Source of the DNA: Marinilabilia rubra
Lineage (GTDB): Bacteria > Bacteroidota > Bacteroidia > Bacteroidales > Marinilabiliaceae
Direction of reading: 5' to 3'
DNA: 64,000 bases
NCBI RefSeq assembly: GCF_003121985.1
Contig: NZ_QEWP01000003.1
Coordinates: 62,001-126,000 of the forward strand
Part shown: positions 1 to 64,000 of the stretch, piece by piece
How the letters are laid out: every line of letters begins with the position of its first letter
How positions within the stretch are numbered: position 1 is the first letter of the stretch
Position numbers and translations under genes: made by a program
Notes under the pieces: model-generated
Database searches by the model: none
What the model saw: the letters and a program-made list of their open reading frames with translations, nothing else
Told to the model about the DNA's origin: nothing

Positions 1-1
1 A

Positions 2-2392
2 TCTCAGCCACTGACCATCACCGATGATGATGGCATTCCTACCGTTGCCATTTCCGCCAATCCAACTTCTTTCTCCGAGAACGGGGGGTCGTCTATCATT
101 ACCGCTACGCTATCGGGTGAAACTTCTCAACCCATTACCGTTACCATTGAGGCTGTCAACGGAACCGCTTCTGATGCCGATTATGACCTTACCAGCACGG
201 AAATTACTATTGCTGCGGGAGAGCTGACAGGCACTACTTCCATTTCAGGATCGGATGATGGCATTTCCGAAGGCAGTGAAACGCTTTCCATTGACATTAC
301 TGCCGTTTCGGCCGGAGCTACCGAAGATGGCACGCAATCTCAGCCACTGACCATCACCGATGATGATGGCATTCCTACCGTTGCCATTTCCGCCAGTCCC
401 ACTTCTTTTTCTGAGAACGGGGGGTCGTCTATCATTACCGCTACGCTATCGGGTGAAACTTCTCAGCCCATTACCGTTACCATTGAGGCTGTCAACGGAA
501 CCGCTTCTGATGCCGATTATGACCTTACCAGCACGGAAATTACTATTGCTGCGGGAGAGCTGACAGGCACTACTTCCATTTCAGGATCGGATGATGGCAT
601 TTCTGAAGGCAGCGAGACCCTTTCCATTGACATTACTGCCGTTTCGGCCGGAGCTACCGAAGATGGCACGCAATCTCAGCCACTGACCATCACGGATGAT
701 GAAGGCACTCCTACCGTTGCCATTTCCGCCAATCCGACTTCTTTCTCTGAGAACGGGGGGTCGTCTACCATTACCGCTACGCTATCGGGTGTAGCTTCCC
801 AGCCCATTACGGTTACCATCGAAGCAGTGAACGGAACGGCTTCAAATGCCGATTATGACCTTACCAGCACAGAAATTACCATTGCAGCAGGGGCGACTAC
901 CGGGACGACTTCCATTTCAGGGTCGGATGATGGTATTTCTGAAGGCAGCGAAACGCTTTCCATTGACATTACCGGCATTTCGGCAGGAGCCACTGAAGAC
1001 GGGGAGCAGTCTCAATCGCTCACCATCACCGATGATGAAGGCACTCCTACCGTTGCCATTTCTGCCAGTCCCACTTCTTTTTCTGAGAACGGGGGGGCGT
1101 CTATCATTACCGCTACGCTTTCGGGTGAAACTTCTCAGCCAATAACCGTTACCATCGAGGCTGTCAACGGAACCGCTTCTGATGCCGATTATGACCTTAC
1201 CAGCACGGAAATTACTATTGCTGCGGGAGAGCTGACAGGCACTACTTCCATTTCCGGGGTGAATGATGAGATTTCCGAAGGCAGCGAAACGCTTTCCATC
1301 GACATTACCGGCGTCTCTGCCGGAGCATCGGAAGACGGAACGCAATCTCAGCCACTGACCATCACGGATGATGATGGCATTCCTACCGTTGCCATTTCAG
1401 CCAGTCCCACTTCTTTCTCTGAGAACGGTGGGGCGTCTACCATTACCGCTACGCTATCGGGTGAAACTTCTCAACCCATAACCGTTACCATCGAGGCTGT
1501 CAACGGAACGGCTTCGAATGCCGATTATGACCTTACCAGCACGGAAATTACTATTGCTGCGGGAGAGCTGACAGGCACTACTTCCATTTCAGGATCGGAT
1601 GATGGTATTTCTGAAGGCAGCGAAACGCTTTCCATTGACATTACCGGCATTTCGGCAGGAGCCACTGAAGACGGGGAGCAGTCTCAATCGCTCACCATCA
1701 CCGATGATGAAGGCACTCCTACCGTTGCCATTTCTGCCAGTCCCACTTCTTTTTCTGAGAACGGGGGGGCGTCTATCATTACCGCTACGCTTTCGGGTGA
1801 AACTTCTCAGCCAATAACCGTTACCATCGAGGCTGTCAACGGAACCGCTTCTGATGCCGATTATGACCTTACCAGCACGGAAATTACTATTGCTGCGGGA
1901 GAGCTGACAGGCACTACTTCCATTTCCGGGGTGAATGATGAGATTTCCGAAGGCAGCGAAACGCTTTCCATCGACATTACCGGCGTCTCTGCCGGAGCAT
2001 CGGAAGACGGAACGCAATCTCAGCCACTGACCATCACGGATGATGATGGCATTCCTACCGTTGCCATTTCCGCCAATCCGACTTCTTTCTCCGAGAACAG
2101 TGGGTCGTCTACCATTACCGCTACGCTATCGGGAGTTGCTTCACAGCCCATTACCGTTACCATTGAGGCTGTCAATGGAACCGCTTCTGATGCCGATTAT
2201 GATCTGACCAGCACGGAAATTACTATTGCTGCGGGAGAGCTGACAGGCACTACTTCCATTTCAGGATCGGATGATGGCATTTCCGAAGGCAGTGAAACGC
2301 TTTCCATTCACATTACCGCCGTTTCGGCCGGAGCTATCGAAGATGGCACACAATCTCAGCTACTGACCATCACGGATGATGAAGGCACTCCC
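2..2392 (+). repeat. Tandem array of 336-bp Calx-beta coding repeats
   Basis: Seven in-frame units of exactly 336 bp (112 codons) run from the left edge to about 2392. They share long identical stretches, for example the segment around GAGAACGGGG recurs every 336 bp. The stretches 922-1400 and 1594-2072 are practically identical and 672 bp apart, which points to a recent two-unit duplication. Repeats downstream of 2392 keep the period but have diverged strongly. The array continues off the window. Confidence 0.9.
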
Positions 2393-5300
2393 ACAGTTTC
2401 ACTAACAGCCTCCCCCAACTCAATCAACGAAGGTGCAAGCACCACTATCACTGCTACTTTAAGCACTGCAGCATCCGAAGAAGTAATTATTACGCTCTCA
2501 GTTACAGATAACGAAACTGAAACCACTGATTATTCCCTGGAACCCACAACTATCAACATTCCTGCAGGGAGCTTGTCTGAAGATGCAGTCTTATCTTCTA
2601 CTAATGATGACATGTTTGAAGCAGATGAATCACTGGATGTCTCTATTTCGAATGTTTCCGGAGGATCAGCTTCATTTGGTACACCTTCTTCCCAAACCAT
2701 AACCATTATTAATAATGATCCTGCCCCAACAGTTTCCCTTTCTGCGGGTACAAATCCTTTTGATGAAGGCAGCAACACCATCATTACAGCAGAACTTACC
2801 AATCCTACAGAAGACAATGTAACAGTAACGCTTCTGACTACAGATAATTCAACCGAAACAGGAGATTATTCACTGAGTTCATCTACCATCACAATTACCG
2901 GAGGTCAGCTTTCCGGAACCACCACTATAAATGGTGCAACAGATAATCTCTACGAAGGGGATGAAACTTTTGATGTGGCCATATCCGATATCTCAGGTGG
3001 ATCAGTTTCTGAAGGAACGAACAATTCCGTTTCACTTACTATTACCGATCTGCAGTCACCACCCACTGTTACCCTGGAGGCTAATCCGCTCACAATCGGT
3101 GAGGATGGCACCAGTACCATTACAGCCCGGGCTGACGTTGCAACAGAAGAAGGTATTTCGGTTACAATTGAAGCCGTCAATGTATCAACAGATAATCAGG
3201 ACTACGACCTTACCTCTACCTCAATAGCAATTTCTGCAGAGGAAACAGAAGGCTCAACAACACTGGAAGGGGTTTCAGATGAAACTTACGAAGGGGATGA
3301 AGAGGTAAGCATTTCCATCACAGCTCTTGATGAGGAATCGGCACAGATAGGTGACCCACAAAGCGTAACCATCACCATTTCGGATGATCAGACTGCACCG
3401 ACTGTAACATTAAGTGCTTCTCCTGTTGAGTTCAACGAGGGACTAAGCAGCACCATCACTGCCACTTTAAATACGGCCGCAGCTGAAGATGTTACGGTTA
3501 CTCTCTCTGTAACAGATATCGATACCAGTTCGGAAGACTATTCGCTAAGTTCTACAACGATTGTAGTGCCGTCGGGCAGCATCGAAAGCAGTGTAACCTT
3601 ATCAACAGTTGCGGATGAAATCTATGAGGGTAATGAATCGTTGTCCCTCGCCATCTCTGGAGTTGACGGAGGATCAGCCACTTTAGGGGCATCAACATCT
3701 GTAACATTGACCATCAACGACGATGAGGCTGCTCCCCTTGTGACAATTAGTGCAGATCCGCAGACCATCGGAGAAGGTACCTCAACAACAATTTCAGTTA
3801 TACTCTCAACAGCCACCGATCAAGACGTTTCGGTTTCACTAGGTGCTGTTAATTCAACAGCGGCCAGCAATGATTACACGTTAAACGCCAACACGATCAC
3901 AATTTTAGCAGGCAACCTGAATGCTTCATCAACTCTTGACGCGGCAGATGATGCTATTTTTGAAGGCAACGAATCACTGAGTTTGGAAATAACAGATGTG
4001 ACCGGAGGAAGTGCCACTGAAGATGGCGATCAATCAGTCTCTATTTCAATTGAGGACAACGAAACTGCTCCAGTGGTCTCATTGAGTGCTTCCCCCCTCA
4101 ACATCCCGGAAGATGGCACCAGCACTCTGACAGCCATATTAACCACCCTAACGGATCAAGATGTAACAGTTACTGTAGCACTGTCAAATGGGAGTATTGA
4201 AAACGAGGATCTTTACCTCAGTTCAAACACCATTGTTATTCCCGCAGGAGAACCATCCGGAGAATTAACGATCCAGGGAGTTTCAGACAACATTTTTGAA
4301 GGCAATGAAACATTCGATATTGAAATCACGACCACTTCAGGGGGAGGAAGCACTGAGGACGGTGATCAATCGGTAACCATCATCCTGGACGATGATGAGT
4401 TGCCCCCCGCTGTAACCCTTTCAGCCTCTCCGCTCTCAATACCTGAGGATGGAAGCAGTGTGCTGACCATTTCACTAAGTAACCCTACCTTTGAGGACGT
4501 GCTCGTAAACCTTAATGTGACAGGTGGGTCAGCAGGAGTGAATGATTTTAACCTGACTTCCGGCTCTGTGACAATCCCGGCAGGCAATATTTCTGCCACT
4601 GCAAGGTTGGACGGGTTGCCCGATGCTCTTTATGAGGGGAACGAAGATGTCAGCATTGAAATAACAGCCGTGGGCGGAGGTTCTGCCACGGAAGATGGCA
4701 CACAATCGGCCTCCATATCAATTGAAGACGCACAGACGATCCCCTTAGCAAGTCTGGAACTGACCGGATCTCCATTTTCGGAAGATGCAGGGACAGCAAA
4801 TCTGATTGTAAGATTGAACCATGCCTCCGTTGAAAATGTGCAGATCGAACTGCTTTTTGATGGAACAGCCTCCACAAGTGATTATTCAGGGGCCACCTCC
4901 TCGGTTGAAATTCCGGCATTTAGTACTGAAACTACTATCTCTTTGACAGGTGTCGACGATCAGGAAGCCGAAGGTGAAGAATCCATCCTGGTTTCAATTG
5001 AATCGGTTACCAATGGCGTTGAAGATGGAAACCAAGCTGTAAATGCCACCATTCTTGATGACGATGTAGTTGGCATAAAACCTGCGATCACGGGAGGCAG
5101 CACAATCACTTCTGAGGCTGGCACATTCGACAATTTTAACGTCATGCTCAATACCCAGCCGGCCTCTGATGTGGTCATTGACATAACCGGGGTTGACAAT
5201 TCCGAAGGTACAATAAGTCCTTCCACCCTGACGTTTACGCCCGATAACTGGAACGAAAACCAAATCGTTACGGTCACCGGAGTGGACGACAATGAAGTGG

Positions 5301-7192
5301 ATGGCGATATTTCTTACTCACTTACTCTTGAAGTTGTCAACAACAGTTCTGATCAGGCTTACCGCAATGTTAGCACAACCGTTGGCGTCACCAACACAGA
5401 CAACGATGCAGCCGGGTTCACTCTGGGTATCACAAACTCCGGCACGCACACCACTGAAAGCGGAGATTCAGATGTGTTTTCACTGGTTCTCAACAGCCAG
5501 CCCACTTCTGATGTGGTATTTATCATTTCAGGTCTGGACACCACGGAGGGCACCCTGAGCACTGATGAAGTTGTTTTCACATCAGCCAATTGGAACCAAC
5601 TTCAAAATATCACTATAACAGGCGTTGACGATGACCTTGTAGATGGTGACATAACTTATACCCTAACCGTTTTGGTAAATGATGCACAATCGGACGCCAC
5701 TTACCATGGGCAAAGTCAAACGCTTGAGGTGGTCAATGGGGATGATGATTCGGCAGGTATTTCAGTGTCCACTTCCGGAGATAATACTCAAACCTCTGAA
5801 GATGGGACAACGGACAGCTTCGAAGTAGTCTTAGATAGTCAGCCTGAATCTGATGTGGTTATCGGACTTTCAGGACTGGATGTCAGCGAAGCAGTGCTGA
5901 GCTCAACCCAACTGACCTTCACTCCTGAAAACTGGAGTCAACCGCAATCAATTAGCCTGACAGGTATCGACGACGATATGGTAGATGGCAATATTAGCTA
6001 TACCCTTACATTAGCAGTAGATGATGCCCTTTCCGACCCCGGATACAGTGGCCAATCTGTTAGTATTACCTCGACCAATACAGATAACGATGTGGCAGGC
6101 ATTGCCATCAGTGAGAGTGAAGGAAACACCGTAACCAGTGAAGATGGCAGTTCCGATTCATTTGACGTATCACTGACCAGCCACCCTGAATCATACGTGG
6201 TTATCGACATCATTGGCTTAGACAGCTCTGAAGGAAGCCTGGAGTCTAATGAACTCATTTTCTCCCCTGCCAACTGGAACCAGGTTCAAACAGTCACAGT
6301 AACAGGAGTTGATGATGAGATTATGGATGGAGACATTAGCTATACGCTTAATCTTTCTGTGGATTATGATAATTCTGATGACACTTATGACGGCATTACA
6401 GAATCGGTTGAGATAATCAACACAGATAATGAAACCGAAAATCAGTCCCCAACACCTGTTGCCGATGAATTCTCCATGGATGAAGGAACCATTCTTCAGG
6501 GAAGCTCTCTTCTGGCTAACGACTCCGATCCCGACGGGGATGAGATCAACATAAACCTCTCACCTGTCATTGCACCTACTCATGGTAGTTTGGATATTTT
6601 TAGCGATGGTACCTTTACCTATCAGCCTGACGACGGATTTACAGGAAGTGACAGTTTCGAATATGAAATTTGTGACAGCCGCTCATCGCAGATCTGTGCT
6701 ACAGCAACCGTTACCATAACAGTGCTGGAAGTTGATCCCGATCCTGACAATGATGGCATTCCAACTGACAAAGAAGGTGATGGAGATGCCGACAACGATG
6801 GCATTCCCAATTATCTGGACCCCGATTCAGACAATGACGGCATCCCTGATGCAGAGGAACCTGATTTCGACTGCGATAACGATGGTGTAACAGACCGGTT
6901 AGATCCCGATCCATGTTTCAAAGTTAAAGAAGCCTTTTCTCCCAATAATGATGGAATTAACGATGGGTTTGTTATTCCATGGACCAGCCAGTACGACAAA
7001 GTCAGTCTTGTCATCTTTAACCGATGGGGCAGCATAGTATTCTCTTCAGACAATTACCAGAATGACTGGACAGGGGAGGCCTCCTCAGGCATAAGCAAAG
7101 GCAAGGGATTGCCGGTTGGAACTTACTATTACGTAGTGACCATACACGACATTAACAAAAGAATAAGTGGCTATTTTTATCTCAACAGATAA
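2..7192 (+). CDS. Giant Calx-beta repeat adhesin with CHU_C (T9SS) C-terminal domain, 5' truncated
   Basis: The frame is open from base 2, so the start lies outside the window; the GTG at 827 is internal. About 2396 residues are visible. In order: seven near-identical 112-residue Calx-beta repeats (2-2392), about eight diverged Calx-beta repeats (to about 5075), four repeats of another type rich in SDVVI and NW motifs (about 5085-6430), one cadherin-like domain (about 6440-6725), thrombospondin type 3-like DxDNDG calcium-binding loops (about 6735-6915), and a CHU_C domain containing FSPNNDGINDGF and ending YFYLNR. Calx-beta and DxDNDG loops bind calcium and stiffen surface proteins. CHU_C domains direct export through T9SS, usually with a PorP/SprF partner, and such a gene follows 44 bp downstream. 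A cell-surface or secreted adhesin is inferred; the ligand is unknown. Confidence 0.9.
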   Translation, partial: SQPLTITDDDGIPTVAISANPTSFSENGGSSIITATLSGETSQPITVTIEAVNGTASDADYDLTSTEITIAAGELTGTTSISGSDDGISEGSETLSIDITAVSAGATEDGTQSQPLTITDDDGIPTVAISASPTSFSENGGSSIITATLSGETSQPITVTIEAVNGTASDADYDLTSTEITIAAGELTGTTSISGSDDGISEGSETLSIDITAVSAGATEDGTQSQPLTITDDEGTPTVAISANPTSFSENGGSSTITATLSGVASQPITVTIEAVNGTASNADYDLTSTEITIAAGATTGTTSISGSDDGISEGSETLSIDITGISAGATEDGEQSQSLTITDDEGTPTVAISASPTSFSENGGASIITATLSGETSQPITVTIEAVNGTASDADYDLTSTEITIAAGELTGTTSISGVNDEISEGSETLSIDITGVSAGASEDGTQSQPLTITDDDGIPTVAISASPTSFSENGGASTITATLSGETSQPITVTIEAVNGTASNADYDLTSTEITIAAGELTGTTSISGSDDGISEGSETLSIDITGISAGATEDGEQSQSLTITDDEGTPTVAISASPTSFSENGGASIITATLSGETSQPITVTIEAVNGTASDADYDLTSTEITIAAGELTGTTSISGVNDEISEGSETLSIDITGVSAGASEDGTQSQPLTITDDDGIPTVAISANPTSFSENSGSSTITATLSGVASQPITVTIEAVNGTASDADYDLTSTEITIAAGELTGTTSISGSDDGISEGSETLSIHITAVSAGAIEDGTQSQLLTITDDEGTPTVSLTASPNSINEGASTTITATLSTAASEEVIITLSVTDNETETTDYSLEPTTINIPAGSLSEDAVLSSTNDDMFEADESLDVSISNVSGGSASFGTPSSQTITIINNDPAPTVSLSAGTNPFDEGSNTIITAELTNPTEDNVTVTLLTTDNSTETGDYSLSSSTITITGGQLSGTTTINGATDNLYEGDETFDVAISDISGGSVSEGTNNSVSLTITDLQSPPTVTLEANPLTIGEDGTSTITARADVATEEGISVTIEAVNVSTDNQDYDLTSTSIAISAEETEGSTTLEGVSDETYEGDEEVSISITALDEESAQIGDPQSVTITISDDQTAPTVTLSASPVEFNEGLSSTITATLNTAAAEDVTVTLSVTDIDTSSEDYSLSSTTIVVPSGSIESSVTLSTVADEIYEGNESLSLAISGVDGGSATLGASTSVTLTINDDEAAPLVTISADPQTIGEGTSTTISVILSTATDQDVSVSLGAVNSTAASNDYTLNANTITILAGNLNASSTLDAADDAIFEGNESLSLEITDVTGGSATEDGDQSVSISIEDNETAPVVSLSASPLNIPEDGTSTLTAILTTLTDQDVTVTVALSNGSIENEDLYLSSNTIVIPAGEPSGELTIQGVSDNIFEGNETFDIEITTTSGGGSTEDGDQSVTIILDDDELPPAVTLSASPLSIPEDGSSVLTISLSNPTFEDVLVNLNVTGGSAGVNDFNLTSGSVTIPAGNISATARLDGLPDALYEGNEDVSIEITAVGGGSATEDGTQSASISIEDAQTIPLASLELTGSPFSEDAGTANLIVRLNHASVENVQIELLFDGTASTSDYSGATSSVEIPAFSTETTISLTGVDDQEAEGEESILVSIESVTNGVEDGNQAVNATILDDDVVGIKPAITGGSTITSEAGTFDNFNVMLNTQPASDVVIDITGVDNSEGTISPSTLTFTPDNWNENQIVTVTGVDDNEVDGDISYSLTLEVVNNSSDQAYRNVSTTVGVTNTDNDAAGFTLGITNSGTHTTESGDSDVFSLVLNSQPTSDVVFIISGLDTTEGTLSTDEVVFTSANWNQLQNITITGVDDDLVDGDITYTLTVLVNDAQSDATYHGQSQTLEVVNGDDDSAGISVSTSGDNTQTSEDGTTDSFEVVLDSQPESDVVIGLSGLDVSEAVLSSTQLTFTPENWSQPQSISLTGIDDDMVDGNISYTLTLAVDDALSDPGYSGQSVSITSTNTDNDVAGIAISESEGNTVTSEDGSSDSFDVSLTSHPESYVVIDIIGLDSSEGSLESNELIFSPANWNQVQTVTVTGVDDEIMDGDISYTLNLSVDYDNSDDTYDGITESVEIINTDNETENQSPTPVADEFSMDEGTILQGSSLLANDSDPDGDEININLSPVIAPTHGSLDIFSDGTFTYQPDDGFTGSDSFEYEICDSRSSQICATATVTITVLEVDPDPDNDGIPTDKEGDGDADNDGIPNYLDPDSDNDGIPDAEEPDFDCDNDGVTDRLDPDPCFKVKEAFSPNNDGINDGFVIPWTSQYDKVSLVIFNRWGSIVFSSDNYQNDWTGEASSGISKGKGLPVGTYYYVVTIHDINKRISGYFYLNR

Positions 7193-7236
7193 GATAGCAT
7201 GAAGCAAATTCTCTCAAAGGGTTAAAGACTAACATT

Positions 7237-8190
7237 ATGAGTCAGATAAAAAAACAAATACCGATAATGGCTTTTTTTGCAGCTGCACTGGTGTTTCTGT
7301 TCCCCTCAGAAACAAAAGCCCAGCAAGAACCTCAGTACACGCAGTATATGTTCAATCCCGTATCGGTAAACCCGGCTTATGCCGGCACCAGAAATGCTTT
7401 GAACATGCTGTTCCTCTCCCGCCTGCAGTGGTCGGGCATGGAAGGTGCACCACGTACTTATGATTTCACAGTTCATACCCCTCTAAACAATTACAAAATG
7501 GGGCTGGGTTTGTCCGTAATTTCCGATAATTACGGACCGGTAAAAAATCTGTACATCAATGTCAGCTATTCCTACCGGGTAAATATTTCCGAAAGTATGA
7601 TGTTGTCGATGGGGATAAAAGGAGGAGTCTACAATTATCACGTAGGACTGGCAGACCTTTACACCGGGATTGCTGAAGCAGATCCGGCATTCAGCAAAGA
7701 CATAGAACAAAGTTTTAAACCCAATGCAGGTTTTGGCATCTATTTATATACTGATGATTTTTATTTTGGAGCATCCGCTCCCAAGTTAATTGAGACAAAA
7801 TTAAATGGAGATCAAACCACCACAAGTACCGTTGGAGATTTAAAACGCCACTTCTATCTAATGACCGGAGCTGTGTTTGACCTGGGGCCCGAAGTCAGAT
7901 TTAAGCCCTCTGTCATTACCCGAATGGTAGAAGGCGCCCCATTCTCAGCCGATGCAGCGGCCCAATTTCTTTTCAAAGAGAGGTTTTGGGCAGGAGGCAG
8001 TTACAGATTGGAGGATGCGGTAGCAATACTGGCCGGCTTTCAGATCAACAATCAATTGATGGTAGGCTATTCATATGACATTCCAATATCTGATCTTCAA
8101 CCTTTTAACAACGGGAGCCATGAAATTGTTATAAGTTATGATTTTGACCAATTTGTAAAAGATAAACTGGCATCCCCCAGATTTTTCTAA
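7237..8190 (+). CDS. PorP/SprF family type IX secretion outer-membrane protein
   Basis: This 317-residue protein has an N-terminal signal peptide ending near KAQ, followed by the family signature QYTQYMFNP...NPAYAGTRN. The rest looks like an outer-membrane beta-barrel with alternating aromatic strands. PorP/SprF proteins act with T9SS; many copies sit directly beside a CHU_C-domain gene and are needed to secrete or anchor that partner, as SprF does for SprB. Here it lies 44 bp after the Calx-beta adhesin and 32 bp before the OmpA-family gene, so a three-gene operon is likely. The dedicated-partner role is inferred from position. Confidence 0.88.
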   Translation: MSQIKKQIPIMAFFAAALVFLFPSETKAQQEPQYTQYMFNPVSVNPAYAGTRNALNMLFLSRLQWSGMEGAPRTYDFTVHTPLNNYKMGLGLSVISDNYGPVKNLYINVSYSYRVNISESMMLSMGIKGGVYNYHVGLADLYTGIAEADPAFSKDIEQSFKPNAGFGIYLYTDDFYFGASAPKLIETKLNGDQTTTSTVGDLKRHFYLMTGAVFDLGPEVRFKPSVITRMVEGAPFSADAAAQFLFKERFWAGGSYRLEDAVAILAGFQINNQLMVGYSYDIPISDLQPFNNGSHEIVISYDFDQFVKDKLASPRFF

Positions 8191-8222
8191 TTTGACGGTA
8201 ACAGGCTTTCAATTTCCTCATT

Positions 8223-10442
8223 ATGAAGATAACAACTCAAACAAATAAAACACTTTTTACCTTCTTTATCATTATCATTTGCTTTGCCGGACAGGGTTTT
8301 AGCCAGTCTTCCCGTGAGGCCAATACTCCCTCCGAAAACCGAAAACTTCAAAAAGCACAGGAAGCCATTAAAAATATGGCATATCAGGAAGCCATTCAGA
8401 TTTTCGAAAAACTCCGGCAAAAAGGAAACCTTTCGGACTCCGGAAAAGAGGAACTGGCACTTACTTATCTAAAAACCAACAACCCGGAAAAAGCAGAGGA
8501 TTTATATTTTTCCATCGGCCTCAAATTCCTGAGCACTGAACATCTTTTTAATTATGCACGGGCTCTTCGTTACAACGGCAAATATGAAAAGGCCGACAGG
8601 GTTATATCCAGGTATCTTGAAAAACGCCCCAACGACACAGAGGCTAAGGAGTTTCAGAACTCAAGTGCGGAAATTATGGAGATAAGGTCCAATTCAAGAT
8701 ATACCATCGAAGAAGTTGGTTTTAATAGCGAGGAATCAGACTTCGCACCACTCATTCAGAACGGAATCCTGTTTTTTACCTCTGCCCGTGAGGTCAATCC
8801 GATTATAAAAAGAAGAACCCCTCAAACCAGGTCGCCTTTTTTGAATATTTTCCGTGCAGATAAACAAGGCGACCACTTTGTTAGCCCTGAGTTGTACTCC
8901 TCCGATTTACGGACGATTTACCACGACGGCCCAATCTGCTTTAATACCACAGGAACTGAAATATTTATAACCCGAAACCGGTTCCATTCTGTATTCAAAA
9001 AAGAAGGAAAAGACGGCAATAACCCGCTTTACATCCTTCGTGCCCTTAGAAAAAACGACGGCAGCTGGAGCACGCCTACCCAGCTTCCCTTTAATTCCCC
9101 TGATTACAATTGCGCCCATCCTTTTCTAACAAGGGACGGGAAACGCTTGTTTTTCACATCAGACAATCCTGAAGGGTATGGTGGTTCAGACATCTTTTTT
9201 GTTAACAGGACCAAAGACGGATGGAGTAACCCCATAAATGCCGGGGCTAAAATCAACACAAAGGGTGATGAGATGTTTCCTTATATTGATGAAAACGGAC
9301 GTTTCTATTTTGCATCCAATGGGCATCTTGGCCTGGGTGGCCTCGACATTTTTGCAGCTGAAATTGTAGATGGCATCTTAAAAGTAAAAAATGTCGGATA
9401 CCCTGTCAACTCTGAAAAAGACGACTTCTCTTTTTTTCTGGAAGCTGATACAATTCACGGCTTCTTTGCATCAAACCGTCCGGGGGGAAAAGGGAGTGAT
9501 GACATCTATCGTTTTAAAATTGAAAACCCCATCACATTCATAAAGCCCCCAAAAGCAATTCATTACAACGGCCTGGTAATCGATCAGGAGAAAAAAACCC
9601 GGATTCCGGGGGCCATTGTTGGTATTCTTGACAGCACTGGCACTTATATAAAGGAGGTTACAACGAACAGGGCAGGCCTTTTTCAAATTCCGGACTCCAT
9701 TTCCGGGAAGATCACCGCTATTGCCGCCGTTGAACACTATTACCCATATGAAGAAACTTTTTCACTAAAAAGCCTCACAGATACCATAACCTTAGCCATG
9801 CGCCCAAAGCCGGTTTATGGCATTACAGGTACCATCTATGATAGTGAGAAAAACCGGGCTCTTTACAATGCCGAGCTTCGAATTGTCTCCCCCGGATATG
9901 AAACTGATACCGTTTTCACCAACAACGAGGGAAAATTCCGCGCCAGGTTAAATCCCTATTCGACCTACAACATCACCATTTTGAGGCGAAATTATTTTCC
10001 GAAAAAATTGTCCTATTCAACAACCGGGTTGGACCCTGGTTATGTAAATCTAGATCAATCCGTTAATCTGACTCTGGAAAGGGCGAAAATTGGTGATACC
10101 GTTCAAATAGGGGTTGACTATAATGGAATCGAATTAATGTCTGAAAAGAATCCGGGACTGGATGACTTGTACCTGTTTCTGAAAGAAAATCCCGGAATCA
10201 GAATTGAATTAGGCGCCCACACTGACTCCCAAGGTGACGCTTTAGACAATCTGAAGCGTTCAAGAAAAAGAGCTCAGTCGGCAACCGATTATCTTACAAA
10301 TAAAGGCATAGCTCCTATTCGAATTGCCCCAAAAGGTTATGGCGAAACCCAGCTGAAGAACAACTGCAAAGATGGTGTTCCATGTTCAGAATCTGAACAT
10401 AAGGAAAATGAAAGAACAGAAATTAAAATTTTGGAGATGTAG
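8223..10442 (+). CDS. PorE-like protein: TPR, WD40-like propeller, CRD and OmpA domains
   Basis: This 739-residue exported protein has a signal peptide ending about GFSQ, with no clear lipobox. In order: TPR-like helices (about 35-150), PD40/WD40-like propeller blades (about 160-440, with repeated FFTS and GG(S/L)DIF motifs), a carboxypeptidase-regulatory-like fold (about 450-530), a second Ig-like segment (about 540-620), and a C-terminal OmpA peptidoglycan-binding domain (about 630-739, with AHTDSQGD and NERTEIKI). The order matches that described for PorE of the Porphyromonas T9SS and for OmpA-family proteins found next to PorP/SprF genes. It probably tethers the outer-membrane complex to peptidoglycan. 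Confidence 0.85.
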   Translation: MKITTQTNKTLFTFFIIIICFAGQGFSQSSREANTPSENRKLQKAQEAIKNMAYQEAIQIFEKLRQKGNLSDSGKEELALTYLKTNNPEKAEDLYFSIGLKFLSTEHLFNYARALRYNGKYEKADRVISRYLEKRPNDTEAKEFQNSSAEIMEIRSNSRYTIEEVGFNSEESDFAPLIQNGILFFTSAREVNPIIKRRTPQTRSPFLNIFRADKQGDHFVSPELYSSDLRTIYHDGPICFNTTGTEIFITRNRFHSVFKKEGKDGNNPLYILRALRKNDGSWSTPTQLPFNSPDYNCAHPFLTRDGKRLFFTSDNPEGYGGSDIFFVNRTKDGWSNPINAGAKINTKGDEMFPYIDENGRFYFASNGHLGLGGLDIFAAEIVDGILKVKNVGYPVNSEKDDFSFFLEADTIHGFFASNRPGGKGSDDIYRFKIENPITFIKPPKAIHYNGLVIDQEKKTRIPGAIVGILDSTGTYIKEVTTNRAGLFQIPDSISGKITAIAAVEHYYPYEETFSLKSLTDTITLAMRPKPVYGITGTIYDSEKNRALYNAELRIVSPGYETDTVFTNNEGKFRARLNPYSTYNITILRRNYFPKKLSYSTTGLDPGYVNLDQSVNLTLERAKIGDTVQIGVDYNGIELMSEKNPGLDDLYLFLKENPGIRIELGAHTDSQGDALDNLKRSRKRAQSATDYLTNKGIAPIRIAPKGYGETQLKNNCKDGVPCSESEHKENERTEIKILEM

Positions 10443-10518
10443 ATTAATCAAAGGCCGGGTGTTTTTAACATGAAACAATGTCCATTAAAAACCGGGAAAA
10501 GAAAGCAGGAACTAATTA

Positions 10519-10572
10519 CAATAGATCGTTAGTCCCGAATGCTTCGGGATAGATATTAGATGTAAGATAAAT
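10519..10572 (+). repeat. Dispersed intergenic repeat, copy 1
   Basis: The stretch begins CAATAGATCGTTAGTCCCGA and contains the hairpin TCCCGAA-TGC-TTCGGGA. A nearly identical copy lies at 30190-30242, differing by one indel and two substitutions. A partial inverted copy lies at 16198-16214. All are intergenic, so this is a short dispersed palindromic element of unknown function. Confidence 0.7.
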
Positions 10573-10686
10573 ATTATAAAATTGAAAACCTGCACATTAG
10601 CCCAAATCAAAATATACCTATAAACAATTGATTTCAAATGCATTGTAAAAGTTCAACAAAGTATTATGATTAACAAATCTTTAATT

Positions 10687-10876
10687 AGTGCCCGTCTATA
10701 AAGTCGGGAAAGTTTGTAAAAAGTCATGTGTCTGGTCAGAAAGTGCCAGTTGCAAAGCCTGCCCCGATTTATCTTCGGTGGCTTGCGAAGCCCGAAAATA
10801 CGCAGTCCCTATCCTTAGGGATGAGTAATTTTCGGGCAAGCGTAACGCGGTAAATGGGACTGTATGAACACGCACT
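10687..10876. mobile_element. Probable MITE-like element in the 10443-11064 gap
   Basis: The gap 10443-11064 has no convincing gene. Inside it, 10687-10706 (AGTGCCCGTCTATAAAGTCG) and the reverse complement of 10857-10876 (AGTGCGTGTTCATACAGTCC) agree at about 14 of 20 positions, giving imperfect terminal inverted repeats around 190 bp. The interior holds a hairpin with a 10-bp stem (10790-10799 with 10828-10837) enclosing a 5-bp inner stem. I see no clear target duplication and no transposase fragment. A decayed non-autonomous element is the best guess. Confidence 0.45.
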
Positions 10877-10905
10877 ATTTATAATAGATCGGTAGATTTC
10901 AAGAC

Positions 10906-10927
10906 ACCTGACTGACGGCAGTCAGGT
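10906..10927. repeat. Palindromic repeat, ACCTGACTG stem
   Basis: ACCTGACTG-ACGG-CAGTCAGGT forms a perfect 9-bp stem with a 4-nt loop. A related palindrome in the opposite orientation is at 25948-25969. Partial similarity to the AATAGATCGTTAG repeat family lies just upstream, at about 10882. Confidence 0.6.
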
Positions 10928-11064
10928 AATATCTAAGACAAATTATATTTCTTGAAATTCCGACCCACAACACAAAAAACCCCACTCAAACAACTGAATT
11001 TAATCATATTGCAAAAACAACAACAAAGAATTGTCTTTATTCTGATTAAAAAAACATTATTACC

Positions 11065-11997
11065 ATGAAAAATCTTCTTACAACTGACTTCTGGTCAGGA
11101 ATATCACAAAAAGCCCTTGATTGGGGAATAAATGAGTTACCTGGGATCATCATTCTTATTCTGGCTCTTTTCATCCTGCTTAAAGCTGCAAAATACTCAG
11201 TAACCCGTTTTAAGCGGTTATTTCTTAAAAGAGCAGAAAAAGACGAAAACATAGATGTAACGGAAGCTGAAAAACGCATAAATACGCTTTCAGGAATCAT
11301 TCTGGGAGGGACCCAGATTACATTAATGACCATATTTATAATAATGGTTTTGAGCAAATTTGGTCTCAACATAGGCCCGCTACTGGCAAGTGCCGGTATA
11401 CTTGGTTTAGCCATTGGCTTTGGCGCACAAGAGCTGGTTAGAGATTATATCACCGGTTTTTTTATGCTTCTGGAAAACCAAATAAGAACAGGAGACGTGG
11501 CGATAATAAACGGAACTGGTGGCCTGGTAGAGAAAATAGAGATGCGAACCATCACTTTACGTGACTTCAACGGTACAATACACATATTTCAGAATGGAAA
11601 AATTAACACTCTTTCAAATATGACCAAGGAATGGTCGGCCATGGTCTTCGACATAGGTGTTGCTTACAAAGAAGATGTAGATCAGGTAATGCAAATAATG
11701 AAAGAAACGGGCGATGAATTACAGAAAGATCCGGAAATTGGGCCTGACATTATTGAACCAATTGAAGTATTCGGACTTGATAAGTTTGGAGATAGTGCTT
11801 TGGTTATAAAAGCCCGCCTGAAAACCAAACCAATTAAGCAATGGAATGTAGGCAGGGAATATCGCAGGCGCCTTAAAATTGCCTTTGACAGGCAAAACAT
11901 TGAAATACCATTCCCACACACTACTGTTTATTGGGGAGAAGAGATTGATCCTTTAAAACTGAGCATGAGCCAACACTCAGAACAAGAAAACCAATAA
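11065..11997 (+). CDS. MscS-family mechanosensitive ion channel
   Basis: This 310-residue inner-membrane protein has three predicted membrane helices (about 25-45, 78-98 and 103-135). The third is the glycine/alanine-rich pore helix with ASAGILGLAIGFGAQ, typical of MscS. The beta domain follows with TGG, EIEMRTITLRD-like and FQNGKI motifs, then the C-terminal alpha/beta domain. MscS channels open on membrane tension and release solutes during hypo-osmotic shock. It is monocistronic, with a hairpin downstream, and there is no evident functional link to the T9SS cassettes on either side. Confidence 0.93.
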   Translation: MKNLLTTDFWSGISQKALDWGINELPGIIILILALFILLKAAKYSVTRFKRLFLKRAEKDENIDVTEAEKRINTLSGIILGGTQITLMTIFIIMVLSKFGLNIGPLLASAGILGLAIGFGAQELVRDYITGFFMLLENQIRTGDVAIINGTGGLVEKIEMRTITLRDFNGTIHIFQNGKINTLSNMTKEWSAMVFDIGVAYKEDVDQVMQIMKETGDELQKDPEIGPDIIEPIEVFGLDKFGDSALVIKARLKTKPIKQWNVGREYRRRLKIAFDRQNIEIPFPHTTVYWGEEIDPLKLSMSQHSEQENQ

Positions 11998-12043
11998 ATA
12001 AGTATTTAACAATATTTGAAAACCATTTATCTGCATTTTTCCA

Positions 12044-12085
12044 GGTCCGGACTTCAAACTCTTTTAAGAGTCTGTGATCCGGACC
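12044..12085 (+). terminator. Terminator-like hairpin after the MscS gene
   Basis: GGTCCGGA (12044-12051) pairs with TCCGGACC (12078-12085). An inner ACTCT/AGAGT stem lies in the loop, and CTTTCATTC follows. It is 47 bp past the mscS stop. The U-tract is short, so termination is probable but not certain. Confidence 0.5.
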
Positions 12086-12158
12086 CTTTCATTCAATTAG
12101 TTTGAATCTAAATAAGAACAATTTCCATATTCTATTAACTATAAAAAGTAATTTTTCA

Positions 12159-12166
12159 TACTTTTG
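12159..12166 (+). promoter_or_regulatory. Candidate -7 element TACTTTTG
   Basis: TACTTTTG matches the Bacteroidota TAnnTTTG consensus and lies 73 bp upstream of the 12239 start, in an AT-rich leader. No TTTG -33 box is seen at the usual spacing, so support is partial. Confidence 0.35.
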
Positions 12167-12238
12167 ATAATTAATATTAAAATTTACAATTATTCATCCC
12201 GCCCTAAGGGAAAAGTGAAACATTAAAAAACTAACCCC

Positions 12239-14119
12239 ATGTCAAAACATTTTTTAATTACCCTAACCTTGCTCTCCGCTCTTGCCGTCTCTCTATTCGC
12301 TGCAAAAGACCCCATTAGATTCGGAAACGTTTCAAAAGAAGAATTAAAACAGGATGTTTGTCCCATCGACTCCTCCGCTGAGGCTATGGTTCTATGCAAC
12401 TATGGTGAATTTCGCGGTGATGACTTTTCTTTCGTTCAAACGAGGCGCCTGAAGATCCTAAAAAAGGATGGAACTAACCGTGGAAACATTTTTGTTTACG
12501 GTGCCGATAATGCCAATGTCAGAGGTTTTACTTTTAACCTTGTCGATGGGAAGGTTGAAAAAACCCGGTTAAAAAACAAATCTGTATTCAGGGAAAGAGT
12601 TACTTCCCACCGCTACAGGTACAGGATTGCAATGCCCAATGTAAAGAAAGGCTCAGTGGTTGATGTGGAAATCCGGTACAATGGATTGCCTTCAAATTTC
12701 TATTTCCAGGAAGATATACCGGTCATGCACAGTGAGCTGATGATCTACCCATCTCAATATGTAGATTTCCGTCAAAATTTTGTAGGCTTCGAACCCCTTG
12801 AAACAAGTGAACCTAACCATTTTGTTGCCAAAAATATGCCGGCATTCAAGGAGGAACCCTATATTACTTCCCGTGAGAATTACATCACCAAAATGGAGCT
12901 TGACCTGCTTAAAATTTCATTCCCGGGTCATTACGAGTCATTCACAACCGATTGGAAAGCACTTAGAAAAAGACTAATGGAGGCTGAATACTTTGGCCAG
13001 ATTCTAAGACGCAGCAATGGCTACCTAAGTGATTTGGAAGAAAAAATAAGCAAAGAACTGGGAGAAGATGCACCTGACCTGGAAAAAACCAAGGCTGCTT
13101 ACGAGGCCATCAAAAAAGTAAAGTGGAATGGCGACATAAGTCTCACTCCTAACCATAACATGCTTGGTTCGGTTTTCAAAGACGGCACGGGCAATTCTGC
13201 CGAAATCAACTTCATGCTGCTTCACCTTTTGGAAAGACTGGATATTAAAGCCAGTCCGGTTGTTATGAGCACCCGGAGCCATGGCATTTTAAATCCCTTT
13301 TTCCCATCTCTTGACAAATTGAACTACGTAATTGTTTGTGCCAACATTGATGGTAAAAATCACCTGATGGATCCAAGTGATGAGTTAATGCCTTTTGGCA
13401 TGTTACCCAACAGATGTATCAACGGAAAAGGAAGACTTGTCAATGAAGAAAAAACTATTAGCGTAAATTTGAATCCCGGTGGCAAAGAAAAATCCGTTGT
13501 GGTCTATAATCTGAAAATGACACCGGAAGGCCATCTCAAAGGAACCAGAGGTTTTCAAGGAACTGAATACGCTGCGTACAAATTCAGGAAACGATTCAGA
13601 AGACACAACAATGAGGACGACATCAAAAAGAGTCTTAAAGAAGACTATCCCAATCTGGAAGTGGATTCCATGGACATCTCCAATTTAAAAGAGACAGATA
13701 AAAGCCTGAAGGCCAACTACGAAATCAATTTAAAGAATCAAGTTACCGTGATGGACACACTTGGTTTCTTAAATCCATTTTGTCTTGAAAAAATAGCAGA
13801 TAACCCTTTTAAGGTTAAAGACAGAAAATATCCGGTTGATTTTGCCTATAAACGTTCGAAAAGTGTGGTAGTAAGAATTCAACTTCCTGAAAATGCCAGC
13901 ATCTCCGAAATCCCGCAACCACAAAAAATTATTCTTCCGGGCAATTCAGCTGCTGCCACTATATTGTACCAGGGAGCAGGTAATATATTAACCGTGCAAT
14001 ATCAAATGCAGATCAACAAAACCATGTTTTTGCCTGAAGAATATCCTTATCTGCAGAAGTTTTATGATGAAATCATTAAGAAACAGGAAGAACCTGTGGT
14101 CTTAACATTTAATTATTAA
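12239..14119 (+). CDS. DUF3857/transglutaminase-like exported protein, catalytic Cys apparently lost
   Basis: This 626-residue protein has a signal peptide (about 1-21). An N-terminal DUF3857-like beta domain (about 40-230) is followed by a transglutaminase-like core (about 270-400) and a C-terminal beta region. Where papain-like transglutaminases have G-D-C, this protein reads G-N-S (S320), so the nucleophile seems to be replaced by serine. A later His (in RSHGIL) and an Asp (in LMDPSDE) may be the other triad positions. The next gene, 23 bp away, is a paralogue with an intact Cys. A periplasmic non-enzymatic or altered role is inferred. Confidence 0.75.
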   Translation: MSKHFLITLTLLSALAVSLFAAKDPIRFGNVSKEELKQDVCPIDSSAEAMVLCNYGEFRGDDFSFVQTRRLKILKKDGTNRGNIFVYGADNANVRGFTFNLVDGKVEKTRLKNKSVFRERVTSHRYRYRIAMPNVKKGSVVDVEIRYNGLPSNFYFQEDIPVMHSELMIYPSQYVDFRQNFVGFEPLETSEPNHFVAKNMPAFKEEPYITSRENYITKMELDLLKISFPGHYESFTTDWKALRKRLMEAEYFGQILRRSNGYLSDLEEKISKELGEDAPDLEKTKAAYEAIKKVKWNGDISLTPNHNMLGSVFKDGTGNSAEINFMLLHLLERLDIKASPVVMSTRSHGILNPFFPSLDKLNYVIVCANIDGKNHLMDPSDELMPFGMLPNRCINGKGRLVNEEKTISVNLNPGGKEKSVVVYNLKMTPEGHLKGTRGFQGTEYAAYKFRKRFRRHNNEDDIKKSLKEDYPNLEVDSMDISNLKETDKSLKANYEINLKNQVTVMDTLGFLNPFCLEKIADNPFKVKDRKYPVDFAYKRSKSVVVRIQLPENASISEIPQPQKIILPGNSAAATILYQGAGNILTVQYQMQINKTMFLPEEYPYLQKFYDEIIKKQEEPVVLTFNY

Positions 14120-14142
14120 CATCTTAACCTTGAATTCCCAAA

Positions 14143-16059
14143 ATGAAACATCTAAAAAATACCTTAATAATTTTACTGTCCGTTTTTTCGGCACACACTG
14201 CCCTTTTTTCCAAAAATCCGGAATTTCCTATTTCAGATTTGCCGGATAAATTTCAAAGCGGATCAAAAGCGGTAGTTCGAGAAGCTTCCTTGACATTAGA
14301 AATCGAGGGACCTGATAAAGTTATTGAACACCACAAGGAGGTGCTGACCATTTTTAATGAATCCGCCTTTAGAAAGGCCTATTTTACGGCATTCTACAGC
14401 GACTTTATAAACATCTCCGACATTGATATTGAAATCTTTGATGCCAGTGGCGAGAGAGTTCGGAAAGTCCGAAATTCAGATATTCGGGATTTTAGTGCCA
14501 TCGACAATGGGACCATCTTTAGTGAAGCGCGTGTAAAAGCCTATAAGCCGGACTACAAGGAGTATCCTTTCACCATTGTAAGCTCCTACCAGGTAAAAAG
14601 AAAATCGACATTCTTTCTTCCCTGGTGGACACCTCATTATGGAGAGGATGTGCCAGTCCTGAAAAATTCTTTAAAGGTTATTTATCCAAAAGATTACAAT
14701 CTGCGATTCAAAGAATACAATATAACTGATATAAAAGAAGAAGCCATAACGGATGACACAAAAACCCTCGAATGGACCTTCAAAAATTATATTCCGGAAG
14801 ATTCAGAACCATACGCTCCCCTCTTTCCTCAAACTCTTCCGACTGTTTATTTAGCCCCCGGCATTTTTGAGCTCGACGGAAAAGCAGGGAGTATGGAATC
14901 ATGGGATTCTTTTGGACGGTTTATTGCCGGATTAAACAGCGATCGTCAGGAATTGCCTGAAAAAACCATTGCAGAGGTTAAAAAGTTAACCGCCAACCTG
15001 GAGAGCAAAAGAGAAAAAGTAAAAGTTCTCTACGAATACATGCAAGGAAGAACCCGGTATGTAAGCATACAAATGGGCATTGGCGGATGGCAGCCTTTTG
15101 AGGCCGAGGTGGTGGACGAGATGGAGTATGGGGATTGTAAAGCTTTATCAAACTACATGAGAGCACTGCTACTGGCTGCCGATATTGAGTCCAACTACAC
15201 TTTGGTAAGAGCAGGCTCACGCCCCGTTCCTCTAGATCCCGGTTTCCCCTGTAATAATTTCAATCATGCAATTCTTTCGGTACCTCTCCCACAAGACACC
15301 ATTTGGCTGGAATGCACGTCTCAGTATCAGCCTTTTGACTTTCTGGGCTCTTTTACCGATGGTCGAAAAGTACTAATGATTGAGAACGGAAAGGGCAAAC
15401 TAACCACTACTCCTGTTTACACAGAGCAAAGTAACATCCGTAAAACCCATGGTGAAATAACGCTCGATGCAGGAGGCAATGCACAGGTAACCTCAAAAAC
15501 CGTTTACAAAGGAACCTATTATGATGATGTGTCACCACTGGTTGACTATATGGATGAAAAGGACCGCAAAAAAGCCATAACAAAATCATTACATATGCGC
15601 GGTTTTTCTTTAAAAGGTTTTTCCCTGAAACAACAGAAAGAGGTTACTCCTTCCATTGAAAGAACCGTAGATTTCTCGGTAGACAACTATGCAACATCTA
15701 TGGGATCCAGAACATTTCTTCCAGTCAACACTTTTAACAGGTTCACGGATGTCCCGATAAAGCTGGAGAATCGGAGATGGCCAGTATTTATTCAACGCGG
15801 ATGGCATGAGACAGATTCGTGGACCATTGCCATTCCGGAGAACACAACGGTACAAGCAAAGCCTGAGAGCATAGCCATTCAAACACCTTTTGGCCTTTAC
15901 CGCACATCAGTAGAAAAAAAAGAGGAACACCTCTTTTATACCAGGGAGTTCATCGTCAGAAAAGGAGAGTATCCCCCTGAAAAGTACAATGAGTTTCGCG
16001 AGTTCCTGGCTAAAGTAGCCCGGTTTGATCAACAAAAATGTTTATTGTCTAAGAAGTAA
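14143..16059 (+). CDS. DUF3857 and transglutaminase-domain exported protein
   Basis: This 638-residue protein has a signal peptide (about 1-24). An N-terminal DUF3857 domain (about 45-215) precedes a transglutaminase-like domain (about 275-400). The catalytic set is visible: C332 in YGDCKAL, H375 in FNHAIL, and an acidic third residue E390 in WLECTS, where many relatives have Asp. A DUF3858-like beta C-terminus follows. The family is common in Bacteroidota envelopes but its substrates are unknown. It is probably co-transcribed with its paralogue at 12239. Confidence 0.82.
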   Translation: MKHLKNTLIILLSVFSAHTALFSKNPEFPISDLPDKFQSGSKAVVREASLTLEIEGPDKVIEHHKEVLTIFNESAFRKAYFTAFYSDFINISDIDIEIFDASGERVRKVRNSDIRDFSAIDNGTIFSEARVKAYKPDYKEYPFTIVSSYQVKRKSTFFLPWWTPHYGEDVPVLKNSLKVIYPKDYNLRFKEYNITDIKEEAITDDTKTLEWTFKNYIPEDSEPYAPLFPQTLPTVYLAPGIFELDGKAGSMESWDSFGRFIAGLNSDRQELPEKTIAEVKKLTANLESKREKVKVLYEYMQGRTRYVSIQMGIGGWQPFEAEVVDEMEYGDCKALSNYMRALLLAADIESNYTLVRAGSRPVPLDPGFPCNNFNHAILSVPLPQDTIWLECTSQYQPFDFLGSFTDGRKVLMIENGKGKLTTTPVYTEQSNIRKTHGEITLDAGGNAQVTSKTVYKGTYYDDVSPLVDYMDEKDRKKAITKSLHMRGFSLKGFSLKQQKEVTPSIERTVDFSVDNYATSMGSRTFLPVNTFNRFTDVPIKLENRRWPVFIQRGWHETDSWTIAIPENTTVQAKPESIAIQTPFGLYRTSVEKKEEHLFYTREFIVRKGEYPPEKYNEFREFLAKVARFDQQKCLLSKK

Positions 16060-16197
16060 GGAATTAATCATATTTTGGAAAGTTCATAAAACATATTAAC
16101 AATACTACGGTAAGCTTTTAAAACAGGCTATTAAAGACACATTTGCATTATAACCCAGGCCAACAGCATCATATGGCTTATCCATTCCGATGGTTCT

Positions 16198-16214
16198 GGA
16201 CTAACGATCTATTG
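16198..16214 (-). repeat. Dispersed repeat, partial inverted copy, in the 16060-16524 gap
   Basis: GGACTAACGATCTATTG is the reverse complement of the start of the repeats at 10519 and 30190. The adjoining GAACCATCGG resembles the palindrome at about 30319. No gene is seen in 16060-16524; the gap also holds a terminator-like hairpin and a promoter candidate. Confidence 0.55.
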
Positions 16215-16233
16215 TATTAAAGTAGTTTAGCCT

Positions 16234-16268
16234 AAAAAAAAGCCGGAAAGTGTTTTACTCTTCCGGTT
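16234..16268 (-). terminator. Terminator-like hairpin
   Basis: AGCCGGAA (16241-16248) pairs with TTCCGGTT (16261-16268), with one G-U pair. A run of eight A's precedes it, which reads as a U-run on the minus strand. It may act in both directions after the 16059 stop; no minus-strand gene nearby needs it. Confidence 0.4.
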
Positions 16269-16443
16269 ATTTCAATATTAAGGCTCACAAAATCAATACA
16301 TTTAACACTAAATTTCAGTAACCTATAAACAAAAACAGTAAGTTTATCTAATTTATTAGACTTTCATCAAATGATTTCGTATAAACCTGTACATCAAAAC
16401 AATAATACGCACACAAAACCCGATGTAATTTTACATTTTTTCG

Positions 16444-16451
16444 TATATTTG
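16444..16451 (+). promoter_or_regulatory. Candidate -7 element TATATTTG
   Basis: TATATTTG fits the Bacteroidota TAnnTTTG element and lies 73 bp before the start of the 2023-residue surface protein. It is preceded by a T-rich stretch. No good -33 TTTG was found. Confidence 0.4.
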
Positions 16452-16524
16452 TAACAATCAGCTCAATACACAAAAACCCGTTTTCAACCCCATTAGCTTA
16501 AGAATTTAACCAAACGCCCCAACA

Positions 16525-19500
16525 ATGAATGCCTTTTCCAAAAGATCTTTACTTCTTTTAATTCTCATTTTGTTATCCCTGGGTAAATCTTTCTCCCAGG
16601 TAGGTACCTCTTTCTGGTTCGTAGCCCCGGAAGTATCCCGGGAGCATGGAGACGACCCTGTTTCCTTCAGAATTACTGCCTTTGACCAACCTTCATCAGT
16701 TGAAATTTCAATGCCGGCCAATGGGTTCTCCGACCAAATAACAGTTCCGGCCAATTCTCAGGTGAACTACGAAGGGCTCAGCAATCTGAACCTTATAGAG
16801 AACAGGCCTGCCAACCAGGTCCTGGACAAAGGCATTTTAATCACATCCGACGAAGATATCTCCATTTACTATGATGTAGCCGACAATCACAACCCTGATA
16901 AATTTACCCTTAAGGCAGATAATGCCCTTGGAACAGAATTCTTTGTACCTTCCCAGAAAGCTTTTGACAATCATAATTACAGCAACCATCCTGCGCGTGA
17001 ACACATAGATATTGTCGCTACAGAGAACAACACTGAAATCGAAATCATCCCTGCCGACGATGTTATGGGGCACAATGCAGGAGACACCATCAGAATAACT
17101 CTTAACAGGGGTGAAACATACGGGCTGGTTGCCACGAATGACGGTGAAAGGGCGGATCGCCACCTGGGTGGAACTGAGATTCAATCGAATAATCCCATTG
17201 CAGTCACCATTTCTGATGATTCGATTGAGCGGCCCACCGATCCGGGCCACTGGGATCTTATTGGGGACCAGCTTATCCCTACAGATCTGCTGGGAACGGA
17301 GTACATAGCCATGCATACCTTATATGGAGAGTCCATAAAGACAGATCAAAAAGTATTCATCCTGGCTACCGAAGATGACACCTACCTGGCAGTGGACGGA
17401 GTTTACAAGGCTACTCTTTCCAAGGGTGAACTACATGAGCTCACAATAGGCAATAATGCGGTCTATATTGAAACAGACAAACCTGCTTATGCCTATCAGG
17501 TAACCGGAATACCACCAAGTGACAATGACAATGCCACAAGAGGGACTGAACTGGGAAGTGCCATCCTTCCAAATATCACTTGTACCGGATCCTCAAGTGT
17601 TTCTTTTACCAGGGTACTGGGGGATCGCTTCTTTGTCCAGCTGATGACAAAAGAAAGTGATCGGAACTCTTTTTCAATCTCAGGCCCCAATGATTCTAAC
17701 AATGCGCCACCTACCGGTTACCTCAATAATCCAAACTGGGTCCAGGTGCCGGGAACCGGTCTCAACGGTGAAGAAGCCTGGTACTCAGCCGTTATCCAAA
17801 TGGGTTGGGACAACGGAGTGGGTATTGCCACGGGTAACCCTTACACAATAGAGAACAGAGGTCTTTTCCATATGAGCATCCTGGATGAGAACAGCGTAAG
17901 TATGAGTTTCGGTTACTTCTCCGACTACAGCACACTTCGCATCAACGGATTAACCATGGAATGCATGGGACAAACCGTGACATTGGAAACTGAAGATCCC
18001 ATGCTTTCATATTACTGGTTTTCAAGTGCAGATCCCTACAACCATTTTTCGGAGGATCGCTCAGTGGAAATCACTGAGTCCGGTCAATATTGGGTGAATG
18101 CTGAAATTGAATCCGGTGGTTGTTTTTTAACCGATACAATTGATGTTGAATTCAGAACACCAGAGTTTACCTTGGGCAATGATACAGTGGTTTGTCCGGG
18201 AGAAACCGTAACATACGATATTCAGGCCACCAATCCCGGAGATAGTTTCCTGTGGTCACCGGGAGGCGAAACGACAAGAGACATTTCCGTTTCCCCCAAT
18301 CCGGGCGAAGACCTGGACATAGCCCTTACTGTAACCGATGATATGGGCTGTTCTTCAACCGATGACGTAACTGTTTCCGGGTATTCGGCTCCATCTATAA
18401 ACTGGAATATATCCGGCAATGATGTTTGTCTGGGAGATACTATTCAGACTACCGAAAACATGGCCCGGTATCAATGGACGGTTAATGGTGTTGCTGATCC
18501 TGCAGATACGTTGAGTTACATTGAAGCAAATGTAGATGGCACCTATGAACTGACAGTATGGACGGACAATCTCTGCTCCGAAACTCAAAGTCTGGATCTC
18601 ACGGTTCATGACCTTCCGGTTATAAATCTCTCCGATGAATGGGCATGTCCGGGAGAAAACGGGACGTTCACGCTCTCCGGCTTTAACTCCTACTTGTGGA
18701 GCGATGGTTCCACCTCATCTTCCATGACTACCAATGTTGCCGACTCGGTGGCAGTAACGGTAGCCGATAATTATGGCTGTATTTCCACTGATTCTGCTTA
18801 TTTCGGCATCTATGATCAGAACGCCTTCACCCTTTTCAATGATACCACCTCCTGCGAAAACGGGGACCTGCAACTTCAGGCAGATGCGGGCTATTTCAAT
18901 TATCAGTGGACATTTTATCAGAACGGAACAGGGGCCGGGCAGCTTCTGAGCACCAACACCAGCACGCATTCAATAACATCAGCTGCCACCTTCAACGAAG
19001 GGCAATACTCCTTAACAGCTCAGGATCTGAATGGGTGCGAGGTTCAGGGTGATCTTTACCTGACCATATTGGATGTTCCCGACCTTAATATCCAGGCCGA
19101 TGACATTTGCCGGGGCGACACAATAAGGATTCAAACCCCCGACCCCAGTTTCACCAGTTTTGCCTGGACCGTGGAAAGTAACCCTAACGACACAATCAGT
19201 AAACTCAGGTTTGCCAGAGTCGCCCAGGCAGGCACATATGATCTAAAAGCATGGCAGGACAATAGCTGTTTTGCTGATGCATCCACCACCATTGGCTTTT
19301 TGGATGCTCCAGATTTTGATCTGACAGATGTAAATGCCTGCCCCAACGAAACCGTAACAATTGGTGTGGAAAACTGGCAGCCTGCCAACAGCAGTGTCTC
19401 ATCCCCCGCAAATTACATCTGGAGCACCGCTGGTCCCAAAACGCCTTACTCAACCAATCCAACCCTTAACAATCCTCCGGAAGGGAAATATTACCTCACA

Positions 19501-22500
19501 GCTTCTGACGGCCGGTGTACAAAAACAGATAGCGTGGAAATCGCTTACTATACATTGCCAACATTAGAACTCAATGATACTGAGTCTTGCGATAACGTGG
19601 ACTTTAGACTTGAATTGCCAGCCGGACTTTCCTCTCAGACTGCCTCCTACTGGTGGTCACGCGACGGGACTTCTGACCAGGGACCTCCCAATAGCAGCTG
19701 GGCCGTTTCTCAGGAAGGAGATTACACATTGAGCATTACAGATAATAACGGATGTAATATTTCCGATGGTTTTTATCTTACCCGGTTAAATGTACCCACC
19801 CTGAACATAGAAGCGGACGATGTTTGCGAGGGAGATACCATCAGAATAGAAACCCCCAATCACAGTTTCACCAGCTTTGAATGGACACTTCAAAGCGATC
19901 CGGGAAATATAATCAGTGCTTTACGTTTTGCACGCGTAATCCAGGCCGGAACATATGAGCTTCAAGCCACACAGGACAATGGGTGCTCCGCAACGGCATC
20001 TACAACTGTAGGATTTTTGGACGCTCCCGATTTTAACCTCACGGATGTCGTCAGTTGCCCTAACGCTAACGTTTCCATTGCAGTGGAAAACTGGCAACCA
20101 GCCAACGGAACGCCCTCCTCTCCTGTTTCTTATGAATGGAGTACGCCCAGTCCAAGAACCCCCTATTCAACAAACCCATCAATTGACAACCCTCCTGCCG
20201 GCAAGTATTACCTCACAGCGTTCGACGACAGATGCTCAAAGACTGACAGTGTGGAGATAGTATACCATTCGGTTCCGGATATTCAACTTTCTGATGCGGA
20301 GACCTGCCTGAACGATCCTTACACTCTGGAAATTCCAGCGGCTTTGGCTCCCTCCACGACATCATACCATTGGTCCCGAAATGGCACGCCTGATCAAGGG
20401 CCAGCAAACAGAAACTGGGATGTGGCCCAAACCGGATATTATTCCCTCAACATCACAGATAACAATGGGTGTTCTTTACAGGATAGTCTTTTCCTAAATA
20501 TCCTGTCTGTAGCAGGTTTAAACGTTCCTGCCGATGACATCTGTTCTGGAGATACAACAATTCTGGAGCCTGACAACTCTGCTTTCACAAAATTTGCCTG
20601 GACTTTGCAAAGCAATCCCACCGATACCATCAGCAAATCAGGTTCATTAGAAGTTTCTCAAAGTGGCAACTATGTTTTAACGGCCTGGCAGGATAACGGC
20701 TGTTTTGAAACAACCACTGCCAGTGTCAATATCCTTAACACTCCTGATTTTGACCTGACAGATGTTACAGGATGCCCCAACGAGACTGTTTCTATTGGTT
20801 TGGAGAACTGGCAACCGGCCAACGGAGCTCCATCAAGCCCCGTCTCCTTCAATTGGATTGAAGCAAGCCGGGGGGATACTATTTCAACTCAACCAACCAT
20901 TGAAAATCCCCGGGCCGGAAAATACTACCTGACTGCTGCTGATGCAAAATGCAACCATACAGACAGTGTCAACATATCCTACTATACATTACCCGACATC
21001 CGACTCAGGGATGCAGAAACCTGCGACAATGAATCCCGACTATTGGAAATCCCCCCCACGTTAGTGCCTGTTACCAATACCTTTCGTTGGTCGCGAAACG
21101 GAACTTCTGATGTCGGCCCGGTTGACAGCAATTGGAGTGTCAGTCAACCGGGGGATTATACATTGACACTGACAGACAACAACGGATGTACCAGCGCTGA
21201 TTCACTTTCACTCACCCACCTGGACTCGCCTTCTTTCAGCTTAGGTACAGATAGAAACAAATGTGCCGGGGATACTATTATGATAAATATCGATCCGCTT
21301 TTTGAAAGATATGAATGGAACGGCAACCACACTGATGGTCAAACTAACTTTATGGCAACCACCTTCACAGGCACATACAGCCTTCAAATATGGGGAGACA
21401 ACGGTTGTTCTTCAACAGAACAGGTGGACATTGCCGTAAACCCGTTACCAGCTTTAGACCTTGGACCTGACATTGAAGGATGTGCCGGAGAAACTGCAAC
21501 TCTTAATACCCCTCCCTATCCGGAAATTTATTGGTCGAACGGAGAACAAGGTGTGACCTCAGTAAAAGTTGAAAGAGGGAAACATACAGTAAGGGTGGTT
21601 GACAACAACGGTTGCTCTGCTAAAGATTCCATGAATTTAACCTGGTATCCTGTTCCTTCTGTTGACCTGGGCCCCGACCTTTTCATTTGTCCGGTTGAAT
21701 ACCCTTTGGATATTGAAGCTCCCTCAGGCTTTCAAAATTATAAATGGCACAATGGTCAAACAAACAGGTCCATAACCGCCAATCTGTTGGATACACTCAA
21801 CAAGGTTACTGTAACTGATCAACGTGGTTGTAAAGGATGGGATACCAAAGTGGTTTCAACCTTTGCAACGCCCGGTTACACTTTAGGCAATGACACCTCG
21901 GCCTGCGAACCGGATGAGATAGTTTTAAATGCAGGAAATGAAATTCGATCAACATATGCAGGAGAAGAGCAGGTTTCGTTTATCCGGAGTTACTCATGGA
22001 GCAGCGGGACAACTCAGCAGACCGACACCGTGGACCAATCCGGAACCATGTGGGTAGAAGTTTTCGATGGTTGCTTTTATCTGAGAGATTCCATTGATAT
22101 TGAGTTTTACCCTGCTCCGGAAATCACCGCCCTTGACACCACCTATTATGCCCAGGTAAGCGTAATGGCTGAAAACGGATCGGAGCCCTACTACTATGGA
22201 CTGGACAATGAAACCAACCTTCAGCCCGGGAAGACTTTTAAAAATGTAGAAAACGGAGAGCATACTGCCTATGTTGAAGATCAAAACGGATGTACTGCCC
22301 TCACGGTTTTCAATTTAGATTCTCAATATGACATTGATATTCCGGATTTTTTCACGCCCAACAGCGATGGATTTAATGACACCTGGGAGATTGACGGACT
22401 GGAAAGACTTCCTGAGTCCATTGTATCCATATTCGACAGATATGGAAAATTATTAAGGGAATTCAATGCTGCGGAGACCATTTCATGGGATGGTGAATAC

Positions 22501-22596
22501 CTGAATAAACCAGTGCCCTCGGATGATTACTGGTATGTTATTCACCTAAAACCAATTGATAAATTAATAAAAGGACATGTAACCATTAAAAGATAA
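16525..22596 (+). CDS. Giant IgGFc_binding and Ig-repeat surface protein with CHU_C domain
   Basis: This 2023-residue protein has a signal peptide ending SFSQ, directly followed by VGTSFWFVAPE, a typical IgGFc_binding start (domain about 25-450). About fifteen Ig/PKD-like modules follow (about 470-1920), most with a Cys in a C-x-G-(D/E)-T motif and another in NGC or NSC. Within them a block of three modules is repeated three times. The C-terminus (about 1930-2023) is a CHU_C domain with FFTPNSDGFNDTW and GHVTIKR. It is therefore a T9SS substrate on the cell surface or secreted. A PorP/SprF gene follows 77 bp downstream. Binding partners are unknown; the IgGFc name reflects homology to a mammalian protein, not shown function. 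Confidence 0.88.
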   Translation: MNAFSKRSLLLLILILLSLGKSFSQVGTSFWFVAPEVSREHGDDPVSFRITAFDQPSSVEISMPANGFSDQITVPANSQVNYEGLSNLNLIENRPANQVLDKGILITSDEDISIYYDVADNHNPDKFTLKADNALGTEFFVPSQKAFDNHNYSNHPAREHIDIVATENNTEIEIIPADDVMGHNAGDTIRITLNRGETYGLVATNDGERADRHLGGTEIQSNNPIAVTISDDSIERPTDPGHWDLIGDQLIPTDLLGTEYIAMHTLYGESIKTDQKVFILATEDDTYLAVDGVYKATLSKGELHELTIGNNAVYIETDKPAYAYQVTGIPPSDNDNATRGTELGSAILPNITCTGSSSVSFTRVLGDRFFVQLMTKESDRNSFSISGPNDSNNAPPTGYLNNPNWVQVPGTGLNGEEAWYSAVIQMGWDNGVGIATGNPYTIENRGLFHMSILDENSVSMSFGYFSDYSTLRINGLTMECMGQTVTLETEDPMLSYYWFSSADPYNHFSEDRSVEITESGQYWVNAEIESGGCFLTDTIDVEFRTPEFTLGNDTVVCPGETVTYDIQATNPGDSFLWSPGGETTRDISVSPNPGEDLDIALTVTDDMGCSSTDDVTVSGYSAPSINWNISGNDVCLGDTIQTTENMARYQWTVNGVADPADTLSYIEANVDGTYELTVWTDNLCSETQSLDLTVHDLPVINLSDEWACPGENGTFTLSGFNSYLWSDGSTSSSMTTNVADSVAVTVADNYGCISTDSAYFGIYDQNAFTLFNDTTSCENGDLQLQADAGYFNYQWTFYQNGTGAGQLLSTNTSTHSITSAATFNEGQYSLTAQDLNGCEVQGDLYLTILDVPDLNIQADDICRGDTIRIQTPDPSFTSFAWTVESNPNDTISKLRFARVAQAGTYDLKAWQDNSCFADASTTIGFLDAPDFDLTDVNACPNETVTIGVENWQPANSSVSSPANYIWSTAGPKTPYSTNPTLNNPPEGKYYLTASDGRCTKTDSVEIAYYTLPTLELNDTESCDNVDFRLELPAGLSSQTASYWWSRDGTSDQGPPNSSWAVSQEGDYTLSITDNNGCNISDGFYLTRLNVPTLNIEADDVCEGDTIRIETPNHSFTSFEWTLQSDPGNIISALRFARVIQAGTYELQATQDNGCSATASTTVGFLDAPDFNLTDVVSCPNANVSIAVENWQPANGTPSSPVSYEWSTPSPRTPYSTNPSIDNPPAGKYYLTAFDDRCSKTDSVEIVYHSVPDIQLSDAETCLNDPYTLEIPAALAPSTTSYHWSRNGTPDQGPANRNWDVAQTGYYSLNITDNNGCSLQDSLFLNILSVAGLNVPADDICSGDTTILEPDNSAFTKFAWTLQSNPTDTISKSGSLEVSQSGNYVLTAWQDNGCFETTTASVNILNTPDFDLTDVTGCPNETVSIGLENWQPANGAPSSPVSFNWIEASRGDTISTQPTIENPRAGKYYLTAADAKCNHTDSVNISYYTLPDIRLRDAETCDNESRLLEIPPTLVPVTNTFRWSRNGTSDVGPVDSNWSVSQPGDYTLTLTDNNGCTSADSLSLTHLDSPSFSLGTDRNKCAGDTIMINIDPLFERYEWNGNHTDGQTNFMATTFTGTYSLQIWGDNGCSSTEQVDIAVNPLPALDLGPDIEGCAGETATLNTPPYPEIYWSNGEQGVTSVKVERGKHTVRVVDNNGCSAKDSMNLTWYPVPSVDLGPDLFICPVEYPLDIEAPSGFQNYKWHNGQTNRSITANLLDTLNKVTVTDQRGCKGWDTKVVSTFATPGYTLGNDTSACEPDEIVLNAGNEIRSTYAGEEQVSFIRSYSWSSGTTQQTDTVDQSGTMWVEVFDGCFYLRDSIDIEFYPAPEITALDTTYYAQVSVMAENGSEPYYYGLDNETNLQPGKTFKNVENGEHTAYVEDQNGCTALTVFNLDSQYDIDIPDFFTPNSDGFNDTWEIDGLERLPESIVSIFDRYGKLLREFNAAETISWDGEYLNKPVPSDDYWYVIHLKPIDKLIKGHVTIKR
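19069..21222 (+). repeat. Three tandem three-module super-repeats of about 240 residues
   Basis: Units of about 715-720 bp begin near 19069, 19789 and 20508. Each encodes the same ordered trio of Ig-like modules, recognisable by ADD(I/V)C, then ENWQPAN, then a W-S-R-(D/N)-G-T motif. The copies are clearly diverged, unlike the Calx-beta array, so this is an older duplication. Confidence 0.8.
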
Positions 22597-22673
22597 AAAA
22601 ACACATTGAAGGAGAAACAACCAAATTCCCCTCAACAAGCTAAAGCCCAACACTCCTTAAAAACCCTGTATTA

Positions 22674-23714
22674 ATGAGAAAACTAATTCTGATGCTGTTC
22701 CTGTGGACATTTGTACTCCCGGCTTTTGGACAGAAATATTTTATTACTAATCAATATGTATATGATCTGTTTTTGGTAAATCCTGCAGATGCCGGTAATA
22801 ACAATAACTGCATTACCTTTAATGGATTTTACCAAAAACAATGGTTTGGTGTAGACCTGGCCCCCACAACCCAGCTGTTTTCATTCCAAACCCCGGTTGT
22901 CCAAAATCTGGGATCGGGCACCTATGTATTTAATGACCGGAACGGTAACTTCAAGCGCATGGGCTTACAACAATCCCTTTCGGCAGAGGTTATATTGCGC
23001 GAAAACCGCCATGGTTTTACTTCTCTTCATTTTGGCATCTCTGCATTTTTGGAACAAAGCTCAATCAATTACAGCAACATCGATGGAGGTGTGGGGTTAG
23101 ACCCAATTATTACCGCAGGCAGCGAAAACGGATCGGGCTTTAACATCAATACGGGTGTGATGCTTGAAATCAACAATCACCACATTGGCATTGCAGCCTC
23201 CAATCTTTTGGGCCAGAACAATCCGATGTACAAGTCGGAATGGGAACCTTCAAACGGTGCGGACATTCACATTCATGCAGGAACTTCCTATAAAATTCCT
23301 GACCGGGATATTTATATTGATCCCCTGGTTTATTACCGGCGCAGCTCTGATAGAGACACCCGCTTCGATGCCAACCTAAAACTGTATATGCCGACCCTGG
23401 ATCCTAAATTTGCCTTTTGGGGTATTCTTGCCTACCGCCGAAGCATGGACGACCGCCTGGGAAAAGATCTGGGACTGGGGACTACCATTGGAATAGACTA
23501 TCAGAACTTCTCATTTGGTATCGAACATCAATTGGGAATGACCCCTGCCCAAAAAAGGTTTGGCAGTGCTTTCATACTGGTTGCAAGCTACCGCATCTGT
23601 GCCGGAAAAAACAAGGGGGCCATGCCATGTACTCAGAAAGATGCTATCATCAAAGCGGCACAAAGGAGTAAAAAAAGAGGCCTGAAAGGCGTAAAAGATG
23701 CACATAACCATTGA
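22674..23714 (+). CDS. PorP/SprF family type IX secretion protein (second copy)
   Basis: This 346-residue outer-membrane protein has a signal peptide ending near AFGQ. It is followed by the variant family signature LFLVNPADAGNNN and a barrel-like remainder. Compared with the other two copies it lacks the QYT-QYM motif and has a longer basic C-terminal tail (KKRGLKG). It lies 77 bp after the IgGFc_binding protein, which is its likely secretion partner by analogy with SprB/SprF. Confidence 0.83.
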   Translation: MRKLILMLFLWTFVLPAFGQKYFITNQYVYDLFLVNPADAGNNNNCITFNGFYQKQWFGVDLAPTTQLFSFQTPVVQNLGSGTYVFNDRNGNFKRMGLQQSLSAEVILRENRHGFTSLHFGISAFLEQSSINYSNIDGGVGLDPIITAGSENGSGFNINTGVMLEINNHHIGIAASNLLGQNNPMYKSEWEPSNGADIHIHAGTSYKIPDRDIYIDPLVYYRRSSDRDTRFDANLKLYMPTLDPKFAFWGILAYRRSMDDRLGKDLGLGTTIGIDYQNFSFGIEHQLGMTPAQKRFGSAFILVASYRICAGKNKGAMPCTQKDAIIKAAQRSKKRGLKGVKDAHNH

Positions 23715-23803
23715 AAATGTTTTTCTTTGTATTTACAATAGTTTACAAAGTAGGAAAACACTATTTTTAAAAAAGCTTTGATCCCGGAATCAGATATATT
23801 CAA

Positions 23804-24760
23804 ATGAAGAATTTTCTTCAAAAAATCACCTTAATCGGACTCTTAATGCTCTTCACAGCAAGTGGAGGGCTAAACAGTGCATCCCTTCATTCCGCAGAGA
23901 AGGCAACAACCTCATCTTCGGAGGTAACTGCCAACCACGATTACATATCCATGTATGAAAACGGCTCATGGATTATATCTGTAACCAATAACGATTATGG
24001 GCTGAGCAAAGGCATCAGCAGCTTAGCTCTTCCCGGTAATCCCGCCCATGGAACCGCTAAAATACTGAATGATTACAGTATTATTTATACCCCAAACCTC
24101 TATTTTAAGGGGAAGGATAATTTCACCTATAAAGTTTGCAATACCAACGGAAACTGTGATGAAGCTACCGTTTCGGTAACAGTCGAAGACTTTGATTTCA
24201 TGCCAGGCCCCCTAAATGACACCGTCACCTATTTCAGCGACAGCAGTTCGGTTTTTAAGGTTTTGGTAAACGATGCAGACTTATATGACTTGCCGCTTAA
24301 ACTTACCATTGCCCGGGACCTTAATTTCGGGTTTTCAGAGATCACCAATAATCAGGAAATAAAAATCCATTTCACGAGTTATTTTCTTGGGAAAGATTCA
24401 TTAACCTACCGGGTTTGCGATAATGAAGGTGATTGTGGAGAAGCCACCTTGTTTATCAACCGCCATCACGATGCGTCATCAGACATTTTAATACCTGAGG
24501 GGTTTTCACCCAACAAAGATGGCTTCAACGATGTATTCAGGATTCCGGACTTTGATTACTATACCAATATGTCGCTTACAGTATTTAACCGTAATGGCAT
24601 CCTTGTATTTGAATCTTCCGATTACCGGAATAACTGGGACGGGATAGCAAATACAGGCCCCATTAAAGGACAGATAGTGCCCAAAGGTGTATATTTCTAT
24701 ATTTTAAAACCAGGTGGAAGCGAACAACAGTTTAAAGGCAATTTATTCATCAGCCATTAA
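23804..24760 (+). CDS. Small cadherin-like exported protein with CHU_C domain
   Basis: This 318-residue protein has a signal peptide (about 1-27). Two cadherin-like domains follow (about 43-130 and 133-222); both carry a K-D-(N/S)-(F/L)-T-Y-(K/R)-V-C motif followed by an N-x-x-G-(N/D)-C. A CHU_C domain (about 230-318) carries FSPNKDGFNDVF and ends GNLFISH. It is a minimal version of the large surface proteins upstream and resembles the cadherin-plus-CHU_C end of the first adhesin. Its neighbour 24 bp downstream is PorP/SprF, so the two probably form one operon. Confidence 0.85.
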   Translation: MKNFLQKITLIGLLMLFTASGGLNSASLHSAEKATTSSSEVTANHDYISMYENGSWIISVTNNDYGLSKGISSLALPGNPAHGTAKILNDYSIIYTPNLYFKGKDNFTYKVCNTNGNCDEATVSVTVEDFDFMPGPLNDTVTYFSDSSSVFKVLVNDADLYDLPLKLTIARDLNFGFSEITNNQEIKIHFTSYFLGKDSLTYRVCDNEGDCGEATLFINRHHDASSDILIPEGFSPNKDGFNDVFRIPDFDYYTNMSLTVFNRNGILVFESSDYRNNWDGIANTGPIKGQIVPKGVYFYILKPGGSEQQFKGNLFISH

Positions 24761-24784
24761 AACCAGACAATACCGGAAAAAAGA

Positions 24785-25771
24785 ATGGGCCGAAAAAAAG
24801 TCTATACAATAATCGTTTTCTTTTTCATGAGCGGACTGTCACTTACAGTCCAAGCCCAACAGTCCCCTGCATATACCCAGTATATGACCAACCCCATTCT
24901 TCTGAATCCTGCCTTTGCCGGAAACCGAAATTCTGTTGCAGTAGATTTATTTACACGCCGCCAATGGATCGGCATAGAGGGAGCCCCTTCCACCTATTAC
25001 GCCGGCATACATGCACCTCTTAATCAGTCTAAAGTTTCTCTGGGAGCAGAGCTGTTCTCCAATAGTGCCGGACCTTTAATGTATAACTCCCTTTCATTCG
25101 ACTATGCCTACTTATTACGGATTTCCAGGAGATCCTTTCTCTCTGTTGGATTGAGAGCCGGAGTTGATCATTTTAATCTGGACTTGCAAAACCTGGAAGT
25201 GATTGACTACAATGATCCCGAGTTTGCCAACAGCATTGAAAACGAATTCCGTCCATCTTTGGGGCTGGGCATGGTCTATTTTACGCCAAGGTGGTACTTC
25301 TCGGCTTCCATGCCGCATTACTCATTTTCGGAGATGCCATGGTCCTCCGGATCTGCAAGTCAGTTCCAAACTGATCAACAAATCAACCTTACCGGAGGGG
25401 CGAATTTCAACATAACAAGAGAGCTTAACCTCAAATTTTCCGGTATTCACAGAATGGTGCAATCCGGCATCTCATCAACCGATATTAGCATTATGATTCG
25501 TCATTCAGAGGGTCTCAAAGGCGGTCTGACCCACAGGCTCAATCTCGCTGCCGGACTCCTGCTTGGGCTACAAATCAACAACGAAATTGGAATTCTCTAT
25601 TCATTTGAATTTCCTACCCATCCAAATCCAATCGTTCAGCGCGGCAGTCATGAACTGACACTTACTTTCGACTTCACCCGGTACATCAAACCCAATCGTG
25701 ACCGCCGCTTCCTGCACCGTAAGAAGAAAGAAGACACTGAAGAGCAAATGAATTCCATCAGATATTTCTAA
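24785..25771 (+). CDS. PorP/SprF family type IX secretion protein (third copy)
   Basis: This 328-residue protein has a signal peptide ending VQAQ. The canonical start follows: AYTQYMTNP...NPAFAGNRN, then RRQWIGIEGAPSTYY. It is closer in sequence to the copy at 7237 than to the one at 22674. The C-terminus carries a basic extension (RRFLHRKKKE). It is paired with the small CHU_C protein upstream. No further gene follows in the same operon; a 383-bp gap precedes glgX. Confidence 0.88.
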   Translation: MGRKKVYTIIVFFFMSGLSLTVQAQQSPAYTQYMTNPILLNPAFAGNRNSVAVDLFTRRQWIGIEGAPSTYYAGIHAPLNQSKVSLGAELFSNSAGPLMYNSLSFDYAYLLRISRRSFLSVGLRAGVDHFNLDLQNLEVIDYNDPEFANSIENEFRPSLGLGMVYFTPRWYFSASMPHYSFSEMPWSSGSASQFQTDQQINLTGGANFNITRELNLKFSGIHRMVQSGISSTDISIMIRHSEGLKGGLTHRLNLAAGLLLGLQINNEIGILYSFEFPTHPNPIVQRGSHELTLTFDFTRYIKPNRDRRFLHRKKKEDTEEQMNSIRYF

Positions 25772-26154
25772 TTCTCATTGATATTGGTTAAATTTTGATG
25801 TAATATGGTATTCTCAAAAGATCTTGAAATTTAAAGATTAATACTCTGATAAAATTTTACAAAAGCTTTTAATCAATTATTAAAAGCCAAAAGATGTTTT
25901 GTGTAAAAATACAGATCTTCAATGTCATACGATTCATCTTAAGTCTTACCTGACTGCCGTCAGGCAGGTATCTAAAAATCTAACGGCCTATTGAAAGATC
26001 TTACAGGATTGTAAAGAATGAAATACTGCAGCTTAAATACCAAATCCGAATCTGTTAAGTTCATAATCCAAACAGATTAAAACAATAAACAATTGTTTTC
26101 AGCAAAATGCCAAACCATCCGGTTTTTATGCTGTTTATACAAAAAACAACTTAT
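25772..26154. other. Intergenic gap with a palindromic repeat at 25948-25969
   Basis: The gap between the third PorP/SprF gene and glgX is AT-rich and holds no convincing gene. It contains the palindrome ACCTGACTGCCGTCAGGCAGGT, an inverted relative of the one at 10906-10927. I see no clear promoter match for glgX. Confidence 0.6.
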
Positions 26155-28287
26155 ATGTCTGAACCTGTAAAAACTTGGCCCGGCCGGCCTTATCCTCTGG
26201 GTGCCACTTACGACGGTAAAGGTGTCAATTTCGCCCTTTTTGCCGACAACGCTCATGGCGTTGAATTGTGCCTTTTTGATGCCGCCGGAAATGAAACCCG
26301 AATTAAAGTTAAAGAACGAACGCACAACAACTGGCACGCCTACCTTCCCGGAGTAAAGCCCGGACAGCGCTATGGTTACAGAATTCACGGTCCCTATGAG
26401 CCTGAAAATGGCATCCGTTTCAATCCAAACAAACTACTTCTTGATCCCTACGCCAAAGCCATTGAAGGAACCATTGAATGGAACGAAGCATCCTATGGCT
26501 ATCAACCCGAAAATGAAGAATTGGATTTGTCTTTTAATGAAACCGACAATGCCCCTTTTGTGCCAAAAGGCGTGATCATCAATGACGCTTTCAATTGGGA
26601 AGATGATAAAAGTCCCGATATTCCGCACCACGAGACAATCATTTATGAAACACATGTCAAAGGGTTTACAAAACTTGCCCCCGAAATACCTGAAAAAATA
26701 AGAGGCACATATGCAGCGCTCTCCCATCCCAAAAGCATTGAATACCTTAAAAAACTTGGAGTTAACACCATCGAGCTGATGCCTGTCCATCAGTTCGTAG
26801 CTGATCACCGTTTGGTAGAAATGGGACTGACCAATTACTGGGGCTACAACACCCTGGGCTTCTTTGCCCCCGATGTGCGCTACTCCTCTTCAGGCTCGAG
26901 TGGCGAACAGGTGTGGGAATTCAAACAGATGGTTAAAGATCTGCACAAGGAAGGTTTTGAGGTAATTCTGGACGTTGTCTACAACCACACTGCCGAAGGA
27001 AATGAAATGGGCCCAACCCTAAGTTTTAGGGGAATTGACAACACCTCCTACTACCGTCTTTCAGAGGAAGACCCAAGATTTTATGTCGATTACACAGGTA
27101 CCGGCAACACTCTCAATACCGTTAACCCTACCATCCTGCGTCTGATCATGGACAGCCTGCGTTACTGGGTTACAGAAATGCATGTGGACGGGTTCAGGTT
27201 TGATCTGGCCCCTGTATTGGCGCGAGAATTTGACGACGTAGACAAATGGGGCTCTTTCTTCGATGTGCTTCATCAGGACCCGGTGCTTTCGCAGGTCAAA
27301 CTAATTGCGGAGCCCTGGGATCTGGGAGAAAACGGATACCAGGTTGGAAACTTCCCCGCCGGATGGATGGAATGGAATGCCAAATACCGTGATTGCATGC
27401 GCGATTTCTGGAAAGGAGAAGATGAAATGTTGCCCGAATTTGCCAATCGCCTTACCGGAAGCTCCGATTTGTATTTCGACAACTGGCGAACACCTTCTGC
27501 AAGCATTAATTTCATTACTGCCCACGATGGTTTCACCCTCCGTGATCTGGTCTCTTACAACAATAAACACAACAAAGCAAACGGAGAAGACAATAACGAT
27601 GGTGAGGACCACAACCGTTCCTACAATTACGGAGTGGAAGGCCCCACAGATGACGAGAACATCAACCAAATAAGAAAACGGCAAATCCGGAATTTCCTCT
27701 CAACCCTGTTCCTTTCCCAGGGGGTTCCCATGCTGGTGGCAGGCGATGAGCTGGGGCGCACCCAGCAAGGCAACAACAACGCTTATTGCCAGGACAATGA
27801 AATTTCCTGGATTGACTGGGAGAATAAAGACAATGAGCTTTTGGAATTCACTTCAAAGCTGATTCACTTCCGCAAAAACCATCCCGTATTTTGCCGCAAA
27901 AAATGGTTCAAGTACCAACCCATCAAAGGCAAAGGGGTTACCGATATTGAGTGGTTCACAATGGAAGGTGAAGAAATGAGCGATGAACACTGGAGTTCAT
28001 CCTTTGCCAAATCGCTGGGTATTTTTCTTTATGGACAGGGAATCCGCACCGTTTCCGAGACTGGGGATCTCATTGTGGATGACAGCTTTTACATCATGTT
28101 TAACTCATACCACGAACCGTTGCCTTTTAAACTTCCGGATCCCAAGTGGGGCAAAAAATGGCAGAAAGTAATGGACAGTTCTGATGCTACTTTTAATGAC
28201 GAGGGTCAGGGAGAAATAAAAAATCCGGGGGAAGAAACGGAGGTAAAAGGCAGATCGGTTGTACTTTTCAAGGAGGTAAAGACATGA
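26155..28287 (+). CDS. glgX: Glycogen debranching enzyme GlgX/TreX type
   Basis: I choose the ATG at 26155, giving 710 residues starting MSEPVKTWPGRPYPLGAT, because family members begin just before this motif; an upstream ATG at 26107 would add 16 unlike residues. A CBM48-like N-terminal domain (about 8-130) precedes a GH13_11 barrel. Catalytic residues are visible: D350 in GFRFDLA, E386 in IAEPWDLG and D458 in TAHDGF. The enzyme hydrolyses alpha-1,6 branches of glycogen or limit dextrins. It overlaps treZ by 4 bp (ATGA) and probably supplies linear maltodextrins to the trehalose pathway encoded next door. Confidence 0.93.
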   Translation: MSEPVKTWPGRPYPLGATYDGKGVNFALFADNAHGVELCLFDAAGNETRIKVKERTHNNWHAYLPGVKPGQRYGYRIHGPYEPENGIRFNPNKLLLDPYAKAIEGTIEWNEASYGYQPENEELDLSFNETDNAPFVPKGVIINDAFNWEDDKSPDIPHHETIIYETHVKGFTKLAPEIPEKIRGTYAALSHPKSIEYLKKLGVNTIELMPVHQFVADHRLVEMGLTNYWGYNTLGFFAPDVRYSSSGSSGEQVWEFKQMVKDLHKEGFEVILDVVYNHTAEGNEMGPTLSFRGIDNTSYYRLSEEDPRFYVDYTGTGNTLNTVNPTILRLIMDSLRYWVTEMHVDGFRFDLAPVLAREFDDVDKWGSFFDVLHQDPVLSQVKLIAEPWDLGENGYQVGNFPAGWMEWNAKYRDCMRDFWKGEDEMLPEFANRLTGSSDLYFDNWRTPSASINFITAHDGFTLRDLVSYNNKHNKANGEDNNDGEDHNRSYNYGVEGPTDDENINQIRKRQIRNFLSTLFLSQGVPMLVAGDELGRTQQGNNNAYCQDNEISWIDWENKDNELLEFTSKLIHFRKNHPVFCRKKWFKYQPIKGKGVTDIEWFTMEGEEMSDEHWSSSFAKSLGIFLYGQGIRTVSETGDLIVDDSFYIMFNSYHEPLPFKLPDPKWGKKWQKVMDSSDATFNDEGQGEIKNPGEETEVKGRSVVLFKEVKT

Positions 28288-30107
28288 ATCCAAAACATTT
28301 TCACCAAAGACCCGGGCTTATATTAAACCCGGAAAAGAAAAGTTGCAATGCCCTGGTGTGGGCTCCGGGTGCACAGACTGTTTCAATTGTAAGCCGGTTC
28401 AATGAGAAGCATTATTTAAATCAGTCGGCTTATGGCTACTGGGAAGCTAACGATCTTCCGTTGGTTGAGGGAGACACTTATGAAGTTTGCCTCAATGACG
28501 ACAAAACATTTCCCGACCCCGCCTCTCTTTCTCAGCCCCGGGGAGTACACGGTCCCTCTATGGTTACTGATTTGGCTTCTTACTCCTGGAATGACGATGA
28601 CTGGAATGGGCTTGACATCCAAAAACCCATCATTTATGAGTTACACACCGGCACTTTTTCAAAAGAGGGTACTTTTCATGGCATCATCGACCAGCTACCC
28701 TACCTCAGGGAGCTGGGCATAAACACTATTGAGCTGATGCCGGCAACTCAGTTTCCCGGGAATCGTAACTGGGGATACGATGGCGTTTATCCTTATGCAG
28801 TGCAGGACTCTTACGGAGGTGCCGGGGAGCTCCAGAAACTTGTTGACCAATGCCACCAACAGGGGCTGGCAGTTATTCTTGATGTGGTATACAACCACTT
28901 GGGCCCTGAAGGGAATTATCTAAGTCAGTTTGGGCCCTATTTCACCAACAAATATCAGACACCATGGGGCCGGGCAGTCAATTTTGACGACGAATGGTCT
29001 GATGCCGTTCGGCATTTTTTTATTGAGAATGCATTAATGTGGTTTGGTGACTTCCACATTGACGGATTGCGGCTAGATGCCGCACATGCCATCAAAGATT
29101 TTGGTGCCCGCCATTTTCTTGCTCAATTAAAGGAAGCTACCAACGAATTCAATGCAGAAAGGGGTAAAAAGCATTTTCTGATGGCAGAGTGTGACCTGAA
29201 TGATGTGCGCTATATTAACACTCCCGACAAAGGTGGATACAATATGGATGCACAGTGGTGTGATGAATTTCACCATTCGCTGCATGTAATGGTCACCGGA
29301 GAAGAAAGGGGTTATTATTCCGATTTTGGGGGAATCGGTCCCCTGGTTAAATCCCTCAACCATGGCTTTGTTTACGATGGTATATACTCTCCCCACCGTA
29401 AAAAGACTTTTGGGAGTAGTACCGATGGCCAGTTTGGACATAAGTTTGTTGTCTTTGCCCAAAATCACGATCAGGTGGGAAACCGCATGATGGGTGACCG
29501 CCTGGGAACAAACATCAGCTTCGAGCTGCAAAAGGTGGTAGCAGCAACTTATTTGTTATCGCCCTTCACCCCTTTCCTGTTTATGGGTGAAGAATTTGGT
29601 GAAAAAAGCCCGTTTCTATACTTTACAAGTCATTCCGACAAAGACCTCATCAAAAATGTGCGCAAAGGAAGGAAAAATGAGTTCAAAGACTTTATGGGGA
29701 ACCTGAATCCTCCGGACCCTCAGGCTGCAGAAACCTTTAAAAAATCTGTTTTAACCCTTCGTGAAAAATGGGATTCAACACAGCAAGCACTTTTTAAATG
29801 GTACAAAACCCTTATCCGGTTCCGGAAAGAGCAGCCGTTTTGGGCAGAAAATCCCCGGGAATATTTCGAAGCAGAAGCCTTAAACGAAAAGATACTGAGG
29901 GTAGCCATCCGGCACAAACAAGATGTCTTTTTTATGTTGATGAATTTTGGACCGGAAAAGATACATCTTGACCTCGAAGCTGTGGAGCCCATGCTCTGTT
30001 CTGCAACAGATGAATGGTCAGGTCCCGTAAATCATGTGCATGACCTCAAAAAAGGAAATATTCTGGAACTCCCCGGAGAATGTTTTATTTTCCTGAAAAC
30101 AAAATAA
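28284..30107 (+). CDS. treZ: Malto-oligosyltrehalose trehalohydrolase
   Basis: This 607-residue GH13_10 enzyme has an N-terminal CBM48/E-set domain (about 15-100) followed by the barrel. Catalytic residues are D265 in GLRLDAAHA, E302 in MAECDLND and D396 in AQNHDQVGNR. The AECDLND and NHDQVGNR motifs are characteristic of TreZ rather than GlgB. It releases trehalose from maltooligosyltrehalose made by TreY. The start codon overlaps the glgX stop, indicating translational coupling. It acts in the cytoplasm, as no signal peptide is present. Confidence 0.94.
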   Translation: MNPKHFHQRPGLILNPEKKSCNALVWAPGAQTVSIVSRFNEKHYLNQSAYGYWEANDLPLVEGDTYEVCLNDDKTFPDPASLSQPRGVHGPSMVTDLASYSWNDDDWNGLDIQKPIIYELHTGTFSKEGTFHGIIDQLPYLRELGINTIELMPATQFPGNRNWGYDGVYPYAVQDSYGGAGELQKLVDQCHQQGLAVILDVVYNHLGPEGNYLSQFGPYFTNKYQTPWGRAVNFDDEWSDAVRHFFIENALMWFGDFHIDGLRLDAAHAIKDFGARHFLAQLKEATNEFNAERGKKHFLMAECDLNDVRYINTPDKGGYNMDAQWCDEFHHSLHVMVTGEERGYYSDFGGIGPLVKSLNHGFVYDGIYSPHRKKTFGSSTDGQFGHKFVVFAQNHDQVGNRMMGDRLGTNISFELQKVVAATYLLSPFTPFLFMGEEFGEKSPFLYFTSHSDKDLIKNVRKGRKNEFKDFMGNLNPPDPQAAETFKKSVLTLREKWDSTQQALFKWYKTLIRFRKEQPFWAENPREYFEAEALNEKILRVAIRHKQDVFFMLMNFGPEKIHLDLEAVEPMLCSATDEWSGPVNHVHDLKKGNILELPGECFIFLKTK

Positions 30108-30189
30108 ATCACAACCCCGCAGTGATCAAAACGCCCTGAATTTGTTATATTGAAAAATTAGTCAATAAAAAAGGCCGATTCTAATATGT

Positions 30190-30242
30190 CAATAGATCGT
30201 TAGTCCCGATGCTTCGGGATAGATATTAGATTTAAGACAAAT
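30190..30242 (+). repeat. Dispersed intergenic repeat, copy 2
   Basis: This is a near-identical copy of 10519-10572, beginning CAATAGATCGTTAGTCCCGA with a TCCCGA-TGCT-TCGGGA hairpin. A related palindrome, TCCCGAACCATCGGGA, lies at about 30319-30334. Both sit in the gap between treZ and the treY-malQ fusion. Confidence 0.7.
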
Positions 30243-30350
30243 CATAACCAATTGATAATCCGAGCGTTTTTCCAGAAAACTGTCAAGATACAAACAATTG
30301 ATTAAAAGCTCATTACAATCCCGAACCATCGGGATAACAGACTATTAAAT

Positions 30351-33300
30351 ATGTACAACCCTGTATCAACATACCGACTTCAATTCAATAAAGATTTTAG
30401 CTTTGCCGATGCCCGGCAACAGCTGGATTACTTTCACACTCTGGGTGCAGGCACCATCTACGCCAGCCCTGTTTTTGCAGCGTCTCCGGGAAGCAATCAT
30501 GGGTACGACGTCACCAATCCTCATATGATAAATCCTGAAATCGGAACGGAAGATGAGCTCAAAAAACTCACCAAGAGTCTTAAAAACCGGAGAATTGGAT
30601 GGATTCAGGACCTTGTTCCCAACCATATGGCCTTCAACAGTCATAATCCATGGCTTATGGATGTCCTTGAAAAGGGCAAAGATTCAGAATATGCCGCCGT
30701 TTTTGACATCAACCGGCAGCATCCTCAGTTCCGAAGCAAACTTATGCTTCCCTTCCTGGGCGATGTTCCGGAAAAGGTACTGGAAAACGGGGACATCACA
30801 TTAGCATTCCAACAAGGTGCCTTCTTTCTCAAATACTTCGACCATCTGTGGCCGCTTCGTTTCGAATCGTTTCTTTGGATGCTGGAACAATCAAGCCAGT
30901 CTCTGCCTTCTTCTCTTAATTTATTACTCGACCAGCATCAGTTGGATGAAAAATCGCCGGACTATCTGTTTCTGAATGGAGAATGGGAGCGTTTCAAAGA
31001 AGAGCTTTTTCACCTGTGCCACACTCAAAAAAAGGTGGAAGATTATTGTCTAAGCCTGGCCAAAGAAATATCCCAAAACAACGATTCTGTAAAAGCCCTT
31101 GTTGAAAGTCAGCATTATGCCCCTGTATACTGGAAAGAGACAGAACAACGAATCAATTACCGGCGTTTTTTTACCGTCAACGACCTGATTTGTCTTCGCA
31201 TGGAAGACGAAGAGGTTTTCGACCTTTACCATCGTGAACTTCGCAGATGGCTTAACAATCACCTGTTTGACGGATTAAGAATAGACCATGTTGACGGCCT
31301 CAGATATCCCGGGGAATACTTATCACGGTTAAGAAAGCTTGTCGGTCCAAAAAGGCATCTCTCCGTGGAAAAAATCCTTGAGAAGGGAGAAAAAATGCCC
31401 TCTTCATGGCCTGTTCAGGGCACCACCGGTTATGATTTTCTGGGTCAGGTTAACAACCTGTTTACCCGGCGATCCGGGATGTCTGACTTACAGGCTCTCT
31501 ATTACAAGATCACACGTCACGAGCTTCCTGCCGAAGAGGTTGTCTACCAAACCAAAAAATTAATCTTAACCGAACGCATGCACGGGGAATGGGAAAACCT
31601 CATCACACTGTTTCATCAGTTGCGTTTGTTGGAGGGGGAATCGGCCCAGAAATACAACCGTGATCAGATTAAAGAAACGATAGGCGAAATTCTTCTGGCC
31701 ATGCCGGTTTACAGGCTCTACCCGGAGTCGCTGCCACTGGAAGAGGACGATTTGAGAATTTTGAAAAAGGTATTTGTGGATGCGTTGCAGCGAAACAAGG
31801 ACATTGAACCGGTGCTTACGACCTTTGAAGAACTGTTTTTTTCGGAAAAGCGCAGCAGAGGAGACCGCGACCACAGGATTTTACATTTTTTCAGCCGCAT
31901 GATGCAGCTGGCAGGTCCCCTTATGGCCAAGGGAATTGAAGACACCGCTATGTACCGTTACAATTGCTTCATCGGTCACAACGAAGTGGGAGATGCCATT
32001 GCTTCAGAAGGCATGAAGGCAGATGAATTTCATGACCACATGGCAAAACGCCAGGAGCAGTCTCCTTTAACACTGAATACCACCTCCACGCACGATACAA
32101 AAAGAGGTGAAGATGTAAGGGCCCGGCTCAATATTCTGACCGAAATCCCGGAAGAATGGGAAGAAGCTGTTTCGCGCTGGATTGAAATGAACAAACCCTT
32201 TAAGAAACAGATAAGCGGTAACCCGGCTCCCTCTGCAAGTGAAGAGTATCTTATTTATCAAACACTGACAGGGATTACACCTGTTGAAGGGGTCATCGAT
32301 GAAAGCCTTATAAAACGTTTGGAGGAATATCTGGAAAAAGCTTTAAAAGAAGCCAAGGAAAACAGCTCCTGGAGCCAGGCAGTCCCCGCATGGGAAGAGG
32401 CCGTTAAAAGCTTTATCCGTAACATTTTGCAACCATCTCACATTTTCGCCAAAGATTTCCTCGATTTTCAGCGTAAAGTAAGCCACTACGGCATTTTCAA
32501 CAGTCTTTCACAACTCACCCTTAAATGTACCTGTCCCGGTATCCCCGATATTTACAGAGGCAATGAAGTTTGGGATTTCACCCTGGTTGATCCGGATAAC
32601 CGCCGCCCTGTAGACTTTGAGTCATTGCACAGAACCCTGAAAAACCTGAAAGAGCATTACACCCTTCGTCCGGCCAAATTGTTCCCCTCACTCATCAAGA
32701 ATCCGGAAAACGGGCACATAAAACTCTGGCTAACGCACCGTTTGTTAAGATACAGAAAAGAAAACCCGTCCATTTTTGCATCGGGGGAATACATTCCCCT
32801 CAAAACAAAAGGGATTCACAAAAAGAACATCCTGGCCTTTGCACGTCATTACAACGATGTGTGGCATGTCACCATCATCCCGCTTTATCTCTCCTCATTT
32901 GAGGAACACGGAAAGCCCGTTTTACCTTTCGAAATCGACTGGAAAAACACCAGAGTAATTCTGCCCGAAAATGCACCAACTGACTGGGTCAATGTTTTTA
33001 CCGGCAGGCCTTATTCCACAGGTACCGAAATTGCAGTTTCTGAAGTTTTTGATGCAGGCCCTGTAGGTATATTTCATGCCGATACCGGACGAAAAGCGCG
33101 TACAGCCGGTGTTTTAATGCATGTAACCTCTCTCCCGGGCAAGTTTGCTACCGGCGATTTTGGGCCCAATGCCTATCGTTTTGTGGATTTCCTGAAGGAG
33201 TCGGGCCATTCCTCATGGCAGGTACTGCCCTTTACTCAAACTACCGCTTCGGGCGAATGGTCGCCTTACAGCGCCCCTTCAGCCTTTGCAGGCAACATTC

Positions 33301-34592
33301 TGATGATAAGTCCGCGCAAACTGGCAGAAGAATCGCTCATCAGCAAAAAAGAATTGAAGGATTATGAATCGGCATTTTCTGACAAGGCTGATTTTGCAAA
33401 AGCCTTGACTATGCGGAAGGAACTGACCCGCTCTGCTTACGAGAATTTCACTACCCATTGCAGCGCCCCTGCCAAGCAGGACTTCTTTGATTTTTGCCAA
33501 AAAGAGTCTTACTGGCTGGATGATTATGCTTTATTCCTGCTTTTTAAACGGCAATTTGATGATAAACCATGGAATGAATGGCCAGCCGATTACCGCAACA
33601 GAAAACCCGCAACTCTTAAAATTGCCATCCATGAAAATCAGCGAAAAATAGAATTGGAAAAATACCGGCAATATCTCTTCCGGCAGCAATGGAATGAGTT
33701 AAAAAGGTATGCCAATCACCATGGCATTCGTATCATCGGAGACATCCCGATTTACGTAAGCTACGACAACGCCGATGTCTGGAGCCACCCTCACTTGTTT
33801 AAGCTCAATGCTGACAAAAGTATGAACGCCGTTGCCGGGGTTCCTCCCGATTATTTCAGCGAAACCGGACAGCTATGGAACATGCCGGTATTCAACTGGA
33901 AAAATCTGGAAAAAGAGAATTTTAAATGGTGGATTAACCGAATAGCGAAAAACCTTGAACTATTTGACCTGGTGCGGCTTGATCACTTCCGCGGGTTTGA
34001 GGCATATTGGGAAGTACCCGCCAATGAAGAAACAGCCGAAAACGGGATCTGGGTAAAAGCTCCGGGAAAGTCGTTTTTCAAGACGCTTAAGAAGAAGTTC
34101 CCTGCCATGCCATTCATTGCCGAAGATCTTGGAGAAATTGATGATGAGGTATATAAATTAAGGGATATGTTTCAGCTTCCCGGCATGAATGTATTGCAGT
34201 TTGCATTTGGCGATAACCTGCCCGATTCGGTTCACATTCCTCATAATTACAACTTTAACAGCGTAGCTTATACAGGTACCCACGATAACAATACAGCCCA
34301 GGGATGGTTCCGCTTCGAACTGGATAAAGCCGCCAAAAACCGCTTGAAACTATATACCGGAAACAAGGTTAAGAGCAAAAATGTCCACCGTATCCTTACA
34401 CGTCTGGCATGGGCATCACAGGCCAGACTGGTAGTTATCCCCCTGCAGGACTTGATAGGAAAAGGCCCTGAAGCACAAATGAACAAACCATCCATTGCCA
34501 AAGGGAACTGGACATGGAGATTAAAAACAATGGACGAACTGAAACAAATAGCCGGGGAAACCCGTGAGCTATTGGGACTTTTTTCACGATAA
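30351..34592 (+). CDS. Fused maltooligosyltrehalose synthase (TreY) and 4-alpha-glucanotransferase (MalQ)
   Basis: One 1413-residue frame joins two complete cytoplasmic enzymes. Residues about 1-905 are TreY (GH13_26): it begins with STYRLQFNKDF, and has VPNHMA, D312 in LRIDHVDGL, and STHDTKRGED. Residues about 915-1413 are MalQ (GH77): HVTSLPGKFATGDFG, D1211 in VRLDHFRGF, E1258 in IAEDLGEI and a final THDNN motif. TreY converts the reducing end of maltodextrins to a trehalose unit. MalQ disproportionates short maltooligosaccharides that TreY cannot use. With glgX and treZ just upstream, the set forms a full glycogen-to-trehalose route. There is no stop or frameshift at the junction. Confidence 0.93.
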   Translation: MYNPVSTYRLQFNKDFSFADARQQLDYFHTLGAGTIYASPVFAASPGSNHGYDVTNPHMINPEIGTEDELKKLTKSLKNRRIGWIQDLVPNHMAFNSHNPWLMDVLEKGKDSEYAAVFDINRQHPQFRSKLMLPFLGDVPEKVLENGDITLAFQQGAFFLKYFDHLWPLRFESFLWMLEQSSQSLPSSLNLLLDQHQLDEKSPDYLFLNGEWERFKEELFHLCHTQKKVEDYCLSLAKEISQNNDSVKALVESQHYAPVYWKETEQRINYRRFFTVNDLICLRMEDEEVFDLYHRELRRWLNNHLFDGLRIDHVDGLRYPGEYLSRLRKLVGPKRHLSVEKILEKGEKMPSSWPVQGTTGYDFLGQVNNLFTRRSGMSDLQALYYKITRHELPAEEVVYQTKKLILTERMHGEWENLITLFHQLRLLEGESAQKYNRDQIKETIGEILLAMPVYRLYPESLPLEEDDLRILKKVFVDALQRNKDIEPVLTTFEELFFSEKRSRGDRDHRILHFFSRMMQLAGPLMAKGIEDTAMYRYNCFIGHNEVGDAIASEGMKADEFHDHMAKRQEQSPLTLNTTSTHDTKRGEDVRARLNILTEIPEEWEEAVSRWIEMNKPFKKQISGNPAPSASEEYLIYQTLTGITPVEGVIDESLIKRLEEYLEKALKEAKENSSWSQAVPAWEEAVKSFIRNILQPSHIFAKDFLDFQRKVSHYGIFNSLSQLTLKCTCPGIPDIYRGNEVWDFTLVDPDNRRPVDFESLHRTLKNLKEHYTLRPAKLFPSLIKNPENGHIKLWLTHRLLRYRKENPSIFASGEYIPLKTKGIHKKNILAFARHYNDVWHVTIIPLYLSSFEEHGKPVLPFEIDWKNTRVILPENAPTDWVNVFTGRPYSTGTEIAVSEVFDAGPVGIFHADTGRKARTAGVLMHVTSLPGKFATGDFGPNAYRFVDFLKESGHSSWQVLPFTQTTASGEWSPYSAPSAFAGNILMISPRKLAEESLISKKELKDYESAFSDKADFAKALTMRKELTRSAYENFTTHCSAPAKQDFFDFCQKESYWLDDYALFLLFKRQFDDKPWNEWPADYRNRKPATLKIAIHENQRKIELEKYRQYLFRQQWNELKRYANHHGIRIIGDIPIYVSYDNADVWSHPHLFKLNADKSMNAVAGVPPDYFSETGQLWNMPVFNWKNLEKENFKWWINRIAKNLELFDLVRLDHFRGFEAYWEVPANEETAENGIWVKAPGKSFFKTLKKKFPAMPFIAEDLGEIDDEVYKLRDMFQLPGMNVLQFAFGDNLPDSVHIPHNYNFNSVAYTGTHDNNTAQGWFRFELDKAAKNRLKLYTGNKVKSKNVHRILTRLAWASQARLVVIPLQDLIGKGPEAQMNKPSIAKGNWTWRLKTMDELKQIAGETRELLGLFSR

Positions 34593-34651
34593 AAGAAACT
34601 TTTGTTAAGTATATCCGTTAAACAACTGTGGCCTAAACAATCGTCCTATTT

Positions 34652-36535
34652 ATGAATAACTCCGGTGAAAGAGATATTAATACTCAGTCAGAGCTAGACC
34701 GCTTCTGCATAGACCATGCAGGAGTTGGCATTTATCGTATTTCCGATGAGAGTGGACAAATACTTAGCGTCAACAGGCAGGCATGCCTTGACCTTGGTTA
34801 CAGTGAAGCGGAGTTACTCAACATGAGCATATTTGATTTAGATCCCAACTTTTCTGATCCTGGCAAGCAAAAATGGAGACTACACCGAAAGAGAGTCAGG
34901 GAAAAGGGAACCGGCACCATTGAAACGTCCCACAGGAGAAAGGATGGCAGTTTAATGCCTGTGGAAGTAACGGTTACATATCTGGAGTACCAGGGCCAAC
35001 AGATATCCTTCTCTTTTGCAAAAAACATTTCGAAAAGAAAGCAGTTTGAAGAAGCTCTCGGTGAAAGCGAGGAACTTTTCAGAACCACACTTTACAGCAT
35101 CGGAGATGCAGTTATCACCTGCTCCAGGGATCATAAAATACGCCAACTCAACAAAGTGGCCGAAAACCTGACCGGATGGACTGAAGCGGAAGCCCATAGC
35201 AGGCCAATTGAGCAGGTTTTCCGGATCATCAATGAAAAAACCAGAAAACCGGTTCCCAACCCTGTTGAAAAAGTTCTGAAGCAGGGACGGATCATTGGTC
35301 TGGCCAACCACACCCTGCTCATCTCAAAAGATCACAGAGAAATTCCCATTGCAGACAGCGGGGCTCCGATCTTCTCCGACGGAGGAGAGATCATTGGTGC
35401 TGTGCTGGTATTTCGCGACGCCTCAAAAGAACGTTTCTACCAACAACAACTTGAAAACGATCATAAATTTCTGACCTCTTTTCTGAACAACCTTCCGGGA
35501 ATGGCCTTTCGATGTAATAACAATCTTAACTGGGACATGGATTATGTCAGCCAGGGATGCCTCAATCTTACCGGTTACACACCTGAAGAACTCGCTTCGG
35601 GAAAATGCATATCATTCGGAGATTTGATTCACCCCGATGACAGAACAAATGTGTGGGACAGCGTGCAGAAAGCCATTGCAGAACAAGCACCTTATGAAAT
35701 TGAATATCGTATTACCACCAAAGAAAAAAAGGAAAAATGGGTATGGGAAAAGGGGGAATCCTTCTTGTTTCCGGACAGCGAAACCATCATTATAGAAGGC
35801 TTTATTAATGATGTAACAGGGTATAAAGAGCTGGAGAAAAAACTCAAAGAAAATGACCGCTTAAAAACAGCTTTTCTTCAGAATGTTTCTCACGAAATCC
35901 GAACGCCTCTCAATGCCATTCTGGGGTTCTCCGAGCTCATCAAAAATCCTGATATAGAACCGGCAGAGCGCAAAGAGTACATTAACATAATTGAAAGCGG
36001 AGGCCACAAACTCCTTGGCATCCTCAACAATGTCCTGGAACTCTCGCGAATTGAAACCGGCGACATAACCATAAACCGGTCAATCATACCGGCCTATGAC
36101 TTTCTTAAGAACCTTCATTCCTTTTTTGAGCCACTGGCAGAGGCCAAAGGCTTAAAACTGATGATAGATAATTCTCCCAAAGAGCAGCTGGTAATCAACA
36201 CCGATAGTACCAGGCTGGATCAGATATTCAATAACCTTATCAACAATGCCATTAAATACACCGATGAGGGAGTTGTCAACATTGGCTTCAAACCCGTTGA
36301 TGAGAGCATTTTGTTTTACGTAAAAGATACCGGACCGGGGATCTCAAAAAAACAGCAGGGAAAAGTCTTCGACCGTTTCTACCGGTCCGATGATCCCAGG
36401 ATGCTGCATCATGATGGTGTTGGTCTGGGACTTGCCATTTGCCTTGGGTTGATAAACGCCCTGGAGGGAGAAATCTGGCTTGAGTCGGAAGAAGATCAAG
36501 GCACAAGTTTCTTCTTTTCCTTACCACGTTCCTGA
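34652..36535 (+). CDS. PAS-domain sensor histidine kinase
   Basis: This 627-residue protein has no evident membrane helix, so it is probably cytoplasmic. Three PAS domains lie at about 12-130, 140-258 and 275-392, the third with a PAC-like KEKWVWEKGE segment. HisKA follows, with phospho-acceptor H414 in VSHEIRTPLNAI. The HATPase domain carries NLINNAIKYT (N box), DTGPGIS (G1) and GVGLGLAI (G2). No receiver domain and no adjacent response regulator are present, so it is an orphan. The signal is unknown, and a link to trehalose metabolism would be speculative. Confidence 0.93.
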   Translation: MNNSGERDINTQSELDRFCIDHAGVGIYRISDESGQILSVNRQACLDLGYSEAELLNMSIFDLDPNFSDPGKQKWRLHRKRVREKGTGTIETSHRRKDGSLMPVEVTVTYLEYQGQQISFSFAKNISKRKQFEEALGESEELFRTTLYSIGDAVITCSRDHKIRQLNKVAENLTGWTEAEAHSRPIEQVFRIINEKTRKPVPNPVEKVLKQGRIIGLANHTLLISKDHREIPIADSGAPIFSDGGEIIGAVLVFRDASKERFYQQQLENDHKFLTSFLNNLPGMAFRCNNNLNWDMDYVSQGCLNLTGYTPEELASGKCISFGDLIHPDDRTNVWDSVQKAIAEQAPYEIEYRITTKEKKEKWVWEKGESFLFPDSETIIIEGFINDVTGYKELEKKLKENDRLKTAFLQNVSHEIRTPLNAILGFSELIKNPDIEPAERKEYINIIESGGHKLLGILNNVLELSRIETGDITINRSIIPAYDFLKNLHSFFEPLAEAKGLKLMIDNSPKEQLVINTDSTRLDQIFNNLINNAIKYTDEGVVNIGFKPVDESILFYVKDTGPGISKKQQGKVFDRFYRSDDPRMLHHDGVGLGLAICLGLINALEGEIWLESEEDQGTSFFFSLPRS

Positions 36536-36733
36536 TAATTTCCTTACTTTTAAGGTTCAACATTTCAATAGTGGACAGTTATAGTGAATGGTTTATAGTG
36601 GGTAGTTATCGTTAGTCGTCTAGTGTCAGCCATCCCACTCATCTTCGCATCCTTATCAAGAAGGCCTTAAATTCCTTGCATTTGATAAGACGGAATGTAC
36701 CAGTCAACTATTGATTTATTCAATTACTGTGCA

Positions 36734-37753
36734 ATGAAGCTGAACCGTAAACAAAAGGAAACAACCTCAAAACTCATTGATTGGTGGGAGGATCAGGGCC
36801 TTCTTCACGAAGGCCAAAGATCCACACTGAAGGAGAGCATTGAATTAAAAACCATCAACTGGAAAAAAGTTGCTGAATACCTGATGGGACTGGCCATTCT
36901 CAGCATAGTGGTCGCCTTTCTTACTCTCGTGGCTGACGATTGGATTCTGGAGATGTTCGAGCGCTTGTTTGAAATCTCCGATTTGGCCATCTTTTTATTG
37001 CTGATGGTGCTTTCCGGATTTTTCTATTTCGCCGCCTGGCGTATACAATCCAAACCAGGACGATTCAAACTCTCGCTTGAAACGCTGCTGCTTCTGGGCG
37101 GCATCTCATTTGGTGGCGGGCTCAATTACTTTGGAAGGATGTTTGGATTGGAGGGGTTTGTTGAAACGCTGCTGGTTTTGGTCTTTGCCATTCATTGTTT
37201 TCCGGTGGCCAAATTTTTCAATTCTTTGCTAATGGCAGGGATTGGTTGGTTTGGCATTTTGCTGTGGCTGGGGATTGAAAGTGGGCGCCCCAGTGAATGG
37301 AGTGGTTCCTGGATGGGAATGAACCTTGCATTGCGCTACCTTTTCTTCTCCCTCATTCCTTTGGGAACAGGACTTTTACTTAAAAAAACGGGCAAGCTCA
37401 TTCATTTTGCGATGCTCTCCGAACGAACCGGATGGTTGTTTTTGTGGTTATCTCTATGGGGGCTGGCCCTCTTTGGCAATCACCTTAATCTGAACACCTG
37501 GAACGAAGCTACTTCCTTATCCCTGCTTCCCTGGGGACTTTTTATGGCTGCAGCAGCAGGTACACTCTGGTATTTGGGAAAGCAGCGTGACAACAAAGAA
37601 TGGATGTGGATGGGCGGACTGGCATTAATTGCTGATGCCTACACCCAGTTTTTCCTGTTTTTGTGGGACCCCCTGCACCCGGCATTGTTTTTTGCCATTA
37701 TGGGGCTATCTTTCTGGTTGTTGGGACGAAGAGCTGAAATGATTAAACGCTAA
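36734..37753 (+). CDS. DUF2157-like multi-pass membrane protein
   Basis: I prefer the ATG at 36734 (339 residues, MKLNRKQKETTSK) to the in-frame ATG at 36695, because relatives start close to such a soluble helical segment. A short N-terminal helical region (about 1-55, with DWWEDQGLL) is followed by about eight hydrophobic segments. The overall pattern resembles DUF2157 proteins, whose function is unknown. It ends 14 bp before the aminopeptidase gene and may be co-transcribed with it. The family call is moderate; membrane location is clear. Confidence 0.68.
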   Translation: MKLNRKQKETTSKLIDWWEDQGLLHEGQRSTLKESIELKTINWKKVAEYLMGLAILSIVVAFLTLVADDWILEMFERLFEISDLAIFLLLMVLSGFFYFAAWRIQSKPGRFKLSLETLLLLGGISFGGGLNYFGRMFGLEGFVETLLVLVFAIHCFPVAKFFNSLLMAGIGWFGILLWLGIESGRPSEWSGSWMGMNLALRYLFFSLIPLGTGLLLKKTGKLIHFAMLSERTGWLFLWLSLWGLALFGNHLNLNTWNEATSLSLLPWGLFMAAAAGTLWYLGKQRDNKEWMWMGGLALIADAYTQFFLFLWDPLHPALFFAIMGLSFWLLGRRAEMIKR

Positions 37754-37767
37754 TAAAAAATAACACC

Positions 37768-39162
37768 ATGTTTTCAAAAGAAACTTACGTACATCGCAGA
37801 GTCCGTCTCAAAAAAAATGTAAAGAGCGGACTGATTCTCATATTGGGGAACAACGATTCGCCCATGAATTACCCTTCGAACGTATACCATTTCAGGCAGG
37901 ACAGTACATTTCTGTATTTTTTCGGCATTGACTTGCAAGGCCTTGCAGGTGTCATCGATCTTGACAATGATAAAGAAATCCTCTTCGGAGATGATTATAC
38001 TATTGACGACATCATCTGGATGGGACCGCAATCTTCTCTGAAAGAGCAAGCAGCAAGAGTGGGAATCACAGAAACAAAGCCGTTTTCAGCGCTTCAGCAA
38101 ACCATTGCAGAAGCATTGAAACAAAACCGAACCATCCACTTCACTCCACCCTACAGAGGCGAGAATATTATGCTCCTGGCCGATTTGTTAAACATTCCAC
38201 ATGGCGAGGTAAGCAATCGCTCATCACTTGAGCTGACCAAAGCCTGCATTGATTTACGCAGCGTAAAAGAAGCCTGCGAAATTGAAGAAATGGAACGTCA
38301 TATGGCCACTGCCTGCAATATGCACACCACTGCCATGAAACTGGCACGTCCGGGCATTACAGAGCAGGAAGTCACAGGAGCCATTGAAGGCATCTCCATA
38401 TCGGGAGGCGGAATGGTATCCTTTCCGGTCATCTGCTCGGTAAGGGGCGAAACACTCCACAACCACTACCATGGCAATACATTAAAAGATGGTGACCTGC
38501 TCCTGGTCGATGCGGGTAGCGAGTCTCCGATGCATTATGCCACCGACCACACCCGTACTACCCCCGTTTCCGGTAAATTCTCGGATATTCAGAAATCAGT
38601 CTACCAAATTGTACTGAATGCCAATGACCTGGCGCGTGAAGCCACCAAACCGGGAGTCCCCTATCGGGATGTTCACCTTCTGGCCTGCCGCGTAATTGCC
38701 TCCGGTCTCAAAGACCTGGGATTAATGAAAGGGGACGTGGATGAAGCCGTTAATCAGGGAGCTCACGCCCTTTTTATGCCGCACGGCCTTGGACACATGA
38801 TAGGTCTCGACGTGCACGACATGGAGGATTACGATGATACGCTTGTGGGATATGATGAGGAGATTCAGCGCTCATCCCTGTTTGGACTGGCAGCCTTAAG
38901 GCTCGGACGCAGGCTTCAGGCAGGCTTCACCATCACCAACGAACCGGGCATCTATTTTATTCCTGCACTCATTGATAACTGGAAAGCCGAAAAGAAATTC
39001 ACCAACTTTATCAATTACGACAAGCTGGAAGCCTTCAAAGGCTTTGGCGGTATCCGGCTGGAAGATGACATCCTTGTGACCGAAAACGGGTCCCGCATCA
39101 TGGGCGAGCGCATTCCTATCACTGTTGATGAAGTGGAAAAAATAGCCGGCAAGGAGCTTTAG
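37768..39162 (+). CDS. Xaa-Pro aminopeptidase (PepP-like, M24B)
   Basis: This 464-residue protein has an N-terminal AMP_N domain (about 1-130) and a pita-bread M24 domain. The dinuclear metal ligands are recognisable: Asp in LLVDAGSES, Asp in ATDHTRT, His in HGLGHMIG, Glu in ITNEPGIYF and Glu in IRLEDDILV. The HGLGHMIGLDVHD motif is typical of proline aminopeptidases. It lacks a signal peptide, so it is a cytoplasmic enzyme that removes N-terminal residues preceding proline. Confidence 0.93.
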   Translation: MFSKETYVHRRVRLKKNVKSGLILILGNNDSPMNYPSNVYHFRQDSTFLYFFGIDLQGLAGVIDLDNDKEILFGDDYTIDDIIWMGPQSSLKEQAARVGITETKPFSALQQTIAEALKQNRTIHFTPPYRGENIMLLADLLNIPHGEVSNRSSLELTKACIDLRSVKEACEIEEMERHMATACNMHTTAMKLARPGITEQEVTGAIEGISISGGGMVSFPVICSVRGETLHNHYHGNTLKDGDLLLVDAGSESPMHYATDHTRTTPVSGKFSDIQKSVYQIVLNANDLAREATKPGVPYRDVHLLACRVIASGLKDLGLMKGDVDEAVNQGAHALFMPHGLGHMIGLDVHDMEDYDDTLVGYDEEIQRSSLFGLAALRLGRRLQAGFTITNEPGIYFIPALIDNWKAEKKFTNFINYDKLEAFKGFGGIRLEDDILVTENGSRIMGERIPITVDEVEKIAGKEL

Positions 39163-39216
39163 GACCTAAGCCCCGACAGGAGGTCAATATTAAAAGGGCT
39201 GGAACACCCCCAAAGT

Positions 39217-39287
39217 CTGTCATGTTGAGCGAAGTCGAAACATCTGTTTATTCAACGAACAGATTCTTGGACAAGCTCAGAATGTCA
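39217..39287. repeat. Dispersed inverted-repeat element in the 39163-39515 gap
   Basis: The left half GTCATGTTGAGCGAAGTCGA and the reverse complement of the right half (GACATTCTGAGCTTGTCCAAG) form an imperfect hairpin of about 70 nt. From general knowledge, the TGAGCGAAGTCGAA motif recurs between genes in many Bacteroidota genomes. The rest of this gap holds no gene. Confidence 0.5.
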
Positions 39288-39315
39288 TCAAATCCGGACT
39301 TTTGGGACAGGCCCG

Positions 39316-39357
39316 GCCCGGCGTAGATTCTTTGCAGACAAAGCGGCATAGCCGGGC
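39316..39357. repeat. Two-tier hairpin
   Basis: GCCCGGC (39316-39322) pairs with GCCGGGC (39351-39357), and inside it CTTTG pairs with CAAAG around a 4-nt loop. It lies between the pepP-like gene and the GNAT gene. There is no U-tract, so a terminator role is doubtful. Confidence 0.45.
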
Positions 39358-39515
39358 AGCATTCACGTGGAATGGAAATGGGGCTATTTCCAGCACATGA
39401 TTTTAAATTGAACACCAAAATAGAACGCGGAGAATACAGATGTGAGAGATTAAATCGGATAATATTTACGAAAATCTTTCCTATCTGCGTTCCCTAAACG
39501 AAAAAACTTATCATC

Positions 39516-39806
39516 ATGGAACTACCGGAAATCTCAATCAACAAAGACAAAAAGCGGTTCGAACTACAGGTAGACCATCATACCGCGAAACTCTACTACG
39601 AAGCTTACGAACCATCGGTATGGCGCCTGACTTCAACCCAGGTACCAGGCGACCTGAAAGGCCAGGGCGTTGGTTCATCGCTGGTAAAACAAACGGTGCA
39701 GTATTGCCGGAATAATCATATCCGGGTAATTCCTGAGTGCCCCTTTATTGTAAAATACATGGACAGGCACCCTGAGATGAAGGATGTGCTGTTTGAACAG
39801 GGATGA
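39516..39806 (+). CDS. Small GNAT-like N-acetyltransferase (YjdJ/GTAT type)
   Basis: This 96-residue protein has the acetyl-CoA-binding motif A, GDLKGQGVGSSLV, followed by VIPECPFIVKYMDRHPE, as in the compact single-domain family (Acetyltransf_CG). Such proteins are about 90-100 residues long, so it is complete. The substrate is unknown. It is the last + strand gene and faces the minus-strand glycan locus across 175 bp. Confidence 0.85.
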   Translation: MELPEISINKDKKRFELQVDHHTAKLYYEAYEPSVWRLTSTQVPGDLKGQGVGSSLVKQTVQYCRNNHIRVIPECPFIVKYMDRHPEMKDVLFEQG

Positions 39807-39981
39807 ATTGTATCGCAGTCCCAAAAGGGATTTAAGAAAATCACTCCCTTTTGTTTTTGACATCATCGCCTGGCAGAAAACACCTGCCCCTGTCAATATT
39901 TTTTATGGTCCTGCCCGGCAGGAGAGGGTGATGCCCCGGCAGGAAAGCCTCTTTCTCATACTAAATTATATTATACTTAGT

Positions 39982-42315
39982 TTATTCCTTAATCAATCGG
40001 GTAATTATCCGGTTTCCCATTCTATTCTTGATTTCAACAAAGTAGAAACCCTTCTTTAATTCCGATATGTTCACAATTGCCTTACTACTGTTAATATGCG
40101 GTAAGTCCAGAATCTTTTTGCCGAACACATTAAATACACTGATACGATTAATCTCATTTGTAGTCTTGATATTAAATACATCGGATGCCGGATTTGGATA
40201 AATAGTTATCATGTCGGAAATACAATCATCAATTGCAGTGTCCAGATTGCCAAATACCACACCGTTATCAACAGTTAAATCTGTGTTGGAAAGTGTTAGG
40301 TCTGCCGCTGCAATTGTTACTGTGGTGTTCGAAATGTTACCGTAGTTTGATGTAGCATTACCCGTAAGTACTATTTCAGCGGTAGAATCATCAATACGAT
40401 TAATTGAACCAACACTAACTCCTTCGGGCAGGTTTGTTACTGTCCAGTTTTCGGAGATCAGATTATCAACAAAACTATCGTCAGTTAAGCTTACAATGAT
40501 TACTTCACCATCTTCCGAACCAGCGATGATTTCTCCATCGTCTGTAATCGAAATAGAAGGATTATACCTTTCTACGACAACATTATCGACCAGACATACC
40601 GGTAAATCTTTCGGAATATATAAGACCACTTTAAGCTGGGTAACTGTATCGGGCACCTTATACTTATCTTCAACTACTGTCCACTCAGTGGCCTTGGTGG
40701 TTTTTGATTTATATAACAATTCATTGTCTGGGCCATTTCTTAAAGTCATTTTTAGTCCCTCGTAATCTGTGGTGATCTCTTCCACCCATTTTGCAGCAAA
40801 TGACAAATTTAAGAGGCTCCCCGGCTCAACATCAATGAATTGAATAAAGGAAGATTCTGTTGACAGCCTGCCGGCAAAATTGCCCTCATAGGTATCCGCT
40901 TCTTCCAGTTTTCCGTTCCACCTGTCGGCCCAGCCAATTTCCAAATCACCAGCTTCAAAATTTCCGTCAACAATCAGATTGTCAGAGTCAACAGCAGGTG
41001 GTTCAGGTGTTCCGGTTACTTTTATCGGGAAAGTGTGAGCAGATGCACTACCATTCCCATCTAAGGCGACACAATAGACGTGAAAATCTTCAGCGGTATA
41101 ATTATTAGGTGCTGTTAGTTTTATAGAATTGGTTGATCCAGTTTCGAAAGGTCCGCTGGCAAGACTCTTGCGTCGCGTACTTCCATTAAAAGATTGTGTG
41201 CCACGCTCATAAGAATAAATCCACCACTTATAGGTGATTTCATCAGCATCTGGATCTGATGCAGTTACTTCCATTGTAAATTCCTCACCCGTATCAATAA
41301 TTAACTCTTTGGCATTTGAGGAGGCTAATTTAAGGTTACTAATTACAGGTGCCCTATTTTCAGGATAGGAACCTCTCCAGTATTTGACCACTTCATCTGC
41401 CATGGGAGTCAACAAAGGAACCATTCCTTGATCAGCACTTTGAATTTGCAAATCGTCTGACAGTAAAAGGGAATGCCATACATAATTGTGGTTTTCGTGT
41501 ACAGTCCATGTGAATGCTGTCGCCCCCTTAAATAAGGTAGAATTAGTATTATTGAAGCCGTTATGTATGGCTACTACATCCTGCACTTTTACCGAAGGGG
41601 GAATATCAATAGCGTCACCCCCCCAAGATGTTTTATCCAAACTATTGTCCCACTGTCCCCTAGTATTATATTCCGAGATATACCATGGTTTTCCCCAGTG
41701 AGTATCGAACCTACTAATTAAATTGGGCAAGTTCGCACCATACCCATTTTTTCCAATAATATCCAGGTCTGTACAGTAGGTAGCAAAATCCTGAATAGTT
41801 TCCGCTTTACTGGCATTAGTCACAAGACTTGTCAGGCGATTGGGATTGTGCGCATGAATGACCTTCGACAGTTTGTTTGCTGCCTTCATGTACTCAATAT
41901 TGGAAGCACCTCCATTGACTTCATTCCCAAGCTCCCAACATAGTATAGCAGGGTGGTAATCTAGCGAGTCAAGTAATTCCTGAAGTTTATCCTCATATTT
42001 TTGATAATCATCAGGATCATTGTAGTCTACGATCCAGCCGCCATTGTCGCCCTGATAGGGCATCCAAAAGCCAAGCTCTACTTTCAGTCCAAGCGCATGT
42101 GCACTGTCAAGGAGGGCCTTTGTACTTCCATCAGTTCTTGATGACCAGGTGCGAATGGTATTTGCGCCGTATGAAGCGGCTAGTTCCAGAAATTCTTCAC
42201 CTCCGGCACCTTTTATTGTAAAGTTTTCAAAGACTTTAATTCTATCCTCATGCGTTTGGGCTTGTAATCCTAAACAAGTCAATGCTATTAAGTAAATTAG
42301 TGTAAACTTTTTCAT
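39982..42315 (-). CDS. Secreted TIM-barrel glycoside hydrolase with CBM and T9SS sorting domain
   Basis: This 777-residue protein has a signal peptide ending LQAQ. A GH2/GH5-like barrel (about 22-318) has the likely acid/base E132 in CWELGNEVNG and nucleophile E215 in WYISEYNTRG. A PKD/Ig-like region (about 320-430), a CBM4/9-like jelly roll (about 440-590) and a further beta domain follow. A type A T9SS sorting domain ends the chain, with ITIYPNPASDVFNI and GFYFVEIKN. It is probably extracellular or surface-attached. The exact GH family is uncertain. It is the last gene of the degradation locus, separated from cstA by 365 bp that include a CBM remnant and a hairpin repeat. Confidence 0.82.
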   Translation of the reverse strand: MKKFTLIYLIALTCLGLQAQTHEDRIKVFENFTIKGAGGEEFLELAASYGANTIRTWSSRTDGSTKALLDSAHALGLKVELGFWMPYQGDNGGWIVDYNDPDDYQKYEDKLQELLDSLDYHPAILCWELGNEVNGGASNIEYMKAANKLSKVIHAHNPNRLTSLVTNASKAETIQDFATYCTDLDIIGKNGYGANLPNLISRFDTHWGKPWYISEYNTRGQWDNSLDKTSWGGDAIDIPPSVKVQDVVAIHNGFNNTNSTLFKGATAFTWTVHENHNYVWHSLLLSDDLQIQSADQGMVPLLTPMADEVVKYWRGSYPENRAPVISNLKLASSNAKELIIDTGEEFTMEVTASDPDADEITYKWWIYSYERGTQSFNGSTRRKSLASGPFETGSTNSIKLTAPNNYTAEDFHVYCVALDGNGSASAHTFPIKVTGTPEPPAVDSDNLIVDGNFEAGDLEIGWADRWNGKLEEADTYEGNFAGRLSTESSFIQFIDVEPGSLLNLSFAAKWVEEITTDYEGLKMTLRNGPDNELLYKSKTTKATEWTVVEDKYKVPDTVTQLKVVLYIPKDLPVCLVDNVVVERYNPSISITDDGEIIAGSEDGEVIIVSLTDDSFVDNLISENWTVTNLPEGVSVGSINRIDDSTAEIVLTGNATSNYGNISNTTVTIAAADLTLSNTDLTVDNGVVFGNLDTAIDDCISDMITIYPNPASDVFNIKTTNEINRISVFNVFGKKILDLPHINSSKAIVNISELKKGFYFVEIKNRMGNRIITRLIKE

Positions 42316-42349
42316 CGTTTTAATATTTAACAGGAAACATTATATTTTT

Positions 42350-42460
42350 TTACGGCTCAACATCAATGAAATGAATAAAGAAAGATTCTTTTACCAGTTT
42401 CCCTGAATAATAACCCTCATACGTATCAGCATCTAATTGTTGAATATTTTGAGTCATCAT
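42350..42460 (-). pseudogene. Remnant of a CBM domain (36-codon fragment)
   Basis: The fragment contains DADTYEGYYSGKL and FIHFIDVEP, then TAA. The intact downstream glycosidase has EADTYEGNFAGRL and FIQFIDVEP at the matching place, so this is a diverged, cut-out copy of its CBM segment. It lies 35 bp upstream of that gene's start and is probably not a functional protein. The rest of the 42316-42680 gap holds a hairpin repeat. Confidence 0.7.
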
Positions 42461-42595
42461 TGCTAATCGTTATGGATACTTTATGTTGAGAACTGGTGAA
42501 GCGAATCATTTACTCACCAATATCTTAAATGAATTTTCTGAAGAACCTGCGTAACACTTATTTTCAAACGTATATTTTTTGTTTTTATAAGGTCG

Positions 42596-42661
42596 TATGG
42601 AACTCCATGATGGCTATATTCATGCGTGTTTGTGTTTCTCCGCCATCATGTTCGTTTCATA
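42596..42661 (-). repeat. Hairpin repeat copy A (3' of cstA)
   Basis: TATGGAAC pairs with GTTTCATA (outer 8 bp, one G-U), and CATGATGGC pairs with GCCATCATG (inner 9 bp), around a 27-nt loop. It starts 19 nt past the cstA stop. Copy B at 54823-54888 has the same architecture and position, and one inner pair is changed on both sides. Confidence 0.75.
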
Positions 42662-42680
42662 ACTATAAAAATAAATCCGT

Positions 42681-44126
42681 TTATAATTGCCCGGCCAGCG
42701 CAGTCGCGCGTGTTCTTAGTTTGTAGCCCCAGAACGCTATAAAACTAAGGACGGCAATACTTACGCCGCTTAGTATTGATATGGAATAACTCAGCCCAAA
42801 TCCTTCCGGTGCAAACAAAAGGTAAGAAGTGATTACGCTGGTCATAAATACTGCCGGAATTAGTGTAATCCAGAACAATTTATTTTCGCTGGCTAGATAA
42901 ACCGTAATAGCCCATAAAACCACGGTTGCCAGGGTTTGATTCGACCAGGCAAAAAACCGCCAGATGATGCTAAAATCGATTTGTGTCAGCAGAAATCCGG
43001 CAACAAACAACGGAATACTCACCAACAAACGATTTCTGATCGGGCCTTGTTTGTAATTCAAAAAATCGGCTACAATTAAACGGGCACTGCGGAAAGCTGT
43101 ATCGCCGGATGTTATTGGCGCTGCAACAACTCCCAGCAATGCAAGCAGTCCTCCAAACTTCCCCAATAGAGAATTCGATATTTCGTTCACGATAAAAGCT
43201 GCATTTCCGTTATTGGTGGTCATCATATCGCTCAATTCTCTGATTCCACCAAAAAAACTCATGCTGATAGCTGCCCAAATCAGTGCCACAACTCCTTCGG
43301 TTATCATTGCCCCGTAAAATACCCTTCGTCCGTATTTCTCGTTGGTTATACACCGCGCCATTAATGGCGACTGGGTAGCATGAAAACCCGAAATGGCACC
43401 GCAGGCAATGGTAATAAACAACATTGGGAAAATCGGAAATTTATCAGAATTGATATGATGATTTTTTATTTCCAAGATATTGAGCTCGGGAATATGGTAG
43501 CCCTTGTAGAAAAGTGCCACAATCAGTCCGACTGCCATAAAAACCAAAGCAAATCCAAAAACAGGATATATTTTCCCGATTACTTTATCGATGGGTAGCA
43601 TAGTGGCAAGCAGGTAGTAACCAAAAATCACCCAAATCCAAATATTGATGGATGCAAAACCCGCTGTGAATCCGGACAGAATTTTTGCCGGCCCCAGGAT
43701 AAAAACAGTTCCTACCATCAGCATCAGCACAACCGTAAAAGCTCGCATAAACTGTTTGGTTCCTTTGCCTAGGTATTTTCCTACAATTTCGGTAATACTG
43801 AGCCCTCCGTGTTTTAACGAAAGCATTCCGGACAAGTAATCGTGCACAGCTCCTGCAAAAACAGATCCCAATACAATCCAAATGAAAGCAACAGGCCCCC
43901 ACATGGCACCGGCAACTGCCCCAAAAATAGGCCCCAGTCCGGCAATATTTAAGAACTGAATTAAAAAGATCCGCCACCATGACAGCGGCATATAATCCAC
44001 TCCATCGTTCATGGAATAAGCCGGAGTTTGCCGGGTTGAATTTACCTGAACAACTTTTTCTATAAACCGGGAGTAAGTAAAATAACCAAGCAGTAAAACT
44101 GCCAACGAAATAAAAAAAGTAATCAT
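42681..44126 (-). CDS. cstA: Carbon starvation protein A (CstA-family carrier)
   Basis: This 481-residue inner-membrane protein has about 13 hydrophobic segments. CstA hallmarks include an early LSWWRIFLIQFLNIAGLGPIF-like region, GAVAGAMWGP and VHDYLSGMLSLKHGG. The length fits the short Bacteroidota form, not the roughly 700-residue enterobacterial form. CstA-family carriers import pyruvate or peptides on starvation. It lies inside the glycan locus in the same orientation, 220 bp after the gene at 44347, but a direct role in glycan use is not shown. Confidence 0.92.
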   Translation of the reverse strand: MITFFISLAVLLLGYFTYSRFIEKVVQVNSTRQTPAYSMNDGVDYMPLSWWRIFLIQFLNIAGLGPIFGAVAGAMWGPVAFIWIVLGSVFAGAVHDYLSGMLSLKHGGLSITEIVGKYLGKGTKQFMRAFTVVLMLMVGTVFILGPAKILSGFTAGFASINIWIWVIFGYYLLATMLPIDKVIGKIYPVFGFALVFMAVGLIVALFYKGYHIPELNILEIKNHHINSDKFPIFPMLFITIACGAISGFHATQSPLMARCITNEKYGRRVFYGAMITEGVVALIWAAISMSFFGGIRELSDMMTTNNGNAAFIVNEISNSLLGKFGGLLALLGVVAAPITSGDTAFRSARLIVADFLNYKQGPIRNRLLVSIPLFVAGFLLTQIDFSIIWRFFAWSNQTLATVVLWAITVYLASENKLFWITLIPAVFMTSVITSYLLFAPEGFGLSYSISILSGVSIAVLSFIAFWGYKLRTRATALAGQL

Positions 44127-44346
44127 ATTTATTGTTTTTTAGTTTATTTCAAACGACACGAATCTTTCCTGGTGCTAAGGCTGGTTCTACTTTGGGCCTG
44201 CTTAAAAAGTCAGCAGGGCAAATTAGAATGTATATTAATTGGTTAAATTGCTTTTTCCACCCAAGGGCAAGGACTGTTCACGGATGAATGTACAGTCGGA
44301 ACCGTAAAAGGAATCTTCAAAAACCCTCCCGATACCATTGCCTAGA

Positions 44347-45336
44347 CTACCCATCGAAGAGATTATCCTTCAAAATCATCTTCACTTTATGCTTACCAAT
44401 AAACGTCAGGTCTGGCATGCACTTTTTCAGTGCTAAAAGCAGAACAGGTCCGGGATTCCGATTTCCGATAAAGTCAATAATCCCCCATTCTGCTGCTTCG
44501 CTAGTGCTTCCTAATAGTTCAACAAGCTTCATCTCAGGGACTTCAACATTCATTTGTTCCAGAGTATGCAGAGCCAGTTTTGCCGTATTATGGTCGGCTA
44601 CTTTCAGAGTCTGAAAAATACTTTCGGACGTTACATCACTCTCTATAGCCATATGTAATGCAAAGCGTACTTTTCCCAAATCCTCAGAAGCCAGAAAACG
44701 AACCACATCGGTCTTCGTTATTTTTTGTCTGGTCTTAGCTTTCAATTGCTCCACGACATCTCCATTGGCCCAGTACCAAAGTACCCAGGTGGTATAGACA
44801 GCTCCGGGTATCACAGCCCCTTGCAAAAAGGGCTGCGTTGCACCACTTAAGGCATCAACAGCCTCATCTTTTTCAGCTCCGATAGTTTTAAGTTGGTAAT
44901 GCTTTAATACGGATCTTTTATCTTGCAAGATTGCTCCCAGCAGTTTGTAGTCCTCTTCGGAAAACCTGGTCTCCTTTTCTGTTTTTGTCAACGGCCTTCC
45001 TGGTACTGGCTCTAAATTGACAAAGTCTCCTAAGCCGTTCCAGTATAGTACCACATCCATTGGCTTACAGGTATTGTCGTAGCAGGTTTGGGCAACCAGT
45101 GGCAAGCGGTATCGAATCGGTACTCCATGCTCATCACAATAAACCTGAACGGTATATGCCTGAGCATCCAAATCGGGATGAAGCGGGTCCTTTAACCAGA
45201 CAGTAAACATTTCTTCATTCTGAGGCAGAACGCTACTGCAAGGCAGTACCCAAAAGACACAAAAGATGTACAAAGATGCCCTTTTGAGCACCTTTTGTAC
45301 CGTTCTTGATTGAAGGAGTTTCGGTTGAAATTTCAT
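44347..45336 (-). CDS. Unknown exported protein with SGAT motif and HEAT-like repeats
   Basis: This 329-residue protein has an N-terminal hydrophobic segment (about 18-38) suggesting export. I do not recognise the family. The middle carries VDALSGATQP and GAVYTTWVLWYWANG; D-A-x-S-G-A-T is the motif where FMN is attached in some FMN-binding (RnfG/NqrC-type) domains. The C-terminal half (about 200-329) looks like HEAT-type helices. It starts 3 nt after the stop of the FAD oxidoreductase, so the two are probably translated together. A redox role linked to that enzyme is inference. Confidence 0.6.
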   Translation of the reverse strand: MKFQPKLLQSRTVQKVLKRASLYIFCVFWVLPCSSVLPQNEEMFTVWLKDPLHPDLDAQAYTVQVYCDEHGVPIRYRLPLVAQTCYDNTCKPMDVVLYWNGLGDFVNLEPVPGRPLTKTEKETRFSEEDYKLLGAILQDKRSVLKHYQLKTIGAEKDEAVDALSGATQPFLQGAVIPGAVYTTWVLWYWANGDVVEQLKAKTRQKITKTDVVRFLASEDLGKVRFALHMAIESDVTSESIFQTLKVADHNTAKLALHTLEQMNVEVPEMKLVELLGSTSEAAEWGIIDFIGNRNPGPVLLLALKKCMPDLTFIGKHKVKMILKDNLFDG

Positions 45337-45339
45337 GCC

Positions 45340-48132
45340 TTAATAGACTCTTACCTCAAATATTCTTGCAGCTTTGTCCCCCCAGGTTTTCGTTACAAGT
45401 ACACGAATTTTGTTCGCCTTTACAGGATCCATTTTATGAATACGGAGCCGCTGGATATTGCCGGTCTCTTTCGCAATGGTTTTCCATGCTCCGTCAATCA
45501 GTGCCTGAATTTCGTAATCACTCACACGCTCCGGTACGTTCAACTCCTTAAACCATGTACGGTTCATATTGGTGTCAAACACCAGGCGTACCTCGCTAAT
45601 CGTTTGTGTTTTGTCCCATGCTAACTGTACCCATTGCGGCAAGGTTTCTTCAGGGTTGGACATCCACATATTTACAGAACCATCGTTGAGCCAATACCTG
45701 GTTTTTCCATTGATTACATTACTTGCCCCAAAATCGAAGCGGTCGTCTAACGATGGAATTGCATAGAAATTGGGAACATACATAGTATGTTCAATTTCCA
45801 TACCTTCCTCTACCTTATAACTGCGAATATTTGGCAAGATTTGTCGTTTGGTTTTCCAAAACACCCTAGGCGCATTTCCCTCAAATCTTATCACGAAGAA
45901 CTCTCTTTTTATTTCACGGTTTACCTTTACCGGCAATGCGCCCTTGAAGCCTGCCGGAATGGTAACAGGTATTTTTACTACAGGGCTTAAGTTTTCAATA
46001 CTCTCGTTTTCCGAAGATGTAGCGATAGTTAATATCACATCGACATCCTTACCCTGCTGATTATCTAGCATAAAATGTAGTGTGCCCAGGGCCTGCAATT
46101 GTCCGTTGGCACATTTAACTGTAGTTGTAGTAAGCTTAACATGTTTCGAGTCCTTCGTCAAAGCATATTCGCAATTGTAGTCGACAGGATCCATTTTGCT
46201 TGATGCCGTGGCCGTTGCTTTTAGTGCCAGGTCTGCTGCGTCTTCATTTTTTATTCGCGGGATGAACTGGTCTTCTTTAAGCAGTCGCTGCTGTAACTCT
46301 TTAATTTTTTTCTGACCTACGCCACGCGGAGTAAGATCGTATTCAGCACACATTGCCGCTGCTGTTCCGGCTGCCTGCCCTAAGGTGGCACAAGTCATCA
46401 TGATACGTGTGGTACCCAGTGCATAATGGCTCACACTTACATTGCGTCCGGCCATTAGCAGATTGGAAATGTTTTTCGAGTAAATGCAGCGATACGGAAT
46501 ACCGCCTCCCATGCGTACACTATAATTACAGTCAAACGGTCCTTCCTTGCCCGAAAAGATACCTTTGGGGTGATGGATGTCTGTAGGCCAGCCATAGTGA
46601 GTAATAATATCATCGAACCAGCGACCTTCTATGGCCACATCATTCCAGGTTAGTATGTAGTCGCCTATCAGACGGCGCGACTCGCGTCTGCCAAGAAAGA
46701 TACCTACATTGTTCAGTTTTACATTTTCGGTATCGTCCTTTTTCTTCCAGTGGTTCTTTAGGTAATCAGCATAGGCATAGGTAATGCGGAGCTGATAGTC
46801 GCGCGCAAATTCACCCTCCCAAACATCATCGACCGTGCCGGGATACTCCACCCACCACGGACGAATATTGTAACCGATAATATTACGATGAAGAGGAATC
46901 GGCAAATTAACCGCCCAATTGGGAGCTGTGTACGCTACTTTTTTATCCGTTTGAACCATAAATGGTCCGCCCTCGCTGTTCAAACTGGCACTCATGGTGA
47001 TTTTGTCAGCTACTTCAGGGGCCGGTTTTTCGTTAAACTCGCTACGAGCCTCTCGACCAACCCTGAATTCCGCACCTGCATAATAGCCAAGCCACCCATC
47101 GCCAGTACAATCGATGAATGTGCCACCGAAAAATTCTGCCCTTGTACCATCAAGGGTATGTAAAGCCTTTACTCCTTTGATCTTTTCATCATTCTCCATG
47201 ATAACGCCATCTACACGCGTGTTCAGAAAAAGACTCAGGTTGGGTTCTGCTTCGGCAAGCTGCATGTAGGCGGCACTAAAACTACCTTTTTTATTATCAC
47301 GTGAGGTAATAAGCATTGCCTCGTTAATGATACCACCCTCAACACTGAAGGCATTTTTATTGCCGGCACCATTCATGTTCACACTGAACTCGTCGCTGCT
47401 ATTGCCACCAAGTACCGGACGGTCCTGAATCAATGCAGTCCGGGCCCCCTGACGGGCAGCAGCGATTGCGGCAGATGTACCGGCCGGCCCACCTCCAACA
47501 ACAATTACATCAAATCCATCATGCTTCACCGGTTTAAGTTCAAGTTCTGTGTATTTGGCACGTGCAGCTACCATTTCGTCCTGCTTCGGAGGAACAAAGC
47601 TGGCATCTTTGGTCAATACCAGCACATCACAACGACCGTAATAACCGGTTTCATCAATCAAACGCAGTTCAACATTTCCAGCCTTTAACCTAAATACACC
47701 AGCCTTTTGCCATGTCCATTTATCGCTTTCATCATTTCCGCATAAGGCACTCATTTTATCACCAACTTTCACTTTGAATGTGCCGGGTGTTTTTTCCGGA
47801 TGCCAGTTACGGGAACGAATCCACAGCGTATATTTGCCGCCTTCTGACAATGTTACGTTGGTTACTGCATCCGCCACCGGTGTACCCATACCTGGAGCCA
47901 ACAGATAACCTGACCCCATCAGATAAATAAATTGCGTATCGTGATACCATCCGCCGTAATCGGCAAAGTCTTCGGCATCGACCCAAAGTGTACCGGACAC
48001 CACGTCGCGTATTTCCGGTCGGCTCGTCTTTTTTAATCCTTCTTTTACATGGGCATCTGGATACTGTGCAAACATTGCAACAGACAATAGCAATCCTGCT
48101 ATTATTACAATTATCTTATTCATTTTTGACAT
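45340..48132 (-). CDS. Exported FAD-dependent oxidoreductase with C-terminal discoidin-like domain
   Basis: This 930-residue protein has a signal peptide ending MFAQ. An N-terminal CBM-like beta domain (about 45-175, with VDAEDFADYGGW) precedes an FAD_oxidored core whose dinucleotide motif is GGGPAG at 213-218, followed by GGNSSDEFSVNMNGAG. The C-terminus (about 790-930) resembles an F5/8 type C domain. A periplasmic or surface sugar oxidoreductase is inferred from the sulfatases and glycosidases around it. The substrate is unknown. An alternative start is the ATG three codons in. Confidence 0.82.
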   Translation of the reverse strand: MSKMNKIIVIIAGLLLSVAMFAQYPDAHVKEGLKKTSRPEIRDVVSGTLWVDAEDFADYGGWYHDTQFIYLMGSGYLLAPGMGTPVADAVTNVTLSEGGKYTLWIRSRNWHPEKTPGTFKVKVGDKMSALCGNDESDKWTWQKAGVFRLKAGNVELRLIDETGYYGRCDVLVLTKDASFVPPKQDEMVAARAKYTELELKPVKHDGFDVIVVGGGPAGTSAAIAAARQGARTALIQDRPVLGGNSSDEFSVNMNGAGNKNAFSVEGGIINEAMLITSRDNKKGSFSAAYMQLAEAEPNLSLFLNTRVDGVIMENDEKIKGVKALHTLDGTRAEFFGGTFIDCTGDGWLGYYAGAEFRVGREARSEFNEKPAPEVADKITMSASLNSEGGPFMVQTDKKVAYTAPNWAVNLPIPLHRNIIGYNIRPWWVEYPGTVDDVWEGEFARDYQLRITYAYADYLKNHWKKKDDTENVKLNNVGIFLGRRESRRLIGDYILTWNDVAIEGRWFDDIITHYGWPTDIHHPKGIFSGKEGPFDCNYSVRMGGGIPYRCIYSKNISNLLMAGRNVSVSHYALGTTRIMMTCATLGQAAGTAAAMCAEYDLTPRGVGQKKIKELQQRLLKEDQFIPRIKNEDAADLALKATATASSKMDPVDYNCEYALTKDSKHVKLTTTTVKCANGQLQALGTLHFMLDNQQGKDVDVILTIATSSENESIENLSPVVKIPVTIPAGFKGALPVKVNREIKREFFVIRFEGNAPRVFWKTKRQILPNIRSYKVEEGMEIEHTMYVPNFYAIPSLDDRFDFGASNVINGKTRYWLNDGSVNMWMSNPEETLPQWVQLAWDKTQTISEVRLVFDTNMNRTWFKELNVPERVSDYEIQALIDGAWKTIAKETGNIQRLRIHKMDPVKANKIRVLVTKTWGDKAARIFEVRVY

Positions 48133-48671
48133 AATTTTTAACCTGTACAGAAACTGTGCATTGATTTATATTTAGAAAGCTATTAATTTTTCAATAGTTA
48201 TTTTCCGCTTTGATTGCTAATATTTTGCAACGTTACTTCGAGAAAGATTAAAAAAGGGGAAAACAACATTTTGTAAATATTGACTTTCTTCCTGTTTTGT
48301 GCATTCTTCATATATTTTAAATTGTTTTATTTCATCTTCTCTATTTGCAAGGTCCATATTATCGTTGGATTATGAAATTATGCTCTAGTCATAATAGCAC
48401 GCTGTAATTGTCATTTTCACTATCAGACATTATCATTAACACAGGCATTTTCCATCAGCAAATCATACATTCTCTTCATTCACTACAACTTAGCCAACCA
48501 CCTTTATTCCACTACAATATTTCATTATAAACTTTTCAATTTTAGCGCACAACAACCTGCCAATTCAGAGAAACTCAATGCCCAAAAGAGATGAAACCTC
48601 CAGAAATAAGTTGGCCTGGATAATGTCTATTCTGCAATTACCTTTATGACTTAAGGATGGCTTTGATATTT
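48133..48671. other. AT-rich gap upstream of the FAD oxidoreductase
   Basis: Most of the gap between the FAD oxidoreductase start and the SGNH esterase holds no gene I can support. The part from 48672 is a MITE-like element. The promoter for the oxidoreductase probably lies here, but I found no clear TAnnTTTG match on the minus strand. Confidence 0.5.
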
Positions 48672-48902
48672 AGGGAGCGCTGAAAAACGCATATTTTATT
48701 AAATATTAAACTTTTAAACAAAACAAACACTTAGGTGCACGGTTATTTTGCATTACAATCAGATTTCTTTGCACATAACCATATGAAAATCGCTAATCAA
48801 AAGAACAAAATTTACTTCAACGCCCAAATCTCGAAGTATTTCTATACTCCTTCGATTGGTCGACTTGTAAATTTTGCCCTTTTGACTTTTTCAGCAGTCC
48901 CT
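48672..48902. mobile_element. MITE-like element or IS remnant
   Basis: AGGGAGCGCTGAAAAACGC (48672-48690) and the reverse complement of 48884-48902 (AGGGACTGCTGAAAAAGTC) agree at 15 of 19 positions and flank 231 bp. ATTT adjoins both ends as a possible 4-bp target duplication. Ends of the form GGGACTGCTGAAAAAGTC are typical of bacterial insertion sequences. The interior has only a 41-codon frame (48783-48908, + strand) with no recognisable transposase motif. Confidence 0.55.
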
Positions 48903-49629
48903 ATTTAGTACTCTCAATTAACTTAATTGATTTTTGAGCAAAGCGCTCACCCATTTTAATATACCCTTCTGCCGACATGTGCAAATCATTCTTTATTTCT
49001 TTTCCTCTTCTATTTACTCCATCGTTAAGATCATCAGTATTAATCCAATCAAAGCGGGGATTAGATTCAGCTACTTTTACCTGAATATCTCGTATCATAG
49101 TCCAATGAATGTATTTTTCATTCAGCATATCAAAATCACTTAACCTTCCGATAATAAAGTTGACATCCTTTCTATCTAAATCCTGACATAGCTGATTATA
49201 AAGTCCCAATAAACTTTCTTCATACACCCCTCCATGCTTTTCCCTTGCATCTCTTTCTCCTTGCATCCAGATAAAACTAACAGTAGCAAAATTTTCTTTC
49301 TCTACTTCCGGATAAACCTTCAGCATTAAAGAATCATATAAACATGGATCGGCTTTGGGTAAATCTCCTTGTGCTGGTTTCCAGTTTCTATACCAGCGCC
49401 TAATAGATTGACTTCCCATGGCGTACTTTACAACACTCACACTTTCATTACCCAATTTTTGTTTTAGAATTGGTTCAAAAGATTCTTTTTCATTTAACCT
49501 AGCCATATTAGATTGACCAGATAAAATAAATAAGTGCTTCTCTTCACAAACTGATTTATCTAATTTTGTTATTACATTACACGAGACGCTTAACAACAGC
49601 GTTAAAACATAAAAAATAAATCTAGTCAT
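48901..49629 (-). CDS. SGNH carbohydrate esterase (sialate O-acetylesterase-like) lipoprotein
   Basis: This 242-residue protein has a signal ending LLSVSC, so Cys17 is a probable lipidation site. Catalytic residues are S40 in LSGQSNMA and D215/H217 in NDLHMSAEGY. WMQGERDA is the block III-like motif of the SASA family. It probably removes acetyl or other ester groups from the target glycan. It lies 1 nt downstream of a sulfatase gene. The TAG stop coincides with the inverted repeat of the MITE-like element, but the domain itself looks complete. Confidence 0.83.
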   Translation of the reverse strand: MTRFIFYVLTLLLSVSCNVITKLDKSVCEEKHLFILSGQSNMARLNEKESFEPILKQKLGNESVSVVKYAMGSQSIRRWYRNWKPAQGDLPKADPCLYDSLMLKVYPEVEKENFATVSFIWMQGERDAREKHGGVYEESLLGLYNQLCQDLDRKDVNFIIGRLSDFDMLNEKYIHWTMIRDIQVKVAESNPRFDWINTDDLNDGVNRRGKEIKNDLHMSAEGYIKMGERFAQKSIKLIESTK

Positions 49630-49630
49630 A

Positions 49631-51046
49631 CTATTCTTTACTTTCTTTTTTCCATGATTTTAATGCTTTTGAATTAGCAACTCTTACTTCCCTATTTAAG
49701 TACAAATCTTCATGAATCATCCAGGTAATTGTATCCCATGTATGTCCCTCTGTCCAAAGAGGCCTCATTATTTGTTCCTCCCAGTTAGAAACTTTTTGCT
49801 GCATAACATTTAACACTTCTGGCTTTGCCTGAGTTAAATCCTGATCTTCGGAGAGATTTGTTTTCAGATTATATAATCTATATCCAAGCCCTTCAACACG
49901 TATCATCTTATAATCAGCGTATCGCATAGCTGCCATCTTATCCTTTCGCCAAAATAATTCATCATGGGGATTCCCTTCTACTTTCTTTTTTAGAAAAGGA
50001 AGTAGATTTACACCATCTAAAGGCTTATTCGTCACAATCTTACTTCCTGCAACCGCTACTGATGTGGCAAATATGTCAAGAGAAGAAGTCAAACCATTGT
50101 ACTTTCCTTTCTTCAGTTCTTTAGGCCAATGCATAAAAAAGTTAACCCTAATTCCTCCTTCATACTTATTTCCTTTGAATCCTTTAAGCGGATAGTTAAT
50201 TGATTCATTATTGTGAGCTCCTCCATTATCGCTTAAGAAAAATATTAATGTATTATCCAATAATCCCTCCCTCTTCAGTTTATCTGTAATTTGTCCCACT
50301 GCCCGATCTAAGGCCCATGTCATAGCTGCCAATTTTTGACGGGGATGTCCTTCAAAAAGGTCTAAATCCTCCTGGGTTGCTTCCATTGGAGTATGAACAG
50401 CATTAGGAGCCCAGTACATAAAGAATGGATTTTCTTTATTCCGGTCAATAAACTCTACAGCCTTATCTCCAAGCCGATCTGTAAGATATCCTTCAAAATT
50501 AGTAAACTGGTCATTTTCACGGATAGAATGTGAATGCCCTGGTTTATCTTGTTCACTATTTGAAAAATAATGACGCCCACCTGATAGAAATCCCCAATAA
50601 TAATCAAAACCTCTGGCATTGGGTTTATATGCTTCTCCATCACCTAAATGCCATTTTCCAAATGCTGCAGTTTTATAACCTGCCTGCTTCATTGCTTCTG
50701 CGATGGTAGTCTCATTTAAATCTACACCTGAAAAATCATGTGAAGGGTTACATTCAAAACCAAATCGTTGCTGATACCGACCTGTCATTAATCCTGCTCT
50801 ACTTGGCCCGCATACCGATGCTGTAACATGCGCATCAGTAAAAACAATCCCATTGTTGGCCAACTCATCAATATTAGGAGTTTTTAAATCTTCACTCCCT
50901 GCAAAACCAAAGTCAGAATAACCGGCGTCATCTATCAATAAAACAATAACATTGGGTACATCAGTTTTTTCTTGCTTAGACTGTTGACAACCTACTGATG
51001 AAAAAAACAATACAATAAATCCCAATACGAAACTTAAGCTCTTCAT
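49631..51046 (-). CDS. Family S1 sulfatase, lipoprotein
   Basis: I choose the ATG at 51046 over an upstream GTG because it gives a standard lipoprotein signal (Cys20 in SSVGCQQ) and sits 1 nt after the preceding stop. The 471-residue protein has metal-binding DDAG near the N-terminus, and C79 in the sulfatase motif C-G-P-S-R followed by TGRYQQRFGF. The Cys must be converted to formylglycine by a maturase not present in the window. SDNGGAHNN gives the second metal-site motif. It hydrolyses sulfate esters; the position on the sugar cannot be told from sequence alone. Confidence 0.93.
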   Translation of the reverse strand: MKSLSFVLGFIVLFFSSVGCQQSKQEKTDVPNVIVLLIDDAGYSDFGFAGSEDLKTPNIDELANNGIVFTDAHVTASVCGPSRAGLMTGRYQQRFGFECNPSHDFSGVDLNETTIAEAMKQAGYKTAAFGKWHLGDGEAYKPNARGFDYYWGFLSGGRHYFSNSEQDKPGHSHSIRENDQFTNFEGYLTDRLGDKAVEFIDRNKENPFFMYWAPNAVHTPMEATQEDLDLFEGHPRQKLAAMTWALDRAVGQITDKLKREGLLDNTLIFFLSDNGGAHNNESINYPLKGFKGNKYEGGIRVNFFMHWPKELKKGKYNGLTSSLDIFATSVAVAGSKIVTNKPLDGVNLLPFLKKKVEGNPHDELFWRKDKMAAMRYADYKMIRVEGLGYRLYNLKTNLSEDQDLTQAKPEVLNVMQQKVSNWEEQIMRPLWTEGHTWDTITWMIHEDLYLNREVRVANSKALKSWKKESKE

Positions 51047-51047
51047 T

Positions 51048-52568
51048 TTATCTTGTTTTTTCACTATTAAATATTCGTTCTAATTCAGCCTGCATCTTTT
51101 TTAGTTGCTTCTTATTTTCTGAAGCCAGATTCTTTCGTTCACGCTTATCTTTTGATAAATCGTACAATTCAGGATAATCAACAATGCCTGAATCAATACC
51201 TTTAACAAAGTTTATCCAGTTTTTTGCGCTTGCCTTAGAAGGATGAATGTATTTGTAATTACCCATCCGAAGTCCATATGAAAAGGCCTCTTCCAGCATT
51301 ACTTCACGTCCGTCATGATTTCGGCCTAAAAATGCTTCCAGATGGTTTTCACTGTCCACAGCTTCTTTCTCCTTTAAAGGATGATTCAACAAGGCAGCAA
51401 TCGACGCATATAAGTCAATGTGATTCATTAGCGCATCACTGGTACCTGGCTGAATGGTGCCCGGCCAATAAGTAATGGTGGGCACACGTGTGCCGGCTTC
51501 ATAGGCACTGTATTTTCCTCCCCGGAATGGGCCGGCCGGTTTATGATTTCCTATTCTCTCCCTTGCCTGATCGGCATAACCATCATCCAGGACGGGGCCA
51601 TTGTCGCTTGAGAAAACAATCAGTGTATTATCATCTATTCCCAATTCTTCCAAATGGTCTATCAATTGACCGGTAACCCAGTCCATCTGCACAATGGCAT
51701 CGCCACGCACTCCCATGTCTGTGGCTCCATCGAAACGGTGATCTGGTAATCGGGGAACATGAATATCGTGAAAGGCAAAATACAGGAAGAACGGCTTATC
51801 CTGATTTTTATCTATAAACGCGCGCGCTTTCTCCAACATTTGGTAAGGTACTGTTTCATCGCGCCACCGGGCAGCATTCCCACCCGACATGTAACCAATT
51901 CGGCTCACACCGTTAACTATGGTTTTAGAATGCTCCCGGTCTGCACCATATCTAAGCAGATCATAATTATCAAGACCAGTAGGATCATTGCCCACTTTAT
52001 TCTTATAATTAACTTCAATGGGGTCTTTTTTATCCAAACCTACCACATGGTGATTTTCGACAAGAACACAAGGCACTCGGTCACCAGTAGCCGGAATCAG
52101 GTAACTGTAGTCAAATCCGATTTCCAGAGGCCCCGGAGATACCTTTCCATTCCAGTCCACATCGCCATCGCCCAATCCCAAATGCCATTTACCAACTACA
52201 GCGGTTGCGTAACCGATTTCTTTTAGCATACCTGGTAACGTTGGCATATCTGTTTTAATCAGCATAGGTGCATCACCTGGTAAAATAGCCGCTTTGTCGC
52301 GAAAAGCATAACGTCCGGTTAATAACGAAAACCGCGATGGAGTGCAGGTGGCAGCAGAACAATGTCCATCAGTAAACCTCATACCTCCTGCAGCCAGTTT
52401 ATCAACATTAGGCGTTTGCACTTCGGTAGCCCCATAACAACTTAAATCGCCATAGCCAAGATCATCAACATAGATGATGACAATATTGGGATTTGTATTC
52501 TTTTCCTGTGCATCGACTGCACTCCATGTTAAAAGCACAGCCAGTATAGTAGTTAAAATATTTTTCAT
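51048..52568 (-). CDS. Family S1 sulfatase
   Basis: The ATG at 52568 is chosen over a TTG one codon upstream, giving 506 residues with a signal peptide ending AVDAQ. It has DDLGYGDL, the modified-Cys motif C75-T-P-S-R followed by LLTGRYAFR, KWHLGLG, and SSDNGPV near the second metal site. The architecture is that of arylsulfatase-like family S1 enzymes in marine glycan loci. It is 9 nt downstream of the sulfatase-GH16 fusion and 1 nt upstream of the next sulfatase, so all three are probably co-translated. Confidence 0.94.
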   Translation of the reverse strand: MKNILTTILAVLLTWSAVDAQEKNTNPNIVIIYVDDLGYGDLSCYGATEVQTPNVDKLAAGGMRFTDGHCSAATCTPSRFSLLTGRYAFRDKAAILPGDAPMLIKTDMPTLPGMLKEIGYATAVVGKWHLGLGDGDVDWNGKVSPGPLEIGFDYSYLIPATGDRVPCVLVENHHVVGLDKKDPIEVNYKNKVGNDPTGLDNYDLLRYGADREHSKTIVNGVSRIGYMSGGNAARWRDETVPYQMLEKARAFIDKNQDKPFFLYFAFHDIHVPRLPDHRFDGATDMGVRGDAIVQMDWVTGQLIDHLEELGIDDNTLIVFSSDNGPVLDDGYADQARERIGNHKPAGPFRGGKYSAYEAGTRVPTITYWPGTIQPGTSDALMNHIDLYASIAALLNHPLKEKEAVDSENHLEAFLGRNHDGREVMLEEAFSYGLRMGNYKYIHPSKASAKNWINFVKGIDSGIVDYPELYDLSKDKRERKNLASENKKQLKKMQAELERIFNSEKTR

Positions 52569-52577
52569 CAATTTCGT

Positions 52578-54794
52578 TTATTTTTTGGTTTGATAAACCC
52601 TCACATAATCTACTTCGTAGGTTCGGGGGAATGTGGTTTGTGAAGGATTTCCTCCATTAGCTCCAATAGCCAGGTTTAAAAGAATATATTGTGGTTGATG
52701 AAATGGGTTAGAACCATCAGCATTAATGGTTTTACTCAAATCTATTTCATTTAACAATTCATCATCCAGGTATAACCTGATATATTCCTCAGTCCACTCC
52801 ATTTTCCAAATATGGAATCTCTGTGCCCAATCAGGTTGTTTTTCTATAAAATAGCTTAATGGAATCTTTTCTGAATCCCAAACTGGTTTCATCTTGCCGT
52901 TTGCCCAAGCCGCATTGGCCAATAGTTTTGCTTCTCCCTTATGACGGTAATACTCCATCTGATCTACTTCACCATTAGCAGGCCAACGTTTATCTATACC
53001 CAAAGTCCAGATAGCAGGCCACATTCCCATGCTTGTATCAATACGTGCCCGAACTTCGAGGATTCCATATTTAAAAGAAAATTTATCCTTTGTTTTAATA
53101 CAGGCCGAGGTGTATTCTGCATATTTTCTATTCTCTTTCCAACGTTGACTTTTCTTTTTATAAGCATCGTTTTTAACCTGCTCTCTTCTACCCTCTATAA
53201 CTAAAACACCTTCACTTATATTGGCATTATCTTCCTGATACCATTGCAGTTCTTCATTACGTACAAATCCATTTTCGTACGACCAAAAGCTTTCATCCGG
53301 TTTTCCATCTTTGTCAAATTCATCAGACCAAATCAGTTGATATCCGTCCGGAATTTCAGGACTTAAGTTATCTGGCTTATAAGGATTTACCATTACAAAT
53401 CGATCAGGATTTAATTGATTGTATTCTTTCCCCTGCGTTAAACCCAAAAACAAAGGATCTTTCATCTCCTTATTCCATAACATATAAGTATCCTTCAATA
53501 ATTGATATCTTCCTCCTTCAAGAGGTAACGAATTGTTTTCACTGATATCCTCTTTCAGGTTATAAAATTCATCAACCTCAGATCTATACTTCACAACTTT
53601 ATCATCTCCACTTACGATAGCATAATCATCATAATCATACATACGCCAGTATAAGTATTTATGCGGTTCATCTGTTTTTTCTCCTGTTAAATAAGGTAAA
53701 ACATTTACTCCATCTAATTCATTTTTTGATTTTGCTGATGCATAATGTACCGCAGTTGCAAACATGTCTAAAGACAGAACTGGCTTTTCATAGATCATAC
53801 CTTTAGGAATAGTACCCGGCCACTGCATAGCAAAAGGCACATGTATACCACCTTCGTATAAACTGCTTTTTCCATCTCGTAACACACCATTATCAGAAGC
53901 ATTTTTTTCCTCAGGCCCTCCATTATCCGACAAGAAAAACACCATCGTTTTATCTGATATTCCAAGCTCCTCAAGTTTATCTAACAAAAGTCCAACACCA
54001 TCATCCACAGCACTTACCATGGCAGCATAAGTTTTCCTTTTTTTATCTTTGATATGCTTAAATCTACTTAAATATTTTTCTGTAGCCTGCAGTGGCCCGT
54101 GTGGTGCATTGTACGCCAAATACATAAAAAAGGGACTATTGGCCTTTCGGTCAACAAATGAAACAGCTTCACGACTAAGTGCATCTGTAATATATTCCTT
54201 CTCATCCACTCTACCATTGTTGCGCATTAACTTCGTAAAATAACCATCGTACTGTCTTTTAATTTCTGAAACATCATTTAAAGTCCATTCTTCAGGGAAG
54301 TACTGATGACCGCCACTTAAAAAACCGAAGAACTCATCGAATCCTCTTCTCAACGGATATTGACTTTTATGTGATCCCAAATGCCATTTGCCCAATGCCA
54401 TACTCGAGTAACCGCTGCGCCCCAGCACAGTGGCCAATGTTTCTTCTGTTGATGGTAAACCTTGCAAGGTATCGTTGGGTGCCAGAAGCGGATTACGTCC
54501 AAAACCAAAACGATCCTGATAACGCCCGGTTATTATTCCGGCGCGACTGGGACCGCATACTGAATAAGTTACATAGCCATTCGTAAATTTCACTCCATTA
54601 TCAGCTATGCGGTCAATATTAGGTGTTGGAATATCCTTACATCCATTAAAGCCAACATCGCCATACCCCAGATCATCGGCTAATATGATAATAACATTGG
54701 GTAAATCTACTTTATTGTTTTGCGCTTTTACCGGCAAAAGTGCATAAAGCGACACTGCCAATAGCACAAGTACTTTTGAGAATATACTTTTCAT
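52578..54794 (-). CDS. Sulfatase-GH16 fusion enzyme
   Basis: This 738-residue protein has a signal peptide ending PVKAQ. Residues about 30-460 are an S1 sulfatase: DDLGYGDVGFNG, C80 in SVCGPSRAG, GKWHLG and SDNGGPEE. Residues about 483-738 are a GH16 domain: it begins YQLIWSDEFD, has the ExDxxE catalytic signature GEVDQMEYY, and ends with EVDYVRVYQ. Both catalytic centres look complete. It would couple removal of sulfate with endo-cleavage of a beta-galactan or beta-glucan. The frame is continuous and there is a short linker. I know of no standard name for this fusion. Confidence 0.93.
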   Translation of the reverse strand: MKSIFSKVLVLLAVSLYALLPVKAQNNKVDLPNVIIILADDLGYGDVGFNGCKDIPTPNIDRIADNGVKFTNGYVTYSVCGPSRAGIITGRYQDRFGFGRNPLLAPNDTLQGLPSTEETLATVLGRSGYSSMALGKWHLGSHKSQYPLRRGFDEFFGFLSGGHQYFPEEWTLNDVSEIKRQYDGYFTKLMRNNGRVDEKEYITDALSREAVSFVDRKANSPFFMYLAYNAPHGPLQATEKYLSRFKHIKDKKRKTYAAMVSAVDDGVGLLLDKLEELGISDKTMVFFLSDNGGPEEKNASDNGVLRDGKSSLYEGGIHVPFAMQWPGTIPKGMIYEKPVLSLDMFATAVHYASAKSKNELDGVNVLPYLTGEKTDEPHKYLYWRMYDYDDYAIVSGDDKVVKYRSEVDEFYNLKEDISENNSLPLEGGRYQLLKDTYMLWNKEMKDPLFLGLTQGKEYNQLNPDRFVMVNPYKPDNLSPEIPDGYQLIWSDEFDKDGKPDESFWSYENGFVRNEELQWYQEDNANISEGVLVIEGRREQVKNDAYKKKSQRWKENRKYAEYTSACIKTKDKFSFKYGILEVRARIDTSMGMWPAIWTLGIDKRWPANGEVDQMEYYRHKGEAKLLANAAWANGKMKPVWDSEKIPLSYFIEKQPDWAQRFHIWKMEWTEEYIRLYLDDELLNEIDLSKTINADGSNPFHQPQYILLNLAIGANGGNPSQTTFPRTYEVDYVRVYQTKK

Positions 54795-54822
54795 ACGTAA
54801 ATAATTTGTTTTTTAAAGGTCG

Positions 54823-54888
54823 TATGGAACTTCATGATTGCTAAATTCATGGGTGTTTGTGTTTTCCTGCAATCATGTTCGTTTCATA
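54823..54888 (-). repeat. Hairpin repeat copy B (3' of a sulfatase gene)
   Basis: The design matches copy A at 42596-42661: TATGGAAC/GTTTCATA outside, CATGATTGC/GCAATCATG inside, and a 27-nt loop. It starts 20 nt past the stop of the sulfatase at 54909 and ends 28 nt before the start of the fusion gene. Confidence 0.75.
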
Positions 54889-54908
54889 AAATAATATACT
54901 TTAATAAA

Positions 54909-56381
54909 TTATTTTTTTACCTGACGACTTTTCAGGTGCTTCTCCCACCATGCCAAATAATCTTCATCTGAAACATCAACCGGTAGGTTACGCTTCCTTT
55001 TCCAAACCTTATCCCTCTTAGCCATCTGCTTCGTCCAGTATTCTATTTCCTTACCATCTTCCGGATAGGTGGCCACATCTTCATGCTTTAACCACTCATC
55101 CAACTTGAAGCCTAACTCCTTCTTAATCTGAATATTATCCTCACTTGCAGCCAAATTATTTAACTCATAAGGATCATTTTCAAGATCATACAACTCTTCA
55201 GCCGGACGAAAATCACTCATAAACGATAATTGCTCAGGACGCAGCTTGTCTTGCGACTTTAGCACTTCCATCAATACAAGGGTTGGATACTTATTACGCT
55301 TATATGCATTATACTGAGTATAGGGCCGGTCCGTATAAAAATTACGTATGTATTTATACTTTTTAGTTCTGATTGCCCGGATGCGATCCACCGTTTCGTC
55401 GCGTCTGTCTCGCATGGTATACAGTTCGGCTCGCGGAGTGTGTTCTCCTAAAATATTGTTTCCTCTAATGTGTTCAGGCACCTCGATTCCAGCTAACTTT
55501 AAAGAAGTTGCTGAAAGATCAATATTACTTACCAGCTCGTCTCTGACTTCACCTGCAAATTGGTTGTTTGGATATCTGATCAATAATGGAGTATTTGTGC
55601 CTCCATCGTATAAAAACTGTTTGTTACGAACCATTGGTCTTCCCTGGTCACCTACAATAAAAATATAGGTATTATCCATCAAGCCATCTTGCTCCAATGC
55701 AGCCAGAAGCTGACCTATCTCCTGATCAACCACCTGAATGGTCTCCAGGTAAAAAGCCCAATCCTGACGGGCTACCCAGTGGTCGGGTAAATATGGAGGT
55801 AATTCCACCTTACTTTCGTCGATGGGATTAATGGTATCCTGAGTAAACGGACGGTGGGGAAAATGAATTTGAACCTGCCCGAAGAATGGCTGCTCCTCCT
55901 GACGTTGACTCCAATGCGTACCGTCATAGATTTCGTAATCGGTTGTGAAGTTATAGTCTGTTTTTCCCGATTTGTCTTTTGAACCAAAGCGGTTATTAAA
56001 GGTAAAATAGCCTGCTTCTTCAAAATACTCGGTAATTACCTTCACACTATCAGGCAGTGGCAGCATGGACTCTGGCCTTGTACGGTGCTGATGACAGTTG
56101 ATACTAACAGGGTACATACCTGTTACCATGGAAGAGCGGCTGGATGAGCAAACAGCTGTTACGGTATGGCAATTCTCAAACCGAATGGACTGACCAGCAA
56201 ATTCATCAAGAATTGGCGTTTGAATAAGTGGTGTTCCATAGCATCCCAGATCTGTCCCCAGATCATCGCAAACAATCCAAAGTATATTTGGTTTTGTTAC
56301 AGTTTCTTTTTTCTGATTAACCGGGTTGCAGCCAATCAGTAATATAAAGAAAGCTGCAATTAGCAAATGAATCTTGTTCAT
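54909..56381 (-). CDS. Family S1 sulfatase (N-sulfoglucosamine sulfohydrolase-like), lipoprotein
   Basis: This 490-residue protein has a lipoprotein signal (Cys18 in LLIGCNP). The modified-Cys motif is C78-S-S-S-R instead of the usual C-x-P-x-R; this variant occurs in heparan N-sulfatase-like S1 enzymes. CDDLGTDLGCYG gives the first metal ligands and VGDQGRP the second. The C-terminus carries a basic tail. It lies 64 bp after the GH2 gene in the same orientation. The actual substrate in this locus is more likely a sulfated algal sugar than heparan. Confidence 0.9.
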   Translation of the reverse strand: MNKIHLLIAAFFILLIGCNPVNQKKETVTKPNILWIVCDDLGTDLGCYGTPLIQTPILDEFAGQSIRFENCHTVTAVCSSSRSSMVTGMYPVSINCHQHRTRPESMLPLPDSVKVITEYFEEAGYFTFNNRFGSKDKSGKTDYNFTTDYEIYDGTHWSQRQEEQPFFGQVQIHFPHRPFTQDTINPIDESKVELPPYLPDHWVARQDWAFYLETIQVVDQEIGQLLAALEQDGLMDNTYIFIVGDQGRPMVRNKQFLYDGGTNTPLLIRYPNNQFAGEVRDELVSNIDLSATSLKLAGIEVPEHIRGNNILGEHTPRAELYTMRDRRDETVDRIRAIRTKKYKYIRNFYTDRPYTQYNAYKRNKYPTLVLMEVLKSQDKLRPEQLSFMSDFRPAEELYDLENDPYELNNLAASEDNIQIKKELGFKLDEWLKHEDVATYPEDGKEIEYWTKQMAKRDKVWKRKRNLPVDVSDEDYLAWWEKHLKSRQVKK

Positions 56382-56445
56382 AATATAATTAATGTTTATT
56401 CTAATGCAACATTTTTTAAGCGATTGCAGTGGAGTTTATCTTCTG

Positions 56446-59583
<3,138 letters not shown>

Positions 59584-59770
59584 TTATTCGTTTATTCTTT
59601 TTTTTCAAGCAGCAAGTTTCAAATTTTTATTAAGCTTCATCCTTTTGTTTTATTCATTATGGTACTAAATCCTTGTCATTCTTATGGGTCATTGTTTATC
59701 GCAACCAAGGGCTTATTCAATCATTCCAAAACCCTATCTACCTATTTTTCTTTCAATTACTACTTAATAT

Positions 59771-60010
59771 CTATTTAACTTTATAAGCACGTAAGTCGGA
59801 CAAGTCTTCAATCTTATTCCCTTGTATACCGGTTTCAACCTTAAAGCCGATTAAAAGTCCAATACTATGGTTAGGCAGCGGATTAATGTCGATACCTTTG
59901 TTGTGTGCCGGTCTTATGTTCGTTGGCAGATAATCCTTCAGCTGCAGTCCTCCTGCTTTGTCAGACTCTGGATTCTTGCAAAGCGGGTTATCATCCTGAA
60001 TCCGCACACC
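59771..60010 (-). pseudogene. Orphan C-terminal fragment in the 59575-60092 gap
   Basis: An open frame of 79 codons ends RAYKVK and begins right after an in-frame TGA, with only a GTG as a possible start (60007). It starts mid-domain (VRIQDDNPLCKNP), so it looks like the tail of a lost gene. I do not recognise the family; the even beta-type composition would fit a carbohydrate-binding or lectin domain. The rest of the gap is AT-rich with no other gene. Confidence 0.4.
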
Positions 60011-60045
60011 TCAACAAACTGTTGTAATTAAATCAAAATTTGAAT

Positions 60046-60083
60046 ATGCTATTAACCTGAGGTTGACCCCAGGTTAATAGCAT
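60046..60083 (-). terminator. Strong hairpin after the GH16 gene
   Basis: ATGCTATTAACCTG (60046-60059) pairs perfectly with CAGGTTAATAGCAT (60070-60083) around a 10-nt loop. It lies 9 nt past the GH16 stop. On the minus strand it is followed by an AT-rich, not strictly U-rich, stretch. It probably terminates, or protects the 3' end of, the GH16 transcript. Confidence 0.6.
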
Positions 60084-60092
60084 TATTATGAT

Positions 60093-63000
60093 TTACTTAG
60101 TAATTACCAGTTTTTGATTTTTTAGAATTCTACCGTTTCTTTGCATTCTTAAAATATAAATTCCCGCTTCTATCTCTCTAACGCTTATACTTGTTTGATT
60201 CTGCTGATTAATCCTTTTTTGCTTAACTATTCTACCCGTTAAACTATAAACTTCTATTTCAACTCCTTCAATATCAGCTCCTGATATATATATATCTGAA
60301 CTAGCAGGATTTGGATATACTTTTATACTACTATCTTGTAAAACTTTTTCATTACGTGTTACTATTTCCTCTACAAAACCATTTTTCAAAGCTAACGTAT
60401 CATTAGATGCAGCACTAAACGGATCAAGTTTATAAACCAGTTCAGGTCGATCACTCACATTTGTTGCTTCCTTACTATGATAAAGCACGTAATTCTCAGC
60501 CTGATAGGCATCAGAAATGAGAACTGATAAAAAGCCATCATTTTCATTGTTAACCTCTGTAGTAACATCAAACTCAATCCATTCATTTGTAGCAGGTACA
60601 GCCTGATTGGTGATAAGACTTGTATTTTGAGGCTGATTATTCCAGGTAAGACCTGTTTCAGTCCAACTATCGTCTGCTACCATTGATAAATTATGAATGG
60701 CACCGGCGTCTTCAGAATATACTTTTAATCTTACCTTTGCGTAGAATACATCACCTGTGATCTGACTTAAATCAAATCTCAAAAAGCCAGCCCGGTCATA
60801 GATATCATCTGCAGACTCTTTTACAATTATTTTTGAATCTGAACCAAAATTATTATCAGCATGAGCAATACCATTACGCACATATGCATCGGCCACAGTA
60901 GCCATTGTCTCTTCTGCATTAGGCTCTCCAAATATATATACCAACTTCGGCCAATCATTTGGATTATCTGCCTCCTTACTATGATATAGTATGTAATCTT
61001 CTGCCGCATTGGCATCGGAAATGCGTACCGACAACGTATCATTGGTTTCATCATTAACTAACGAAGTGACATCAAACTCAATCCATTCATCTACTAGAGG
61101 TACAGTTTGCTTTGATATAAAACCTGAAGCTCCGGGTTGATTATTACCTGTAATACCCGTTTCCGTCCAACTATTATCATTGATTAAATAAAGATTTTGC
61201 TCAGCACCTGGATCTTCCCTCTTTACTTTCAACATGATTTTTGCACCTGCCACCTTTCCAGCAATTCTACTCACGTCAAATTTCAAGAAGCCCTTTCTGT
61301 CATATATATCTGTCTCAGATTCTTTGACACCTAATTCTTTCTCAGTTCCATAATTTAAATCTCCCTTATCACCTTCTCTTACATAGGAATCTGCAATAGG
61401 GTTTAGCAAGCCAGTAGATGAATCTAATACATAACTCAATCCAGCAGGATTCTGACTTAACTCTGAAGCATTAAAGTAAAATAAATCGCTACCCGGCTCT
61501 GCATCTAAACAAAGAACCATGATTGAATCGCCATCTTGTATGCAGGTATTCAAGTAGTCTTTGATATCAATATTCAAATAACTCCCCAGATCACCGGCAT
61601 CAATGTTAGCAGACATATATGCACTGAGGTAATTAATGGAGCTGGCTCCTACCCAATCCAATTGGTTACATGCAAATTCCGTTTCCTTAACGCCAAAAAC
61701 ATTGATTACTGATGAAAATTCACTTGACGAACTTGAATTTAGAAAAACCTTAAACTCACCGACTGAAACATAATTATTTAATGCACTAATATCGAAACTG
61801 ATAAAAGCTTTCCTTGTCCACCCTGAAGCATTTTTCACCTCAAGTAAATTTTCCGAATAAAGGCCATCACCCTGGCGCTCCCTAACTGTACCATCACATA
61901 AAGTACTTATTTCGCCATCGGCTATATATATATTAAATTTATGTCCGGCCATTCCGTTGCCATCGACATCTGAAACTGACAAAATCTCAATATTTGTCTG
62001 CTCATTTATGGTATCTTGAAAAATATACGGAGAGACAGTAATATCAGTAACAGTTGTTTCCTGGCCATTTACAGCATAGCTTAAATCCCACGGACCTGTT
62101 CCCTTTAGGTCAACTAACACATCAACCACTTCTCCAATATTTACCATAGTACTTCCCGACGCCAACGAACAAGATGTATAATACTGATAATCTACCACTA
62201 CCGCTTTAAAGTTGGATGCCACTTTTAAATTAGAAAAAGAACTATTCCTGCTTTTAGATCTAAAAGTAATGCTCGTTAAATCTGCTGCCTGCTCAATTTT
62301 ATGCGATAAGTCCCACCCAGTTGTGATATTGGTATTTCCATTAGCATCAATATTTCGATATAAAAAAGGTTCTGAGTCAGGTATACCATCCTTTAATGGA
62401 TATGTGATATAGCTAATGATATCTTTTTCCTGAGCAGATGCAGTGATACGACACACAACTAAGTAATCTTTCCCTTCCGTAAAATATTTCTTTGATCGGA
62501 TGGTTGCCGGATACGAGTCATGTGTTGAAGCTAATTCTGCTCCCGAACTAAGCTTGATATGATTATCTGTAGTAATAGTCATAGTAGATACCTTGCCATT
62601 ATCGGCATTAAGCTCAACAGAAAATTCATCAATTTGCTCTTTTTTAGCCAAAAAACTGAGATACATTATACTATCTCGACCCATATCAATGAGCTGGGTC
62701 AACAAGTGAGTAGAATCAGACTGTATAACATCAACAGTTTGAGTTGGAATCGTGATAAAATCATTTTTTCTTTTGTAAACACGAATATAATCCACTCCCA
62801 TATAGCTGTTGTGTGCAGAACTATCAAGTGGGCTATTTGAAGTGCTCCAGGGCAAAGTACTAAAACAAACATTTAACAAATCTCCATTCATACCACCAAA
62901 ATACTTCCAGTCGTCCTGATTATATTTACCATAAGCACGCTGCTCTTCATTGTCTAACCAGACAGGGAATTTGCCTACTCCGGTTTCCCATTGGTTGGGA

Positions 63001-63731
63001 TAGTTATCGTCGGTTGTTCCGTCCCATTTCTCAACACCATTCAGATAAATTTTAAACCCGTTTTCTCCTACCCATAGACCCCACACCTGATAATCATCGT
63101 CAGGAAGATTATAGGATCCACCCTGTGCAATAGCTCCACCGTAAGTGCTATAGGTTTTCCAGTCGTGCCAGGCGTAATGGGCATGTATGGTACCATCATT
63201 TAGCAATCTATTTTCAGGACAATCTATCTCGTAACGATTTTGATAACTTTTGGTTCCTTCTGCTTTATTAGTTGCAGCTGACATCCAGAAAGCATTATTG
63301 ACACCAGTCGCATCAGTATTACTAATTCTGGCTTCATAATAGCTGTTGGCACCATACACTTCTCTTAGCCAAACAAACCCAGCTGTCCAATCAGAACCAT
63401 TAACACTTTCTTGTTTAACCAGTATTTTCATCAGTCCATCTTCCACTACTATATTTTGCTTGTCACGATGCACAACTTCGCCAGAAGCCGAAGTCTTTAC
63501 TCCATCCTCCGAATCCCATACTGTCCAATCCATGCTGCTTCCATTAAATTCATCCTGAAAAACGAGTTGAAAATCATCTGAATTGGGAATATTAGGATTG
63601 GTTTGTGCTTTCATTTTACCGGCTAAACAAATCACCGATAAAAACATTAGAACGACGACTCTAATTTTGGTATTAATTAATAAGTTCTGCTTTCTAACTT
63701 CAGAATTCAAGAGTGTAAATTGTAATTCCAT
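60093..63731 (-). CDS. Secreted GH16 endo-galactanase/glucanase with CBM96/DNRLRE-like repeats and T9SS sorting domain
   Basis: This 1212-residue protein has a long N-region signal peptide ending KMKAQ at about 43. A GH16 domain (about 55-325) carries the catalytic signature YEIDCPE (E168, D170, E173) and ends GVDYIRVYKR. A lectin-like segment (about 330-510), an Ig-like segment (about 515-600) and three DNRLRE/CBM96-like modules (about 605-1120) follow. The second and third modules share IYDR-(K/A)-GFL-(K/R)-FD and NQP-(G/Q) motifs. A type A sorting domain ends the chain (VYPNPASSDIYIS, GIYILRMQR). It is an extracellular endo-hydrolase; carrageenase, agarase or laminarinase activity cannot be told apart by eye. 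Confidence 0.9.
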   Translation of the reverse strand: MELQFTLLNSEVRKQNLLINTKIRVVVLMFLSVICLAGKMKAQTNPNIPNSDDFQLVFQDEFNGSSMDWTVWDSEDGVKTSASGEVVHRDKQNIVVEDGLMKILVKQESVNGSDWTAGFVWLREVYGANSYYEARISNTDATGVNNAFWMSAATNKAEGTKSYQNRYEIDCPENRLLNDGTIHAHYAWHDWKTYSTYGGAIAQGGSYNLPDDDYQVWGLWVGENGFKIYLNGVEKWDGTTDDNYPNQWETGVGKFPVWLDNEEQRAYGKYNQDDWKYFGGMNGDLLNVCFSTLPWSTSNSPLDSSAHNSYMGVDYIRVYKRKNDFITIPTQTVDVIQSDSTHLLTQLIDMGRDSIMYLSFLAKKEQIDEFSVELNADNGKVSTMTITTDNHIKLSSGAELASTHDSYPATIRSKKYFTEGKDYLVVCRITASAQEKDIISYITYPLKDGIPDSEPFLYRNIDANGNTNITTGWDLSHKIEQAADLTSITFRSKSRNSSFSNLKVASNFKAVVVDYQYYTSCSLASGSTMVNIGEVVDVLVDLKGTGPWDLSYAVNGQETTVTDITVSPYIFQDTINEQTNIEILSVSDVDGNGMAGHKFNIYIADGEISTLCDGTVRERQGDGLYSENLLEVKNASGWTRKAFISFDISALNNYVSVGEFKVFLNSSSSSEFSSVINVFGVKETEFACNQLDWVGASSINYLSAYMSANIDAGDLGSYLNIDIKDYLNTCIQDGDSIMVLCLDAEPGSDLFYFNASELSQNPAGLSYVLDSSTGLLNPIADSYVREGDKGDLNYGTEKELGVKESETDIYDRKGFLKFDVSRIAGKVAGAKIMLKVKREDPGAEQNLYLINDNSWTETGITGNNQPGASGFISKQTVPLVDEWIEFDVTSLVNDETNDTLSVRISDANAAEDYILYHSKEADNPNDWPKLVYIFGEPNAEETMATVADAYVRNGIAHADNNFGSDSKIIVKESADDIYDRAGFLRFDLSQITGDVFYAKVRLKVYSEDAGAIHNLSMVADDSWTETGLTWNNQPQNTSLITNQAVPATNEWIEFDVTTEVNNENDGFLSVLISDAYQAENYVLYHSKEATNVSDRPELVYKLDPFSAASNDTLALKNGFVEEIVTRNEKVLQDSSIKVYPNPASSDIYISGADIEGVEIEVYSLTGRIVKQKRINQQNQTSISVREIEAGIYILRMQRNGRILKNQKLVITK

Positions 63732-64000
63732 AATTCGTTTTAATTAACAAGTGATAATAAATGAAGAAATCCCTTACGAATAAGGTAATAAAAGGCAACG
63801 CACCCCCACATTAAAGATGCTCGTGAACCTGGATTATTTTAATGCAACACCCCTCAAAAACTTCCAGACTATCAACTGTCTTCACAACCTGATGACACAA
63901 CAAACCTATGCGTTAAGAACGCTACTGTTTTTCCATTTTTTCTTTTGAAAAAGTCCTGATTTTTATAACTTAAGTTTTATTGTATATATTCTAATGCCTA
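63732..64000. other. Upstream region of the GH16 gene, to the window edge
   Basis: No gene is visible. CAAACCTA (63901-63908) reads as TAGGTTTG on the minus strand and fits the TAnnTTTG element, but it is about 170 bp from the start codon and lacks a -33 box. It is therefore only a weak promoter candidate. Confidence 0.25.

Follow-up and report, generated by a model that had tools for sequence, protein, structure and literature searches.

Sulfate groups on algal polymers can obstruct endo-enzymes, and for carrageenan the published answer is two separate proteins: in Pseudoalteromonas, GH16B acts only after the sulfatase S1_19A has removed the 4-sulfate (PMC6923384, in the passages available). 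A sulfatase and a glycoside hydrolase acting sequentially within one chain have also been described, in the ulvan enzyme S1_25-GH78, which works on rhamnose at the non-reducing end (passages of PMC8360166). For sulfated beta-1,3-galactan of the green-algal kind, one described system was found in the open-licence literature, that of B. plebeius, in which a sulfatase precedes breakdown of the galactan. According to the passages available of PMC8406133, this bacterium also grows on sulfated Codium AGP, and wine AGP is cut by GH43_24, a subfamily containing exo-beta-1,3-galactanases only, exclusively in combination with the sulfatase BpS1_8, which is active on Codium AGP as well.

The stretch of DNA analysed here (64,000 nucleotides of Marinilabilia rubra, henceforth referred to as the window) encodes a sulfatase fused to a GH16 domain. 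As in the Pseudoalteromonas pair, an S1_19 4-sulfatase would enable a GH16 endo-enzyme, but there the two are distinct proteins on carrageenan and here they form a single chain. The ulvan enzyme shares the principle of a sulfatase plus glycoside hydrolase in one chain, although both of its families differ from those of the fusion, whereas in the passages of PMC8406133 the B. plebeius S1_8 is a separate, predicted periplasmic protein and no fusion is reported. PfS1_19A and PfS1_19B (6BIA, 6PRM) have the same sulfatase module, formylglycine motif and catalytic and metal residues, but are separate enzymes of carrageenan loci, while the sulfatase described here is joined to GH16 in another gene context. 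The solved GH16 relatives have the fold and the E-x-D-x-x-E motif, and perhaps three spaced tryptophans, in common with the GH16 half, but none was seen with a sulfatase module and the best of them is only about 33% identical. Sulfatase–glycoside hydrolase fusions (S1_25-GH78) and S1_19 with GH16 as separate proteins are already known; what would be new is this pair in one chain. The preliminary description knew of no named enzyme with this layout, which holds for the exact pair among the matches listed from the open-licence literature (the passages available of PMC12549532, PMC6952198 and PMC13168452 likewise contain no sulfatase-GH16 fusion), and has to be narrowed in view of the S1_25-GH78 fusion in print.

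The fusion gene and its locus

The reading frame runs from an ATG through 738 codons without an internal stop. Pfam places Sulfatase at residues 32–352 (E 9.8e-62, whole protein) and GH16 at 557–731 (E 3.6e-15) of a single chain, and the matches to solved structures cover residues 28–459 and 480–737, respectively. A second copy on a different contig of this genome and the recurrence of the layout in seven other genomes confirm the fusion and speak against an artefact of assembly or frame. The preliminary description had reported a one-chain fusion with both catalytic signatures intact, and both points stand: twelve positions of the sulfatase half (D40, D41, C80, P82, S83, R84, K136, H138, H232, D290, N291 and K309), which we take, in part from the alignment with 6PRM, to have catalytic or metal roles, are identical in all nine fusions, as are the GH16 acids E609, D611 and E614. 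Its claim of export also gains ground, the N-terminus reading as a type I signal peptide that lacks a lipobox Cys, so that the protein is probably secreted. A T9SS tail is absent from the window copy (Pfam) and present in the copy of genome G581, and the cell location of the two may accordingly differ.

Table 1. Features of the fusion gene and neighbouring genes (window positions).
Feature	Position	Strand	Basis
Sulfatase-GH16 fusion gene, 738 aa	52578..54794	-	ORF, Pfam, nine copies across eight genomes
Probable type I signal peptide, residues 1-24	54723..54794	-	Sequence reading
Sulfatase module, S1_19-like, about residues 28-465	53400..54713	-	Pfam Sulfatase, best PDB sequences
Formylglycine motif C80-G-P-S-R84	54543..54557	-	Sequence reading; C, P, S and R invariant in 9/9 copies
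Spacer, residues 467-483	53346..53396	-	Length 17 in 9/9 fusions
GH16 module, GH16_3-like, residues 484-737	52584..53345	-	Pfam, AlphaFold2 model, fold matches
GH16 catalytic motif E609-V-D611-Q-M-E614	52953..52970	-	E, D, E identical in 9/9 copies
Sulfatase S_B (C-T-P-S-R), 9 bp downstream of fusion	51048..52568	-	ORF, Pfam
Sulfatase S_C (C-G-P-S-R)	49631..51046	-	Pfam
SASA-type carbohydrate esterase	48901..49629	-	Pfam PF03629
Sulfatase S_D (C-S-S-S-R, in place of C-x-P-S-R)	54909..56381	-	Pfam; motif from translation
GH2 beta-galactosidase, LacZ type	56446..59574	-	Pfam; NCBIfam NF052611 above cut-off
GH16-like secreted protein no. 2, 1212 aa	60093..63731	-	GH16-like N-terminus, three CBM96, T9SS tail

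Six pairs of fusion copies gave dN of 0.01–0.26 and dS of at least 0.15 (often saturated) over both halves; for the window copy and that of genome G034, dN/dS was 0.17/1.98 (sulfatase half) and 0.18/2.06 (GH16 half). Only the direction of these values counts, because dS was saturated in at least one half for four of the six pairs, but low dN/dS across both halves fits selection on each of them, and both look active. The residue following the catalytic Asp (Q612, 52959–52961, minus strand) is Gln in seven of the nine fusions and V or L in two; the equivalent position is I, V, L or M in the listed motifs of unfused relatives.

The fusion belongs to a minus-strand run in which the GH2 gene and S_D are followed by the fusion 114 bp on, and this by S_B, S_C and the SASA esterase at distances of 9, 1 and 1 bp. 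About 9 to 24 kb beyond the right edge of the window, this contig carries two TonB-receptor/SusD pairs together with a hybrid two-component regulator, whose proximity to the enzyme run places the fusion in a polysaccharide utilization locus. The N-terminus of the 1212-aa protein is a laminarinase-like GH16 with the motif EIDCPE, a part missing from the Pfam scan at E 1e-5. Beside the sulfatase genes, Pfam also identified an FAD-dependent oxidoreductase with an F5/8 type C domain (45340–48132, minus strand) and a 481-aa CstA-like protein (42681–44126, minus strand). Past the window, the same genome carries an apparently truncated gene for a 160-aa sulfatase fragment (L055:1314–1796).

The sulfatase half

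The seven best PDB sequences for the sulfatase half (6PRM, 6PSM, 6BIA, 6B0K, 6B0J, 9HH3 and 9HH2; E 5e-103 to 1e-91) are all S1_19 or carrageenan 4-sulfate sulfatases, and a gap of some 27 orders of magnitude separates them from the next match, the S1_16 enzyme 9FO1 (E 1.6e-64). The S1_19 label comes from the passages available of PMC9096561 for the first five and from the structure titles for 9HH2 and 9HH3; the four S1_19 rows seen in a table of that paper are all 4-sulfo-D-galactose sulfatases. With its C-x-P-S-R motif, its catalytic and metal residues and closest solved relatives that are S1_19 members, the fused sulfatase is, as far as such relationships tell, of the S1_19 type. A match to the FGE-type maturase family PF03781 was found in the window genome (E 1.9e-88), and the anaerobic sulfatase maturase family gave no match above the cut-off in the same genome.

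The GH16 half

An AlphaFold2 model of the GH16 half built from 47 sequences reached a pLDDT of 96.8, and the mucin O-glycanase 6T2N (33–34% identity) ranked first by sequence, by Foldseek and by VIA. The VIA Z score was 31.7 for 6T2N, about 27–31 for laminarinases and 23.6 for the best carrageenase, 9XL7; the Foldseek E value was 4.6e-25 for 6T2N and 1.7e-15 or weaker for carrageenases; and phmmer scored 6T2N at 147 bits and 9IJC, a beta,kappa-carrageenase by its title, at 24.8. By sequence and model, the half is nearest to GH16_3 enzymes (6T2N and laminarinases), and we rejected it as a carrageenase, the solved members of that activity ranking below both 6T2N and the laminarinases by sequence and fold. 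The E-x-D-x-x-E motif matched in 97 of 98 rows. W592, W596 and W604 are identical in all nine fusions, and equating them with the three spaced tryptophans of the GH16_3 motif (passages of PMC7419316) is a reading only. In the same passages the characterised GH16_3 members are mostly beta-1,3/4-glucan enzymes, and two Akkermansia enzymes, one of which we infer to be 6T2N, are placed within GH16_3 near characterised endo-beta-1,3-galactanases. The gene context described below suggests that the GH16 half could likewise be an endo-beta-1,3-galactanase. An endo-galactanase is reportedly the subject of a 2018 study by Cartmell.

Distribution and origin of the fusion

The nine fusions come from the window, a second copy in its own genome, six relatives and one member of another class of the phylum. 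The second copy is 67–68% identical to that of the window and has similar surroundings, a sulfatase/GH2 cluster plus a GH43. Within the family we counted eight copies in seven of 71 genomes. In an order sample of 393 genomes and a class sample of 395, full-length matches were confined to the window's own genome, the family relatives with fusions having fallen outside both; a phylum sample of 395 genomes added a single fusion, that of G581 (1097 aa, with an extra Fib_succ_major domain and the T9SS sorting tail). There is overlap among these three samples, in each of which no more than two candidates were scored per genome.

A single junction event for all fusions is favoured by the 17-residue spacer found in all nine copies and the motif P-x-x-x-D within it in eight. 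Four of the eight unfused S1_19 rows listed stop no more than about 10 residues past the (D/T)RF that precedes the spacer. The trees drew on sulfatase matches spanning 380 columns or more with 38% identity or higher and on GH16 matches spanning 220 columns or more, with near-copies removed, and the fusion label was clustered on both. With the GH16 half (35 rows), a single fusion clade was not rejected (p-AU 0.308, with L061, cut by a contig end, held in the group); with the sulfatase half (51 rows), it was weakly rejected (p-AU 0.0305), G581 being set apart and three unfused rows standing beside the remaining eight fusions. The window genome's second copy falls with G581 and L061, and not with the other seven, in the GH16 trees. 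L061 (Balneolaceae) encodes the GH16 nearest to that of G581, which starts at a contig end and is followed by what reads as a LacI-type regulator and then by galK and galT; it may be another fusion copy.

Three further proteins from relatives (L042, 734 aa; L043, 737 aa; L044, 948 aa) resembled the fusion in length and were discarded, Pfam finding GH16 in none of them. The first two (L042:8946–11150, L043:8914–11127) are S1_19-like sulfatases with Big_2 and a T9SS tail (Pfam), and the third, also S1_19-like, combines a T9SS tail with a long stretch without a Pfam family. A 407-aa open frame on G036:C316, 66% identical, proved to be a sulfatase with no match to the GH16 half on its 16-kb contig.

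Gene context of the fusions and of their GH16 relatives

GH2 genes lie near all nine fusions, the eight outside the window encoding homologs 40–86% identical to the window's, and an S_C homolog (48–72% identity) is found near seven of these eight (eight of nine counting the window). A GH43_24-like gene accompanies six of the nine, and the window locus is not one of the six. This label rests on Pfam GH43 for scanned proteins, similarity to these and a motif which we take to be that of GH43_24, with no subfamily profile. Both GH43_24-like genes of the window genome are on contig C2, one of them beside the second fusion; the six stretches around its seven other GH16 genes contained none. At G581, galT and galK adjoin the fusion, and nearby are galM, galE and a sodium symporter, as well as what reads as a LacI-type regulator, which together with the context of the fusion loci makes galactose the probable product. 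A comparable series exists unfused in Belliella (L059), where SusC, SusD, GH16, S1 (with 55% identity to the sulfatase half of the fusion), an unlabelled gene, GH43 and two more S1 follow one another.

We also examined the best 80 of at least 582 GH16 relatives found among 84,980 species genomes. No sulfatase fusion was present in the 74 of these 80 loci with a matched ORF, some loci starting at a contig end. A GH43_24-like gene occurred in 16 of the 80, against about 0.1 expected in their 1.2 Mb from a background of 19 genes (23 match rows, pieces merged) in 61 genomes (237 Mb). That background comes from the window's relatives rather than the genomes carrying the 80 loci, and raising it tenfold leaves an excess (P about 1e-14).

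Proposed substrate and mechanism

We consider it probable, if by no great distance, that the fusion is a two-headed enzyme on 4-sulfated beta-1,3-galactan (type II, from Codium-type green algae or sulfated arabinogalactan proteins). Formylglycine maturation of C80 would prime the S1_19-type sulfatase, which would take the 4-sulfate off 3-linked beta-D-galactose; the GH16_3-type domain, set off from it by the 17-residue spacer, would next cut the bared beta-1,3-galactan endo-wise. The oligosaccharides would be finished by the GH43_24-like exo-galactanase, the GH2 beta-galactosidase and other sulfatases, and the galactose released would enter the Leloir pathway. The target of S1_19 in kappa-carrageenan is a residue of the same kind, 3-linked beta-Gal-4-sulfate, and Codium galactan consists of 3-linked beta-D-galactose with sulfate mainly at C-4 (passages of PMC3093253), so that an enzyme joining a 4-sulfatase to an endo-beta-1,3-galactanase would suit this polymer. 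The proposal of the preliminary description that both halves serve one polymer finds support in S1_19 and GH16 enzymes already pairing on carrageenan as separate proteins (PMC6923384, same passages); the single step that it envisaged is less well supported. Several observations count against the beta-1,3-galactan reading: the absence of GH43 among the 27 window proteins scanned and of a GH43_24-like match in the stretches examined around G460 and G581, the 64 of the 80 best GH16 loci without a GH43_24-like gene, the presence of GalT or GalK in only three of the 80, the fold of the GH16 half, which would also suit beta-1,3-glucan cleavage given that most of its solved relatives are laminarinases, and the carrageenan activity of the S1_19 enzymes in the table rows seen in PMC9096561. 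That S1_8 handles sulfated AGP in B. plebeius (passages of PMC8406133) counts against an S1_19 enzyme doing so on this galactan.

The preliminary description had named sulfated galactans, with red-algal polymers as the substrates to assay, and the class stands as the best one. Action on a carrageenan-type red-algal galactan (kappa, beta/kappa or furcellaran), with 4-desulfation by S1_19 followed by a GH16 cut in one chain, would agree with the nearest solved sulfatases, all carrageenan S1_19 enzymes, and with the dependence of Pseudoalteromonas GH16B on prior S1_19A treatment; we nevertheless hold it unlikely, since the GH16 half is far nearer to GH16_3 than to the solved carrageenases, which are the red-algal enzymes that the comparison covered, and the neighbours at loci of the fusions and of GH16 relatives include GH43_24-like and Leloir genes. 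A similarly small chance falls to the GH16 half being a beta-1,3-glucanase (laminarinase), with the sulfatase serving a sulfated or mixed glucan: laminarinases are numerous among the fold matches and characterised GH16_3 members mostly act on beta-1,3/4-glucans, but the constant GH2, the GH43_24-like genes near six fusions and the galactose genes around G581 speak otherwise, and GH3, GH17 and GH30 are absent from the 27 window proteins scanned, which cover part of a locus that extends past the window. Very improbable, in spite of 6T2N being the best single match, is an O-glycanase-like activity on sulfated glycoprotein glycans (poly-LacNAc) from which the sulfatase would remove galactose sulfates; the identity to 6T2N is low, and no sialidase, fucosidase or hexosaminidase family is represented among those 27 proteins.

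It is a different matter whether the two halves cooperate. They may both be active yet independent, the fusion providing co-secretion in a fixed ratio and no kinetic gain, which is compatible with any of the substrates above and comes close to, though below, an even chance. The unfused Belliella series and the lack of sulfatase fusions around the best GH16 relatives agree with this, as does the poor whole-chain model (pLDDT 59, pTM 0.53, 8 alignment rows), on which no claim is built; the constant spacer length hints at a geometry instead, but common descent explains it equally well. The stronger form of the beta-1,3-galactan reading, an endo-beta-1,3-galactanase that desulfates and then cuts 4-sulfated beta-1,3-galactan of green algae within one chain and in which the fixed spacer would pass the desulfated backbone from one site to the other, and which would be the signature of an undescribed Codium-type pathway, is put forward only tentatively and seems to us rather doubtful. 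With a natural fusion and a constant spacer at hand, the value of coupling both steps is directly testable, and the fusion could serve as a marker gene for the breakdown of sulfated beta-1,3-galactan and possibly as a tool enzyme in the analysis of its structure.

The same GH16 clade contains another natural two-headed layout. In seven of the 16 relative loci with a GH43_24-like gene (L071, L076, L096, L102, L105, L106 and L124), this gene and the GH16 form one ORF, to which a GH88 is added in L102.
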